A DNA stretch of 64,000 nucleotides, from NCBI RefSeq assembly GCF_009601705.1, contig NZ_CP045687.1, positions 1,834,001 through 1,898,000 on the forward strand. The letters are read 5' to 3'. Both the position numbers and the translations under genes were made by a program. Position 1 is the first letter of the stretch; each line of letters begins with the position of its first letter. Below are positions 1 through 64,000 of the stretch, piece after piece. This stretch comes from Sulfolobus sp. E5-1-F (GTDB taxonomy: Archaea > Thermoproteota > Thermoprotei_A > Sulfolobales > Sulfolobaceae). The notes beneath the pieces were generated by a model. The model was not told the origin of the DNA and ran no database searches. It saw nothing but the letters and a program-made list of their open reading frames with translations.

Positions 1-4348
<4,348 letters not shown>

Positions 4349-4352
<4 letters not shown>

Positions 4353-4403
4353 TGACGCTCGGAAGGACGGAGTTTAAAAAATGAAGATCCTGCGCAGGGC
4401 TGA
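4349..4403 (+). ncRNA. Probable C/D-box guide sRNA overlapping the apgM stop codon
   Basis: Between the convergent apgM and dephospho-CoA kinase genes the order of boxes matches an archaeal C/D sRNA. Box C ATGATGA is at 4349-4355 and contains the apgM stop. A 12-nt guide follows, then a D'-like CGGA at 4368-4371, a spacer, a C'-like ATGAAGA at 4381-4387, a second 12-nt guide, and box D CTGA at 4400-4403. Box C and box D match consensus; C' has one mismatch and D' one mismatch. The length of about 55-60 nt is typical. The guides would direct 2'-O-methylation five nucleotides upstream of each D box; no target was assigned. Confidence 0.5.
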
Positions 4404-4440
4404 TAAAGTCAGACTTTGGCCTCTAAGGCTAAAAAGAGTG

Positions 4441-4980
4441 TTAGCATTCTTTAACTATGGCTTTTTCTAATATGTCTCTTACTCTCCACCTTATCATCTC
4501 GTTCACTGTAATTACGACAGCTCCAGCATTAGGTTGTCCATAAATTACTATATCACCGTGCATTGCACTCAATATAATCGGAATGACAAGTAAATCCTCT
4601 TCTCCATTAACAAAAACTACTCCACCTTCACTATCTCTTAGGATATTCTCCATAATTTCGAATATCTCAAATCGAATTTTCCCTGCCTCATTTATCACCT
4701 TATATTCCTTATTCTTTACAATAGCCCTATGTTGTGATATATATCTCTTGGTTTTTCCATCTATAACTTCTAAGAAAGGGATTATACCATTTTCTTCTAA
4801 TACTCTGCTTACATAATCTCCTACAGTTATAACCCGGGAACCTTGTTTTATTGATTTAGATACAAAATTTAAAAAGACATCATTATTTGTAAAAAGAATA
4901 CCATATGGTCTAGAAAGTTCTTTTCTTAAATTATCAAAAGTGAAACATAGGTTTATTTTATTATTATTGCGTACCTCCAT
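4441..4980 (-). CDS. GTP-dependent dephospho-CoA kinase (DUF359)
   Basis: Probable last enzyme of archaeal coenzyme A synthesis, phosphorylating dephospho-CoA with GTP. The 179-residue protein shows the DUF359 signatures: RPYG near residue 25, VITVGDYVS, then IDGKTKR, a GEEDLL block and a late YGQPN motif. The family was assigned as GTP-dependent dephospho-CoA kinase from work on Thermococcus; the assignment here is by motif. The ATG lies inside the end of spt4 (28-nt overlap), so it is the distal gene of the S6e-aIF2-gamma-Rpo7-Spt4 operon, an arrangement common in Archaea. Confidence 0.85.
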   Translation of the reverse strand: MEVRNNNKINLCFTFDNLRKELSRPYGILFTNNDVFLNFVSKSIKQGSRVITVGDYVSRVLEENGIIPFLEVIDGKTKRYISQHRAIVKNKEYKVINEAGKIRFEIFEIMENILRDSEGGVVFVNGEEDLLVIPIILSAMHGDIVIYGQPNAGAVVITVNEMIRWRVRDILEKAIVKEC

Positions 4981-5153
4981 GGTTTTGGTGCCTCAGTTAT
5001 TTTAGCTACTTCAGACTCTGAAGCAATGATAATAATCATACCATCCCACTCTTCTGTAAAACTAGTACTACCACATACTGGGCATACTTCCTTATCAGTC
5101 TCTATTAATGCTTTACAATTTTTACATGCTTTAAAGACTGATTTCTTAGCCAT
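4953..5153 (-). CDS. spt4: Transcription elongation factor Spt4 (RpoE'')
   Basis: A 66-residue zinc-binding partner of Spt5 that stimulates RNA polymerase processivity. It has the four-cysteine zinc site CKNC near residue 10 and CPVC near residue 27, followed by the conserved FTEEWDG strand. Length is normal for the family. It lies 6 nt downstream of rpo7 and overlaps the dephospho-CoA kinase gene. Confidence 0.95.
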   Translation of the reverse strand: MAKKSVFKACKNCKALIETDKEVCPVCGSTSFTEEWDGMIIIIASESEVAKITEAPKPWRYAIIIK

Positions 5154-5159
5154 TTATAC

Positions 5160-5702
5160 TCACTTCTTAGCTTGTGTTATCCACTCTAACTTACCTAAGT
5201 ACGGTTGCCTCATAGTTAAAGCAATTCTAGGTAATCTACCTGTTGCCGCAGATGCAACACTTATCACCCTTGCTCTTACTTTGTCACCCTTTTGTATTAC
5301 TTTCTTGGATTTCTCACCAAATATTATACCCCTTACATTGTCATATTTTAGTGTATCATCCGTTATTTGGGAGATGTGAACGAGACCATCCATTGGCCCT
5401 AAATTAACGAATACACCATAGTTATCAACTTGTAAAACCTCGCCTTCAACTACTTCTTGTACAACTGGTACATAGGTTATCATATCAAATTCAACCTCAT
5501 GATAAGTAGCACCATCACCAAATACCAGTAACCCTTCCTCGCTGGTTTTAACATTTAGTATAGCTAAAACCAGACCTAAATCCTTAAGGATCTTTTCTTG
5601 ATATTGTTGCCTTAGTTCATTTAAAGCAATCTCATTTAATGGTTTACCAAATTCATTGGGTGGGATCCTCACAATGCTACGTGCTTTAATAAGTTTATAC
5701 AT
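5160..5702 (-). CDS. rpo7: RNA polymerase subunit Rpo7 (E'), S1-domain stalk subunit
   Basis: The Rpo7 half of the Rpo4/7 stalk, which binds nascent RNA and helps open-complex formation. The 180-residue protein has the N-terminal tip domain (1-80) and an S1/OB RNA-binding domain (from about 82) recognisable by the [18 protein letters not shown] run. It begins at an ATG 3 nt after the PIN gene and is followed by spt4, so two transcription-machinery genes sit side by side in one operon. Confidence 0.95.
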
Positions 5703-5705
5703 ACG

Positions 5706-6128
5706 TTAGATAGGATATAAGGATTTTATAATTTTACTCCTATTTTGAAGAAATAAAACTCCTATCCCCTTTTTAATTGCATTATTTTTTAATTCCTTAT
5801 CGTTAGTAAATATAAACATATTATGCCTAATGGCGGTCCTTATTAATGCCTCATCCGTAGGTAAATTATCATAATCATTTATTAAATTCCATGAGTTTTT
5901 ATATACCTCCAAATATTTCATAGCAATTTTAACTCTAGAGGTAATAATAAATCCTTTTTTATTTCTTTCAGATAAAATATCTAACTCTCTTAAGACTGTA
6001 GAATGAATAAAAAAAGTCGGTTTATAATCTAGAAATTCCAATACCTTATTAAATGGATCTAGACCATCGTACACGTATAATAAAATATTAGTATCAACCA
6101 GTATTTTTAGATCTCTATTAGCCCCCAT
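5706..6128 (-). CDS. PIN-domain ribonuclease, archaeal Fcf1-like
   Basis: A small PIN nuclease-fold protein of 140 residues from the ATG at 6128 (MGANRD). Acidic residues of the metal site are visible: the D of VDTN near the N-terminus, the E of LRELD, and the D of FTNDKEL. Its place between aIF2-gamma and rpo7 is a conserved archaeal arrangement, and the family is usually linked to Fcf1/Utp24-type rRNA processing rather than VapBC toxins; no antitoxin gene is adjacent. The frame could start at a GTG at 6143, but 6128 is preferred. It overlaps the aIF2-gamma stop by 22 nt. Confidence 0.8.
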
Positions 6129-7354
6129 CCTATCATTCTCCACCTACCAGCTATTTGCCTACTTATAACAGTTCTAATATTATTAGACCATATTGCTACT
6201 GGTCTTCTTAATTCCACTTCAATCTCATCCTTCTTTACAGAAGTAACTATACCCAAAGTCGTAGATGAACCAACAGATAACATCAAAGTTTCCTTAGCTC
6301 TTATGGGATCCACCTTTAACATCTCCTTAGCTCCAACTACACGTTCAAGGAGATTATACTTTATTCTGATATTCCATAAAACTGGAACATTAGCATCAGC
6401 CAAGGTGATAATACTACCAAGCAAATTATCAGCCTTAGTCAACGAAGGATCTAAATATGTGCCTATTGCTACTAAACCTCCTGGTTTAGCCTCCTTAAAT
6501 TCCTCATCTCCAAATCTTATGGATGAAATTTTTGTGAAAATAGGCTCATAAGATACTTTACCTTGTTTTTCTACTCTTAAACCCGGTAATATCTTTATTT
6601 CTTGGTCAACCTTAAATAAGCCTTGTATAATACTACCGCCAATCACACCACCCTTTAACTTATTAAATTGCGTACCGGGTTTATTAACGTCAAAACTCCT
6701 TATCACAAGCATAACAGGTTGTTGTGAAAGATCCCTATAAGGAGTCTTTATATATTCCTCTATACCTTCTATTAGGGAGTCTATATTAATCTTATGAAGT
6801 GCACTTACTGGAATTATAGGTGCATTTTCAGCCCAAGTTCCCTTTATAAACTGCTTTATTTGCTTGTACTGTGCCAATGCTTCCTCTTTGGAAACTACAT
6901 CGACCTTATTTTGAACTATAATTAGATTTTTCACTCCTATTATACCTAGAGCCACGAAATGTTCTCTAGTTTGGGGCTGGGGAAAAGGTTCATTTGCAGC
7001 AACAACAAGAATTGCACCATCCATTAACGCCGCTCCAGATAACATTGTAGCCATTAGAACCTCATGGCCTGGAGCATCAATGAAGGAAACTCTTCTCAAA
7101 AACTTAGGCTCCTCATCAGATCCACATGATTTACATGAGGGTTCGGTTACATAAGCCTCTGGTTTTTTACAACTCTCACAAATACCTATATTAGCCTCTG
7201 CGTAACCTAATTTTATTGTCATACCTCTTTTTAGTTCTTCAGAATGTTTCGATGTCCAAATTCCCGTTATAGCTTGAACTAGTGTTGTCTTACCATGATC
7301 TACATGACCAACTACACCTATGTTAACTTCTGGTTGAGCTTTAGGCCATGCCAA
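6107..7354 (-). CDS. eif2g: Translation initiation factor aIF2 gamma subunit
   Basis: GTPase that carries initiator Met-tRNA to the ribosome and, in Sulfolobus, also protects mRNA 5' ends. The 415 residues match the known Sulfolobus length. It starts with a TTG (MAWPKAQPE), has the G1 motif GHVDHGKTT, switch II DAPGH and NKVD, and a four-cysteine zinc knuckle (CESC...CKSC, about residues 57-76), followed by two beta-barrel domains. It starts 8 nt after the S6e stop. Confidence 0.97.
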
Positions 7355-7362
7355 AAACTACT

Positions 7363-8007
7363 TCACCTTACTATTATGGTATTAATTTGAACTATTTCTT
7401 GGCTAATAGTATTTCCTCTTATGGTTTTTCTTCTTCTTTCTCCGTCTTCATTCGGGTAAAATCCGGGAGGTCCACTTAACAATATTTTACGCTTAGCAGC
7501 TCCAGTAACGTCAAATCGCATTGGGAATCCCGAATTATCTGATCCTCCAGTTATCTTTAGCTTAACAGGTAATCCAATCAGTTGACTAGCTTCAAACGTA
7601 TCACCTATTTTTAGGCCAATCAAATTTGAGGCCTTGTTTTGATCAATACTTATTTGTAACGTCTTAGTCCTATATGCAATAGCTTCAAAATCTTCCGCTC
7701 CAAACTTTTCTGCCATAGTTTTACTTATCCATACTTCATTATCTGGTACATTTTTATCTACTTCTACCTTAAAATGTCCTTTTACCTTTACTTTTTTATC
7801 GCCTTCTTGTTTGGTTATTTCCAATGTGACAAGCGTATCAATATTTAATAATTGTTTAGTGTTCTCATTAACTTTAGCTTGGGGTACAGCTTTTCCATCC
7901 TTTTCTCCAGCTATAGATTTAACTTGGTCATTTGCCTTTACTTTAACCTTTATTCTTTTAGGCTCTACAGATTGTGGATCTGAAATGACAATTTTGAAGT
8001 CCGGCAT
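7363..8007 (-). CDS. rps6e: 30S ribosomal protein S6e with a lineage-specific N-terminal insertion
   Basis: Small-subunit ribosomal protein. The core is unmistakable: [22 protein letters not shown]-like [15 protein letters not shown] and RGNTIS towards the C-terminus. Archaeal S6e is usually about 125 residues; this one has 214, because roughly 85-90 residues (about 20-125) of lysine/valine-rich beta sequence are inserted after the opening ISDP strand. It is the first gene of the leftward operon with aIF2-gamma, and its upstream region is shared with the divergent cbiX. Confidence 0.95.
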
Positions 8008-8084
8008 TTAACAATGCCACCTTTTGTGTGGTATACTTAAAACAAATATATAAAATCGCATCACTATAAGCTACATGAGAAACG

Positions 8085-8471
8085 TTGCTAGGAGTTTTAT
8101 TAGTTTTACATGGTAGCAAGATACCAGAATGGAAAGATGTTGGAATTAAGTACGCTGAATATTTATCTAGGTATTTTAATTTAGTAGAATTCGGCTTCTT
8201 AGAGTTCAATAAACCTACCCTGAGTGAAGCCCTAAGTAATCTTTTAGCTAAGGGTGCTGATAAGATAGTAGTAGTTCCGTTATTATTTGCAACTGGAACT
8301 CATTTCAAAAGAGATATTCCAAAGCTACTAGGCATAAATAACGACGAAAAGAAAATACAATACATGGGGAAGGAAATTGAAATAATAATAGCTGACCCTT
8401 TAGGATTTGATGAGAAAATAGGGGAAGTATTAGTTAAAAGGGTTAACGAAACTTATAACAAAAACTACTAA
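8085..8471 (+). CDS. cbiX: CbiX-type small chelatase (sirohydrochlorin cobalt/nickel chelatase)
   Basis: A 128-residue single-domain class II chelatase that inserts a divalent metal into sirohydrochlorin for cobalamin-type corrinoids. Catalytic histidines are visible in VLHGSK (His9) and [11 protein letters not shown]. Single-domain CbiX small forms homodimerise in Archaea. It starts at a TTG with an AT-rich atatataaaa box at 8046-8055 upstream; the ATG at 8075 is in another frame and stops quickly. Other corrinoid genes in the window are cbiA and the PduO-type adenosyltransferase. It ends overlapping the convergent S15 gene by 4 nt. Confidence 0.85.
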
Positions 8472-8926
8472 CTTGCGCCGGCTACTAATAACTCTGCCTT
8501 TGCAGGATCATAAGCCCATTCTTGCGGAAGCTTTCCAATTCTCTTATAATATTTAGCTAAACGTCTGATCTTTGACTCAACCTCTTCTAATCCTTTCTTG
8601 GCTGTCTTATCACGTGGATATTCGTTGATGTGCCTTCTTATATTTACTGCTTTCCTTATTAGGTTAAAGAGATCCTCCGGTAGTTGAGGAGCTAAACCCC
8701 TTTCTTCTAATATTTGGGTAACCTTTTTTCCAACTATTTGTCTAACTAAGGGAATTCCATATTGATCCCTCAATATTATCCCTATCATAGATGGAGTATA
8801 ACCCCTTTTAGCTAACTCTTCAACTAGCATTTCAACTTCTTCCCTGGTTAGCCTAACCCATTTTGGTGCTCCTGCTCTAGCAGGTCTTATTGAATGTGAT
8901 TTCCCTCTAGCTCTTCTCTTGTTCAT
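8468..8926 (-). CDS. rps15: 30S ribosomal protein S15 (uS15)
   Basis: Binds the central domain of 16S rRNA. At 152 residues it is the archaeal/eukaryotic long form, opening with a basic arginine-rich tail ([12 protein letters not shown]) and a helical extension before the S15 core that includes [15 protein letters not shown]. The start ATG is followed by the standard archaeal sequence. The next leftward gene upstream (metE-like) ends 24 nt away. Confidence 0.95.
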
Positions 8927-8950
8927 CTATGCCTCACCAAATTACTATTT

Positions 8951-9949
8951 TTAATCTACACTATATCCTTTCCTTTTAAGTTCTTCTCTTACAATCATTG
9001 TCCCTTCTACCATCGAGATTAGTTTTTGATAGGCTATTTTTCTAGAAAGTAATTTCAGTCCACAGTCTGGATTTATCCATAACTTCTCTGGAGGGAAATA
9101 CTCTAAAATTTTTCTTATATCATTAGCAACTTCCTCAGGAGTCTCAACCCTTCTATTATGTACATCAATTACTCCAGCTCCAAGCTCCTTATCGAAACCA
9201 TGTTTCTTCAAAAGTTCTAAAGGCTTATAGTTATAAATTTTTAAGGCAAAATTTATCTGATCTACCTTAATCTCGTTCAAGTATGGCGCAACAAGGCTAT
9301 AATCACCATAACATATATGCATAACTAGCTTAGCGTTTACGCCTTTTACTGCCTCATTTATTGCCTCTACACCCCAACTTACGTCCTCCTTTCTAGTGTG
9401 TAAAGCCGGCTCATCGATTTGTATTATTTTAGCTCCAGCTTCTACTAAGTTCTTTATTTCTTGATTTATTGCTTTCGCAAGATCAAAAACTAAGTCTTTC
9501 TTACTCCTATAGTATTCATTATATGACCATTCGGCTATAGTATAAGGACCAGTTATTGTTATTTTTAGGTTATCGGTATAAGAGACCGATTTCGCAAAAG
9601 CAAACTCGTCAACTAGCATTGGTTTTCTATACTCAATTTTGCTAACAACAGAAGGCTTTCTATAATATGCTGTTCCCCACACTCTTACTGGACCATAGAA
9701 CTTGAATCCTTTCATCCTTTCCGCAAAAAATTCAACCATCTCATCCCTTCTAACTTCTCCATCTGTAGGTACATCAACTCCAGCATTATTGTGATCTTTA
9801 AGCACTGCAATCACAGCATCGTTAAAAGCTTCTTGTAAGTCCTCGTCGCTTATTTTGCCAGCTTTATGGAGTCTTATGGATTCTCTTAACCATTTAGGCC
9901 TAGGATAGCTTCCAATAACACTGGTGGTAAGTAAAGGTAGCTTACCCAT
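8951..9949 (-). CDS. metE: Methionine synthase, catalytic (MetE C-terminal-type) domain protein
   Basis: Zinc-dependent homocysteine methyltransferase catalysing the last step of methionine synthesis. The 332-residue protein corresponds to the C-terminal catalytic half of MetE. Zinc ligands are visible as MHICYG and NPDCGLK, with IDEPALH forming part of the active site. Archaeal core enzymes of this type lack the folate-binding N-terminal half and use another methyl donor, possibly a methylated corrinoid or pterin; the donor cannot be read here. It overlaps the preceding MetE-N-like gene by 8 nt, so they are co-translated. Confidence 0.88.
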
Positions 9950-10928
9950 TATTCTTCACCTTCTCTAATTTCTTTAAAAGTTTTAGTTTCTTTATAACAA
10001 CAACCTCGGGTATAAAATCAAATAAGGTATTGTTGCCTATAATTACGTCACTTACACCTTTTCGCTTGACTGAGTTATGAACTCTAATAATTGTACTTAT
10101 CCTTTCCATCTTAGTGTTCCTAGCATTTAGAATACCTAAGTATACTTTCCTAGAGGAGAAGTACGTATATACTCTCCCGAGTTTCTTCAAATTCTCAATT
10201 ACATCTATACCGAAATAATCTACTGGTAGGGAGAAAAGTATATCCAATCTTTTTAAGTTATTGATTTCAAAATAAGTTATTAGATGCTTCTCTATTTTTA
10301 CATTATTAAACATACTTTTGTATATTTCTGGTAACTTCTCCAAAACATCTCTCTTTATGTTATTATTAAATATCGCAGGTTCATGAATTTCTATAGCATC
10401 TACAACATTTGAAAGTTCTTGTGATAGTGAATTAACAGCTGATGCGTAATCACTCATTAGGTCTATTGGATTCTTATAATACCGATTATCAGATAGCACA
10501 TAGTACGTTAATGGTCCTGGAATTACAGCTTTCAACTTAGAAGCTAAACTTAATTCTTCTTTAATTTTCCTAGAAGATTCTAAGTCTTGTAGGAAAACGT
10601 TCTCCTCCCTTGCCTTTACATTTATTTTCTCTTTAATTACAGGTTGCCTATAATAGAAGTTGTTATCAAAAAACCTTTGTAAAGGACCTTTTTCAGTACC
10701 GTTAATAAAACCAAATGTTACATCAATAATATCGTCCCATCTAAATAGCCCATTGCTAGTATAATCTAATTTAACATCTCCGGCTAACTCAAATAATTTC
10801 TTGACACTCTCGTTAATGTACTTCTCTAGCTTCTCCTTACCTATCTTGCCCATATTATACCATGAAATTACTTTCCCTAATTTGGGATTTTTTGGGAAAC
10901 TACCCACTAAGGCTTTTTTCACATTCAT
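9942..10928 (-). CDS. MetE N-terminal-domain-like protein, partner of the catalytic half
   Basis: A 328-residue TIM-barrel-like relative of the MetE family, opening with [11 protein letters not shown] as in MetE domains. It contains an IHEPAIF motif parallel to the IDEPALH of its neighbour, but the zinc-binding HxC and DCGL motifs are missing, so it is probably not catalytic alone. It overlaps the PCNA3 stop by 1 nt and the catalytic metE gene by 8 nt. It is inferred to be a donor-binding or structural partner of the methionine synthase. Confidence 0.65.
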
Positions 10929-11665
10929 TATCCAACTTTTGGAGCTAATAAATAAGTAACTTTCCCTCCTCCCTCCATATTAAAGGATAACTGAAGAGGT
11001 TTTTGGTCACCAAACGCTATCTTGACGAAATCTGAAAGTTTAGTTAATGATAAGACATCGTCTAGATATTCTGCAGAATATGAGTTCTTCGAATTTTTAG
11101 AAAATTCTAAATCTTGAAGACCACCGGTATCTTTAGAAAATTCAACTTCAATCCCACTTTCGCCCTCAGCCTTAATTAATATTTTATCTTCATGACCCTC
11201 AATAATTACATTCTCACTCACTGTTGAAACTTCTGATATTGCTGACTTAAAACCATCTGAAGAAATAGTGGCTGATATATCGAATTGAAGGTTAATTTCC
11301 GGAATATTTTCCTCAGATACCTCAAGGTTCCTAATATTAAACACCCTATTTGTGCCTCCTATAATATTTATGATAACGCTATCTGGAGATTCACTAGCTA
11401 TTTCTATTGCCTCTTTTCTCTTAGCTACTTTCAGAATTTTCATCAAATATTGAGTATTAAAGCCAAACTTGAATTCCTCACTTACGTCATACTCTTTAAA
11501 CATCTCTTTAGGCAAGTTTACTGATATAAGAGAAATACGAGCTCTATCCAACGCTACTAATTCCACATTATCCTCCTTGAACTTTAATATCGCTTCATCG
11601 ACTAACTTGGCTAAAGCTTGTACAATATTTTTAAGAACTCTCACATCATCGTAAACTACTTTCAT
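10928..11665 (-). CDS. pcn3: DNA polymerase sliding clamp subunit PCNA3
   Basis: One subunit of the heterotrimeric crenarchaeal sliding clamp. From the ATG at 11665 (MKVVYDD) it has 245 residues, the normal PCNA length; the open frame reaches 11710, but that would add a non-homologous leader. The C-terminal YLLAPKVG and the central interdomain region fit PCNA. By recollection the sequence is closest to S. solfataricus PCNA3. It is co-transcribed with the methionine synthase pair, and its start faces the divergent cbiA gene. Confidence 0.92.
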
Positions 11666-11773
11666 GTTAATCAATCTTATATTCCTTTCAAAAGATTTAA
11701 GACATATCATACTTTCAATCTTACTAAAGATTCAAAAGGTTTAACTATCCTTTTAGAGAATATACTTCTAACT

Positions 11774-13078
11774 ATGAGAAGGATATTATTATCATCAGAC
11801 AGAAGTGGATCAGGAAAAACGCTTATCACATCAGCAATAATGAGAGCGCTATCTAAAAAATACAGAGTTAGAGGTTTCAAAGCAGGCCCTGATTTTATAG
11901 ATCCTGGGTATCACAAGGTTGCCACGGGTTTTCCTTCAATTAACCTGGACTTATGGATGATGGGGAAAAATAATGTAAAGAGAAGTTTGATAAAATATGG
12001 AAGAGAATTCGATATAGGAATAATCGAAGGAGTAATGGGTTTATATGATGGTATAGATACGCTTTACAGCACATACGAGCTAGCTAAAGTCACTAAGACT
12101 CCAGTAATCTTGATAATAAACTGTTCCAATATAGGAAGTACTGTAGGTGCAATTGTAAAGGGGTTAAAATACTATAGAAACGATGTAAATATACGAGGAG
12201 TCATCTTTAATAAAATAGCCTCGGAGACTCATTATAACTATTGTAAAAATGCAGTAGAAGATGTTGAGGTTTTAGGCTATGTTCCATTCGATAAAAATCT
12301 GGAAGTTAAGTCCAGACATTTAGGCTTGATCACGATTGAGGATAATAAAGAGGTACAGAACTTAATTAAATATACGTCAGAATTAGTAGAGAAATACGTC
12401 GATTTAGATAAAATCTATGAGATGGCTTCCGATGAAGATCTTGAAGTTGATCTTCCTAAAGAAGATGAAAATAAGGGACTAAAACGAAAAATAGCTATAG
12501 CCTACGATCCTGCTTTTAGTTTCTATTACCAGGAGAACTTAGATATATTGAAAAGCAGATATGAATTGGAATTCTTCAGTCCCTTAAATGACGAATACGT
12601 AGAAGATGCAGATGCCATATATATCGGAGGAGGCTATCCAGAACTTCATCTAAATGAGCTAGAAAATTCCATCAAAACAAAGAGTTGGATCAAAAAAATG
12701 TCTTATTCTGGAGTGAAAATATATGCTGAATGTGGTGGTCTAATGTACTTATCAAAAACTCTGGTAGATGAGAATAATAAAAATTACAATATGGTGGGTA
12801 TTTTTGATATTGACATAAAAACTAAGGATAAATTAACAATTGGGTATACAGAATTAGAGGCAGTCAAGGAAAACTTCCTAGTCAATAAAAATAGCTTAGT
12901 TAGGGGACATGAGTTTCATATATCTAAACCCATAAGCGTCAACGAAGAGGAATTTGTATTTAAGGTTAGAATAGGAAAAGGTATTGTTAATAAATTAGAT
13001 GGTTTAAAAAGTCATAATACTATTGCAAGTTACTCCCACTTACACTTTTCTAACTTTCAGCAGAGGATTGTTTTTTAA
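11774..13078 (+). CDS. cbiA: Cobyrinic acid a,c-diamide synthase
   Basis: Glutamine- and ATP-dependent amidation of the a and c side chains of cobyrinic acid in anaerobic-type cobalamin synthesis. From the ATG at 11774 (MRRILLSS) it has 434 residues. An N-terminal P-loop NTPase domain carries SDRSGSGKT and [14 protein letters not shown]-terminal class I glutamine amidotransferase-like domain has the nucleophile loop [10 protein letters not shown], then GHEFH and the late HLHF. The frame is open to 11618, but that extension overlaps PCNA3 and has no homology. Its end overlaps the convergent membrane protein gene by 29 nt. Confidence 0.9.
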
Positions 13079-13808
13079 GCTCTATCTTCTTTACTCTTTC
13101 AATTAATTCAGCTACCTTGTCTATATCTTGTGAATAGAGTCTAACGTGGAATGGAAACTTCGATGATGACTTTATCTCAATGTATTTCTTATCCCTATTT
13201 TGAGAAATTTGAGCATCTACTAAATACTTTGATGGTAAAAATACTCCAGATTTGTCAGTAGCTATTACGCCCTTTTCTGTTATTTTATACGATGTAGGTG
13301 CCATGGGGATATTAGTCTGAAACTTTAGTACACGTCTATTCATTAAAAAGCTAACACCATATAACAATTCGAAATATAACACGAAAAATCCAAATTTATA
13401 CAGTGTATTATCAATGCTAGTAACAAATCTAATTATTACATAATTGTAAATTAATATTAGTATTATCATATATAAGAACATGATACCCATTGAAGAGAAA
13501 TTCTTCTTCATTACCTCAGTCGTTTCCTTTAAGTATTCTTCGTCCTTGTTAACTAGTTCACTTGCCTTTTTCTCTTCATATAACGTTCTAGCATTAGCTA
13601 TCTCACCTATGGATCGCCTTTCTCTAAGTAAAGGATTCGAACGCATCATTATTACGGATGTTATACCCAAGTAAACTAAAATATATAGTATGTAAAATTC
13701 TATAAAATATTTTGGGAAAAAGCTAAGCACTAGAGAAAACAATAACATCATTACTTGCGATAGTACTACAAACTTCCAGTTGAAGGGATTATATCCAGTA
13801 GAGGACAT
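13050..13808 (-). CDS. Predicted membrane protein, DUF2208-like
   Basis: A 252-residue protein with four likely membrane segments in two pairs: about residues 12-32 and 36-54, then about 108-128 and 138-158. Between the pairs is a charged cytoplasmic loop, and after them a C-terminal soluble beta-rich domain ending in lysine-rich helices. I recall a crenarchaeal family of unknown function (DUF2208) of this build. No catalytic motif is visible. It is transcribed alone, convergent with cbiA. Confidence 0.7.
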
Positions 13809-13903
13809 TGCTACTATAACTTTAATAATATAGGCTTATATTTCTGTTGGGTCAATGATTTACAATTTCAAATAAATATTGTACTTAGATATGAGTAAAT
13901 ACT

Positions 13904-13912
13904 TTTTTATAC
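13904..13912 (+). promoter_or_regulatory. TATA box of the riboflavin operon
   Basis: The run ttttttata is centred about 29 bp upstream of the ribB ATG at 13937, so the operon mRNA should be leaderless or nearly so. No room is left for a riboswitch-type leader between this box and the ATG. Confidence 0.5.
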
Positions 13913-13936
13913 TATCACAGTTCTGATATTCTTGGG

Positions 13937-14596
13937 ATGGATTTTCTCAGTTTACGTAGAGATTTAGAGTCCGGAATACCACTATTAATATATGACTTTG
14001 ACGGAAGAGAGGAAGAAACAGACATGGTATTTTATGCAGGAGCAATAAGCTGGAAAAGTATATACACTCTGAGAAAAGAAGCAGGAGGATTAATATGCTA
14101 CGCAACTTCAAACAATAAAGCTAAAACACTAGGTTTGAACTTTATTTCAGAAGAGTTAAAACAACACGAAATATACAAAAAATTAGTAAAGAAACCTTCT
14201 TATGGAGATTATCCAGCATTTTCCCTATGGGTTAATCATATTAATACAAAAACTGGAATCTCTGACTACGATAGATATATTACAATAAGTGAATTACATA
14301 AAATAATAATAAAAATTGAAACAAATCCAGAAGAGGCAAGAAGAGAATTCTACGAGAATTTCATGGCACCAGGTCATGTGCCAATACTAATTGCAAGAGA
14401 CATAAGGGAGAGAAGAGGTCACACCGAGTTATCAATTGCGCTGTTACAAAAGTTAGGACTAGAAAGCAGTGCGGTAATAGCTGAAATGCTGGATGAGAAA
14501 TCAAGTATGAATAAAGAAAAAGTAAAGAAGATTGCGAGAAATTTCGGATTTCACTTCATTGAGGGAAAAGATATTTTTAAAGAGGTGGTTATATGA
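13937..14596 (+). CDS. ribB: 3,4-dihydroxy-2-butanone 4-phosphate synthase
   Basis: Makes the four-carbon precursor of the lumazine ring from ribulose 5-phosphate. The 219-residue length is standard. Visible active-site elements are the acidic loop YDFDGREEETD (about residues 18-28) for metal and substrate, and APGHVPIL in the middle. First gene of a rightward operon: ribB, ribC, ribH, GTP cyclohydrolase III, amidohydrolase. A GAGGTGG Shine-Dalgarno-like sequence near its end precedes the overlapping ribC start. Confidence 0.95.
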   Translation: MDFLSLRRDLESGIPLLIYDFDGREEETDMVFYAGAISWKSIYTLRKEAGGLICYATSNNKAKTLGLNFISEELKQHEIYKKLVKKPSYGDYPAFSLWVNHINTKTGISDYDRYITISELHKIIIKIETNPEEARREFYENFMAPGHVPILIARDIRERRGHTELSIALLQKLGLESSAVIAEMLDEKSSMNKEKVKKIARNFGFHFIEGKDIFKEVVI

Positions 14597-15060
14597 CGAG
14601 AAAATATGGAATAGCTGATACTACATTTTCTAGAGTTGATATGGGAAGTATAGCATATAAAGTGATAAGAAGTGAAGATAGTGAAGCAGAGATCATTAGG
14701 TACACTGTACCGGGTATTAAAGATTTACCAGTGGCTTCAAAGAGATTAATAGATGAAGGTTGTGATGGTGTAATAACCCTAGGCTGGGTTGGTAAAACTA
14801 TGTTAGATAAGTATAGCTACTTGGCTACAAGCATAGGCTTAATAATGGTTCAAATTCTTACTTCTAAACACGTAATCGACGTAACAGTACATGAAGATGA
14901 AGCAGATGATGAAGAAAGGCTAAAGGAAATAGCAGTCGATAGGGCTACTAAACACGCTAAAAATTTAGTTAAGCTAGTAAAGGAAGGTAAAAACGCATTA
15001 ACTAAATACGCAGGGAAAGGGTTGAGGCAGGGGTATAGCGATGCAGGAGAAATCGATTAA
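14593..15060 (+). CDS. ribC: Riboflavin synthase, archaeal type
   Basis: Dismutates two 6,7-dimethyl-8-ribityllumazine molecules into riboflavin and a pyrimidine. The 155-residue archaeal enzyme is unrelated to bacterial RibE and is a paralogue of lumazine synthase, as shown by [10 protein letters not shown] at the N-terminus and [13 protein letters not shown] at the end. The start overlaps the ribB stop by 4 nt and its end overlaps ribH by 20 nt, so all are translationally coupled. Confidence 0.93.
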
Positions 15061-15505
15061 ATTAGGAATAGTAGTAGCCGAGTTTAACTACGATATAACA
15101 CAATTGATGTTACAAAAAGCATTATCACATGCCAAATTCTTAAATGCGGAAGTGAAAGTGGTTGTAAAAGTACCTGGAACATTCGACATGCCTCTTGCAA
15201 TTAAAAAACTTCTTGAGAAAGATTTCATAGACGCCGTAGTGACTTTAGGAGCAGTAATAAAGGGAGAAACTAAACATGATGAAATAGTTGCAAGCCAAAC
15301 TGCAAGGAAAATAGTTGATCTCTCTACAGAATTTAATAAGCCTGTAACACTAGGAATAATTGGTCATGGAGCGACTCATGAACAAGCTGTTGAAAGAATT
15401 GAAGAATATGCCACCAGGGCAGTAGAAGCTGCAATAAAGTTGGTTCAAAGGACGAGAAAAATAGACGAGTTGAAAGAGGTTAAGGAGATGGTGGTTATAG
15501 AGTGA
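15041..15505 (+). CDS. ribH: 6,7-dimethyl-8-ribityllumazine synthase
   Basis: Condenses the pyrimidine diamine with dihydroxybutanone phosphate. The 154-residue protein shows the family motifs: AEFNYDIT near the N-terminus, PGTFDMPLA, the substrate loop [14 protein letters not shown] with the catalytic His, and GHGATHEQA. It overlaps ribC by 20 nt and the next gene by 4 nt. Confidence 0.95.
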
Positions 15506-16194
15506 AGGTATTAGCGATAAAGCTTGTAGGTTATAGGGAGTGGACTGAGAGATTAGGATATGATAGGGAATGGTTAATTCAAAAAATTCAGAATAAATTT
15601 ATGATGAAAATTCATGAAATAGCATCACAATATAACACATTTCCACTTCAACTTAGGTTTGATAATTTTTTAATGATAGTCGATGGGATAACTAATACTC
15701 AACTCGTATATATGATAAACGATATGCGAGAAAACCTTCCAGTAGGAATAAAGACTTGCTTAGGTTATGGTAAAACTCCGTTAGAGGCGCAATGGAATGC
15801 ATCAGCTTGCTTAAATAGTCAAGACGACGAAATTAAGGAATATGTAGACGAAAAAATAGCCGCATTGCATTTCGATATAAACTTCAATACGGAATCATTA
15901 AAATATACGTCCGTATACGATTCATTTTTGGAAATAACTAATACATATGTAGACTTATCAAGATTTCTATACAAGATAGGCGGAATACTGCAATATCTAG
16001 GCGGAGATAATTATTTAGGCTTTGTATCCACTCATAGCGTCAGTAATGTAATTGAGGAATTTAGTGATAATAATAAAATAAAGGTAGGAATAGGGATAGG
16101 ACAAAATGCAAGGACAGCAATAAAATTAGCTACTACTTCTCTAGAGAAAATAAGGAACAACAGGGAAAAGACTTGGCATATGGAGATAGAATAA
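15502..16194 (+). CDS. arfA: GTP cyclohydrolase III (archaeal riboflavin pathway)
   Basis: Catalyses the first archaeal flavin step, opening GTP to a formylamino-pyrimidine monophosphate (FAPy) without losing the formyl group. The 230-residue protein matches the family, whose fold is related to GGDEF cyclases, with [17 protein letters not shown] at the N-terminus and two palm-like repeats, each having a GIGIG/GYG-type turn ([12 protein letters not shown] and [11 protein letters not shown]). It starts at a GTG overlapping the ribH stop. Confidence 0.88.
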
Positions 16195-17312
16195 TATTAA
16201 ACGTAAGATTAGCTCTAGTAGGAGAGGAGCTGGAGATAAAAGAGAACGTTAATTTAGAGATAGAAGAAGGTATAATAACTCATATAGGGAATGGCTTCTC
16301 GACAGAAGGTATAACATTTAAAAACGGAATTTTAATTCCTGGACTGGTTAATGCTCATGTTCATTCTGCCGACTTCATATGCCAAGAAATGGGATATAAA
16401 ATGCCAATAAGTGAAGTTGTTGGAGATCCATATAGCATTAAATATGAGTGTTTAGGTAAAAATACGAAAGAATTAATAATGAACTCGATAGAGAGATTCA
16501 TCATGAGAGGAAGAGAACTAGGTTCAAATGTAATGATTGACTTTAGAGAGCAAGGATTAGAGGGAAGCTTAATTTCAAGTATTGTTAAAAATAAAATGGC
16601 TGTTAATGGAGTAAAATATTACTTTCTAGGAAGGCTTGAAGAAGATGAATTTAAGAACAGTTATAATTTAAATGGTTTGTATCAAATAGCTGACGGTTAT
16701 GGGTTATCTAGCTCTTCTAGTACATTTAAAATTGAGTTAGTAAGAGATACATTTAAGGATAAAATTAGGGCAGTCCACATATCTGAAACTATAAAGCATT
16801 GGTTAAGAGATGATTTAGAATACGTAATGAAGAAATATGAGCCAAATCTGATAATACACGGGACGCATCTAAGTGAAGAGGAAATTAATGTTATAAGAGA
16901 TCGGAAGGCATCACTAGTTTATTGTCCAAGGAGCAACCTCTGGTTCTCTGTAGGAATACCAAAAGTGATAAACGGGCTAAAAAGTGGAGTTAACATAATG
17001 ATTGGAACCGACAATGGTGGAGTATTAGATCCAGATATGTGGAAAGAAATGGAAACCTTACTCCTAATTTCCAGAATTCAGGATCCGCTTTCCGACTACT
17101 CTTTAGAAATATTAAAGGCCAGTACTATTAACGCTTTCAGATTTTTAGGGATTAAAGGATGGATAGAAGAGGGAAACCCCATTGAAGCTGGTTTATTAAT
17201 TCTTGAGGGAGAGAATTCTGGTATATTAAGCTCAAATAATAAATATATGGGAATTATAAAAAGAGGCAATAAAATAATTTATAACCTTGGAGCTATCCAA
17301 AAGATAATATGA
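16173..17312 (+). CDS. Amidohydrolase/deaminase of the chlorohydrolase-cytosine deaminase type, in the riboflavin operon
   Basis: A 379-residue metal-dependent hydrolase of the amidohydrolase superfamily. The metal site is complete: NAHVHSADF (HxH), a His in VHISET, a His in IHGTHLSEEE and the Asp in GTDNGG. Members deaminate or hydrolyse heterocycles such as cytosine, guanine or triazines. It starts at a TTG inside the end of the GTP cyclohydrolase III gene (22-nt overlap), so it is the fifth coupled gene of the flavin operon. The place suggests a role in archaeal flavin synthesis, either deformylation of FAPy or the deamination step; this is inference. It ends with a 34-nt overlap with the convergent PCNA1 gene. 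Confidence 0.82.
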   Translation: MAYGDRIILNVRLALVGEELEIKENVNLEIEEGIITHIGNGFSTEGITFKNGILIPGLVNAHVHSADFICQEMGYKMPISEVVGDPYSIKYECLGKNTKELIMNSIERFIMRGRELGSNVMIDFREQGLEGSLISSIVKNKMAVNGVKYYFLGRLEEDEFKNSYNLNGLYQIADGYGLSSSSSTFKIELVRDTFKDKIRAVHISETIKHWLRDDLEYVMKKYEPNLIIHGTHLSEEEINVIRDRKASLVYCPRSNLWFSVGIPKVINGLKSGVNIMIGTDNGGVLDPDMWKEMETLLLISRIQDPLSDYSLEILKASTINAFRFLGIKGWIEEGNPIEAGLLILEGENSGILSSNNKYMGIIKRGNKIIYNLGAIQKII

Positions 17313-18028
17313 CCTCCACTTACTGCTTCTACATCAATTTTCATAGGAAGATTCTCACCAAAGCTCACCATTGTTGGCACTGAAAAACCTCTTATACCTG
17401 TTATAGCATCTTTAAACATTTCAGCGCTATAAGAAGATGAAGCTGAGGCGTCTATAGAGAGTTCTTTTAAAGGTTTATCTTTCATAAGGAATGCAACGTA
17501 CTTTTTACCTTCCTCACCAGCTTCTATCTTTATCCTATCCTCTTCTGTTGAAATCCTCATCTCTTCTCCGACTAAAGATACATCTGCTGCTATCACATTA
17601 AGTACGCTCTCATCTGTAGTGAAATTCACGGTCAAATTAACTTTTGGTTCCGTTAATTGTTCAACTTGACCCTTTTCCGCTTTAAGATAAATGGTGCTTT
17701 TCGTACCACTTTTCTCATCTCTTATTATAATCTTTAATCCACTATCTGTCTCACTTAACTCAATCGTGGCTTTCTTAGACTTAGCTTTTGAAAGAATCCT
17801 CTTTACTGAAGAAACGTCTAGTTTAACTGAAGTGGGACTATCAATACTATATTCACTCAAAACGTCTTTGGGTATTCTCATAATTGCCATTAATACTTTA
17901 TCTTCAGTTAAGTGTCTCGAAAATATTCCATCTTCCGTAAAGTTTAGAACAATAGAGTCAGTAACTTTAGTAATAGAATTAATAAACGAGAAAAAGTCCT
18001 TCGCATTAGGGTAAATAACCTTAAACAT
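17279..18028 (-). CDS. pcn1: DNA polymerase sliding clamp subunit PCNA1
   Basis: A second sliding-clamp subunit, clearly different from the PCNA at 10928-11665. The 249 residues open with MFKVIYPNAKDFF, and the C-terminal strand ends WIAPRL. By recollection it corresponds to S. solfataricus PCNA1, which pairs with PCNA2 and then PCNA3 in the heterotrimer. It follows rpo13 by only 4 nt and the HerA-like ATPase gene before that, so a replication clamp, a transcription subunit and an ATPase share an operon. Confidence 0.94.
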   Translation of the reverse strand: MFKVIYPNAKDFFSFINSITKVTDSIVLNFTEDGIFSRHLTEDKVLMAIMRIPKDVLSEYSIDSPTSVKLDVSSVKRILSKAKSKKATIELSETDSGLKIIIRDEKSGTKSTIYLKAEKGQVEQLTEPKVNLTVNFTTDESVLNVIAADVSLVGEEMRISTEEDRIKIEAGEEGKKYVAFLMKDKPLKELSIDASASSSYSAEMFKDAITGIRGFSVPTMVSFGENLPMKIDVEAVSGGHIIFWIAPRL

Positions 18029-18032
18029 AACT

Positions 18033-18344
18033 TTAACCCTCTACACTCTTTTCTTTTTTCTTGGTCTTTTTAACCTTTTTACTAACCGCCCTTTTAGTCT
18101 TTCTTCTAGAATCTCTCTTCTCGTATTCCTTATAATTGTCCTCAAATAACTTCTTAGCTTCCTCTATAGAGATCTTGCCATTTAATAAACTATCCCAGAT
18201 TTCAGTATTTTTCATTAGTAACTCTATATCTTGTATTGAAAGCTTTGGAAGCTCCTCCTCTAATGCCTCTTCAACCTCTTTCTCCTCACTAACCTCTTCA
18301 TCATTAGTCCCTTCCTTTTCCTCTGATGACATACCAGATACCAT
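18033..18344 (-). CDS. rpo13: RNA polymerase subunit Rpo13
   Basis: The crenarchaeal-specific small subunit that sits in the downstream DNA channel of RNA polymerase. The 103 residues have the expected build: an acidic N-terminal third rich in Glu/Ser, a helix-turn-helix core around LSIQDIELLMKNTEIWD (about residues 35-51), and a lysine-rich C-terminal tail that binds DNA. Its ATG directly follows the stop of the HerA-like ATPase gene, and PCNA1 follows 4 nt later. Confidence 0.93.
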   Translation of the reverse strand: MVSGMSSEEKEGTNDEEVSEEKEVEEALEEELPKLSIQDIELLMKNTEIWDSLLNGKISIEEAKKLFEDNYKEYEKRDSRRKTKRAVSKKVKKTKKKEKSVEG

Positions 18345-20063
18345 TTATTTTAAAGAATTAAGCTTTACTAAAAGTATATCTCTACTATCTCCGCTTATAG
18401 TAACTACGTGACCCCTTTCTAAAGATCGAATTGCTTGATAAATAGCCTCGTATTTATCTCTATCACTCCCTCCCAATGCCCTACTTAAGTAGTCTAACTC
18501 TTTCGGCTCAACAACATTAAATATAAAGATATAACTTGAATTTTGGAAAATATTCTCTATATTTTCCGTTATCTGAGATATCAAAATCATCCCCACTCCA
18601 AACTTTCTAACCTCAGCGAATAACCTCTCAACAATTTCCAACCCAGTCTCTTTACTTAGTATAAAGGGAGCCTCATCTATTACTAAAAATTTCCATAAAT
18701 GAGAAATTCCCCGTCTATATAGATAATTTCTAAAATCTCTAAGTATGGTCTCAATCAAAATGTATTTTAGTTCATCCGTGGCAACTTTAGAAAAATCCAG
18801 AATTATATTACTCTCAAAGATCTTTTTCATATCTAAACTATTCCCACTTAAAATTTGATTAGACAAAAATTGTATATAAGGTTCTATCGAAGATAGTCTA
18901 GAAAGATCTTGCGAATTTTCAACTAGTTTCTTTCTCTTTTCTATCATCAATAACACATCCCTAAAAGTGGGTGGTGTTAAATCCCAACTACTCTCATCGT
19001 TCTCATCAATCCCCTTCTCAGCATAGGTATCCATTATGATATTAAAAATATCTATAGTTTGCAAATTGCCAAGCTTAAAAATAGACCTTAGCATGTAAGC
19101 AACTTCCAATGCCCTTTGTCTAGGGGATGCACCATTTAAGGAAAGTGGATTTAACGAATTCTTAGAGATATCAATCCTTTCTGCATTTTCAACCTCATAC
19201 TCGCCATGTAGATCAAATACTAAATAACTAATATCTGAAAACTTCTCAATAATACTTTTAGCCAAGGTAGACTTTCCAGACCCACTCGTACCCAATATTA
19301 CTATGTTATAATTCTTTGATTCGTCAAAATTTAAATGAAATTTCAAATTAGAAAGTTTTCTCCAACCATACTTAGTATTAGATATCCTATTAACTAAAGA
19401 AGGAGCCAATACTCCCTCAATATGACCTAACTCTATCCCCTTCTCCTTTACAGAATAAGTGGCTAATTGCGTAAATAGAAAAGGAAATGAGAACCATGAT
19501 AAGGTAATTAAAGGGAAAACTAGATCATTTGAAACAAAAAGTGTCAGGATGAATGATGCTATACTCCCAATGAGCAGAAAAGGACTGGACAAAACTTCAT
19601 AGAAAACTAAAAAGGATACTACAACAAACAACCCACCATAAATAATCTTATTTTTACTAATATTCACCTTTAGACGGGAAATATTTAACAAAATCTCGTC
19701 CGGAAAATTTCTTCTAGAAATTCCCAATATAATTCCAATAATAATAGTAGCAATCGCATAATATCCTAACAGATTTAAGAATGTAGATAAAACAAGACTA
19801 GAGTTTACATTATTTGAAATAACTAGCGCATAAGCTATTGCTGTTACATAATAAAGGAATGAAACTATTATGGATGAGAACATTAAAGTAATAACTACTG
19901 AGAACATTACCATTAATATAGGAACAACCAGCAATAATATAGACAAATTATTTACTAATTGGGTTAGATTACTTCCTAATGTTAAATAATTCATTAAACG
20001 ATCAATTAGGTAAGCTATGATAAGCATTAATACATTAGCCACGATATGTCTCTTCTCATACAT
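18345..20063 (-). CDS. Membrane-anchored HerA/VirB4-like ATPase
   Basis: A 572-residue protein with an N-terminal block of about six hydrophobic segments (residues 1 to about 210), followed by a HerA/FtsK-superfamily ATPase. Walker A is GTSGSGKST near residue 262, with FDLHGEYE shortly after. Walker B is FLVIDEAPF, and ISQ with an arginine-rich end resembles HerA/TraC/VirB4 motors. Membrane attachment argues for moving DNA or protein across the membrane rather than DNA end resection. The Sulfolobales DNA importer CedB has this general design, but identity with it cannot be settled from sequence alone. No nurA or mre11/rad50 neighbour is present. It heads an operon with rpo13 and pcn1 and is divergent from the Lhr-type helicase. 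Confidence 0.75.
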   Translation of the reverse strand: MYEKRHIVANVLMLIIAYLIDRLMNYLTLGSNLTQLVNNLSILLLVVPILMVMFSVVITLMFSSIIVSFLYYVTAIAYALVISNNVNSSLVLSTFLNLLGYYAIATIIIGIILGISRRNFPDEILLNISRLKVNISKNKIIYGGLFVVVSFLVFYEVLSSPFLLIGSIASFILTLFVSNDLVFPLITLSWFSFPFLFTQLATYSVKEKGIELGHIEGVLAPSLVNRISNTKYGWRKLSNLKFHLNFDESKNYNIVILGTSGSGKSTLAKSIIEKFSDISYLVFDLHGEYEVENAERIDISKNSLNPLSLNGASPRQRALEVAYMLRSIFKLGNLQTIDIFNIIMDTYAEKGIDENDESSWDLTPPTFRDVLLMIEKRKKLVENSQDLSRLSSIEPYIQFLSNQILSGNSLDMKKIFESNIILDFSKVATDELKYILIETILRDFRNYLYRRGISHLWKFLVIDEAPFILSKETGLEIVERLFAEVRKFGVGMILISQITENIENIFQNSSYIFIFNVVEPKELDYLSRALGGSDRDKYEAIYQAIRSLERGHVVTISGDSRDILLVKLNSLK

Positions 20064-20102
20064 TTATATATTACCCTTTAGTATTACATTATTGCCAAAG
20101 TA

Positions 20103-22841
20103 ATGATAAATGTAACCAATGAATTCTTGGTAAGACTGAAGAGACTTGGTTATGAAGACTTAACACCAATCCAGAAAATAGCAATACCGAAAATACTCTC
20201 CGGAAAGAACGTTTTGATCATTGCACCAACGGGATATGGAAAAACCGAGGCTGCAATATTACCAATATTTTATACGATTTTCAAGGATAAACCAGAAAAA
20301 ATCTCAACACTCTACATAACTCCCTTAAGAGCACTAAATAGGGACCTTGAGTCAAGGTTAAAAAGAATAGGAGACGCATTTGGTATCAGCGTAAGCGTTA
20401 GACACGGAGATTCTTCAACAAAAGAAAAGAAGGAAATTTTAGATAATCCACCTGACGTATTGATAGTCACACCAGAAACACTACTATACTTAGTGCTAAA
20501 CGATAGTTTTAGGAAATACTTTGGAAATCTAAAATGGATAATAATAGATGAATTACAAGAAATGTTAGATGAGAAAAGAGGAATTGAACTATCCGTTCTA
20601 CTCCAAAGAATCAAAAAGATAACAAAAAACAGAATTCAATTAATAGGAATTTCTGCAACCATAGGAGATATCGAGATGGCGAAAAAGTATTTAGATAGGG
20701 AAGGAGAGGTAGAAGTGGCAAGTATTAACGCTATAAAGGATATAAAAGTAGATTTAATCCTTCCTAAGATCGAAAAGAAAGACGCTGATTTAGCAGTAAA
20801 GTTAGGTTTAAGGCCAGATACAATTGCTAGGCTTGAGAAACTTAACGAGATTATAAAAAATAATAAGCCAATTATAATATTTACAAATACTAGGGAAACT
20901 AGTGAATTCATAGCCAACCAACTCACAAGCAACTACTCCTTGAAAATAAGTTCTCATCACGGTTCGTTATCAAGAGAAATTAGGATAAAAACAGAAAACG
21001 ACTTTAAGAGCGGAAATATAGACGCTATAGTTGCAACTTCCAGTTTAGAGCTAGGAATTGACATTGGGAGAATTAATCTAGTAGTCCAATACATGTCACC
21101 GAGACAAGTAATTAGATTAATTCAGAGGGTAGGAAGAAGTGGACATAAAATAGGTAGAACGTCCATAGGTTACGTTATACCTTCTGAGGATATTTTCGAT
21201 ATTTTAGAATGCAAAGCAATAATAGAAGCATTATATTCCGGTTATTTGGAAAAACCACTATTTGAGGAAAATCCGCTTGACGTTGCAGCACACGAAATAG
21301 CAGGAATAGTTTTAGAGGGCTATAGAAATCCTAACGAAATCTTGGAAATTCTACGTAATTCATTTTATTTTAGGAATTTCACTCACGAAATGTTCCAAAG
21401 TATCATAGATCTCCTAGAGAGCGCAAAAATAGTTAAGAGAAAAGAAGATGGAAGCCTAGTACCGGGTAGAAGAATTTGGAAATATTATTACACTACTAAT
21501 ATGATACCAGATTCCATTAGAAGTTATATTGTAATCGATCACGCTACTAACATTAAAATAGGTACTTTAGACGAAGATTTTGTAGCCTCATTAGATGAGG
21601 AAAGTGTATTCGTTTTAGGAAGTAGACTATGGAAAGTCGTATCTATAGAAAACGATAAGATATTCGTAGAAAGAGCGGAACTAAAAAACGGAATATTGCC
21701 AAGTTGGTTTGGAGAATCAATTCCAGTTGAGAAAGAAATAGCAAGGAAAGTTTACGAATATATTTACATGATAGAAAAGGGAAAAATGGAAGCTGAGGAT
21801 GATAGCATAACTAACGTAGTAAGGGAATTCAAAGATAGAGGATACCCGGAACTAAGACCAGATTTAATCTTAGTTGAAATAGTAAAGAACAACCTAATTA
21901 TAATTCATTCACCATTTGGTTCGAGAGGGAATAACACACTTGGTGCTATAATTTCAGTTATGCTAGATGTGGAAAAACAGACCAAGACGTCTTACAGGGC
22001 AGATCCTTATCATATCGCTATATCTTCCGTACTACCAATAACTCGCGATGATATAGAAAAAATCGTCACTATGCTAAATTCCATGCCTATAGATAAAACA
22101 GTTGAAATCCTAAAGAGAGGAATAAGGGGAAGTCCACAATTTAAGTGGAAATTAATAGTAGAGATAAAGAGGTTTGGAATGATAGATTCAGAAAAGGAAA
22201 TAACGCTCACCTCATCTATTATAAAAGCTTATGGAGATACATTAGTTGGAGAAGAAGCAACAAATGAATTATTAGTTAAAAATTACGATATCGAAATAAT
22301 AAAGGAACTAAAGAATTACAACTGGAAAATAGTTGAGGTTTACGAAGCATCTCCATTAGCTGAGCAATTTCTCGATAAAATCCTTAATTACACTTCATTT
22401 GACAAAGAGGAAAAACCACTAATGATAGAGATCTTCAAAAAGAGACTAGAAAACAAGGAGTTAAAATTAATCTGTCTCTCATGTGGATGGAATTCGAGTT
22501 ATTCTATAGTTAACTCACCCAGCAAATGCCCAAAATGCTCCTCAATCTTCTTAACTGCCACTAACCCTAATGATAATGATTCCATAAAGATAGTGAGAAA
22601 GGCAATAAAAGGGGAGAAGCTAACCAGTAAGGAAAAAAGGCAATTAGAAGACCTAAAGAAAATTGCCTCCTTCTTCCCAGATTACGGTAAATATACACTA
22701 ATAGCATTAGCAACTAATGGTGTAGGACCAAGTAATTTAGGAAAAGTATTAAGTAAATTAAGTGAGGGGGAGAATGAATTTTACATGGCCTTAATAGATG
22801 AAGAAAAAAGGTTCATAAGAACAAGAAAATACTGGCACTAA
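20103..22841 (+). CDS. Lhr-type superfamily 2 helicase with C-terminal zinc ribbon
   Basis: A 912-residue ATP-dependent helicase of the archaeal Lhr group, which unwinds DNA or RNA-DNA hybrids. Motifs in order: Q-like LTPIQ near the N-terminus, Walker [23 protein letters not shown], motif [17 protein letters not shown], the [12 protein letters not shown] block, and motif [10 protein letters not shown]. The long C-terminal half carries the winged-helix and beta regions typical of Lhr. A four-cysteine zinc ribbon (CLSCG...CPKCS) lies near residue 790. Motif II reads DELQ rather than the usual DExH. It is divergent from the HerA-like gene with 39 bp between starts. Confidence 0.87.
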
Positions 22842-22881
22842 TCTTAAATTTAAGCCTCTTAAAAGTTTTTGTGAGATTAAA

Positions 22882-23172
22882 ATGCCCGCAATCGAAGTTG
22901 GAAGAATTTGTGTAAAAATAAAAGGAAGAGAAGTTGGGAGCAAATGCGTAATTGTTGATATAATAGACGACAACTTCGTATTAGTAACTGGACCTAAAGA
23001 TATTAGTGGTGTTAAAAGAAGAAGACTCAACATTCTACACTTAGAACCAACTGATAAGAAAATCGATATACAGAAAGGAGCTTCAGATGAGGAAGTAAAG
23101 AAGAAATTAGAGGAAGCTGGTTTAACAGAGTACATGAAAGAGAAGATAAAGATTAAAATACCAACATTGTGA
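22882..23172 (+). CDS. rpl14e: 50S ribosomal protein L14e (eL14)
   Basis: A 96-residue KOW-fold ribosomal protein. The opening [19 protein letters not shown] and the [10 protein letters not shown] strand are diagnostic. An AT-rich tcttaaaagt box lies about 25 bp before the ATG. It is followed after 5 nt by cbf5, a pairing seen across Archaea. Confidence 0.95.
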
Positions 23173-23177
23173 TTTAG

Positions 23178-24220
23178 ATGATCCTAAATGATTTTATTTA
23201 CAAAATAGATAATTTTTGTGGATATAAAAATGAATGGAAGATAAGAAAAGATAGTGAGACATCAGATAAATACGGATATTATCCAGAAAAAAGACCAATA
23301 GAAATATATATAAAAAACTCAATAATAAACCTTGATAAACCCCCTGGACCAACAAGTCATGAAGTAGCGTATTGGGTTAAAAAAATACTAAACGTTAGTA
23401 AAGCTGGACATGGTGGGACCCTAGAGCCCATTTCTCTGGGCGGGGTAATCCCAAGGTTACCGGCGTATTACCAATAGGAATAGAGAGCGCAACTAAAATA
23501 ATGAATTACATAAGTAAAGGAGGAAAAGAGTATGTATGCGTAATGCAAGTCCATTGCGAATATGATAAAGAAGAACTGACAAAGATAATAACATCGTTCA
23601 AAGGACAGATATACCAAAGACCACCAGTCAGATCATCAGTCAAGAGGAGACTAAGAGTTAGAAGTATATATGATATAGAAATCCTCGATATGGACAAGAA
23701 ATTAGTACTATTCAGAGTAAGCTGTGATTCTGGAACTTATATGAGAAAATTATGCCATGACATAGGGATAATTTACGGTTGTGGAGCACACATGAGAGAA
23801 TTAAGAAGAACTAGATCTGGAATTTTCACAGAATCTACAAATTTAGTAAAACTACATGACCTTTCTGAAGCAATATACTTATACAAAAATTGCAAAGACG
23901 AAACAGAACTAAGAAAAGTACTTATGCCAATGGAATTCGCTACTTGTGAAATGCCCAAACTTATAATAGAGGACTCTGCAGTAAATGCATTAGCTTACGG
24001 TGCACAACTAGCTGTACCTGGAGTAGTAGCTTATCAGAACTTCAAAAAGAACGATACAGTTGCAGTATTAACTCTTAAAGGAGAATTAGTAGCAACCGGT
24101 ACCGCATTAATGGACAGCAAAGAGTTAGAAAACGCAAAAAAGGGAATAGTAGTCAACTTAAGTAGAGTTTTTATGCAAAGAGATGTATATCCTAAAGCAT
24201 GGAAAAAACATGAGTCATGA
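23178..24220 (+). CDS. cbf5: Cbf5/dyskerin pseudouridine synthase, two exons
   Basis: Catalytic subunit of H/ACA RNPs and tRNA U55 pseudouridine synthase. The gene is read as join(23178..23424, 23448..24220), giving 339 residues with TruB and PUA domains. Exon 1 ends in KAGHGGTL; the conserved catalytic Asp of the GTLDP motif exists only after splicing, because codon GAT is built from both exons. Exon 2 goes on with PKVTGVLPIGI, then PPVRSSVKR, CDSGTYMRKLCHD, and a PUA domain near the end. Unspliced, the first frame stops at 23477. Introns at this site in Sulfolobus cbf5 are established (Watanabe et al. 2002). The end overlaps the methyltransferase gene. Confidence 0.95.
23425..23447 (+). other. 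23-nt pre-mRNA intron with bulge-helix-bulge motif
   Basis: Flanks fold into a canonical archaeal splicing motif. The outer helix pairs 23415-23418 (GGGA) with 23449-23452 (TCCC). The 4-bp central helix pairs 23419-23422 (CCCT) with 23442-23445 (GGGG, one T-G wobble). The 3-nt bulges are AGA (23423-23425) and TAA (23446-23448). An inner helix pairs GCCCA (23426-23430) with TGGGC (23437-23441). Cutting after the second base of each bulge removes 23 nt and creates codon GAT. The +2 frame change between exons equals 23 modulo 3. Confidence 0.93.
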
Positions 24221-24770
24221 ATACGTGATTTTTGAAGTAATTAATGGTGTGCCTCTAACCCTTCTCTCCTCACCGGGAATATTTTCGAAAAAGGAATTAG
24301 ACTTGGGAACAAGAGTACTTTTAGAAAACATAAAAGTAGCGGAAAGTGGAATAGTCGCTGACGTTGGCTGTGGATATGGGCCCATAGGAATTTACCTAGC
24401 ATTGAAAAATCCTAAACTTAAGGTCTACATGGTAGATGTTAACTATATAGCACTAAAGTTAGCTAAAAAAAATGCTAAACTTAATGGAGTCGAGAATAGA
24501 ACAATAATATTAAAATCTGACATCTTCGATAATGTTCCCGCTGACGTTAAATTTAACGCTATTTACTCTAACCCACCACTTTCTAAAGGAGTGGATTTTC
24601 TACAAAAGCTTGAGGCTCAAGCGTATGATAGATTACTTGAAAAAGGATTCATACAATTAGTAGCATATAAGGGCGAAGGAAATATAGAGAAAATATTTGG
24701 TAAAAGATTTAAAGTTGAATCCATAAAGAGAAAAAAAGGGTACTCCTTAATCACAATAGTTAAAGATTAA
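24210..24770 (+). CDS. Class I SAM methyltransferase, RsmC/MTS-like
   Basis: A 186-residue methyltransferase from the ATG at 24210 (MSHEYV); an ATG at 24183 would add nine residues and overlap cbf5 further. SAM-binding motif I is VADVGCGYGPIG, the acidic motif II is MVDVN, and the catalytic YSNPPLSKG is an NPP[FY]-type motif of the MTS domain that modifies guanine N2 or similar exocyclic amines, usually in rRNA or tRNA. Coupling to cbf5 fits an RNA-modification role. The exact target is not known from sequence. Confidence 0.8.
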   Translation: MSHEYVIFEVINGVPLTLLSSPGIFSKKELDLGTRVLLENIKVAESGIVADVGCGYGPIGIYLALKNPKLKVYMVDVNYIALKLAKKNAKLNGVENRTIILKSDIFDNVPADVKFNAIYSNPPLSKGVDFLQKLEAQAYDRLLEKGFIQLVAYKGEGNIEKIFGKRFKVESIKRKKGYSLITIVKD

Positions 24771-24793
24771 AGCTATAAAGCAAAACTATAACT

Positions 24794-24878
24794 GCCGGGG
24801 TGCCCGAGTGGTCCAAGGGGCTGGCCTTGAGAGCCAGTAGGTATTAAGCCTGCGCGGGTTCAAATCCCGCCCCCGGCG
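24794..24878 (+). tRNA. tRNA-Ser (anticodon UGA)
   Basis: An 85-nt cloverleaf. Acceptor GCCGGGG pairs with CCCCGGC and is followed by discriminator G. The anticodon stem CTGGC/GCCAG encloses loop CTTGAGA with anticodon TGA. A long variable arm follows, then the T-arm GCGGGTTCAAATCCCGC. The long variable arm and anticodon agree on serine. No intron and no encoded CCA. Confidence 0.96.
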
Positions 24879-24925
24879 TATAATATTAATCAAGCTATTT
24901 ATACTAAATATAATCTAATTTTTAG

Positions 24926-27112
24926 TTACGAATAAGTTTCTAACAAAACTTCTAAACCTTGCTTAACCCTTTCTTCAACATCTCTACTACCCAAACCTAA
25001 CATTAAACCAGCATGATACCAACTCTTACCTTGTAGAACCCTAGCAACTAGAGAAGCCTCAACTTCGATACTCAAATTAACTTTAAGTTCTAAGAAGTGC
25101 TTAGTAACTAAAAAGTGCGCAGCCTCAGCAATAACATTATAAGGTACCTTACCTCCTATATAAGCCTTAATCTTATTAGCATATAAATCTGGTACCTCTC
25201 CCTCTCTCCTTTCAGTATAAGTATTTCTCAATAACAAGGCAATAAGCTGAGGATTCAAATTATAGTAAACTTGATGAGAAGTCCTCAGCAACTTATCCTT
25301 CAACAAGCTCGAAAGCTTAACAACAAACCCCTTACTCTTTTCACTTAAAGGCTTAATTACAATAACAGAATAACCGTTAAGCTCCTCATTCTTAATGGAA
25401 GATAAGTAAATCGGAGTAAATCCATTCTTAATCCAAAACCGTAAGACAGAATAATCTGCAACAAAGGAGGATCCAATCCAGTCCACTCCCTTTGCCATCT
25501 TAGTAACCTCTTCAATAACCCTACTTCCTATACCCTTACCTTGATTTTCCGGAGAAACGGCAATCCTCATAATCCTCCAACCTTTCAACTTACCGAAATC
25601 AAACGCCCTCATGTACTTTATAAGCCTGTGAGGAATTAAATGCCCCTCATTCTTTAAACCATTCGAAATATCCTCTATTTGCCTTTCAGTAAGGTCTCCT
25701 TCATAAACAATCTGACAAACGGCAACTGGTTTCTCTGATGAATACCCAACTACAACCTTTTGAAATGCCATATCGCCTAAAAGCATCAAATCATCCGGAG
25801 AATTCCTATAATGAGCAGTAACCAATATTCCATAAACACTCTTAAGCAAATCACAATCTTGAAATAACTCCTCTTGAGATACCTCAGTTATTTTCAGTTC
25901 TCCATTATATTCAACCTCAGGTGGTTCAGCATCAAGTAGAAAACCATCAAACATAAACTTCTCTACAGGATCACCCTTAGCATATCTAATAGGATAATCC
26001 ATCTTTATATGCTTTAAAAGTACCTTGTTTTTTAACTTATCAACGTATTTTAAAAACGCCTTACCAGAACCCTCATAGCCGTGAACAGTTGTAACTAAGA
26101 TCACCTTATCCCATCCTTGTAAAATATAATCCAAAAACTCCATACCGATAGCTGCTGCCTCATCTACAACTATTAGATCACCCTCTTCGTTTCTAGCCAG
26201 GTCTGGAGAAACCCACTTTACTCTGGAATCGCCAGCAGTTATCTTCATTATCTTACCATCCTTTGAGGTAGAAAGTTTATACTTAACATTTAGAGCCTGT
26301 AATCCTTTAATTACGAAGTTAAGTATTTCCTGTGAAGAGTAATATGTTGGAGAAGTTACTAGAATATTAGTGAACCTTTCCTCACTCATTAGATAAGATA
26401 AAAACAAACCGATAGACGCACTCTTTCCCCTACCCCTAGCAGCTGTTACTACTAGAACCTTTTTCCCTGGGTTAATGAGGAATAGAGACTCCTCAAGAAC
26501 CTTGTTCTGATCAGAAGACAAGCAAAGCTCATGAAGCTCAATTGGAACTTTAGGATTTTTAGGTATCTTCTTATAAGGTCTATGAGTTTCATTCGAAGAA
26601 TATGGAGTAAAATTACACTTATCCTCTTTAAAGAGAATTATTCCCCTATACTTCTTTGCTAGCTCAATAAATCTATTTTCAAATAGATCTTTAACAATAC
26701 CATCCCTAGTTAAAGACTCCTTATACAACTTACCCTTTAAAATGTCGTCACTATAAACTATTGCTAAACCTCCTCCCCTAGTCATATCTACGAATCTGGC
26801 TATATAGTTAGGTCTAAAATCACCCATTGCATCCAATATTACCAAATCCGCACTCTGCCCAAGATATTTCTCTGAATTTGAGTAATCTACGTCAAGAAAG
26901 TTTTCAAATCTCCTCTTAAATTCCCTCATTCTATCCTTTGAATTATCAAGCCATGGATGAAAGGCATATATGACCCTTGGCTTCTTATTAACTCTTAAAT
27001 ATTCATCAACCAGCAAATTAACCTTCTCTAGTGAATCATGAGATTGAATTATTGCCAAATGTCTATAATATCCATTTACTGCATCTACGAAATAGTTCTG
27101 AAACATTTTCAT
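24926..27112 (-). CDS. tmcA: tRNA(Met)/rRNA cytidine acetyltransferase TmcA/Nat10 type
   Basis: ATP- and acetyl-CoA-dependent enzyme forming N4-acetylcytidine in RNA. From the ATG at 27112 it has 728 residues; the open frame extends to 27154, but that would translate the antisense of the tRNA-Gly gene. Domain order: an N-terminal DUF1726-like region, an RNA helicase module with Walker [11 protein letters not shown] and Walker [11 protein letters not shown], a GNAT acetyltransferase module with [13 protein letters not shown], and a C-terminal tRNA-binding tail. N4-acetylcytidine is abundant in hyperthermophile RNA. It is flanked by tRNA genes on both sides. Confidence 0.92.
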
Positions 27113-27117
27113 CACAT

Positions 27118-27199
<82 letters not shown>

Positions 27200-27258
27200 A
27201 CTACATTATAATGAGAATAGGAAGGTATTTATTTTTTTCTTCAAGCCAGAAGCGTATT

Positions 27259-27293
27259 AAAAAGAAAAGAGAGGTTTTTTTAAAAAAATAATA
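27259..27293 (-). terminator. Pyrimidine/T-rich terminator after slaB
   Basis: Just past the slaB stop, the minus strand reads several T-runs in a row (TTATTATTTTTTTA and then TCTTTTCTTTTT). Such T-rich tracts without strong hairpins terminate transcription in Sulfolobus. The position at the end of the S-layer transcript fits. Confidence 0.5.
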
Positions 27294-27299
27294 ATTAGC

Positions 27300-28487
27300 T
27301 TAACTTATTCTCCTCATTACTAGAACTATAGCTACTATCGCTACTATTAGACCTATTATCCCAGCTATTATACCACCATATGCTATTGTCGTTAAACTAC
27401 TTACAGTGCTCTTTAGGCTAGCAACTTCGCTATTTAAAGTACCAAGACTTGCACTTAGATTACTTATTTTACCATTTAGTGCTGTAACTTGATTATTTAA
27501 AGTAGTGTATTGCGAAGATAACGAGCTAAGTTGACTGCTTAAGGAACTTACAGTGCTATTCAATTTTCCTATTTCACTGTTTAATGTCGAAATCTCAGAC
27601 TGTAAAGTAGATATTTGAGCGTTAGCATTAGTTAAGCTCTTATTCAAACTCGCTATAGTGGCATTTAACGAAGATATTTCCGCCCTTAATGTATTCACTT
27701 CATTATTTAATGCGTTAATAACACTAAGATAGTTTGGAATCGCAGTTATAAACACATTATAAGTAACTGTGTGAGCTCCGTAAGTTACTGTTAAACTACC
27801 ACTGATCAGGTAAGAAGATATTAACGTTAAACTTGTAGACAATTGAGGAACTTGAAAACTTAACGTAAATGAACCGTTGGCAGCAGTTGTCGTACTTAAC
27901 GTTTTAGTACCAACTGTCGGTGTATTAAGAGTTAATGTTACTGTTACACCAGATAATGGAGCTACGCTAGAGTTGTATACGTAACCCATCAAATTCACAG
28001 TGCCGTTCTGCATAACTACTGAAGTTATGACACCATTTGCGAACTCTACAAACTGTGGATATGTATTCTCATACATTGCCAAGTTTTGTAAAGTTAATAC
28101 TATTGGAGCTACTGCAGGAGTGGTGACATTAACGTTAATAGTACCGACAGCTACACCACCAGCTACTTCAACAGTAATTTGCCATATCCCTATTACATTG
28201 GGGAATGTATAAGCATTAGGTATGTAAATTCCACCGCTCGCATTAACTGTTGTAGGAATACTTGCCGCTAAAGTAGAATTAGGGAAGAACAAGTTTATAG
28301 TAGCACCTTGGCCAGCGAACTGAGTGGGAACAACAGCGTCAATTGTCACTGACTTTCCGACATAGTAAATTTGATTATTTACACTTGGACCGTAAAAAGT
28401 CACGTTACCAGACGTATAAACCGCAGTACTCACTAACGCTACAACTGAAATTAATATCAAGGTAGATAAAACGAATGTTTTTTTCAT
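27300..28487 (-). CDS. slaB: S-layer membrane anchor/stalk protein SlaB
   Basis: The membrane-anchored stalk of the two-protein Sulfolobus S-layer. A 395-residue protein: signal peptide (hydrophobic stretch in residues 5-25), two or three beta-sandwich domains to about residue 255, a long Ser/Asn/Leu-rich coiled coil of about 110 residues, and a C-terminal membrane helix ending in MRRIS. The second ATG (28487) is preferred because a perfect GAGGTGA Shine-Dalgarno lies 6 nt before it; the ATG at 28493 is too close. Many N-x-S/T sequons predict N-glycosylation. It is downstream of slaA with 47 nt between. Confidence 0.93.
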   Translation of the reverse strand: MKKTFVLSTLILISVVALVSTAVYTSGNVTFYGPSVNNQIYYVGKSVTIDAVVPTQFAGQGATINLFFPNSTLAASIPTTVNASGGIYIPNAYTFPNVIGIWQITVEVAGGVAVGTINVNVTTPAVAPIVLTLQNLAMYENTYPQFVEFANGVITSVVMQNGTVNLMGYVYNSSVAPLSGVTVTLTLNTPTVGTKTLSTTTAANGSFTLSFQVPQLSTSLTLISSYLISGSLTVTYGAHTVTYNVFITAIPNYLSVINALNNEVNTLRAEISSLNATIASLNKSLTNANAQISTLQSEISTLNSEIGKLNSTVSSLSSQLSSLSSQYTTLNNQVTALNGKISNLSASLGTLNSEVASLKSTVSSLTTIAYGGIIAGIIGLIVAIVAIVLVMRRIS

Positions 28488-28493
28488 AACCAT

Positions 28494-28500
28494 TCACCTC
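28494..28500 (-). promoter_or_regulatory. Shine-Dalgarno of slaB
   Basis: GAGGTGA on the minus strand, complementary to the 16S rRNA 3' end, with 6 nt to the ATG at 28487. It decides between two in-frame ATGs. A strong SD is expected for an internal gene of a transcript in an organism that otherwise uses leaderless mRNAs. Confidence 0.7.
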
Positions 28501-28511
28501 AAATATATGGT

Positions 28512-28530
28512 AAAGAGAAAAAAATAAAAA
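28512..28530 (-). terminator. T-rich tract between slaA and slaB (partial terminator)
   Basis: Starting 4 nt after the slaA stop, the minus strand has a 19-nt almost pure pyrimidine run (TTTTT-A-TTTTTTT-CTCTTT). This resembles Sulfolobus terminators and could end most slaA transcripts, leaving fewer slaB copies. That would fit SlaA being the more abundant lattice component. The sequence is seen; the effect is inferred. Confidence 0.45.
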
Positions 28531-28534
28531 CCTT

Positions 28535-31500
28535 TTAACTTGAAACCGCCGTTACGTTGGTATATACTAAGAACGTTGGATATAGAGATATTGCAGGACC
28601 ACCAGCAAATGGTACTGCAAACATTACTACTGTATGAGGCTCACTTGGAGTTGACATACTTATGAACTGATATGATTGTACTGGTACTTGTAACACTACA
28701 CCAGGGCCTAGAGATGGTGAATACACTGTCTGGAATGCTGGAGTACCAGGTACTGGAGTACCAGTAGTTACGTTATAGCCTAAGAATGATACTGTCGCTA
28801 TATAGAACGGATATGGATATGGTACAACGCTAGTTACTGATAACAATATATACTGGCTAGTTGGACTTAGAACCAATGACTTATTATAATAGTAGAAGAC
28901 CTTGTATTGAGCTGTTTGTGGAACTGTTACACCTAATGGAGCTAACCTAATTGGAGTATTGTTAAATGCGCCTAATGTAGTTTGCCCAGTTACTGTTGCA
29001 TGAGTGACTGGGTCTTGAACAGTGAACGTTACATTAGAGGTTAATGGCAAAGCTGTGTATGGACCGAAGTGATATCCTGCATATGTATATTGGTTAGCAG
29101 TTCCAACTGCAACCTTATGAGATCCTAATACTACATACATCGTCCCGTTTGGACTACTTAATGTTCCAGTTGCTACATATAAGTTAACTACTGCTCCTGA
29201 ATATACACCAAATGTTGAAGTCTCCGGCAGAGTAGATATTAAATTACCACCGTAAGATGCTACAAACATCCCGTTCATGTAAACTATAGTACTTGCATTG
29301 CTTGGATTATACATTACCGTTACCGTTGCATACTTACTAGTTATTTTAACGCTTGTTACTTGTATTTGGGTAATGCTTGCATTGGCTGCGTTAATATCAA
29401 CTACCTTAGCACTTGGCTGTTGTACTACTGCATAGCTTATCTCAACTGGAATACCAGTTGTAGCGTTAATATACTTTGCAGTGAATATCCATTCAACCGA
29501 ACCTGGAGTGGTTGGTGACATCACATAGAATTCGCCAACTATTAGTAAGGTCTTATTTGTTACATAGGCTCCACTAACAACATCATGATAGGTTACATAT
29601 AGGTAGCTTCCATTCAGAGCAGCTGTATTTGGTAGACCTAATAGTGTAGCCAAAGCTGATATGTTAAATAATGTAGTCTCGAATAGTGGGCTGCATTGAG
29701 ATACTTCACCTAAGCTTGTGGATATTAACAACTTGCTAACATTCAATGGTGATAATACTATTGACTCGTTCATACCATTTAGTTGCACAGTTATTGCAGT
29801 AATGTTACCTACGTTAAATCCGTTTTCTACAGCCTCAATTACACCACTTTGAGGACCTATGCTTATACTGCTATAGAACACATAGTATGGATCGGAAATC
29901 CCGAATGGCATGTATAGTTTGCCAACCGGGAATACTTGTGGCATTATTAATTCTGGAGTAACATTTGCAAACGTTAGAGTTACCTTATTGGTCTGATACT
30001 GTCCTGTACTTAAATAATAGAAGTAAGAAGCATAGTCGGGACTCACATACCACATTACAATCTTGGTGTTTAGTACATACCCTAGTGGCATGTACACAGT
30101 TACTACATATGTTGGAGTTGAGATGTTGTATAAGATATTTGTCGTAACAGTATAGCTAGTTCCTGGTTCAAACTTAAAGTCCACTGGATAATATCCAGCT
30201 GGAGCTGAAGTATAAGTCAATGCTACTGTTTGTCCATTTAATGTAACAGTAGTAGTTACGGGGGTGGTAGTTGCATTGGGTAGAGGACCTAAGGTTATAT
30301 TCTTTATCAACTTAGTACCGTTATAAATCGCAACATGTAGGCCAGCATTGCTCATTAAGTCACCTTCTCCCGCAAAAGTAGCATTATTAACTTTGGAATT
30401 TGCTGTGGAGGTTTGCAATACTGAACCAGCATCACTCACTTGAGCTAACGTATACATGTTATCGCATGTTAGACCAACTAACGGAGTCTTTGGTACAGTG
30501 AAAAAGCTTGGTAGTGCTATATATGCTCTGAATGAACCTAGTGCAATTGGAGTACCTTGAGTGTCAACACCAGTTACAGTCACTGTTGTAGACGGACCCC
30601 ATATGTGGAAAGTCACTAGATATATGTAACCTAAACTTTCAACAGTGAATCTCAATGGCATAAATACCGCGAAGGATAGTGGAGCTCCGGTTAATGTAGT
30701 AGCTATTACATCATAATCGTTGTAATGTACTAAAGGTAAAGACGAGGCCTTAGTTAGATTACCTACAGCCTCAGCAGAATTTTTGGCTTGTGCCAATTCA
30801 CCCAAATACGTGCTTATTAATGTTGATGGATTTAGTTCAGCTTCGTATACAGATCCATTTAACAAGTAATTACCTGATGAAATAGAGTACTTACCAGTTA
30901 TGTTAAACATTATTACTACTTGTGGGAAGCCAGTATTTAAAGACACTATTTTATTTATTACTGTCTGGTTATATATTACTGTCGCACTATTATCATCACC
31001 CAAGTTTATTGGAACTATAGGGGCTATGAAGAAGGTAAAATTAGCCATTTCGCCAGGTTTACTGAAGAAGAAGTTTATTGTACCATTGAATATATTTGCA
31101 CTTAATGTTGCACTGCCATTCTGATATATGAAAACGTTAAATGCAACTCCTAATCTACCAGAGAAGATATAATTGCCAGGTGGGGTTACGTTAAAACTGT
31201 TAGATGTGTAGATAGTAGTTCCAGTTTGTAATGTTAGAGTTACATTCTCATGAGCAGTAACGTTCATTTGACCATTGAACATTAATATTGGACTTTGAGT
31301 TGGAGCAGAGTATAATATCGTATTATTTGATAAGTAGTATTTTTTAAATGGAGGAGCTTGGAAGTTAGCTGTTGGTTTAGAAGCACCAGGAGAAGTATAC
31401 GTTGTGTTCGCAATCACGAACCAGTATATTAAAGCAGGGGCTAATGAGGAGTAAGTTAAAGTAAAGTTGAATGGTGATGTAGTAGTTGTAATGTAATTAT

Positions 31501-32278
31501 CGTACACAGCTACGGTTATGTTGCTTCTTCCAACTGCGTAATTAGCACCGGGTAACATTTTTGAGTTAGTATAGTATAGTGGATTTAATAATGTACCTAC
31601 AAGCTTTACTTGCGGAGATATTGTTATGGTATAAGTGACTCCAGCGTAAGAGAATTCTAGTTGAGTGCCTGGTGGTAGTTTTCCTAAACCGTTATATGCG
31701 TATGTCTTGCCATCTTTTTGAGCTGCTTGACTAATCAAATATGGTAAGCTTAGCTCACTCATATACTGATTAACTTTTACGCTTCCATTAGTGTAGTTAA
31801 CGATAGCATAACTTTTAGAAGGAGTTACACCAATGCTTTGTTCATAACTATATGCTAATTCTTCAGAGGAAGTGGGTGTGCCATATTCACCAGTAGTATT
31901 TAGTAGTAAAACTACGGAATTATGAGCCACATCAAAATAGGCGAGCTTTTTAAAATTGGAATCACTTAATGTTATTGTTCCATATCCTGAACCATTTGGA
32001 AATTTAACACTAAATGTTATAACGTTTAAAGTATAATTAATCGCTAATCCATAATCAAGCTCTGTTGCTTGAGCTCCTATTGTAGCGTTTGAGCTAGCAC
32101 TAAAGAATAGGTTTATGATCATATTGGAAGTGTTGTAGACAGAGGTGACAGATGGTATTGTGTATATTGCTGAATTGTTTGAGTTTGCTGCTTGTGTTGG
32201 CACTACAAATCCAGTTATTATGCCTAAAGTAGATAGGAGGAATACAGAGGTTAGGATTAGACCTAGGGTTTTATTCAT
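28535..32278 (-). CDS. slaA: S-layer lattice protein SlaA
   Basis: The outer lattice-forming S-layer glycoprotein. A 1,247-residue secreted protein with a signal peptide of about 30 residues (hydrophobic 5-27, then PTQA before ANSN). The rest is soluble beta-sheet-rich sequence with very high Thr/Ser/Asn/Tyr/Val content and many N-glycosylation sequons. There is no C-terminal membrane helix, consistent with anchoring through SlaB. Length and position next to slaB match Sulfolobales SlaA. A TATA box and short SD leader precede the ATG. Confidence 0.94.
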   Translation of the reverse strand: MNKTLGLILTSVFLLSTLGIITGFVVPTQAANSNNSAIYTIPSVTSVYNTSNMIINLFFSASSNATIGAQATELDYGLAINYTLNVITFSVKFPNGSGYGTITLSDSNFKKLAYFDVAHNSVVLLLNTTGEYGTPTSSEELAYSYEQSIGVTPSKSYAIVNYTNGSVKVNQYMSELSLPYLISQAAQKDGKTYAYNGLGKLPPGTQLEFSYAGVTYTITISPQVKLVGTLLNPLYYTNSKMLPGANYAVGRSNITVAVYDNYITTTTSPFNFTLTYSSLAPALIYWFVIANTTYTSPGASKPTANFQAPPFKKYYLSNNTILYSAPTQSPILMFNGQMNVTAHENVTLTLQTGTTIYTSNSFNVTPPGNYIFSGRLGVAFNVFIYQNGSATLSANIFNGTINFFFSKPGEMANFTFFIAPIVPINLGDDNSATVIYNQTVINKIVSLNTGFPQVVIMFNITGKYSISSGNYLLNGSVYEAELNPSTLISTYLGELAQAKNSAEAVGNLTKASSLPLVHYNDYDVIATTLTGAPLSFAVFMPLRFTVESLGYIYLVTFHIWGPSTTVTVTGVDTQGTPIALGSFRAYIALPSFFTVPKTPLVGLTCDNMYTLAQVSDAGSVLQTSTANSKVNNATFAGEGDLMSNAGLHVAIYNGTKLIKNITLGPLPNATTTPVTTTVTLNGQTVALTYTSAPAGYYPVDFKFEPGTSYTVTTNILYNISTPTYVVTVYMPLGYVLNTKIVMWYVSPDYASYFYYLSTGQYQTNKVTLTFANVTPELIMPQVFPVGKLYMPFGISDPYYVFYSSISIGPQSGVIEAVENGFNVGNITAITVQLNGMNESIVLSPLNVSKLLISTSLGEVSQCSPLFETTLFNISALATLLGLPNTAALNGSYLYVTYHDVVSGAYVTNKTLLIVGEFYVMSPTTPGSVEWIFTAKYINATTGIPVEISYAVVQQPSAKVVDINAANASITQIQVTSVKITSKYATVTVMYNPSNASTIVYMNGMFVASYGGNLISTLPETSTFGVYSGAVVNLYVATGTLSSPNGTMYVVLGSHKVAVGTANQYTYAGYHFGPYTALPLTSNVTFTVQDPVTHATVTGQTTLGAFNNTPIRLAPLGVTVPQTAQYKVFYYYNKSLVLSPTSQYILLSVTSVVPYPYPFYIATVSFLGYNVTTGTPVPGTPAFQTVYSPSLGPGVVLQVPVQSYQFISMSTPSEPHTVVMFAVPFAGGPAISLYPTFLVYTNVTAVSS

Positions 32279-32280
32279 AC

Positions 32281-32318
32281 TACCTCTGGTGGTGGAATAT
32301 GTGAAAATACTTTATAAA
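32281..32318 (-). promoter_or_regulatory. slaA promoter: TATA box and short SD leader
   Basis: The minus strand has TTTATAAA at 32318-32311. Its centre is about 36 nt from the slaA ATG, predicting a 10-12 nt leader that contains GAGGTA at 32286-32281, 2 nt before the ATG. Unlike most first genes here, slaA therefore appears to have a leader with a Shine-Dalgarno element, plausible for one of the most highly made proteins of the cell. Confidence 0.55.
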
Positions 32319-32347
32319 GCTTTGTATACAGATTGAATTTTTAGAAG

Positions 32348-32421
<74 letters not shown>

Positions 32422-32484
32422 ACTGGTTAAGAATTTTTATTTAGACTAAATAAAGTTTATGCGATTGGAAGAGGATTAGGGGGA

Positions 32485-32845
32485 ATGACTACTCTAGGAA
32501 TAGTTTATGATAAATTTCTCTCCCCATATTTTGCAGGAGGAGGTGCAGTTCACGCTTATGAGGTCACTGTAAGACTTAAAAATTACTTTAAAGTTATCTA
32601 TTACCCTAGTAGTACTGTCCTAGTTTGGGATAAGGAAGTAGTAAAAGAGAAGGCAAAGGAGTTAGAAACACAAGGTATAAGAATTGCTAATGAATTTTAT
32701 GAGATATTGGAGAAGAGGGAGAAGATTAGTAAAATCAAGAAGTTTTTATTTGCTGATAAGGTAACTAAGGAGTTTTCTAAAGGTTATAGGGTTGATTCTG
32801 ATATTTTTGTATCAACCTGACCATACATCACTTGATATTTTCTAG
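32485..32845 (+). pseudogene. Truncated, frameshifted glycosyltransferase (GT4/GT1-like N-terminus)
   Basis: Opens like a family-4 glycosyltransferase (LGIVYDKFLSPYFAGGGA, then HAYEVTVRL), but only about 111 residues remain where a full enzyme has 350-400. The frame stops at 32818-32820. One extra base at about 32809 explains this, because the shifted frame continues YQPDHTSLDIF up to a stop at 32843-32845. The donor-binding C-terminal half is absent; a repeat copy and transposase debris follow. It lies close to slaA and may once have served surface glycosylation. Confidence 0.65.
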
Positions 32846-32860
32846 AGAGTGTCCAGAATG

Positions 32861-32980
32861 CAAATAATTCAATAAAGCTTGAAGGAGAGAAATATAATAT
32901 TATATAAAATAAAGCATTAAGTACAATTACATCTTTCAATACAGCAGAAGATTAATTTTATATTGTAATGAAAAATAATA
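32861..32980. repeat. 120-bp direct repeat, copy 1
   Basis: Identical over 120 bp to 34861-34980, exactly 2,000 bp away, with weaker similarity for roughly 30 bp beyond the right edge (aaaaa-agaatttcaaata). Copy 1 follows the broken glycosyltransferase. It is very AT-rich, has no obvious terminal inverted repeats and no open frame. Confidence 0.9.
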
Positions 32981-33009
32981 GATTTGAGAGAAAAACAGAA
33001 TTTCAAATA

Positions 33010-33740
33010 TAGCCTACACTACTCTCGTTTCCCAGGAGTGTGGCCACCAATTTCATGCGTTTGAAATATTTGCGTTTATAATTATCACTCCCCTATCCAC
33101 TAAATACACTTGAGTGTAAAGAATGTTGTAGATTAGGAAGAAGGTCGAGAGCCCAACTCGTTAACCTATTTGAACTTTAGGTGAAGCGAAAGTCCATTGA
33201 GGAGAGCCTATGCTTCAATGTCCTTGCTCAGCGTAATCCCTCCTACCAAACCCTCCTATGCTAACATTAAACCAGTCAAAGGCACTATAAGCTGGTAAAC
33301 CATCATGAAAGTAAATCACTCAATTAACCCTCCTAAAGTACTTACTAGCAATTTCCTCAATCCCCCTCGTGTTAACTAGCACAATCAATACGTGAAAACT
33401 ACTCCTCAACACAACATCCCTAACGATCCAAACGTAATAATAATTACCCCTAACGCAAACAACCTTAGTCTCGTCAATAGTGTTTCAAGGATACAACGTA
33501 CTTAACGTTACCAAGCCTCAGTAGAGCAAAGTGGAGTGTGATAACCTCCAGGAGGATAAGTCAGCTAGATAACTCGCTAGGCTTAATGCGATCTCCTCCC
33601 TAACGTGAAATCTCGGCTTAAGATTAATATACTTCATTAGGATTAAAATAACTTGGGTGAGCACGGGAATATTCCGTCTATTAGACATGTGTTTACCAAC
33701 AAAAATCTCATGCTCACCAAAAAAGGTATTACGCTAAGCA
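33010..33740 (-). mobile_element. Decayed insertion-sequence transposase
   Basis: No open frame of useful length, but minus-strand translation in broken frames recovers a DDE transposase core. Around 33490-33325 is IDETKVVCVRGNYYYVW with the first Asp, then TRGIEEIASKYFRR. Around 33312-33265 is HDGLPAYSAFDWFNV with the second Asp. Further pieces lie near 33700-33510 (N-terminal) and 33200-33120 (C-terminal). In-frame stops and frame changes show it is dead. The layout resembles short IS6-like elements of Sulfolobus, but the family is uncertain and the inverted ends were not found. It fills most of the long gene-free stretch between the two glycosyltransferase genes. Confidence 0.6.
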
Positions 33741-33901
33741 AAAGGATTTATTTTACGCGTAAAAACGATTTGCACAATTTATTTCAAATTAAGCAAATTG
33801 CTGTCTATATTCCTTGATTTCATCATAAACTAATTAATATAGGAAGAGTCGTGAATTGTGTGGTTAGTTAAGTTTTTTATTCTCATAACTTTCTTTCTCT
33901 T

Positions 33902-34867
33902 GTGATTTCTGTTATTGTTAATGAGTATTTTAAGAGGGGTTTTCTGAAGGATGCTCTTCACAGTGTTTTTTCTCAAACATTAGACAAGAGTTTGTATGAG
34001 GTTATTGTTGTTAAGAGGGAGGAGGATAGGGAGGTTGATGATTATGCTAGGAAGAATGGTGCTAAGATAATTTACGATGATTCACCTCAATTAGGTAAAA
34101 GGTTTTATGTTGGTATTGAGGAGTCACGTGGTGAAATTATTACATTTCTTGAGGATGATGATATGTATGCTCCAGAGAAGTTGGCTTATATTCGTGAAAA
34201 AATGGGTGATAAAGTTGTTGGTGGGTTTAAGAATTTGTTATATAAAATTGACTATAAGGGGAATGTGATAGGGAAGGAGGAGAAGTTCATAGCTAAGGAT
34301 GAATTAGTTACTCCACAGAACTACAAAAATGGAAAGTATATTAGATTTTTTGGGAATAATTCTTCTATAGCCGTGAGGAGAGAAATAATAGGTGAGGAGT
34401 TAAAGAAGATAGATCTAGTTGTTGATAGATATCTATCGATACTCTCAATTTGTTCTGGTGGTTACTATTATCTCAATAATTACCTAACATATTATCGTAT
34501 TCACCCTCAAAACGATTCTAGGAATAGAAACTTAGAGAGAAGAATTAAAGGGAGTTTAAGGTGTTTTTCTGATCTTCAACTTATTTACGAGAAATATAAA
34601 AATTGCTCTAAAGAGATTGAGAAGACTATAAGACTATTTCTCCTTATGTATAAAATGCAACTTTCAATTTACTCTCTTTTCCCCGAATCGAATCTTCCAA
34701 AATTTAACTTAACGGCAAGGGAAAAGTTATTCTTGTTAAATACTGCAAATCTCTTTCCAATAAATACTGTGAAAGTTATTCTACTTTCATTGCCTAGCGA
34801 GGAATTGAAGAGAAGAGTATTTTCATATCTATACAAAAAAGACCAAAGACGTCTCAAACGCAAATAA
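33902..34867 (+). CDS. Family 2 glycosyltransferase
   Basis: A 321-residue GT-A fold enzyme that transfers a sugar from a nucleotide donor. It opens with ISVIVNEYFKRGFL (usual GT2 start), then SVFSQTLDKSLYEVIVV, and has the metal-binding LEDDDMY (DxD) near residue 83 with the acceptor-side region after it. There is no membrane helix. The start is a GTG with a pyrimidine-rich upstream region. Codon use is notably T-rich compared with nearby housekeeping genes, and it sits between the two 120-bp repeats, so acquisition or local rearrangement is likely. Nearness to slaA suggests surface glycan assembly. Confidence 0.8.
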   Translation: MISVIVNEYFKRGFLKDALHSVFSQTLDKSLYEVIVVKREEDREVDDYARKNGAKIIYDDSPQLGKRFYVGIEESRGEIITFLEDDDMYAPEKLAYIREKMGDKVVGGFKNLLYKIDYKGNVIGKEEKFIAKDELVTPQNYKNGKYIRFFGNNSSIAVRREIIGEELKKIDLVVDRYLSILSICSGGYYYLNNYLTYYRIHPQNDSRNRNLERRIKGSLRCFSDLQLIYEKYKNCSKEIEKTIRLFLLMYKMQLSIYSLFPESNLPKFNLTAREKLFLLNTANLFPINTVKVILLSLPSEELKRRVFSYLYKKDQRRLKRK

Positions 34868-34980
34868 TTCAATAAAGCTTGAAGGAGAGAAATATAATAT
34901 TATATAAAATAAAGCATTAAGTACAATTACATCTTTCAATACAGCAGAAGATTAATTTTATATTGTAATGAAAAATAATA
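34861..34980. repeat. 120-bp direct repeat, copy 2
   Basis: Perfect match to 32861-32980. The first 7 bases of this copy include the stop codon of the family-2 glycosyltransferase, so it could be a 3' flanking sequence that was duplicated together with a gene. A similar but diverged tail continues to about 35010. Confidence 0.9.
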
Positions 34981-35326
34981 TACTACGAAGAAAAATAGAA
35001 TTTCAAATAGTAGTTTCCTGAAAATTACGTATAATATATAACGTTTAATTTTTCCAATGCAAGATAAGGTATATCTATACTATACTATGTATGCTTCAAC
35101 TATTTACGATTATTTAAATCTTTTTGGAGAGAATCTATGTTAGTGCTCAAGGTTTAAGGGATCTAAGATGAATTTACGTAAAGTACTAATCGAGATTCTT
35201 CCTCTTTTCATAGGGAACTTATATAGACCATTTCGTATCTTGTTAAGGTTTTTTAAAAATGTTTTTACAACCGAAATCCTCACTTTTTGGGTAGGGAAGA
35301 GGTCGAAATTAACTTAATCTTGTGTA
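34981..35326. other. Gene-free AT-rich interval
   Basis: No supported gene in about 345 bp. All frames are interrupted. Apart from the diverged end of the repeat (to about 35010), I see only AT-rich sequence with scattered TATA-like runs and no recognisable RNA or transposase remains. It separates the accessory patch from tRNA-Pro. Confidence 0.6.
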
Positions 35327-35402
35327 TGGGTCCGCCGGGATTTGAACCCGGGACCACGACGACCCGAACGTCGCATCCTAGTCCAGGCTAGACCACGGAC
35401 CC
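35327..35402 (-). tRNA. tRNA-Pro (anticodon CGG)
   Basis: A 76-nt cloverleaf. Acceptor GGGTCCG pairs with CGGACCC plus discriminator A. The anticodon arm CGACG-TTCGGGT-CGTCG gives anticodon CGG, and the T-arm is CCGGGTTCAAATCCCGG. No intron. A TATA-like GTTATAAAC about 26 bp upstream lies inside the divergent HTH gene's promoter. Confidence 0.95.
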
Positions 35403-35438
35403 CTATTATTTAAATTATAACTCGTGTTTATAACACTA

Positions 35439-36164
35439 ATGGCAATTGATGAACTATTCGATTCCTATGTGATAGAGACTATCGGTAAGAGAATATCTGG
35501 AGATATTGTTTGGAGTAAAGATGTTTCCGCATCCTTAAGGAAATGGAGGGAGATGTTTAACATTTCCCAAGGTGAATTGGCTAGGGAGATGGGGATTAAA
35601 CAGTCTGTTATCGCAGATTACGAGAGGGGGAGAAGGCAAGCTGGTAGTGAGTTCATTAAGCGCTATGTTTCTGCTTTGATTTCTATAGACGCTAGGAGAG
35701 GTCATAAGGTTACTAAAGAGTTGGCTAAGATGTTCGGTATAAATTTCCCTTTCATTGTCGACATGAGGGATTTCAATTCTCCTATTGGCATAGATAAGTT
35801 AGTTAGGGCTGTTGATGGCGTTATTGTAAACTCTTTTGTTACTGATAAAAAGGTTTATGGTTATATTGTTACTGATAGTATTAGGGCTATTCTGAGTTTG
35901 AGTGGTTTAGAGTTTTATCAAGTATTGAGCATGATGGTGAATAGGGTTGTGGTCTTCACAAGGGTAAGTAGCGGTAGATCTCCAATGATAGCACTTAAGG
36001 TTGCCCCAATAAGGCCTCAAGTAGTGGTTTTCCATAGACCGATTAAGCTAGATCCCTTAGCTTTAATGCTAAGTGAGGTTGAGGAAATAAATGTTATAGT
36101 CTCTACTAAACCAACTGAGGAGGATTTGATCAAGAGTTTGAAGTCCCTTCTTGCAGAATCATAA
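35439..36164 (+). CDS. HTH (XRE-type) transcriptional regulator
   Basis: A 241-residue DNA-binding protein from the ATG at 35439, which lies about 27 bp after an AT-rich ttatttaaatta box; the in-frame ATG at 35424 sits too near that box. An XRE/Cro helix-turn-helix spans about residues 32-85 ([21 protein letters not shown]). A C-terminal domain of about 130 residues has alternating hydrophobic strands and no visible catalytic motif. I recall conserved archaeal proteins of this build with unknown ligand. Its 3' end overlaps the convergent NAC gene by 35 nt. Confidence 0.8.
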
Positions 36165-36486
36165 TCGCCTTTGCTATATCACCATTCGCCTTAATTAGGG
36201 CTTCTCTTGCCTCTTTTTCGCTTTTTCCGGTCTGTTCTGCGACGAATTTTACATCTTCTTCTTTTATCTCTACTTGCTGATTACTTTGTTTTTGCTCTTC
36301 CCTAGTTTGTCCGCCGAATATAACTATTGCCTCATTGCCCATGACGTTAGTTTTTGTAACAGTGGGATTTTCGATTATTATATTCTTTTCATTAGTCTCA
36401 ATTATCACTCTGATTGCATTTATTTGTTCAGTTTTTATTCCCATTCTTTCCATTTTCTTTAGGTCAGAGGGTTTTATTTTTACCAT
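36130..36486 (-). CDS. nac: Nascent polypeptide-associated complex protein (archaeal NAC)
   Basis: Ribosome-associated chaperone contacting emerging polypeptides. The 118 residues contain a NAC beta-barrel (about 12-68, with [11 protein letters not shown] and IVIFGG) and a C-terminal UBA domain (about 77-113, [21 protein letters not shown]). Archaea have one homodimeric NAC. Convergent with the HTH gene and divergent from the RNase gene. Confidence 0.94.
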
Positions 36487-36544
36487 TACAAGTTTTATTG
36501 AAGAAGAAGTAAACTTAATAGTTTGCGGTTACAATATTTCACAA

Positions 36545-37813
36545 ATGAATTACTTTCTGAAAATATTAGGTGGTGGAAGAGAGGTAGGCAGGTCTGCCAT
36601 TGAGGTCGGAAATAGTGATAGCAGTGTAATATTAGATTACGGAGTGAACTTTGATGAAAAGGATAATCCAAATTTTCCATTGCAGGAAGTACCTAGTAGA
36701 GTGAAAGGCTTCATTGTATCCCACGCACATTTGGACCACATAGGGGCATTGCCTATCTATCAAATAGGTTCACTGAATACTAAGGTATATGGCACTGTGG
36801 CAACTAGGATAATAACAGAGGTTATGTTAAAGGATTTTCTAAAGCTTTCCGGTTCTAAAATACCTTACGAGTGGGTTGAGGTAAGGAAGACAATGGACAA
36901 TTTTATGACGATCGGATATGGAGAAGAGACGGAAGTTGATAGTATGAAAATCTCGTTATACAATGCTGGCCACATACCGGGAAGTTCAATTATTAAGGTG
37001 TCATCAGAGAAAGGTTCAGTAGTTTTTACTGGAGACATTAACTTAACGGAGACTAAATTGATGAAACCAGCGGAAATTGAGAGTATAGGAGATGCAAACG
37101 TTTTAGTTATGGAGTCAACTTATGGTAAATTTAACCATCCCAACAGGAAAGACGTTGAAAATGAATTCTATGAGAAGGTTGTAGAAGTGGTAGAGAGTGG
37201 TGGGACTGTTTTAGTACCAGCTTTTAGCTTGGCTAGGAGCCAAGAAGTCTTGTCTGTATTAGCGGAAAGGGATTTTCCTTATCCAGTTTACTACGATGGA
37301 ATGTCTAGAGAAATAACGGAGATAATGCTTGGTTTTAGAGAGTTTTTGAATAGACCGGATTTACTTAAGAAGGCTTACGATAATTTCAATTACGTTAAGG
37401 GATGGGAGGATAGGCATAGGGCATGGAAGGAGAAAGGAGTTATCGTTGCTAGTGCGGGAATGCTTAAAGGTGGACCAGCTGTTTATTATTTCAAAAAACT
37501 TTCAGAAAATAGTAAGAATGCAATATTCTTAGTTAGTTACCAGGCCATTAACACACCAGGAAGAAGATTATTGGAAATGGGTAAGTTCGATGAATATTCT
37601 GGGTTATTAAAGGCTAGATTGGAAATTTTTGACTTCTCAAGTCATGCTGGGAGAAGGCAATTATTAGAAATAGTTAAATCAATTAAGGGTTTGGAAAAGG
37701 TGGTACTAGTTCACGGTTCTCCAGATAATGAAACATCATTGGCTGATTTAATAAAGCAAGAGACTGGAATTGAAGTTGTAATTCCGGAAAATGCTCAAGA
37801 AATTAGTTTATAA
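36545..37813 (+). CDS. Beta-CASP metallo-beta-lactamase ribonuclease (RNase J/aCPSF2-like)
   Basis: Zinc-dependent RNase involved in mRNA decay. From the ATG at 36545 ([11 protein letters not shown]) it has 422 residues; the longer open frame to 36335 is only the antisense of NAC. MBL motifs: HAHLDHIG (motif 2), GHIPGS (motif 3), FTGDIN (motif 4). Beta-CASP motifs follow with [16 protein letters not shown] and [10 protein letters not shown], and a late HGSPDN. The S. solfataricus enzyme of this type was reported as a 5'-3' exonuclease (RNase J; later grouped with aCPSF2) that aIF2-gamma can block; aIF2-gamma is also in this window. Confidence 0.9.
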
Positions 37814-37835
37814 ATGTTTAAAGTAGACGTAATTT

Positions 37836-38987
37836 GTGATAATACTATTTATTCACGCCTCAGACTTCTCATTTAATGTAAAGGAGAAAGCTATTAAGGA
37901 ACCAGAAGAGGCTAAATTGAAGTCAATAGAGTTGAAGAACGTTCTAGTGTGTTTTACTACAGTTGAGAAAGGTGATGATGAGGAGATTTTAAACAAGGCA
38001 ATAAATGATATCTTAGATGTTTATAATAAGGTAAAAGCGGATTCCGTGGTTATTTACCCTTATGCCCACTTATCTTCTAACTTAGCAAATCCAGATATGG
38101 CGATAAAGATACTCGAATCGTTGGAGAACTTATTGAAGGACAAGGTAAAGGTTTATAGGGCACCATTTGGTTGGTATAAGGCTTTTTCTATATCTTGCTA
38201 TGGTCATCCCTTAAGCGAGTTGTCAAGGAGAATAAAAAAGAGTGAGGAGTTAGAGAAGAGTGAGGAGTTGAAGTACTGTGAAAAGTTCGGATTTCCCACC
38301 TCTGCTGAAAGCACGTTCATGAGGAGAGCAGTAATAGGATATTTGAGAAACCTATTTCAACCACTTTATGAATCTGAGAATAATGAAATCGTAAGTAATG
38401 GCGAGATGAGCGTACTTTATCAAAATACAGAAAGCGGAAGACCTCTCCCATGTATCAATGAAAATCCTAGGGTAATAGTAGTTTATGGTGGTGTTAAGGA
38501 ATTAGATTTTCCTAAAGAGATTGCTGATAGTAAAAATAGGATTAAGATCTGGTGGATAAAGGAGGGTAGGACTTATGTAGACGTTGGAAGATTGGTATAT
38601 TACTTCATTTTAGAGTCGATTAAGAAACAGCCTCCTACTTTGCCAGATTGGCTTAATCCAATTCAGGTTAGACTCTTACCAGTTAAGAAGGACTTCTTAG
38701 ATTTCTCAACACAAGTTGCAGAAAGGTTAAGAAAGGAGGGAATAAGAGTTAACATTGACGATTTGGATGATAGTTTAGGAAATAAGATAAGGAGAGCTGG
38801 GACTGAGTGGATACCTTTCGTTATAATTATAGGAGAAAGGGAAGTGAAGACTAATACGCTCACTGTAAAAATTAGAGTGAATAATGAGCAAAAGAGTATG
38901 AGTATCGAGGAGTTAGTTAAGGAGATAAAGGATGAGGTTAAGGAAAGGCAGAATTTACCACTTTATTATAGCCTCTATAGGCGATAA
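37836..38987 (+). CDS. Free-standing threonyl-tRNA synthetase editing protein (ThrRS-ed)
   Basis: A 383-residue protein consisting of the archaeal ThrRS N-terminal editing domain (about 1-145, starting ILFIHASDFSF, with YPYAHLSS and SCYGHPLSE) linked to an anticodon-binding domain (about 270-383, with NPIQVRLLPV, FVIIIGEREV). The class II catalytic core is absent. It hydrolyses Ser-tRNA(Thr) in trans, serving a separate catalytic ThrRS; this split was shown in S. solfataricus (Korencic et al. 2004). It begins at a GTG 22 nt after the RNase stop. Confidence 0.93.
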   Translation: MIILFIHASDFSFNVKEKAIKEPEEAKLKSIELKNVLVCFTTVEKGDDEEILNKAINDILDVYNKVKADSVVIYPYAHLSSNLANPDMAIKILESLENLLKDKVKVYRAPFGWYKAFSISCYGHPLSELSRRIKKSEELEKSEELKYCEKFGFPTSAESTFMRRAVIGYLRNLFQPLYESENNEIVSNGEMSVLYQNTESGRPLPCINENPRVIVVYGGVKELDFPKEIADSKNRIKIWWIKEGRTYVDVGRLVYYFILESIKKQPPTLPDWLNPIQVRLLPVKKDFLDFSTQVAERLRKEGIRVNIDDLDDSLGNKIRRAGTEWIPFVIIIGEREVKTNTLTVKIRVNNEQKSMSIEELVKEIKDEVKERQNLPLYYSLYRR

Positions 38988-39152
38988 AACCGATAAGGTG
39001 GTGAAGTGTGAAATTTTAAATCAGACAAATATCTCACGCTGCGATTAAATAGAATGATCCAGACCTTGTATGTATGAGTAATGTAAATCCATAATAAATT
39101 AGAATAACTCCTTAACCGGAGGAATTAAGTCTAATAGGCGTAAATGAATTTT

Positions 39153-39160
39153 TTATTTTA
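39153..39160 (+). promoter_or_regulatory. TATA box of mevalonate kinase
   Basis: ttatttta centred about 22 bp before the ATG at 39179, with T-rich sequence before it; fits a leaderless or near-leaderless start. Upstream, the 190-bp gap after ThrRS-ed holds only a small hairpin (CTCC-ttaacc-GGAG near 39108-39122) and no gene. Confidence 0.45.
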
Positions 39161-39178
39161 AATTCAGATTTTTCATGG

Positions 39179-40123
39179 ATGATAGTAGAAGCTAAGGTTC
39201 CGTTAAAGCTAACGTTATTTGGAGAGCACGCTGTAGTTTATGATAGGCCAGCCATTGCGATGACTATTTCAGAGAGCTTAAAGGTTAGAGTAAGTGAGAG
39301 TGATAAATTCCTAATTATATCGCCATCCCTTAATATAAGAGGGGTTAAGTTAGATCTAAATGAGATGAAAATTGAGAGTGATGAAGCGAAAAAAGTGCTT
39401 AGATACGTATTTGAGGTATTAAATTACTTTGGAATGAAGAGACCAGTAAAAATAGAAATAGATTCCACTGTTGAACCATCTGTTGGATTAGGTACTAGTG
39501 CTGCTGTTATTGTTGGTACTGTTGCTGCTTATTCCAGATATTTAGGAATTGAGTTAAACAAAGATGAAATAGCTAAAATTTCCCACGACATAGAGTTAAA
39601 GGTTCAAGGAATAGCAAGTAGAATGGATACCTATACTGAAACTTATGGTGGTTTAATTTATTTTCCACCGGGCGGAAAGGGATTTGAAAGGATAGATTCT
39701 GATTTTAAATTAACTGCTGGGTATATAAAGAGGAGTATGAGTACTGCTGATGTTTTATGGCGGGTTAGAAAACTCAAGGAATTAAACAAGGAAGTCTTCG
39801 ATAGTATATTAGATGTAATAGGTGAGATAACTAATAGAGCTAGATCCTTAATATTTGAACAAAATTACGAGGAATTAGGACTCTTAATGTACGTAAATCA
39901 CGGCTTATTGTTTTCTTTAGGGGTAACTTCCCCAGAAACTGATGAGATAGTTTCTAGAGCTAAACAATTGGGAATAAAAGGTTGTAAGATCAGTGGAGGA
40001 GGGGCTGGTGGTTCTATAATATGTGTAAAGTCCAATGAGGCTGAAGTTCTTTTAAGGAGTTACAACGCTAAGATAGTTGACTCAACCCTAACTAAAGATG
40101 GAGTCAATTTTTCGATAATATGA
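39179..40123 (+). CDS. mvk: Mevalonate kinase
   Basis: Phosphorylates mevalonate for isoprenoid (archaeal lipid) synthesis. A 314-residue GHMP kinase with motif 1 PLKLTLFGEHAVVYD, ATP-binding motif 2 EPSVGLGTSAAV (about residues 101-112), the catalytic Asp in ASRMDTYT, and motif 3 KISGGGAGGSI near the C-terminus. Length is standard. glmS follows after 40 nt, perhaps in the same transcript. Confidence 0.95.
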   Translation: MIVEAKVPLKLTLFGEHAVVYDRPAIAMTISESLKVRVSESDKFLIISPSLNIRGVKLDLNEMKIESDEAKKVLRYVFEVLNYFGMKRPVKIEIDSTVEPSVGLGTSAAVIVGTVAAYSRYLGIELNKDEIAKISHDIELKVQGIASRMDTYTETYGGLIYFPPGGKGFERIDSDFKLTAGYIKRSMSTADVLWRVRKLKELNKEVFDSILDVIGEITNRARSLIFEQNYEELGLLMYVNHGLLFSLGVTSPETDEIVSRAKQLGIKGCKISGGGAGGSIICVKSNEAEVLLRSYNAKIVDSTLTKDGVNFSII

Positions 40124-40163
40124 GGAAAAGTCTAATTTACCAGTAACTAAAAGATAGATTATT

Positions 40164-41939
40164 GTGTGTGGAATTATAGGGGTTGTGTCGAATAGGGAAA
40201 GCAATAGACTAGCTGAACTAGTAGTATCATGCCTAAATAGACTAGAATACAGAGGCTATGATAGTGTTGGTGTTGCTGCGCTTTCAAATACAAATTTAGA
40301 GATAAGAAAGGCTAAGGGTACGGTTGAGGAAGTAGTAAGGAAGAAGAATATTAAAGAATTATCTGGTTACGCGTTTTTAGGACATACTAGATGGGCTACT
40401 CACGGTGGTCCTACTGACTATAATGCTCATCCCCATACAGATTGCAATAATAATATAGCGGTAATTCATAATGGAACTATAAGGAACTTTAAAGAACTAA
40501 GAGATGAGTTACAAGCTCTAGGACACAGGTTCAAGAGTGAGACTGATACTGAAGTAATACCTCATATGATGGAGGAATACATGAAAAGGGGTGTGGACAC
40601 TTTTCAAGCATTTAGAAGTGCAATAAGGGGTATTCAAGGTAGTTATGCAGTTTTAGCAGTAGTTAAGGGGGAAAGGAGAATTTTCTTTGCGAAGAGAGAT
40701 AATCCATTAGTAATAGGATTGGGAGACGAAAAGACGTTTATAGCTAGCGATATTCCTTCGTTTTTACCTTATACTCGAAAGGTTATAGTAATATCTGATG
40801 GAGAGCTAGGCTATATAACGCCAAATAGCGTTTATATAGAAGACGAAAACGGCAATCCAATAGACGTCACAAGTAGGATAAAGATAATAGATTGGGACGC
40901 ATCATCAGCCTCCAAAGAAGGATACCCTCACTTTATGCTTAAGGAAATTCATGAAAGTCCGATAGCTGTTAAAGATACAATTTCTGGACTTTTAAGTGAA
41001 ATTGATAAGATAAGTGAAATCGCTGAGGAAATAAGGGAATCCTCTAGAATAATAGTTACTGCTGCTGGAACAAGTTATCACGCTGGGTTATATTTCTCTT
41101 TATTACTTGCTAGAAAGGGGTATACGAGTATTCCATTAATTGCATCAGAATATCATAATTTTAGAGCCAGAAAAGGTGATATTGTAATTGCGATAAGTCA
41201 AAGTGGAGAAACTCTAGATGTAAAAATGGGAATTAGGAAATTTAAAGAGGAAGGGGCTAAAATAATCGCGTTAACAAATGTAATTGAGAGCGATATAGCT
41301 AGGGAAAGCCACTACAAACTATATATGAGAGCTGGACCAGAAATTGGAGTTGCGGCTACAAAAACTTTCACATCTGAAATAGCATCTTTACTCTTTTTGT
41401 ATTCCCTAATAGAAAAAGAAAGCATAAATTATCTAGAAAAGGTCCACGAGACAGTGAGAAATGTAATAACTGAGACTGAAGGATTTGCTAAGAAAATTGG
41501 GGAGGAATTAGCTACTAAAAACAATGTTTATTATTTAGGAAGAGGACTTGGAGTACCTTTAGCAATGGAAGGGGCATTAAAGATAAAGGAAATAGCATAC
41601 ATTCACGCTGAAGCATATCCGGCTGGAGAAAGTAAACACGGACCAATAGCGTTAGTTGAAAATGGATTTCCAATAGTCTTTATAAATGATGGAGAACTGG
41701 TAGATGAATTGGAGAAGAATTTACAAGAGATGAAAGCGAGAGGTGGTAAGACTTATTCAATAAGTGTAAATAAAAGACTTAGCTTCGCAGATACTGAGAT
41801 TCTGGTAAACGCTGATGAAAAGGTATCTTCACTTGTGATAGCTCCTATAATCCAATTAATAGCGTATTACGCTTCTGTTAAGAGGGGATATGATCCAGAT
41901 AAGCCTAGAAACTTAGCCAAAACAGTCACGGTTGAGTAA
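40164..41939 (+). CDS. glmS: Glucosamine-6-phosphate synthase (isomerizing)
   Basis: Converts fructose 6-phosphate and glutamine to glucosamine 6-phosphate. The 591-residue protein starts at a GTG, so that Cys2 (CGIIGVV) becomes the N-terminal nucleophile after Met removal. The glutaminase domain carries HTRWATHG; two SIS isomerase domains follow with TAAGTSYHAG, SQSGETLD, and a C-terminal KPRNLAKTVTVE. It is 2 nt from the next gene, together supplying amino-sugar nucleotides. Confidence 0.96.
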   Translation: MCGIIGVVSNRESNRLAELVVSCLNRLEYRGYDSVGVAALSNTNLEIRKAKGTVEEVVRKKNIKELSGYAFLGHTRWATHGGPTDYNAHPHTDCNNNIAVIHNGTIRNFKELRDELQALGHRFKSETDTEVIPHMMEEYMKRGVDTFQAFRSAIRGIQGSYAVLAVVKGERRIFFAKRDNPLVIGLGDEKTFIASDIPSFLPYTRKVIVISDGELGYITPNSVYIEDENGNPIDVTSRIKIIDWDASSASKEGYPHFMLKEIHESPIAVKDTISGLLSEIDKISEIAEEIRESSRIIVTAAGTSYHAGLYFSLLLARKGYTSIPLIASEYHNFRARKGDIVIAISQSGETLDVKMGIRKFKEEGAKIIALTNVIESDIARESHYKLYMRAGPEIGVAATKTFTSEIASLLFLYSLIEKESINYLEKVHETVRNVITETEGFAKKIGEELATKNNVYYLGRGLGVPLAMEGALKIKEIAYIHAEAYPAGESKHGPIALVENGFPIVFINDGELVDELEKNLQEMKARGGKTYSISVNKRLSFADTEILVNADEKVSSLVIAPIIQLIAYYASVKRGYDPDKPRNLAKTVTVE

Positions 41940-41941
41940 AG

Positions 41942-43024
41942 ATGAAGGCTATAGTGTTAGCTGGGGGAAAGGGAGAAGGACTATTGCCATACACTCATAA
42001 GATTCAGAAAGAGGCTATTACAATACTAGGTAAAGCGATAATAAATTACACAATAGATGGTCTAAAGAAAGCGGGTATAAAAGAGTTTGAGATAGTCGTA
42101 AACGAGAAGGGAAGCCAAATAGAAGAAGAGATAGAGAAGCTTGATGTATCCTTTGAGACTATAGTGCAAAAGAGACAAGGAATTGATGGAGCGATTCTAG
42201 ATGGTATGGAAAAGATTGATGATGATATATTTGTGTTGGCATTTGGTGATATTATAGCCCCTGCGGAGTTCTACAAGAGCCTTATGGACACTTACATAAT
42301 GACAGGTAGGCAAGCGGTTATACCTTTGATACCAGTAAGTGAGGGAACAGAAACTTACGGTTTGGTTAAAATCATTGACAATAAACTGAAGGTAGTTAAA
42401 GAAAGCTCAACTCTAGCATTAGGTGGAGCTTACATATTACCAAAACCAAAAGACAATTTCACTTCTCTTCTGGATTATATTGATCTTCTCTCTAGTAGAG
42501 ATAAACTCAACTATTTTATTTGGTCGGAGAGTTGGGTTGACATAGGTTACCCAGAGGATTTACTATTTGCATTAGAAACGTTGCTGAGAAGAAAAGAGAG
42601 CGTGATATCAGATAAGGCTGAGATTTCGAAAAACGCAATAATAGGAAAAGGAGTTATTGTTGAAGATAATGTAACAATAGAAGAATATGCAGTGATTAAA
42701 GGTCCAGCTTATATTGGTAAGAACGCTTATATAGGATCATTTTCTTTAGTAAGAGATTATTCTTCCATAGAAGAAGGAGCAAAAGTGGGAGCTTACTGTG
42801 AAATTGCCCATTCTCTGATCGAACCCTTTGCTGAAGTGGGTTCTAAATCGTATTTGACTTACTCAATAGTGGGTAAAAGAGCTAAGATAGGTGCTTCTGT
42901 CGTAACTGCGAGTTATCCAGCACAATCACTAAGTAGACCTAGATTCAACAAACTAGGTGCTTTAATTTCACCAGAAAAAGTAATTAAACATGGAAGTGTA
43001 ATAGAGGCCGGAATGAAGATTTAA
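41942..43024 (+). CDS. GlmU-like sugar-phosphate nucleotidyltransferase with left-handed beta-helix
   Basis: A 360-residue two-domain protein. The N-terminal nucleotidyltransferase domain begins AIVLAGGKGEGLLPYTH and has FGDIIAP as metal site. The C-terminal hexapeptide-repeat domain (from about residue 215) has ISKNAIIGKGVIVEDNV-type repeats and probably acetyltransferase activity. Directly downstream of glmS, the likely role is GlcN-1-P to UDP-GlcNAc, as shown for a related Sulfolobus tokodaii enzyme. The usual L-x-x-G-x-G-T-R-L loop is degenerate (GKGEGLLPYT in place of GxGTRLxPxT), so the activity is less sure. Confidence 0.82.
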   Translation: MKAIVLAGGKGEGLLPYTHKIQKEAITILGKAIINYTIDGLKKAGIKEFEIVVNEKGSQIEEEIEKLDVSFETIVQKRQGIDGAILDGMEKIDDDIFVLAFGDIIAPAEFYKSLMDTYIMTGRQAVIPLIPVSEGTETYGLVKIIDNKLKVVKESSTLALGGAYILPKPKDNFTSLLDYIDLLSSRDKLNYFIWSESWVDIGYPEDLLFALETLLRRKESVISDKAEISKNAIIGKGVIVEDNVTIEEYAVIKGPAYIGKNAYIGSFSLVRDYSSIEEGAKVGAYCEIAHSLIEPFAEVGSKSYLTYSIVGKRAKIGASVVTASYPAQSLSRPRFNKLGALISPEKVIKHGSVIEAGMKI

Positions 43025-43056
43025 TAAAAAAGTCTAAATTTCTTCAGCGTTTTTCT

Positions 43057-44496
43057 CTATCTTCTTCTTAAAAGAACTACGGCAACCACTACTATAACTA
43101 TTATCACTATTACAATACCTATTATAATTGGAGTTGATAGCCCAGAGCTGGTAGCAGACACTGTTGTTGAAGAAGACGAAGATGTAGTTAAAGTAGAAGT
43201 TGTAGTTGAAGTAGTTGAAGTTGTGGACGTAGAAGTCGTAGTCGAGGACGTAGAAGAAGTCGTAGTTGAAGTAGTTGAAGAAGATGTAGTTAAAGTAGAA
43301 GTTGTAGTTGAAGTAGTTGAAGTTGTGGACGTAGAAGTCGTTGTACTTGTTGTTGAAGTAGTGCTGGTGGTCGATGTTGTACTGGTCATTGTTGTAGTTG
43401 AAGTAATAGTAGGTATTAATCCAGTACTTACTATACCATGAGGTGTGATATAAGTTATATTTATTTGATATTGCGTTCCGGTATATTCTTCAGGTATCTT
43501 TAATTCTATCCAAGAACTACCATATGCAAATTCAGTGCTATTACTGCCAAAGTAAGGTTCTTGAGATGATTGATCATTTATTTTTAGTGTTGAAGTGAAA
43601 TTACCTAGGACTGTTATAAATGGCTTAAGAGAAGAGGATTGTGGTAAAACCTCAACTATAACTTTATCGATTAAGCTAAATGGATATTTAGATAGGATGT
43701 ATGTGTACCCATTTGTTGTTACAAACGATACTGTAATGTTATTAGATGTATATGTATTAGATGTAATTAAAGTGCCATTTAACCCATAACTAACATTTAC
43801 AAAAATTAAAAATGGAATGTATCCTAATACTTGCTGATAATTACTAATATTGTAGAACTGAATATAATTGTAGAAATAATATAGACCTTGCGGGACGTAA
43901 CCTGGTACTAGAATCGGTATGTAAGAGGAATTTAAGAGAGGTGGTTGTAATTCAAATGGAGCGTTATACAGCCTATACATATTGGTGATAAATATTGATG
44001 AATAGGTATATGTTGCTACGGATATATTCCAACCACGAATATTTGTTATTGTTAGATTTACCGTGTAGAGCTTATTTGGTATTCCACTCACTAACATTAG
44101 GTTTGCACTATTATTTAGTAAGATGTTAGCAGATACGACCTTAGATACACTATTCACGTTAATTGTTAGAGACTGGCCGTTCACGGTTAAAACGTTCTTA
44201 CCGGTCGGTAAAGATAATGTAACCGGAGAGTATGAATAGGGAGGAATAGTTATTGTAGTATATGAGTTACCATTAAGATAAACAGTTACTGTTTCACTAG
44301 TTGGGTTATTATTTATGACGTAAGCCGTAAATGAGGCTGATGAACTAGCAGTAGGAATTGTAATAAAGCCGGTTGGAACGAGTGCTATATTACTTACTGT
44401 TTGTGATTGTGCTAGCGTCAGTGGAATTGCAAACATTAAAATTGCAAATAGAGATATAAAACCAGTTACAAGTACTTTTCTTAAACTCACTGACAT
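43057..44496 (-). CDS. Secreted Ser/Thr-rich surface protein with C-terminal membrane anchor
   Basis: Start taken at the ATG at 44496 (MSVSLRKVL), since a TTTATAAA box at 44515-44522 is about 22 bp upstream; the frame could open at a TTG at 44508. The 479 residues comprise a signal peptide (about 8-30), a beta-rich extracellular domain of about 310 residues with many N-x-S/T sequons, a roughly 95-residue mucin-like stalk made almost only of Ser and Thr, and a C-terminal membrane helix ending RRR. The design (globular head, glycosylated stalk, anchor) matches archaeal cell-surface proteins. Function unknown. The stalk DNA contains a recent internal duplication. Confidence 0.8.
   Translation of the reverse strand: MSVSLRKVLVTGFISLFAILMFAIPLTLAQSQTVSNIALVPTGFITIPTASSSASFTAYVINNNPTSETVTVYLNGNSYTTITIPPYSYSPVTLSLPTGKNVLTVNGQSLTINVNSVSKVVSANILLNNSANLMLVSGIPNKLYTVNLTITNIRGWNISVATYTYSSIFITNMYRLYNAPFELQPPLLNSSYIPILVPGYVPQGLYYFYNYIQFYNISNYQQVLGYIPFLIFVNVSYGLNGTLITSNTYTSNNITVSFVTTNGYTYILSKYPFSLIDKVIVEVLPQSSSLKPFITVLGNFTSTLKINDQSSQEPYFGSNSTEFAYGSSWIELKIPEEYTGTQYQINITYITPHGIVSTGLIPTITSTTTMTSTTSTTSTTSTTSTTTSTSTTSTTSTTTSTLTTSSSTTSTTTSSTSSTTTSTSTTSTTSTTTSTLTTSSSSSTTVSATSSGLSTPIIIGIVIVIIVIVVVAVVLLRRR
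43178..43341 (-). repeat. Internal 102-bp-spaced duplication encoding the Ser/Thr stalk
   Basis: A 62-bp sequence at 43178-43239 recurs exactly at 43280-43341, an offset of 102 bp (34 codons). It keeps the frame and lengthens the Ser/Thr stalk. Shorter gtagttgaa-type units recur between. On the other strand it creates a spurious Val/Glu-rich open frame. Confidence 0.85.
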
Positions 44497-44717
44497 CACA
44501 TTATGCAAACCGTGTTTATAAATAAACTTTTTGCTTAGTAGTATTATGTTAGAAAGTATTAAATACAGTACTTCAAGTAATTTTAGATAGAAGATTTATT
44601 ATCAATTTTCCTTCAATGTATCATTAACGCCTCTTAAAAAAAATTTTTAAATAAAACTGCATATAGACCTAGTGTTAATTCTTGTATTGACTAGAATATT
44701 CCAAGATAATGTCAAAG

Positions 44718-44725
44718 TTTATAAT
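44718..44725 (+). promoter_or_regulatory. TATA box of the ornithine cyclodeaminase-like gene
   Basis: tttataat centred 26 bp before the ATG at 44748; leaderless start expected. The 239-bp intergenic region otherwise shows only AT-rich sequence including an aaaaaaaatttttaaa run near 44638-44652. Confidence 0.5.
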
Positions 44726-44747
44726 TCAATAAAAAGATCTTAACTTA

Positions 44748-45677
44748 ATGATTATCTTAACAAGAAAAGATCTAGATGAACTGCTAAACGCCGAAATAGC
44801 TGTAAACTCAGTAAAAGAGGCATTCAAATTACATTACCAGAAGAAGATAAATCAACCACAACGTTTAGTAATGAGTATAAAGGGAAATTGGTGGGGTTTA
44901 ATGCCCTCAGCAACTGACTATTCTTTCGTAACCAAAATAGTTAATGTTATACCGGATAATAAAGGAAGAGGTTTACCATCAGTTCAAGGTGTTGTAATAT
45001 TGATGTCACCAGATACCGGAGAAGTATTAGCGATAATTGATGGAACAATACTAACTGCAATAAGAACAGCAGCAGCAAGTATATTATCAACTGAGATAGC
45101 CATTAATAGTAGAAATATTGGCAATTTGGGAATAATAGGTGCAGGAATTGAAGCATATTATCACGCTAAGTTAGCCTTAGAATACTTCCGAGTTCAGAAA
45201 ATTTACATTTCTGCTAGAAAATCTCACTTCGAATTAGCTAAGAAAGTTGGTGGTGAGGCTACAGACTTAGAAACATTATTAAAGAATTCAGATATCATTT
45301 TCGCAACCACTTCATCAAATGTTCCAGTAGTATTAGGAAAATATCTAAAAGATGTATTTCATATATCAAGTATAGGTGCACATACCCCCGATTCAAGAGA
45401 GATAGACGACGATACCATAATAAAGTTAAAGAGTTATATTGTAGACTCATTAGAAGCAGTTTCTAAAGAAAGTGGCGATTACATTATTCCTAAACAAAGA
45501 GGATTATTGGAAAATAAGATAATAAGGGAAGTTGGTGAAATAATAGATAAGGGTTTAAAGGTAGAAATGCCATCGTTATTTAAAACTGTGGGAATTGCAG
45601 CTGAGGATAATGTAACTGCTCATATGGCTTATCAAGAAGCTTCAAAAAGAGGAATTGGGGTTAACGTTTCCATATAA
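44748..45677 (+). CDS. Ornithine cyclodeaminase/mu-crystallin family NAD(P)-dependent enzyme
   Basis: A 309-residue member of the OCD/AlaDH family. Visible features are the substrate region MPSATDY and TKIVNV near residues 52-66, the [14 protein letters not shown] stretch, a Rossmann fold with [12 protein letters not shown] (about residues 125-136), and a C-terminal region with [13 protein letters not shown]. Members act as ornithine cyclodeaminase, alanine dehydrogenase, ketimine reductase or lysine cyclodeaminase; the substrate cannot be told from sequence. The end overlaps the convergent adenosyltransferase gene by 17 nt. Confidence 0.82.
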
Positions 45678-46179
45678 TCTCTTGCACCTTCTCTTGCTTA
45701 TTAACATATAACGCTAGAACAAATAGTAATGAGGATAGACGATTAAGATATTTAACATGAACGTCCTTAGCTCTATTTCTCCTTAGTAGCTTTACTACAC
45801 TTCTCTCACTCCTTCTGCATACAGTTCTAGCCAGATGAAGAAAGGAAGCTGCGATATGTCCTCCAGGTAGAATAAAATTTCTTAACACTGGTAAATCCTT
45901 AGATAAATTATTGATCTGCTCTTCTATCCATTTTGTCTTATCTTCGTCGAAATTCAGGTCAAAGCCAGCGATTTCTGAGGAGAGTGAGAATATGTCTGAT
46001 TGAATTCTCACTATAATTTCATGAAGTTGCGGATAAAGAGATGAAATAACACCTAAACTAGCATTTAATTCATCAAGGTCTCCAATAGCATTTACAATAT
46101 CATCATCTTTCCAAATCTCACCAACTGAGGGTAATTTAGTCTTACCCTTATCACCAGTTCCGGTATACCAGATCGTCAT
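45661..46179 (-). CDS. Cob(I)alamin adenosyltransferase, PduO type
   Basis: Transfers adenosyl from ATP to Co(I) of corrinoids to make adenosylcobalamin. The 172-residue protein has the N-terminal ATP-binding [11 protein letters not shown], the helix with LDELNASLG, and C-terminal [11 protein letters not shown] and [15 protein letters not shown], which are diagnostic. Together with cbiX and cbiA it shows corrinoid metabolism. It ends convergent with the OCD-like gene and lies 12 nt after the damaged antiporter gene on the same strand. Confidence 0.92.
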
Positions 46180-46191
46180 AGGATATTATGT

Positions 46192-47710
46192 TCAAAGGGA
46201 GATTAAAAACCTCGCTAATTCTCTTTCATAAACTGTTGTGATCAAAACACCTTCCTTGTTTACAATTGCTATTACCGGTTTCTCAGTCTCCCTAAATTTT
46301 CTTAGCAAATCTATGATTCTCACGTTATCATATTCCATTGGAACCTCCTCAAGTGGTACATCACAAACTTTAGTATTTTCATATAGTTCTGGATCAATTT
46401 CAAGCAGAGTCTGTATCGACACATATCCAAGGGGTTTATTTTCATAATTTACAACAACTATACCCCTAACACCTCTTTCACCGATTTTAGTAATTACCGA
46501 CCTTAAGTTCTCCTCACACGTAGCGTAAAGTGGCTTTATTTGTAGCTTAATTACCTCTTGAGACAGCTTCACTTTTTTACTCTCTGAAATTTTCTCTCTA
46601 GCTTTATAGCTTATTTGAAATAGGAGAGGAACTATTAAGGCTGAAAGGGAAATTGCCAAGATCGAAAATGAGTACGCAAATTCTCCTACATATCCTAACG
46701 TTAATCCAGTAAGTAATATTGATGAATCCACCCCTCCCTTAACGCTAGTTCCAATTCCATTAATCTTGCCCTCAACATTTACAACTTTTGACGAAATAAA
46801 GCCCGCAAGGAATTTAGAGGCAATTATAAGTGAGAAGAAAAGAAAGCCAAAAAGAATAATGGTTATGTCAATCTTAGTAACATATAAGCCTATACCCAAA
46901 AAGAATAATGGTTCAAAGAATCCATATGTGAATGCATGAAGTCTCTCTAACAACTCAGGTCTATCTTTTAAATAATCCTTTAATAATATACCCAAAAAGA
47001 AGGCAGATATAGCTGAATTAAACCTATATAACTCTGATAAATAGCCTATAATTAAAATTAGTGCAATAATAGAGGCAAACTCTATTTCTCTTGCCTTAAA
47101 ATAATACTCTATTTTCTCTAGAATCTTGGCTAAAGTTCTACCGAACATTATCGTGAACGTAAATATTAGAAAAATTTCAAGCATTGTAATTAATATCTGA
47201 CTAATCTTCAAGAGGATTGCAAATACTATTACAAAAATTATTTCTACAGAAATAACTTGTTGGAAAATTAAGTTAGAAATCTTATTGTCAGAAATTTCAA
47301 CGTCCATCAACATTCTGGATAACGGACCAGCACTACTCATAGCCAATGGTACTGTGAGAATTAGGTAATCCTTAAGGCCAAGAGTATAGAGCGCAATTAG
47401 TATTACCGAGAATGGTACAATCGACTCTAAGATCGCTGCTAGAAATACTCTAGAATTAGATCTATTTTGGATATCAAACTCTTCTGCCCCAGCTAAGAAT
47501 AACAAAAAATTATGCCCAGTGATGTAATAAACGAAATAATCTCATTTTAATCTTTATAATCCCAACTATGCCATCTCCGAGAATAATGCCCATTAATATA
47601 GGACCAACAAAAGTCACTAAACCAATTCTCCTAAATACCTCATCGGATATCTTGGCAACTATTAACATTATTCCTAGATACAATAGTGAAATCAGAAGTA
47701 CAGATACCAC
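46192..47710 (-). pseudogene. Cation/proton antiporter (CPA2/Kef type) with CBS pair, interrupted by two frameshifts
   Basis: Two open frames belong to one gene: 47710-47510 (66 aa, GTG start, first membrane segments up to FVGPILMGIILGDG) and 47505-46192 (437 aa, beginning mid-helix at LFLAGAEEFDI). Reading across the joint needs one extra T in each of two short homopolymers: the minus-strand 6-T run at 47504-47509 and the 4-A run at 47545-47548. With both restored, the product is continuous (KIKNEIISFITSLGIIFLLFLAG) and about 506 residues long: 11-12 membrane segments followed by two CBS domains (about the last 130 residues). Both are single-base losses, so either a real pseudogene or sequence errors. 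Confidence 0.85.
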
Positions 47711-47785
47711 AGTAAACTAAGTAAGTAGTACCATATTATTAAGAGTTTATCTTTTTGAGGCTGAATTCGATACAATACATTATAT

Positions 47786-48661
47786 GTGAAGCTTGAACTA
47801 GGTTCTCCACCAGAATCTGGAGATCTCTATAATGCTTTCATAAACGCGTTAGTTATCGCAGGGGCTGGAAATGGAACCATAAAACTTTATTCCACCGCAG
47901 TAAAGGACTTCTTGGATTTTATAAACAAGGATCCTAGAAAGGTTACCAGCGAGGATTTAAACAAATGGATTACAAACTTGTTAAACAGAGAGGGGAAGGT
48001 TAAAGGTGACGAGTTAGAGAAAAAAAGAGCCAAGAGCGTTACTATCAGATATTATATAATTGCAGTGAGGAGATTCCTTAAATGGCTTAACGTTTCTGTA
48101 AAACCGCCTATTCCTAAAATAAGGAGAAAGGAAGTTAAGGCTCTAGATGAAACACAAGTTCTGCGAGTGCTTAACGCATGCAAGAGAACTAAGGATAAAT
48201 TGATAATAAGATTACTATTAGATACTGGTTTACGTGCAAATGAATTACTTTCAATTCTAGTAAAGGATGTTGGTTTGGAAAATAATATGATTAGAGTTAG
48301 AAATACTAAGAGTGGAGAGGAAAGAGTAGTTTTCTTTACCGATGAGACTAAACAACTGCTAAGAAAATATATTAAGGGAAAGAAGCTTGACGAAAGACTA
48401 TTCGATATAACTTACGATGCTCTATATAGAAAGTTAAAGAGATTAGGCAAGAAGGTCGGAATTGATTTAAGACCACATATTTTAAGGCACACCTTCGCTA
48501 CCTTATCGTTAAAAAGGGGAATTAATGTAATAACATTGCAAAAGCTATTGGGACATAAGGATATAAAAACAACCCAAATTTACACTCATCTAGTTTTAGA
48601 CGACTTAAGGAATGAATACCTTAAGGCGATGTCAAGTTCTTCCAGTAAAACGCCACTTTAA
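47786..48661 (+). CDS. xerA: Tyrosine recombinase XerA
   Basis: Site-specific recombinase resolving chromosome dimers at dif. The 291-residue protein has an N-terminal SAM-like core-binding domain (about 12-105) and the catalytic domain with the full residue set: Arg150 (TGLRANE), Lys175 (TKSGEE), His231 and Arg234 (HILRH), His257 (LLGHKD) and nucleophile Tyr266 (TQIYTH). It starts at a GTG; the ATG two bases before is followed by a stop. No phage or island neighbours, so it is the chromosomal XerA. The end overlaps the convergent radical SAM gene by 30 nt. Confidence 0.93.
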   Translation: MKLELGSPPESGDLYNAFINALVIAGAGNGTIKLYSTAVKDFLDFINKDPRKVTSEDLNKWITNLLNREGKVKGDELEKKRAKSVTIRYYIIAVRRFLKWLNVSVKPPIPKIRRKEVKALDETQVLRVLNACKRTKDKLIIRLLLDTGLRANELLSILVKDVGLENNMIRVRNTKSGEERVVFFTDETKQLLRKYIKGKKLDERLFDITYDALYRKLKRLGKKVGIDLRPHILRHTFATLSLKRGINVITLQKLLGHKDIKTTQIYTHLVLDDLRNEYLKAMSSSSSKTPL

Positions 48662-49600
48662 CATTTCACTAACATATGATGCTAGATCTCTAATATTATT
48701 AAATGAAGCAGTTTGCAAATGTAAGTATTCAAATCTTGCTTGGTTCTCTAGCATTTTCTGTTGTAAGTCCTTAACTTTTTTAGATTGCAAAATTTTATTT
48801 AATGATTCTTCGGCTAAATTTCCTACTATCTCTCCATTTATATCATCTGGATAAGGTAAGTCACCATTAGGATATATGGTTATTGCATAACTTACTATCC
48901 TTTTGGGTACCTTGCCTATTATAGCATTTATGAATCCCCACGAATTATTTAGCGTAGAACCATATTTTCGCTTGAGATCATATAGCACTTTATAAAATTC
49001 ATATGGATCTGGAGCTAACTTTACCTTTGAATTAGGATAATCTACTGCGGGCATTGCAAGTATCTTATATTTACACTCTGCTACCTTTCTAACTTTTTCT
49101 TCCAATTTGTATAAATTATATCTAGTAACTACAGTTTGAACGTTAACCTTAAGACCGTATTGTCTAAATCGGCATAAATTGTCTAACTCCTTCAGATTCC
49201 AATGATATTCATCTATTGAGTAATGCAAAAAGTCTATCTTGTCTGCTAATTTGGTGAGAAAATTCTCATCTTTAAGCCTATAACCATTAGTTGTAAGCAT
49301 AACGTAAAAGGAACCATCATGTGCGTATTCTAAAAGATCTAAAATGTCTGGCCTATAAGTGGGCTCTCCACCTTCAAATGATAAAACAACTATTGACGAA
49401 TCCCTCAAATTGTCTATTATCTTTTTCACTCTTTCTGTACTTCCCTCTCCTAATTCTCCAGAGTAATATGATGGAGAACAGAACGTACACCTCAAATTAC
49501 ATCTAGATGTTACCTTAAAGGTTGCATATGCTGGATTGAAAGGATCTTTGAGAATTTGCGTACTAATAAACCATTTTATGGCTTTTAAATCCTTATTCAT
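48632..49600 (-). CDS. Radical SAM protein of unknown substrate
   Basis: A 322-residue radical S-adenosylmethionine enzyme: the iron-sulfur motif SRCNLRCTFCS (CxxxCxxC, about residues 33-43), the SAM-binding FEGGEPTYR (about 75-83) and TTNGYRL. The C-terminal third holds no cysteine-rich SPASM cluster, so no extra clusters are expected; a PNGDLPYPDD block is conserved-looking. It overlaps the gamma-carbonic anhydrase stop-start by 4 nt (ATGA). Substrate unknown. Confidence 0.83.
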   Translation of the reverse strand: MNKDLKAIKWFISTQILKDPFNPAYATFKVTSRCNLRCTFCSPSYYSGELGEGSTERVKKIIDNLRDSSIVVLSFEGGEPTYRPDILDLLEYAHDGSFYVMLTTNGYRLKDENFLTKLADKIDFLHYSIDEYHWNLKELDNLCRFRQYGLKVNVQTVVTRYNLYKLEEKVRKVAECKYKILAMPAVDYPNSKVKLAPDPYEFYKVLYDLKRKYGSTLNNSWGFINAIIGKVPKRIVSYAITIYPNGDLPYPDDINGEIVGNLAEESLNKILQSKKVKDLQQKMLENQARFEYLHLQTASFNNIRDLASYVSEMLKWRFTGRT

Positions 49601-50106
49601 AATTTTAATAACCTCCTTGTATGCTTTAAATATTCTTCAGCGTTCTCATCTATTATTGTAATCTCATTCTCTCTTAACTTCTTGATAACCTTTGCAGGAA
49701 CTCCAACTGCTACGCTATAGGGAGGAATAACAGTACCTTGAGTAACTACGGATCCAGCTCCAATAATTGAGTATTCTCCAACTTGAGATCCATTAAGTAA
49801 TATTGCTCCCATTCCCACAATAACGTGAGATGAAACTTTAGCACCATGAATAACAGCGTTATGACCAATTGTAACTTTATCACCAATTTCAACTGGATAT
49901 CCATAATCTGTGTGGATTGTAGAATTCTCTTGCACGTTAGATTCTTTGCCAATCCTTATCTTATCATTATCTCCTCTAATCACAACATAGTGCCATATAC
50001 TAGTCAAATCACCTATTTCTACATCACCTATAATATAAGAAGTAGGATGTATATACGCTTTCTGAGAAACCTTTGGGGTTTTACCTAAATACTCTTCTAT
50101 TGGCAT
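49597..50106 (-). CDS. Gamma-carbonic anhydrase-like hexapeptide protein
   Basis: A 169-residue left-handed beta-helix protein of the YrdA/gamma-carbonic anhydrase family. Zinc ligands are placed as in the family: His in NSTIHTD and two in IGHNAVIH (trimeric metal site). The opening IRGDN and the C-terminal helix with AEEYLKHTR fit. Probably CO2 hydration or a related metal-dependent reaction, not demonstrated for this branch. It is 11 nt after the RNA methyltransferase gene and coupled to the radical SAM gene. Confidence 0.85.
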   Translation of the reverse strand: MPIEEYLGKTPKVSQKAYIHPTSYIIGDVEIGDLTSIWHYVVIRGDNDKIRIGKESNVQENSTIHTDYGYPVEIGDKVTIGHNAVIHGAKVSSHVIVGMGAILLNGSQVGEYSIIGAGSVVTQGTVIPPYSVAVGVPAKVIKKLRENEITIIDENAEEYLKHTRRLLKL

Positions 50107-50117
50107 ATATAGAATTT

Positions 50118-51137
50118 TTAGCCTTTCTTTATTAGCTTAGCTATGAAAAAACCGGTAATTTCGTGAATATGGGGATGAAATCTAATCTCATATTCTACTG
50201 AAAATCTTGGATCATCTATAACCTTCTCGTTCTCCCATGTTGTTACAGTGCAAGTAGAATAAAGTACTACCCCATTTTTCTTTAAAATCTTATAAGCGGA
50301 ATTTAGGAATTGCTTCTGATATTTATGAAAATTAAGTATATCTTGTTTAGTCTTCTTATCGTATAATTTAGGTCTTATCCCTAATGCTGAACACGGGGGA
50401 TCAATAATCACTTTATCTATCTCTCTTATATTGTAATCCTCGTAAAGATATCTCGAATCTGCTTTGTATATTTCTATTCTCATTCCCATTTTATTTACTA
50501 AATCTCTCAATTTCTTTACCTTATTCTCAGTATGATCAAAACCGATAAGCTTAACTCTAGGCTCTAACTGATAAATATGAGTCAACTTCCCACCAGGGTA
50601 TGCAGTCATATCTACGATTTTCTCATTAGGCTGTGGATCAAGTAAATGAGCAACATACATTGATGCCTTACCTTGAACATATACTAATCCGTTTTTCAAC
50701 TCTGGCAAATCAGCTAATTTAGGGGAAGTGTACAAGGATCTCGTAACCTCTACTACTAAATCAGTATTTATACCATAATATTTACCCTCAGCTACTGGAA
50801 ACCCATTATCACTATAAACTGTAACCCTTTTTTCTTTAGGATCATTAATCAAAACTCTCTTCAAACCCGGTTTGTAAACGTTAGCCCCTAACATAACGCT
50901 CTCAGCAGTTTTCTTATCTACAATTACCTTATTTTCGTGAATTTCAATTTCATTTGGCCCTCTTATCTCAGTGTAAATTGCCTCCTTGAAATCTTCGTCT
51001 GGCTTAAAATGTAGAAGTTTTTCCAATATTTTTTCTACAGAAGTCTTTAGAGTATTCACCCTAACGTATAATCTAGGATTTGGTTTCCTTATGGAATCCA
51101 AAAAGTCGTTTAAGTATTCGCCATATACTTCTCTCAA
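50118..51137 (-). CDS. NOL1/NOP2/Sun-family RNA m5C methyltransferase with PUA domain
   Basis: Methylates cytosine C5 in rRNA or tRNA. The 339-residue protein has an N-terminal RNA-binding region (LYVRVNTLKTS), a PUA domain (about 95-165), SAM motif I VDMTAYPGGK, motif IV DPPCSALG with the release cysteine, and motif VI YSTCT with the nucleophile cysteine. Start is a TTG; a TAA lies a few codons upstream and there is no ATG, so the short N-terminus is real. It is 8 nt after the beta-RFAP synthase gene. Confidence 0.9.
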   Translation of the reverse strand: MREVYGEYLNDFLDSIRKPNPRLYVRVNTLKTSVEKILEKLLHFKPDEDFKEAIYTEIRGPNEIEIHENKVIVDKKTAESVMLGANVYKPGLKRVLINDPKEKRVTVYSDNGFPVAEGKYYGINTDLVVEVTRSLYTSPKLADLPELKNGLVYVQGKASMYVAHLLDPQPNEKIVDMTAYPGGKLTHIYQLEPRVKLIGFDHTENKVKKLRDLVNKMGMRIEIYKADSRYLYEDYNIREIDKVIIDPPCSALGIRPKLYDKKTKQDILNFHKYQKQFLNSAYKILKKNGVVLYSTCTVTTWENEKVIDDPRFSVEYEIRFHPHIHEITGFFIAKLIKKG

Positions 51138-51145
51138 ATCACTAA

Positions 51146-52024
51146 TTACGAACTCATCGTACTCCAGAATACCTTAGCACCCTCATTATTTGGTTCAGAT
51201 ATAAAACCACCAAATCTTGAAATTAATTCCTCACCCTCCCTTTTAGAACTAACAAATGTATAGACAGCAGGACCGAAGGAGGAAAGACCCGCGGGAAAAC
51301 CAACCCTAGCCATATCCTTCATAAGTTTTCTGACCTTATCAGCTTGTAAAGAGACTTCAACCTTCTTAAATCCCAAATTTTGGATTAATGAGATCGCTTC
51401 TAGTGCCCCTTCTAAATCCCTTTCTGCAACTGACGGGATTAACTCCATTAAGACTACCCTCGCTAAAATGTCTAATCCCTCTAACTTAGCCTCCTTAAAT
51501 GCCTTAATTTCATCATTGCCAAATATTCTTTTACCATCCTTAGGTATATTAACGTAGATGTACCAAGGAAAATTTAGCCTTGCTATTAATGGAGGGGGAG
51601 GAGCGGAGGAGAAATCTGACGGCAATAGCTCCTTTTTTACTTTAATGGAGTGCCCACCATCTACTATAAAACCCCCGTAATCGAAGGCATAAACGCCGAC
51701 TCCGGATGTGCCACCTCTTTTTACCAATTTGGCTAGCTCGTACGAGTTAAGTCTCTTAAAATTATATTCAGCAGCTAGCTTAGCCACTGATAACAAATAT
51801 TGTGTAGTGTGACCAAGTCCTACATGTTCGTCAAAGTCTTCCTCTATACATATTTTAGGGACCTCAAATGGTAAAGACACTTCAGGCTCGAAACAATTAC
51901 CACTCCTAACCACTATCTTAGGATATTTTAAGGCAACTCCTACCCCGCCATCAATTCTGCCGTATTTCCCCTCAAGGTCAAACAACGTGATGTGAATGCG
52001 TGAAAGCCCAATGATCCTTATCAT
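51146..52024 (-). CDS. Beta-ribofuranosylaminobenzene 5'-phosphate synthase-like (GHMP superfamily)
   Basis: The family joins PRPP with 4-aminobenzoate, releasing CO2, in the first dedicated step of tetrahydromethanopterin-type C1 carriers; Sulfolobus uses a related pterin. The 292 residues show the family start (LSRIHITLFDLEGKYGRIDGG), GLGHTTQYLL, RGGTSGVGVYAFDYGGFIVDGGH, and a proline stretch in SSAPPPPLI. It heads a leftward operon with the RNA methyltransferase, gamma-CA and radical SAM genes. GTP cyclohydrolase I lies 5 kb away. Confidence 0.86.
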   Translation of the reverse strand: MIRIIGLSRIHITLFDLEGKYGRIDGGVGVALKYPKIVVRSGNCFEPEVSLPFEVPKICIEEDFDEHVGLGHTTQYLLSVAKLAAEYNFKRLNSYELAKLVKRGGTSGVGVYAFDYGGFIVDGGHSIKVKKELLPSDFSSAPPPPLIARLNFPWYIYVNIPKDGKRIFGNDEIKAFKEAKLEGLDILARVVLMELIPSVAERDLEGALEAISLIQNLGFKKVEVSLQADKVRKLMKDMARVGFPAGLSSFGPAVYTFVSSKREGEELISRFGGFISEPNNEGAKVFWSTMSS

Positions 52025-52060
52025 AAGAATTAATAAGATTGTGTGATAAAAAAGGAAACT

Positions 52061-53419
52061 ATGAGTCTAGCAACATTACTTTATAAATGGTATAAAGAAA
52101 CTCCTTCAAAGACCTTTCTAATCGATAAAAGCCAAGCAGTTACTTACGAACAAGCTGCTAGAGAAGTAGCATACGTTGCTTCTAATATCTCACCTGGAGA
52201 TACTGTAGTTCATCTAATGTTCAATTCTCTACAGTCAATAATAAACTACTTGGCAGTATATTGGGCAGGGGGAAAGGTAGTTGCAGTTGATCCGCTAACT
52301 TCAGCCGAAGATTTAAAGTTCATTTTAGAGGACTCAAGCCCTGACCTAATAATAACTGACGAGGAGATATATAAGAGAGAATACGATGTGCTAAAATCGT
52401 ATAAGGTTATAGTTAACAAGAAAGGAAAAGAGATTTTTGTAAAACCATATGAGTATAGAGAGGATGAGGTAGGCCTAATTTACTATTATGCTGGAATAGC
52501 AGGGAGAACGATGCAAGTATTGCATAGTGCTACTAGGGTTGAGCTTAACTCCGCAACAGTCTACAATGTAATTAACCTTAAAGAGATTAGGGGGATACTA
52601 ACAGTTCCTATAGCTCACGTCTTAGGAAATAGCGTATTAGGTGTTACCTTGGAAGCTGGAGGCACGTTATACGTTATGAGTAAATTTAACGTTGATGAAG
52701 CAATTGAAAGTATAAATAAATATAACATTAACTATCTATCAACTGTTCCAACTGTTTACGATTACTTAAATAACGAGGAGAAAAGGAAATTAGATAGTTT
52801 AGAATTATGTGTAAGCTCTGCTGCACCATTATTTCCATCAACCGTAAATATCTTTAAGACTAAATACGGAAAAGATATCGTTCAACAGTATGGCTTTACT
52901 GAGGGTTTAATTCTAACTTTCCAACCCAAGGAACTAGCTGGGGTAATTTCAATAGGAAAGCCCTTGCCTGGCGTTGAAATAAAGATAGTGGATAACGAGG
53001 GCAAAGAGAGTAATGAAGGTGAATTGTGGGTTAAGGCTCCTTGGCTCATGTTAGGATATAAGGATAGAGAGGAGACAGTTAAAGTGTTTAGTGAGGGATG
53101 GCTAAGAACAGGTGATTTAGTTAGGATTGATGAGAAAGGTTTACTGTATTTTAGAGGAATTAAAAAGAGGATGCTAAAATTTAAGGGATATCCGATATTT
53201 CCAAGAGACTTAGAAGAAGTTTTGAAAACTCATCCACTCGTTGAAAACGTAAAAGTTATAGGAGAGGACGCTGGAAATTTAGGGCAACAACCTGTTGCCT
53301 TAGTTAAGGTGAAGGAGCCGAAGACCGGAATAGAGGACGAATTACTTAATTATGTAAATTCTAGGGTAGCTTTTTATAAGAGATTAAAGAAAGTTTATGT
53401 GGTAGATAAGATTGAGTGA
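52061..53419 (+). CDS. ANL-superfamily (acyl-CoA synthetase-like) protein lacking key catalytic motifs
   Basis: A 452-residue protein from the ATG at 52061, 26 bp after a taataagatt box; a GTG at 52043 is the only alternative. The fold is clear: QQYGFTEG (A5), GELWVKAPWLMLGY, GWLRTGDL (A7), FRGIKKRMLKFKGYPIFP (A8). But the phosphate loop that should read like YTSGTTGxPK is YYYAGIAGRTMQ, without its lysine. The C-terminus also ends at VDKIE, before the A10 Pro-x-x-x-Gly-Lys lysine needed for adenylation. It may bind rather than activate an acid, or act with a partner. It overlaps the thioredoxin start by 8 nt. Confidence 0.8.
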   Translation: MSLATLLYKWYKETPSKTFLIDKSQAVTYEQAAREVAYVASNISPGDTVVHLMFNSLQSIINYLAVYWAGGKVVAVDPLTSAEDLKFILEDSSPDLIITDEEIYKREYDVLKSYKVIVNKKGKEIFVKPYEYREDEVGLIYYYAGIAGRTMQVLHSATRVELNSATVYNVINLKEIRGILTVPIAHVLGNSVLGVTLEAGGTLYVMSKFNVDEAIESINKYNINYLSTVPTVYDYLNNEEKRKLDSLELCVSSAAPLFPSTVNIFKTKYGKDIVQQYGFTEGLILTFQPKELAGVISIGKPLPGVEIKIVDNEGKESNEGELWVKAPWLMLGYKDREETVKVFSEGWLRTGDLVRIDEKGLLYFRGIKKRMLKFKGYPIFPRDLEEVLKTHPLVENVKVIGEDAGNLGQQPVALVKVKEPKTGIEDELLNYVNSRVAFYKRLKKVYVVDKIE

Positions 53420-53813
53420 AATTGACTCATTAATTAAGGAAGTTGCTGAAAGGCTACAAAAGAAGGGTGAAGAATATGGTAAAAAGAAGGAGGACGTTAC
53501 CTTAGTCTTAACTGAAGAGAACTTCGATGAAGTAATTAAAAATAATAAGTTAGTTTTAGTAGATTGTTGGGCTGAATGGTGTGCTCCATGCCATCTTTAT
53601 GAACCAATTTACAAAAAAGTTGCTGAAAAATATAAGGGTAAAGCCGTTTTTGGAAGATTAAATGTTGATGAAAATCAAAAGATTGCAGATAAGTATAGCG
53701 TACTTAATATACCTACTACGTTAATTTTTGTTAATGGCCAATTAGTGGATTCTTTAGTTGGCGCTGTTGATGAAGATACTTTAGAGAGTACTATAAATAA
53801 ATACTTAGAATGA
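53412..53813 (+). CDS. Thioredoxin
   Basis: A 133-residue thioredoxin with active site WAEWCAPCH (about residues 52-60), followed by the cis-proline in NIPTTLIF and the usual VGAVDEDTLE end. An N-terminal helical extension of about 30 residues (lysine- and glutamate-rich) precedes the fold. It starts at a TTG overlapping the ANL protein gene and ends overlapping the ABC ATPase start by 4 nt, so it is coupled to both. Confidence 0.93.
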   Translation: MSEIDSLIKEVAERLQKKGEEYGKKKEDVTLVLTEENFDEVIKNNKLVLVDCWAEWCAPCHLYEPIYKKVAEKYKGKAVFGRLNVDENQKIADKYSVLNIPTTLIFVNGQLVDSLVGAVDEDTLESTINKYLE

Positions 53814-54418
53814 TTGAGGTATATGCAAAAAAGAAATTGCAAGATTTTTTGTTAAATGTTAACTTCTCTGAAAAAGGAATAATTGCAATTACAGGTAAAA
53901 ACGGTAGTGGGAAAAGCACATTACTAAAGATGATTGCCGGAATTCTAAGACCAGATGAAGGGTACGTTAAATTAAATGACATAGATATTACACATTTACC
54001 CATTAATAAGAGAAACGTTGTATTAGTGACTCCAGAAAGTTATATTCCCACATTAGACTTAAAGAAACATCTGAAATGGGGGGCTAAACTAAAGGGAAGA
54101 AAAGTAGATGATAAAGAAATAATGGAGTTAGCTAAATTGCTCGAAGTTCCCAATGAGAATAAAAAAGTAGGCAATTTGAGCTTAGGAAATAAGGAGAAAG
54201 TCTCATTAGCTACAGCCATTTTAGCAAAACCTAATTTAATTTTAGTTGATGAGGGATTCAGTAATATCTCGGAAAAGGAACATTTTATTAACATTTATAT
54301 CGATTTATGTAAAAAGAATCAAATAGAACTAATTTATGTTACTCAAGATGTTGAAGATGTTAAATTTTCCGATCATCATTACGTGATGAAAAATGGATCT
54401 CTACATAAAGTTTTTTAA
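53810..54418 (+). CDS. ABC-type ATPase without adjacent permease
   Basis: A 202-residue ATP-binding cassette: Walker A GKNGSGKST (about residues 29-37), a Q-loop replaced by TPESYIP, signature LSLGNKEKVSLATA, Walker B LILVDEGFS with the catalytic Glu, and a switch region TQDVEDV in which the usual His is Gln. No membrane partner is within the operon or nearby. The substitutions suggest a non-standard or regulatory ATPase. Translationally coupled to thioredoxin. Confidence 0.82.
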   Translation: MIEVYAKKKLQDFLLNVNFSEKGIIAITGKNGSGKSTLLKMIAGILRPDEGYVKLNDIDITHLPINKRNVVLVTPESYIPTLDLKKHLKWGAKLKGRKVDDKEIMELAKLLEVPNENKKVGNLSLGNKEKVSLATAILAKPNLILVDEGFSNISEKEHFINIYIDLCKKNQIELIYVTQDVEDVKFSDHHYVMKNGSLHKVF

Positions 54419-54510
54419 AAGATTTATAAGAGGATTGAAAGATTTTGAGAAATATCATGTGAAATCCTACATAAGAATGTGAAAACTTTCTATGATAATA
54501 TCTAGCAATA

Positions 54511-54518
54511 TTTTTAAA
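54511..54518 (+). promoter_or_regulatory. TATA box of glnA
   Basis: tttttaaa centred 26 bp before the ATG at 54541, a textbook distance for leaderless initiation. Confidence 0.6.
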
Positions 54519-54540
54519 CTATATATGAGTAGCCACATAC

Positions 54541-55956
54541 ATGCCAAGTACAGCAGAAGATGTAATCAAATTCCTAAAGGAAAATAACATAAAGTGGGTA
54601 GATCTACAATTTACAGATGTTCCTGGAAGACTACATCATATTACAATTCCTGCTAGCGACTTTGATTTGGAATCTTTAAAAACAGGCTTCGGCAAATTAG
54701 ATGGAAGTAGTATAAGGGGATTCACAAGTATCTATGAAAGTGATATGGTACTACTACCAGTACCAGAAACCATGACGTTAGTTCCTTGGTCTCCTGGAGT
54801 AGCTAGAGTATTATGTAAGGTTTTCTGGGGAGGAGGAAAAGGAAGATTTGAAAGAGATCCTAGATTCATAGCTGAGGAAGCTGAGAAATATCAAGCAGAA
54901 CAAGGTTATACCTCTTACTATGGTCCAGAATTAGAGTTCTTCATGTTCGATAAGGTAAAATTAGACGTAAGTACACCACAGTCTGGAACTGGATATAAAA
55001 TTTATGCAAGAGAGGCTCCGTGGAGCGATAGTGGAACCTTTGTAATAAGATTCAAAGAGGGATATTACCCAGCACCACCAGTTGATCAATTAATGGATGT
55101 AAGAGTAGAGATCGTTGAGACTTTAGTTAAATACTTTGGATACACAATAGAGGCTACACATCACGAAGTTGCAACTGCAGGACAAAGTGAAATAGACTTC
55201 AGATTCTCCACTCTCGTAGATACTGCAGATAAGGTTCAAACTCTGAAGTATGTAGCTAAAAACATTGCTGCAAAACACGGATTAGTAGTAACTTTCATGC
55301 CAAAACCTATTTATGGTGATAATGGAACTGGTATGCATACACATCTTAGTTTATGGACTAAGGACGGAAAGAAGAATTTAATGTATGATCCTAATGAAGA
55401 ATATGCAGAGATTAGCCAATTTGGAAGATATGTAATCGGAGGCCTTTTAACACATGCTAGAGCTTTATCAGCAATAGTGTCTCCTACTGTAAATAGTTAT
55501 AGAAGGTTAATACCAGGATTTGAAGCACCAGTATACATAGCGTGGAGTAAGGGGAACAGAAGCGCTGTAGTTAGAGTACCAGCATATTACAAAGGAATGG
55601 AGAAAGCTAAAAGAATAGAGTACAGACCTCCAGATCCTTCAACTAATCCATATTTAGCATTTGCTGCATTATTAATGGCTGCATTAGATGGTGTGAACAA
55701 GAAAATAGATCCAGGAGATCCAGTGGATGAGAATATATATCACCTAACTCCAGAGAGGAGAAAACAATTAGGAATAAGAGAGCTACCTAGATCATTAGAC
55801 GAAGCTTTAGACGAGTTAGAAAGTGATAAAGAGTTCTTAAAGCCGGTATTTAACTCGTCATTGTTAGATACTTATATAGATTTAAAGAGAGATGAGGCAC
55901 GAAGTTTACAAGGTTATCCGCACCCAATGGAGTTGTACTATTATCTAGATTCTTAA
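54541..55956 (+). CDS. glnA: Glutamine synthetase type I
   Basis: Makes glutamine from glutamate, ammonia and ATP; a dodecamer. The 471 residues carry [11 protein letters not shown] with the first metal ligands, the [16 protein letters not shown] region, [30 protein letters not shown] and the [17 protein letters not shown] block. The usual adenylylation loop Tyr region near the C-terminus reads [14 protein letters not shown] and lacks the bacterial NLYDLP sequence. Promoter with leaderless start. A possible regulator (HTH/solute-binding fusion) ends head-on at its stop. Confidence 0.96.
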
Positions 55957-56858
55957 ATTGGTACAAAAATACCAGTATTTTTTAATGTATTTTTAAACTC
56001 ATTAAGATCAAGGTAGTAGTCGAATTCATAATTTTTTGATGCCTCTTTTAGAATATTATAGTCGATATTAAGTAAGTTTGAATAGCTTGAAATCCATCTA
56101 TCCATAGAAGACTTAAACCAACTAAATGACTCCTCATAAATACCCCTTATTTTCTCCCAATCCATATTATCCCTTACTGCTAATGTACAACAATGTAATG
56201 GCGTAAATCTGTGTACCTTATACCCCTTCCTCTCTAAAATTGACAAAAAGGGTTCCCAAATTGCTATACCATCCACTACCCCTTTTTCAAGAAAGTCCAA
56301 CATTTGATATGAACTATAGGATGGAATGATCTCAATATTCCTAAATTCCCTAAATGCCCACATTTCCATACTTGACATCACAGTCGATGCAATTCTAGTG
56401 CAAGTTTTGCCTATAATTCCACCTCCTCCTTTAGCACCTCCTCCAATAATTCTTATATTACGATATATTGTTAAAAATATCATTTGCGTTATTATTGGTG
56501 ATAGACCCAAATCTAACTTAGCTTCGACTAAATCTTTAGTTAAATCAATCCCATTTTCATAAATTTTAACAGTAACATTATATCCCCTATTTTCCAGATT
56601 TTTAATAAACGGAATTATGAACGGATACTCTGCAGCTCTTATAATTCCTAACCTTAAGAATCTATCTTGAGATAAACTCACTTCTAGGTTTTTTCCTAAA
56701 ACCTTCCTTCTCTTTATTATACCTTCTTTCTCTAGTTCGGATAAGACTTCAGATAATCTACTCTTCGATAATCCAGAAAGTTTACCTAGTTCGCTTTGAG
56801 GTAGAGAACCTTTTTCCTTCAAGATAGATATAACTTTATCTTTACTGTTCATTAACAA
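55953..56858 (-). CDS. Winged-helix regulator fused to a periplasmic-binding-like domain
   Basis: The 301 residues begin with a winged-helix DNA-binding domain (about 4-62: [20 protein letters not shown], then [10 protein letters not shown]). The rest (about 70-301) resembles the nitrate/sulfonate/taurine substrate-binding proteins (NMT1/SsuA type), with [16 protein letters not shown] at the start, [12 protein letters not shown] in the middle and [10 protein letters not shown], a motif of that fold. No signal peptide is present, so it is a cytoplasmic ligand-sensing regulator. Ligand unknown. It converges on glnA with a 4-nt overlap. Confidence 0.78.
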
Positions 56859-56877
56859 TTAATTATTCTAAAAAACT

Positions 56878-57504
56878 CTATAATAAGCTTACCTTACTTG
56901 CATTATCGAGTAACTTGAAGACATGATTTTGTAAACCTCTATTAGTCTTAAACAGCCCTCTGTATGCTACTGAAACTAACTTAGCCTCTTTATCCTTTAC
57001 TCCTCTAACATATGAACACATGTGTATTGCGTTCCCTATCACCATAACGCCTTTAGGTTTTATTTCGCTATTCATTATGGCATCAGCTATTTGTTCCACT
57101 AATCTCTCTTGAATTTGAAGGCGTGAAGAATAATAATTTATAATTCTAATTATTTTACTAAATCCAGCAACCTTACCGCTATTGCTAACAATATATGCTA
57201 CATGGATTTTTCCAATAATTGGCAACATATGATGTTCGCACAATGACGAAAAGTTTACGTCTTTTATTAGTACTATTTGATTCTTTTCATATACTTCACC
57301 ATCTTCACCTAAACTGAATACTTTAATTTGAGGAGGTGGTGTTCTCAATCCTGAAGTCATTTCTAGCAAAGCTCTAGCTACTCTTTCAGGCGTCTCCTTA
57401 AGCCCTTCTCTTTCCGGATTCTCACCCAATAATTCAAGAATTTCCTTTATCCTTCTCGCTATTTCTTCTACTAATTTTTGGTCATCTAACTCTGTCTTTT
57501 GCAT
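56878..57504 (-). CDS. folE: GTP cyclohydrolase I (FolE type)
   Basis: Converts GTP to dihydroneopterin triphosphate for pterin cofactors. The 208-residue length fits. Zinc ligands and catalytic residues appear in [17 protein letters not shown] and MCSYVRGV, with [12 protein letters not shown] near the start and the [16 protein letters not shown] helix. With beta-RFAP synthase 5 kb away it supports tetrahydromethanopterin-like cofactor synthesis. Note that a separate GTP cyclohydrolase III (for flavins) is also present. Confidence 0.94.
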
Positions 57505-57557
57505 ACCGTTTATAGTTTAGTGAAGAAATCTATTATAACTATTTTGTTAAAAAACTT

Positions 57558-58616
57558 CTACAACAGCTTATAAGTAGTTTCTAACACGATTGGTTTTCCT
57601 TTAGTTACTATAAGTGTATCTTCTATACGTATACCAAACCTGCCTTTCAGATATATTCCGGGCTCTACAGTAATAATCATATTTTCCTTTAATATTTGTT
57701 TAGAATTCATTGAAATTGTAGGACTTTCGTGTATTTCTACCCCTACTCCATGACCAGTAGAATGTATAAAATATTTGCCGTAACCAGCCTTTTCTATAAT
57801 CGTCCTAGCAACAGCATCTACTTCTGAAGCCACTACCCCATCCCTCACAGCATCTATAGCTTCCATTTGTGCCTCCAAAACTATTTCATAGACTTTCTTT
57901 GCTTCACTATTCTTAAATACAAAAGTCCTAGTACTATCAAAACAGTAGCCATTATATTTGGCTCCTATATCGAATAGTACAATATCATTATTTCTTAACA
58001 CACGATCTGTAGGAATGTGATGAGGATATGCGGAATTCTCTCCAAAGGCCACTATGGATGGAAAAGCGTAATCTTCAGCACCAATCGATTTCATAGTCAT
58101 ATCAATGATGCCAGCAATTTGTTTCTCATTAGAGGTTCCTTCAATCAATTTTTCCATTCCAATTTTCATTGCAACGGCAGTAATTTCGCCAGCTTTTCTT
58201 ATTCTTTCTATCTCATCATCATCCTTAACTTCTCTTAACCTTGTTATTTCATTAGAAAAATCGATTACTCTATACTTTTGTGACAACGCGTTATATGTGC
58301 CAGCATCAACCCAGCTTACGTCCAACATTACGTTATTCTTATTGACAATTTTTTCAATAGCTTTAAATATATTACCTTCAATAACGTTCTCAAGAATTTT
58401 AGATGGATAATAAATCAAGATATCAACACCTTTTACATTCTCTGCTCTATACATCTCTAAAGCGGGAACGAGCAAGGTAAAACGTGAATCACAATAGACT
58501 AATGCCCCTGCCCCAGAATACTCTAGGAAGTAAAATAAATTTGGCGAACCAAATATAATAGCGCAACTATCTTTTTTATCTTCTAGGATCGCCTTGAGCT
58601 TTCTTAACTTATTCAT
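57558..58616 (-). CDS. pepQ: M24-family Xaa-Pro dipeptidase/aminopeptidase
   Basis: Cleaves peptides next to proline. The 352 residues comprise an N-terminal creatinase-like domain (1-120) and the pita-bread catalytic domain with five metal ligands: [18 protein letters not shown] (two Asp), [12 protein letters not shown] (His), [14 protein letters not shown] (Glu) and the final RIEDTLI (Glu). The start overlaps the MoaA stop by 4 nt. Confidence 0.92.
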
Positions 58617-59539
58617 ATTCTATATTTGAAGTTAGGCTCTCTAATAGATATTGCTATCATAAATGCCCTTCCCAATAGTTCTTCTTTAACATCTTCTGAA
58701 TACTCTCCTTTTAATATATCTAGTACATCTATCACGTTGTCTTCTCTATATAAGCAAGTCTTTAACTTTCCATCAACAGATAATCTAATTCTATTGCATC
58801 CAGCACAGAATATTGGATTTGCATAAGGCTTAACTACCTCAACTATTAACCCAGAAGGAAGAACATAACGTGGTCTAAAATGTTTTTTCCTGATTTGCTT
58901 TTTAATAGATATTTTCTCAATGTATTCTTCTATTTCTCTTAAGTCGTCATGTTCTTTAAAATTTAATTTCCCTAATCCCACTGGATGCAGTTCTATAAGA
59001 TGTATTTCATTTACACCTAAATTTTGGGAAAGTTCAATAAACTTAAAGACTTCTTCCCGATTCCTCTTATTTACAACAAAATTTAACTTCACTGGTACTA
59101 AACCTGTATCTACAGCACTTTTTATTCCTTCAATTACTCTATCGAAAGCATCTACGCCCGTAATTTTCTTGAATGTCTCCCTTGAAATAGCATGAAGGCT
59201 GACATTAATTCTATCAAGTCCAGCTAACTTTAATTTATAAGCCAGATCCTTTAAGAGAAAACCATTGGTTGTCATAGACACGTCTCTATATCCTAATTGC
59301 TTAAGTCCTCTAACTATTTCAATTAAATCTCGTCGTAATGTTGGTTCTCCTCCAGTTAATTTCACAGAGTTTATGCCAAATTTCCTAGCTACCTTGGCAA
59401 CTAATAAAATATCGTCTTTACTTAAAATGTAATTATCTCCTTCTTCTCCCTCCATATGACAGAAGAAGCATTCAAAGTTGCATGTATGTGTTAACGTTAT
59501 CCTAAGATCTTCTAATGGTCTACCAAATCTATCAATCAT
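58613..59539 (-). CDS. moaA: GTP 3',8-cyclase MoaA (molybdenum cofactor biosynthesis)
   Basis: Radical SAM enzyme starting molybdopterin synthesis from GTP. The 308 residues have the N-terminal cluster [12 protein letters not shown], the GGEPTLR SAM-binding motif, SVKLTGG and the second cluster [19 protein letters not shown] near residues 240-262. The C-terminal Gly-Gly of bacterial MoaA is absent (ends FKYRI). Divergent from the small zinc-ribbon gene; coupled to the M24 peptidase. Confidence 0.93.
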
Positions 59540-59577
59540 TAATAGCTTTTTTACCTCAAAAGATTATAAACACATGT

Positions 59578-59766
59578 ATGAATGCAGTAATTTGTCCGAA
59601 ATGCAGAATTAGAATGGACTTTATCGCTGAGTCTGAAAGCAGTGATGGCATAAAGAAGATAATAAGATATTATTATAGATGCCCAGCGTGTGGCTCAAGA
59701 ATTTTAGACTCTAATATAGAGACTATAAAAGATACAACAAACATTTTAATAAAAATTGCTCATTAA
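59578..59766 (+). CDS. Small zinc-ribbon protein
   Basis: A 62-residue protein from the ATG at 59578 (MNAVICPKC). It has two CxxC knuckles (CPKC near residue 6 and CPAC near residue 36) around a basic stretch, making a zinc ribbon. Function unknown; such proteins often bind RNA, DNA or a partner subunit. The frame is open back to 59515, but that part overlaps the moaA start region. Its end overlaps the convergent kinase-like gene by 21 nt. Confidence 0.72.
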   Translation: MNAVICPKCRIRMDFIAESESSDGIKKIIRYYYRCPACGSRILDSNIETIKDTTNILIKIAH

Positions 59767-60402
59767 GTTTTTTAGTATATATAAATGAGTTGGAGGGTAT
59801 AATCCCATTAGATTTATATTCTTTATATCAAAGAACTCTCTAGTAATATTCTTATCAGGCATATACTCATCTAGAAATCTTTTAGCTACTTCTTGGAAAT
59901 GATTTATATTAACTATTTTGTAACTTAAGAATAAGAAGAATACTACTAGATCCCAAGCTCTATAATACACATTATTAGATTTAAATGATTGTTCAGCGTC
60001 TATAACAGCTAACTTACTTCTATTTACTATAACAAAGTTACTTATTTTAGTGTCACCTAGTACATATCCGACCTCATGGATTTCCCTCAAGCCTTTTGCT
60101 ATTATCTCTATATTTTCCTCATTTATCTCATCCCCTTCTATAAACTCTCTAGTTATGCAAAGTTCTTTTGCATCAATATCAATTAGTTTAGGTACAATAA
60201 CTGTATCCTTCCATGTGTTATCTAAGAAAAAATCCAGTTCTCTAACGAATCTTTCTTTAGGATCAGCAACATATGGATAATTCCAAAAGAAAGTAGAGAT
60301 AAAATACCACTTTATTCCAAAGATTGTCATATAGCATTTTTGTACATATAATTTGTTATCCTTCTTTATGATTCTTGACTGGCTGTATGAATTTTTAAAC
60401 AT
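59746..60402 (-). CDS. Small protein-kinase-like protein (RIO/Bud32-like fold)
   Basis: The 218 residues show a reduced kinase plan: a lysine in LYVQKCYM (beta3 position), Glu in RELDFFLD (alphaC position), a hinge region with TREFIEGDEI, the catalytic loop LGDTKISNFVI (the usual His before Gly-Asp is Leu, Asp and Asn kept), and the DFG-like IDAEQ. Thus likely active, or possibly a pseudokinase. The C-terminal part includes two hydrophobic helices. It is the last gene of a cluster with TusA, DsrE, CysM-like and a 52-residue ORF, overlapping the latter by 8 nt. Confidence 0.72.
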   Translation of the reverse strand: MFKNSYSQSRIIKKDNKLYVQKCYMTIFGIKWYFISTFFWNYPYVADPKERFVRELDFFLDNTWKDTVIVPKLIDIDAKELCITREFIEGDEINEENIEIIAKGLREIHEVGYVLGDTKISNFVIVNRSKLAVIDAEQSFKSNNVYYRAWDLVVFFLFLSYKIVNINHFQEVAKRFLDEYMPDKNITREFFDIKNINLMGLYPPTHLYILKNLMSNFY

Positions 60403-60553
60403 CGTTTGCTATATCTATTCTTAACCTTATTAACTCTCCGTCATCATATACCTCACTAGGTTTTTTGGATAAAAATTTTGATATATCTAAACTCCTTGGA
60501 GAAAAATCCAAAATATCTCCTTTCTTATTCATTATAACTATTACTTCTGGCAC
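60395..60553 (-). CDS. Small ORF of 52 residues between cysM-like and kinase-like genes
   Basis: Starts at a GTG at 60553, 16 nt after the cysM-like stop, and ends with a stop overlapping the kinase-like start codon by 8 nt; an internal ATG at 60532 would give 45 residues. It has even codon use and tight operon packing, which argue for a real gene. The product reads VPEVIVIMNKKGD at the front, followed by a mixed-charge stretch and the end ELIRLRIDIANDV. No domain recognised. Confidence 0.5.
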   Translation of the reverse strand: MPEVIVIMNKKGDILDFSPRSLDISKFLSKKPSEVYDDGELIRLRIDIANDV

Positions 60554-60569
60554 AGTTATTTGCTTACTC

Positions 60570-61463
60570 CTAAATCTCTTTTAAAGTTTGCTCTAGAATA
60601 TCAACATACTTGAAAGCGTCGTCTGGAAATATAAGTACTGTAGTTGAGGAAACGTCATTTATCTTTTTATAGGCTGCCACAGTAGCACCTGCACTTATAC
60701 CTATTAAAATCCCAGAAGTCCTTGCTACGTTAACTGTTCCATCAATTGCCTCTTCTAAACTTACATCAATTACGCGGTCAATCTTCACATCCCTTAGTAA
60801 AGAATTAGAGTAATTTTGTCTCTTTATCCCAGGGATTCTAGAATTTTCCGAGGGTTGAACTCCTACTATCTCTACATAATCACCATATTTTTCTTTAAAA
60901 TACTTAGCAATCCCTGCTATATGACCTCCAGTTCCCATAGTGGCTATAATACGTGAAGGTTTCTTTCCGATAGAACTTAACTGTTCATCAATTTCTCTTG
61001 CAGTAGTCTCATAATGAGCTATTACATTTATTGGATTATTGAATTGATCCAAATTTACTGCATTGCTCATTTCTGCGAACCTCTTTACTAAAGGTATCAC
61101 GTCATTGGTAGAATTGCCAGCTTCTATGACATTACCTCCTAATAACTTTACAAAAACCTTATAGACCTTTGGAGCGACTATGGGGACAAACATTGTGAAT
61201 TGCATACCATAAATAGACGATAAAGATGCTAGGGCTATTCCAGTATTACCAGAGGTGGCTTCGACTATATGATTTGCATTTTTTAGTAACGCTTGCCTAA
61301 ATAAGAACCACGCCGTCCTATCTTTTACACTTCTGCTAAAAGGATTATAAAATTCTAGTTTAGCCCACGTGTCATCTCCTATTCTAAGCTTTAGTAGCGG
61401 AGTAGGCCACATACCTTCTAGTAACTCTTGTTCATTTGAGAATACGTGAAGAGGATTTGACAC
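60570..61463 (-). CDS. PLP-dependent cysteine synthase-family enzyme
   Basis: A 297-residue fold-type II PLP enzyme of the O-acetylserine/O-phosphoserine sulfhydrylase type. The Schiff-base lysine is Lys47 in [22 protein letters not shown] binds the substrate carboxylate, MGTGGHIAG the PLP phosphate, and a late ISAGATVAA follows. The substrate may be O-acetylserine, O-phosphoserine or another. It follows the TusA/DsrE pair after 41 nt on the same strand, which suggests use of relayed sulfur. Confidence 0.85.
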
Positions 61464-61504
61464 AATATAGATCTACCGAAATTTTAGTAATGGGAAACTG
61501 GTAT

Positions 61505-61735
61505 TTATTTATTTTTAATCAACTTGAGCCTTACTTCTATCTTTCCATCTTTTTTAGATACGCCGAGAAATAGATTACCAGTTTCATTACACCATTTTTC
61601 TAACTCTTGTCCTACTGCTTTCCATGTAGTAATTATTACTAATTCCTCCTCCTCGCCTTTTTTTAGGGAAACCCACTCTTTTACTACATTAGTTAAAATA
61701 ACTGGGCATATATCATTTGACTCGATAATTTTCAT
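61505..61735 (-). CDS. TusA/SirA-like sulfur-carrier protein
   Basis: A 76-residue protein of the TusA fold: the CP motif IC-P-V near residue 10 with sulfur-carrying Cys10, a loop [17 protein letters not shown] in place of the usual DDP...WC...TGH, and the closing beta strand. A second cysteine (Cys49) is in WCNE. Sulfolobales use such carriers to pass thiosulfonate or persulfide. The start overlaps the DsrE-like stop (ATGA). Confidence 0.8.
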
Positions 61736-62133
61736 AGTGTAATCACCACATCTGATTCCTTTGCTTCCAATAGAAACGATATACTTCCTGATAATTTAAC
61801 ATTATCTAATAGATCTTCACTTTTAGCATCCACAAGCCTTAAGCCAGCCTCATCAACAAAGAATTCAACACCTTGATTTATTGCATCATCAATTAATTTT
61901 TCTGGATCTGGAATATTTAGCCTCCTCATTTGAAACTTAACGAAAAATCTGGCAATGAAAGGTAAACCTAATTTCCCTTTTCCTTTCCCTGATTTTGTGA
62001 AGAGAACTACAGCTTGTGATGTTACGAAAAACTTAACATCCCAGCCTAAAGCTCTTGCTCCTAAAGCTACTACCAGACCATGATAGAGTTTATCTAAACT
62101 ATTATCCGCAAGTAAGATAGTAATCTTACTCAT
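61732..62133 (-). CDS. DsrE-family protein without any cysteine
   Basis: A 133-residue protein of the DsrE/DsrF-like fold from the ATG at 62133 (MSKITILL); a TTG/ATG extension to 62154 is possible. The helix after the third strand, [24 protein letters not shown], and the [17 protein letters not shown] segment are recognisable for DsrE3-type proteins, but the position where the persulfide-carrying Cys is normally found (before the last strand-helix turn) reads FFVDEAG, and no cysteine occurs in the whole protein. Coupled to TusA with a 4-nt overlap. Role in sulfur transfer is doubtful; perhaps structural or regulatory. Confidence 0.75.
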
Positions 62134-62176
62134 CAGTAATTTAAACTCCTGCAAAGATTATAAAAGTGTAAACAAA

Positions 62177-63172
62177 ATGATGATAAGAGCGATAACAATT
62201 TTCGTCACTAACTACTCAAAAATTAATGATTACACGGAGAAATTAAGCAAATTAAATGATAACAATATATGGAGCAAGAGGATCTCACTACCACCTACAC
62301 CTAGTGATTTAAGCTTGAGTAAGCTAATAGAACTATTACCTTCAAAACATAATGAAATTATATTTAGTCTAGTCAATCTCCAGGAAAAGGATAAGAGAGT
62401 AGGAGAAATTAAAGATATTTTAAAAACTGATAGCAGAATTTACGCTCATGTATTAGTAAGAACAACAGATAATCTAAAAGATCTAGCAAAACTCAATATT
62501 AGTCTAGAGCCAGAGGAAGCGTCAAGGTTTGCCTTATTATTTAACCAAGATTTTCTATTAACCCCCTATTTTCCTACATCATCTGCAAATACTATTTATG
62601 ATTCTTTTGGAATATCTTTATTATATGTTGATGAATTTAAACAAGGAAAGATAAATGAGGCCTTCTCAAAAGCAGACGTAATAGGGAGACAATTAGAGAA
62701 GATATTAGGTATAAAATACCTAGGAATTGATGCATCATTATCGCCATGGATGGAAAGTAGTGTAGGAGAAATTATAGAAAATAGAAGTAGAAAAATGTTT
62801 GATATCTCCAATTTGTCAACAATAGCCGAAATTAATAGGGAGATATTTGAGGGGATTTGGAGAAATAGAGTAAATCCCATAGGTTTTTCAGAATTAATGT
62901 TACCAGTTGCAGAGGATAATCTTCTAAGGGAGAGAGTTAAAGAAGGAAGCCTAACTTTAAAGGACTTGTTATTAATGAGTTATGTTTGTGTTGCAGGTAT
63001 TGATATGGTTGGTATATATTCAGATTTAGTTACATATGAAAATATATTAAAATCCATTTACTATATTCAATATACAAAACGAAAACCCTACGGTGTAAGG
63101 GTGATACCAACTAATGGAAGCCCAGTATTAACCAAGATGTTTGGAGAAATACCCGAGGTAAAAATAGTATAG
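62177..63172 (+). CDS. DUF711 family protein (PFL-like fold)
   Basis: A 331-residue homologue of the DUF711/UPF0210 family, recognised by GIDASLSPWMESSVGEIIE, MLPVAEDNLLRER, VCVAGIDMVGIY and KPYGVRVIPTNG. The fold is related to glycyl radical enzymes (pyruvate formate lyase) but no glycyl radical motif is visible. Function is not established. An ATG pair at 62177 and 62180 gives two start choices. Divergent from the DsrE gene with 43 nt between. Confidence 0.78.
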   Translation: MMIRAITIFVTNYSKINDYTEKLSKLNDNNIWSKRISLPPTPSDLSLSKLIELLPSKHNEIIFSLVNLQEKDKRVGEIKDILKTDSRIYAHVLVRTTDNLKDLAKLNISLEPEEASRFALLFNQDFLLTPYFPTSSANTIYDSFGISLLYVDEFKQGKINEAFSKADVIGRQLEKILGIKYLGIDASLSPWMESSVGEIIENRSRKMFDISNLSTIAEINREIFEGIWRNRVNPIGFSELMLPVAEDNLLRERVKEGSLTLKDLLLMSYVCVAGIDMVGIYSDLVTYENILKSIYYIQYTKRKPYGVRVIPTNGSPVLTKMFGEIPEVKIV

Positions 63173-63188
63173 TATAGTATAAAACTAC

Positions 63189-63225
63189 TTTTATAAACTT
63201 TGAACTATATGATACAAGTGGAGGT
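63189..63225 (+). promoter_or_regulatory. TATA box and strong Shine-Dalgarno of the PhoU-like gene
   Basis: A ctttTATAAA box at about 63189-63196 predicts transcription from about 63220, and GGAGGT at 63220-63225 lies 8 nt before the ATG at 63234. This fixes the start. Just upstream, from about 63165, is a tagta-rich tandem stretch (atagtatagtatagtata) of unknown meaning. Confidence 0.55.
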
Positions 63226-63233
63226 AGTATTTA

Positions 63234-64000
63234 ATGGAAGTTAGGAGAGTTCAAAAGTTCGGTAAATCCACACTTATGGTTTCTTTACCTGCAGAGTGGG
63301 TTAAAGAAGTGTCACTGAGTCCAGGTGAAAGTGTATATCTAGAAGTTGATGAGGATGGTAGTCTAAAAGTATATCCCCCGAATCTAAAGGCAGAAAGTAA
63401 GGTAAAGGAGATGAAAATAAGTATACAAAGTGATAGTGTACAAGGTGAATTAGTAAGCAGAGTAATATACTCATTATACATTCTAGGCTATGATAGAATA
63501 GATCTTGAAAGTAAAAGTGGAATGTTTACTGAGGATATACTGAGGAAAGTTAAAGATACGATAAGGAACTTAATTGGATTAGAAATTGTATCGCAAACAA
63601 CGGATACGATACAAATACAATCTTTCCTTGATCCTACAAAGTATACTATGAACAATTTGATTAATAGATTATCAAATTCAATAAAACAAATGCTTCACTA
63701 CTTAGATCTTGGAATTAAAGAATCAAGTAGAACTTTCTTACAAGAAGTAATAGAATTAGAAAGGGAAGTAGATAGATTATATTATCTAGCTTTAAGACAA
63801 TTACTATTAGCTCAAATGAATAGGAGCTTGGCCTATATGATAGGAGTTAAAAGAATACAGATAGTAGGAAACAGAATTTTAATAAAGGCAATAGAGGAAG
63901 CTGCAGATGAGATAAGTGAGATAGCGTTAGATCTGTTATCATTACATCCATCAGATCTTGAGGAAATGAAAAGACTATGGAATAAGATAAACATGTATAT
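63234..64000 (+). CDS. AbrB-PhoU phosphate-uptake-type regulator (runs off right edge)
   Basis: The 255 codons seen begin with an AbrB/SpoVT-like DNA-binding swapped hairpin (about residues 1-45, [18 protein letters not shown]), followed by helical repeats of PhoU type with [19 protein letters not shown] and a second copy starting near residue 205. Such archaeal fusions are thought to control phosphate or other transport, by analogy to PhoU. The C-terminus is outside the window. The start is set by a GGAGGT 8 nt upstream. Confidence 0.82.

Follow-up and report, generated by a model that had tools for sequence, protein, structure and literature searches.

A clade of archaeal CoA-ligase relatives without the residues for acid activation, often encoded beside an intact ligase

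Read from left to right, the locus (in coordinates of the window, by which we mean the whole 64,000-nucleotide stretch of Sulfolobus DNA analysed) opens with a divergently oriented gene of the beta-RFAP synthase family (51146..52024, minus strand; TIGR00144, 2.5e-71; synteny). On the plus strand follow the genes for an ANL-fold protein of 452 amino acids (52061..53419; ORF list, Pfam, alignment and AlphaFold model), for which a GTG at 52043 is a possible upstream start; a TrxA-1 type thioredoxin with a CAPC active site and a conserved N-terminal extension (53412..53813); a 202-residue, WtpC/ModC-like ABC ATPase with a glutamine in its H-loop (53810..54418; NCBIfam, PDB, alignment and genome context); and a type I glutamine synthetase, glnA, a conserved downstream neighbour (54541..55956; TIGR00653, 2.3e-176; synteny). 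The thioredoxin passes the equivalog cut-off of TIGR01068 (106 bits versus 96.8; 9.4e-31) and matches TrxA-1 (PDB 3tco) at 1.7e-69. The overlaps that a sequence-only reading had described are present: 8 bp between the ANL and thioredoxin genes, the TTG start at 53412 overlapping the ANL stop, and 4 bp between the thioredoxin and ABC genes. The glnA and beta-RFAP synthase family genes lie outside the mechanism proposed below.

ANL enzymes are a textbook superfamily of two-step catalysts. The window protein matches both Pfam families, AMP-binding (PF00501, 9e-49) and AMP-binding_C, above their cut-offs; its best NCBIfam names are CoA ligases, all below cut-off. Its landmarks—in the motif labels A1–A10, as we take them to apply here—are a degenerate A3 loop (residues 141–152), an altered A8 region (364–385) and the absence of A10. 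Two peculiarities pointed out from the sequence alone thus stand: the ORF reads YYYAGIAGRTMQ in its phosphate loop, and the protein ends ahead of any A10 SGK motif. As the AMP-binding_C match spans profile positions 2–69 of 76, just the last stretch is absent and the C-terminal domain itself is present; with the profile end alone missing, and an [STA]GK motif found in the last 45 residues of no clade member (see below), we rejected a separately encoded C-terminal domain as the source of A10. A pseudogene or assembly error was likewise rejected, given 34 family matches in the Sulfolobaceae search with no internal stop listed, and dN/dS values of 0.076 and 0.092 against two congeners; these observations, together with the recurrence of the unusual loop and truncation throughout the clade, mark both as more than chance. 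Unusual though it is, the ANL protein is genuine and complete, and selection on it is purifying.

In a tree calculated without the columns of the loop and of the C-terminus, the protein falls within a single clade (SH-aLRT 100; a quick build without bootstrap), members of which are found across Thermoproteota, beyond Sulfolobus; a second clade type occurs within Sulfolobaceae itself (three loci). We compared 68 clade rows (66 distinct sequences) with 27 rows of canonical ANL enzymes. The Mg-coordinating A3 Thr, present in 27/27 canonical rows, is Tyr in 68/68 clade rows, and the Thr that follows it is Ile or Val in 68/68; the full set of three A3 Thr and the A3 Lys are each seen in every canonical row and in no clade row. 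The column of the A10 Lys (27/27 in canonical rows) is a gap in 66 of the 68, the remaining two (L176 and L112) having longer, unrelated tails. By contrast with these losses, A5 Glu, A6 Gly and A7 Asp are each retained in 68/68 clade rows, as in 27/27 ordinary ones, bearing out the initial description of A5 and A7 as intact. That description fails for A8, the Arg of which (27/27 canonical) is replaced by Val, Ile, Leu or Met in 68/68 clade rows, the A8 region also carrying K-R in 68/68; both A8 counts, Arg loss included, are partly so by construction, since A8 peptide patterns were used to scan genome contigs and admitted 47 of the 68 rows to the tree, which does not apply to the A3, A5, A7 and A10 counts. 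The clade loop also carries R or K in 68/68 and Thr in 68/68. A basic pair in the C-terminal lobe (R441/K443; 65/68 clade rows) aligns with the I454R/A456K double mutant of MenE, a change reportedly made to improve CoA binding; a pair of this type is also seen in the alignment for canonical 4CL.

The weight of these losses can be judged from published work. Across the 374 class I enzymes surveyed in PMC6122825, five residues are invariant, the A8 Arg among them; of these, the clade keeps A5 Glu, A6 Gly (equating its Gly384 with A6 being our own assignment) and A7 Asp, and is without the A8 Arg and A10 Lys. In FadD13 (PMC2793005), mutation of the A10 Lys cost ~95% of activity, and mutation of the A3 Lys raised the Km for ATP 10-fold whilst lowering that for CoA 3.5-fold. 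On these grounds adenylation by clade proteins appears unlikely.

The nearest canonical rows in the tree are archaeal FadD-type acyl-CoA ligases (L181–L194), which share the fold and have similar A8 surroundings; unlike the clade, they carry a YT(G/S)GTTG..K loop (14/14), the A8 Arg and an A10 GK (14/14). The best PDB sequence match of the window protein is MenE, o-succinylbenzoate-CoA ligase (5x8f/5buq; 1.4e-45), also the best Foldseek match of its AlphaFold model (27% identity). Even so, it scores 184.5 bits against the MenE family TIGR01923 versus a cut-off of 330, and reads AGIAGRTM where MenE has the usual SGTTGK..K; a role in quinone biosynthesis, as the similarity to MenE might imply, found no support among the papers listed by a literature search and was set aside. 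The AlphaFold model itself is confident (pLDDT 91.3), with fold matches covering the full length of the protein. It fits CoA-bound rather than ATP-bound conformers (5x8f and 5bsr are, we presume, thioester-forming); as a canonical control model behaves likewise and the CoA-bound entry 3gpc fits at 9.4 Å only, the conformer match carries no weight and we dropped the argument.

We then come to the surroundings of the clade genes. Neighbours were counted in 31 of the 33 non-Sulfolobaceae genomes matching at about E 1e-126 or better, with G382 and G466 excluded (the clade match in G466 has five stops) and clade genomes seen in the order-level search alone (e.g. G021, G038, G047, G055) outside the count. 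Another PF00501 gene lies within 6.5 kb of the clade gene in 25/31 genomes, against an expected 1.9 (with rounded genome sizes, and a limit chosen after the distances were known), and in 12/15 genera; at the tighter distance of 1.3 kb a ligase neighbour is still found in 19/31. For comparison, 22% of other ANL genes (48/221) have an ANL neighbour within 6.5 kb, a baseline obtained after merging split-gene fragments and dropping three rows (two from G037, one from G054), and which could reach at most 52/224. No ligase neighbour was found within 6.5 kb in 6/31 genomes (3/15 genera). The partners are of several types—acetate-CoA-ligase-like, FadD11-like and PaaK-like—and in L155, L156 and L180 the clade gene overlaps an acetate-CoA-ligase-like gene by 4 bp, the partner having intact A3 and A10 motifs (the NCBIfam match of the L156 partner falls below its cut-off). 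Many neighbour identities were assigned by eye, with profile confirmation for some loci; Pfam-confirmed neighbours in L087, L173 and L154 include thioesterase, thiolase, 3HCDH/ECH and CoA-transferase III genes. Within Sulfolobaceae the picture differs: the nearest PF00501 gene to the window ANL is >300 kb away in its own genome, which holds 17 other ANL genes above the Pfam cut-off, and tblastn with the window ANL as query detected no ligase in the 14-kb loci containing the triplet.

It had been proposed that the ANL protein, thioredoxin and ABC ATPase form one redox- or ATP-linked module, a reading we now hold to be very improbable. In its favour are the overlapping genes and the adjacency of ANL and thioredoxin, conserved in all 27 Sulfolobaceae genomes with a window-type orthologue (31 searched). 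The ABC gene, however, is separable: in 5 of the 29 genomes possessing it, it lies away from the locus and beside a WtpB-like permease, with a WtpA-like binding-protein gene nearby in L079 and L086, and L075, L076 and L077 still have thioredoxin and ABC genes in the absence of the ANL gene. Moreover, of 57 loci encoding different clade members (54 outside Sulfolobaceae, plus three with the second type from that family; 49 of all 57 exceed 8 kb), none yielded a thioredoxin relative at E 1e-5; ABC-type ATPases are present in 21 of these, belonging in the loci inspected mostly to branched-chain-type transporter clusters. Dispersal of the ABC gene, loss of the ANL gene and the 57 loci thus speak against the trio and leave the pairing of ANL and thioredoxin within Sulfolobaceae untouched. 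The ABC protein does have the glutamine noted in its H-loop (VTQD; Gln in 21/22 aligned orthologues, the lone exception being a His in L075 of G125), along with Walker A, signature and Walker B motifs, and lacks an adjoining permease ORF in the listed stretch, as had been observed. Its top NCBIfam and PDB matches are WtpC and ModC (2onk), although it is short (202 amino acids versus a 347-position model) and scores 101.2 bits against the WtpC cut-off of 440; the gene is not near a WtpB-like permease in the other 24/29 genomes, that of the window included, and in L201 the small ABC-type ORF lying ~3 kb from the permease is another one. We reject the ABC protein as a partner of the ANL protein in favour of the WtpAB link; judged by its matches and context, it probably serves as ATPase to a WtpAB-like transporter whose other genes lie elsewhere.

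The suggestion that an ANL fold has been reused fares better, the fold being conserved without its ATP-activating residues, as would suit another step; frequent location beside an intact ligase suggests half of the normal reaction, or aid to a complete enzyme. Our leading, if tentative, explanation is that clade proteins may be non-adenylating relatives of CoA ligases that carry out the second half-reaction only (acyl-AMP + CoA -> acyl-CoA + AMP). The fold of a CoA ligase is still there, as are A5, A6 and A7 of the adenosine pocket and a C-terminal lobe of basic character, and the residues by which Mg-ATP is held and acyl-AMP formed are gone. The acyl-AMP would come from complete ANL ligases, as product or by leakage; most members outside Sulfolobaceae are encoded next to such a ligase, whilst the Sulfolobaceae orthologue, beside thioredoxin and glnA, might work in trans, in the genome of the window with any one of its 17 further ANL genes. 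There is a precedent in platensimycin biosynthesis, where, according to the review PMC6594144, PtmA2, a protein of ANL structure, performs the nucleophilic-addition half and PtmA1 the adenylation; it is the one natural separation of ANL half-reactions that we found in the literature. PtmA2 (PDB 5upq/5ups/5upt) is a sequence relative of the window protein (E 9e-21), and the proposed likeness is one of function. As would be expected of a non-adenylating ligase, the clade has lost residues needed for adenylation; another ANL gene is nearby in the 25 genomes above, the nearest to the window gene being >300 kb away. PtmA2 is a 525-residue chain of a bacterial natural-product pathway, whereas the clade proteins, encoded in acyl-CoA gene clusters of archaea, stop short of A10. 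Counting against the explanation are the six genomes and the window gene without a ligase neighbour, and the occurrence of the basic pair in canonical 4CL; in addition, the partner ligases look complete, such that a separate second-half enzyme seems unnecessary, and they are of varied types, which would suit a general helper more than an enzyme tied to one substrate.

It is quite possible, if doubtful, that clade proteins are catalytically dead partners that bind AMP, CoA or acyl-CoA and regulate or stabilise a complete ANL ligase, perhaps as a heterodimer. Pairing with several ligase types, 4-bp overlaps included, would agree with this, as would adenosine residues kept where catalytic ones are gone and an altered A8 lobe that is strongly conserved (partly by construction in the later sets); the ligase-free surroundings of the window gene, of the triplet loci and of the same six genomes do not. 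The near-invariance of the clade-specific residues implies a site under selection, and could mean that adenylation continues at a rewired site in which the loop Arg149/Thr150 and the A8 Lys/Arg cluster (its A8 part again partly by construction) substitute for the usual residues; with several separate ATP-handling positions gone together, and only three of the survey's five invariant residues (PMC6122825) left, we think this improbable. Hot-dog thioesterase, CoA-transferase III and thiolase genes nearby might instead point to a different CoA-thioester reaction, e.g. the reverse cleavage of acyl-CoA with AMP, CoA transfer or thioester hydrolysis; Pfam and NCBIfam matches suggest no motif specific to such chemistry, and we rate it as decidedly improbable.

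Among the open-licence literature found, no title or abstract opening names the clade, a weak sign of absence. Many heat-loving archaea, then, keep a ligase relative without the acid-activating, ATP-handling parts, often beside an intact ligase. For annotation this is a warning: the protein passes both Pfam cut-offs for ANL enzymes and its best names are CoA ligases, yet adenylation is unlikely on the residues it carries. Returning to the second-half-reaction explanation, its broadest form is rather speculative: an ancient ANL family of thermophilic Thermoproteota may have lost adenylation once, its members now serving as dedicated acyl-AMP:CoA acyltransferases or adenylate-rescue subunits beside several different complete ligases. 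How the half-reactions of ANL enzymes can be divided or regulated could be studied on the many thermostable proteins that nature provides in this clade.

Working along the locus, we find that the reading frame of the ANL protein (52061–53419, forward strand) overlaps that of a thioredoxin (53412–53813), which in turn overlaps that of an ABC ATPase (53810–54418), as the sequence-only reading had described; glnA lies 3′ of the ATPase gene, and upstream of the ANL gene, in divergent orientation, is a member of the beta-RFAP synthase family, all on a chromosome of 2.54 Mb. Both ANL domains are found by Pfam, the C-terminal one reaching profile position 69 of 76. The A3 phosphate loop is indeed odd, reading YYYAGIAGRTMQ, and the protein stops ahead of motif A10, again as described; A8, previously called intact, was misjudged in one point, its arginine being gone. 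Further along, the protein encoded at 55953–56858 looks, by eye, winged-helix-like at its N-terminus and binding-protein-like thereafter; it adjoins glnA and folE in the glnA-holding Sulfolobaceae loci examined, except for five of one genus (g3).

The same losses recur in a clade of relatives, 68 rows of which we compared with 27 canonical ANL rows. The Mg-coordinating A3 threonine is tyrosine in all 68 and the next two are replaced (Ile/Val; Ala/Val/Ile); the A3 lysine and A8 arginine occur in none, and the A10 lysine position is a gap in 66, L112 and L176 having unrelated longer tails. The pattern [YFH]Y[AS]G[IV][AVI]G[RK]T is matched by 67/68 rows (exception L157). A5 YG.(T/S)E, the A6 glycine and the A7 aspartate are retained in 68/68. 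According to PMC6122825, Glu328, Gly384, Asp418, Arg433 and Lys524 are invariant in 374 class I enzymes; taken as A5, A6, A7, A8 and A10 (A6 being our own assignment), the clade has three of these and is without two. In two further studies, FadD13 mutations at the A3 and A10 lysines harm ATP use and activity (PMC2793005), and aryl-CoA ligase mutants show losses of 4- to 2,000-fold at A3 and 100-fold at the A8 arginine (PMC8388817). Taking residue losses and mutant effects together, adenylation has very likely been lost in the clade.

The loop type and the early stop recur in relatives (~40% identity) from other families of the order. Two A8 peptide patterns, which would miss relatives with a different A8, were run over 84,980 species at one genome apiece and gave 36 loci, assigned by record titles to Sulfolobales, Acidilobaceae, Pyrodictiaceae, Desulfurococcales, Thermoproteales, Vulcanisaeta, Pyrobaculum, Caldisphaera, Caldarchaeum and Calditenuaceae. 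When 398 genomes of the phylum were searched with a profile, E-values showed a gap from ~1e-126 to 1e-111; in all 14 sequences fetched from below it the A3 loop is canonical. In a quick tree (no bootstrap) built without the loop and C-terminal columns, a single branch (SH-aLRT 100) sets the 68 rows apart from the others. In six Vulcanisaeta, Pyrobaculum and Pyrodictiaceae records (L116, L118, L120–L123) the clade gene is spread over several ORFs, by decay or sequencing error.

Among 31 Sulfolobaceae genomes, 27 hold an orthologue of the window ANL gene; it is absent from G032 and G042, each of which carries another, more distant member of the clade, and G125 and G481 give no ANL match at E 1e-120. 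The degenerate loop and truncation are common to 21/21 aligned sequences, including two paralogues at 64% identity, and dN/dS is 0.076 against G146 and 0.092 against G136 (dS being saturated against G050). As to an ANL–thioredoxin–ABC module, thioredoxin directly adjoins the ANL gene in 27/27 genomes, but the ABC gene is beside thioredoxin in only 24 of the 29 that have it, and at three loci (L075–L077) thioredoxin and ABC outlast the ANL gene, still beside RFAP synthase and glnA. No thioredoxin relative was found in 57 loci of other clade members, and we consider such a triplet module highly improbable. The thioredoxin carries a conserved N-terminal extension (53412–53486, ~25 residues), which is kept in L076 and L077, so that a role in docking ANL is not required to explain it. 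At L075 (6968–7975; G125) both thioredoxin and ABC have diverged strongly, to 40% and 36% identity, and the ABC H-loop residue is histidine.

The H-loop glutamine, present in 21/22 ABC orthologues, is unusual yet conserved. The top family match of the ATPase is the tungstate ATPase WtpC (below cut-off) and its top PDB match the molybdate/tungstate ATPase 2onk; its gene lies within ~1.3 kb of a WtpB-like permease gene in five genomes (G078, G119, G131, G141, G476). One such permease occurs in each of 30/31 Sulfolobaceae genomes, and in L079 and L086 the gene adjoining it matches WtpA. The Sulfolobus sp. E5-1-F permease, at 1.377 Mb, shares 65% identity with its G078 counterpart and has an adjacent binding-protein-like ORF; the 10 kb read there contain no ATPase gene. 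Most simply, the ABC and WtpAB-like proteins would make up one transporter.

Outside Sulfolobaceae the clade gene keeps different company. It has a further PF00501 gene within 6.5 kb, a limit chosen after distances had been seen, in 25/31 genomes (12/15 genera; 31 of 33 eligible) and within 1.3 kb in 19/31, against 1.9 of the 31 genomes expected by chance at 6.5 kb and a baseline of 48/221 (after some rows had been merged or dropped) for other ANL genes of the same genomes; six of the 31 (G006, G017, G018, G037, G046, G062) have no ANL neighbour within 6.5 kb. The companions are of several types. An acetate-CoA-ligase-like gene (motifs YYTSGTTG and LPKTKSGK) shares 4 bp with the clade gene in L155, L156 and L180 and 1 bp in L153, and lies 12 to 19 bp from it in L157–L159; a FadD11-like ligase (NCBIfam, below cut-off) belongs to a cluster for an ABC transporter of the branched-chain type; in L100 and L101 the clade gene is flanked by PaaK-like ligases. 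Also near are genes for hot-dog thioesterase, thiolase, 3HCDH/ECH, OB-fold/zinc-ribbon and CoA-transferase III proteins, identified by Pfam in L087, L173 and L154 and otherwise by eye. At the two loci examined (L082, 5135–10584; L087, 1713–7183), the Sulfolobaceae paralogue clusters with a regulator of PaaX type, an ORF resembling lipoate ligase, a hot-dog thioesterase 8–11 bp downstream and a second ANL gene, whose motifs are YTSGTTG and SGK and which in L087 reads as two ORFs. Lipoate-protein-ligase-like genes stand near clade genes in two different Sulfolobaceae contexts (L173, 6133–7257, LplA-B_cat by Pfam; L175, 5817–6926, and L082, 7811–8902, by eye). Methylmalonyl-CoA mutase-like ORFs, recognised by eye, are near clade genes in L160 (1196–3314) and L176 (2980–4350).

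The AlphaFold model of the window protein has an ANL fold (pLDDT 91.3) and fits 5bsr (4CL with AMP and CoA) and MenE double-mutant complexes at 2.5 Å over 441–452 residues, against only ~388 residues for ATP-bound 4fut and 4gxr and 9.5 Å for ATP-bound 3c5e; CoA-bound 3gpc also gives only 9.4 Å. A canonical control model likewise fits CoA-bound 4CL (full length) better than ATP-bound 4CL, and we therefore give conformer fit no mechanistic weight. Basic residues at both 441 and 443, aligning with I454R/A456K of the MenE double mutant, occur in 65/68 clade rows versus 1/14 rows of one canonical group and 3/13 of another; canonical 4CL also has a similar stretch.

The data fit a protein that would handle acyl-adenylate, AMP or CoA without making adenylates. 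One account, a catalytically dead partner serving regulation, we regard as possible but somewhat less likely; the alternative, which we favour tentatively and at short of even confidence, is a protein that would carry out the second half-reaction, supporting complete ligases. PtmA2 is the closest known precedent, though we do not assign the clade to that type. That the partners are so varied speaks for a helper of general use.
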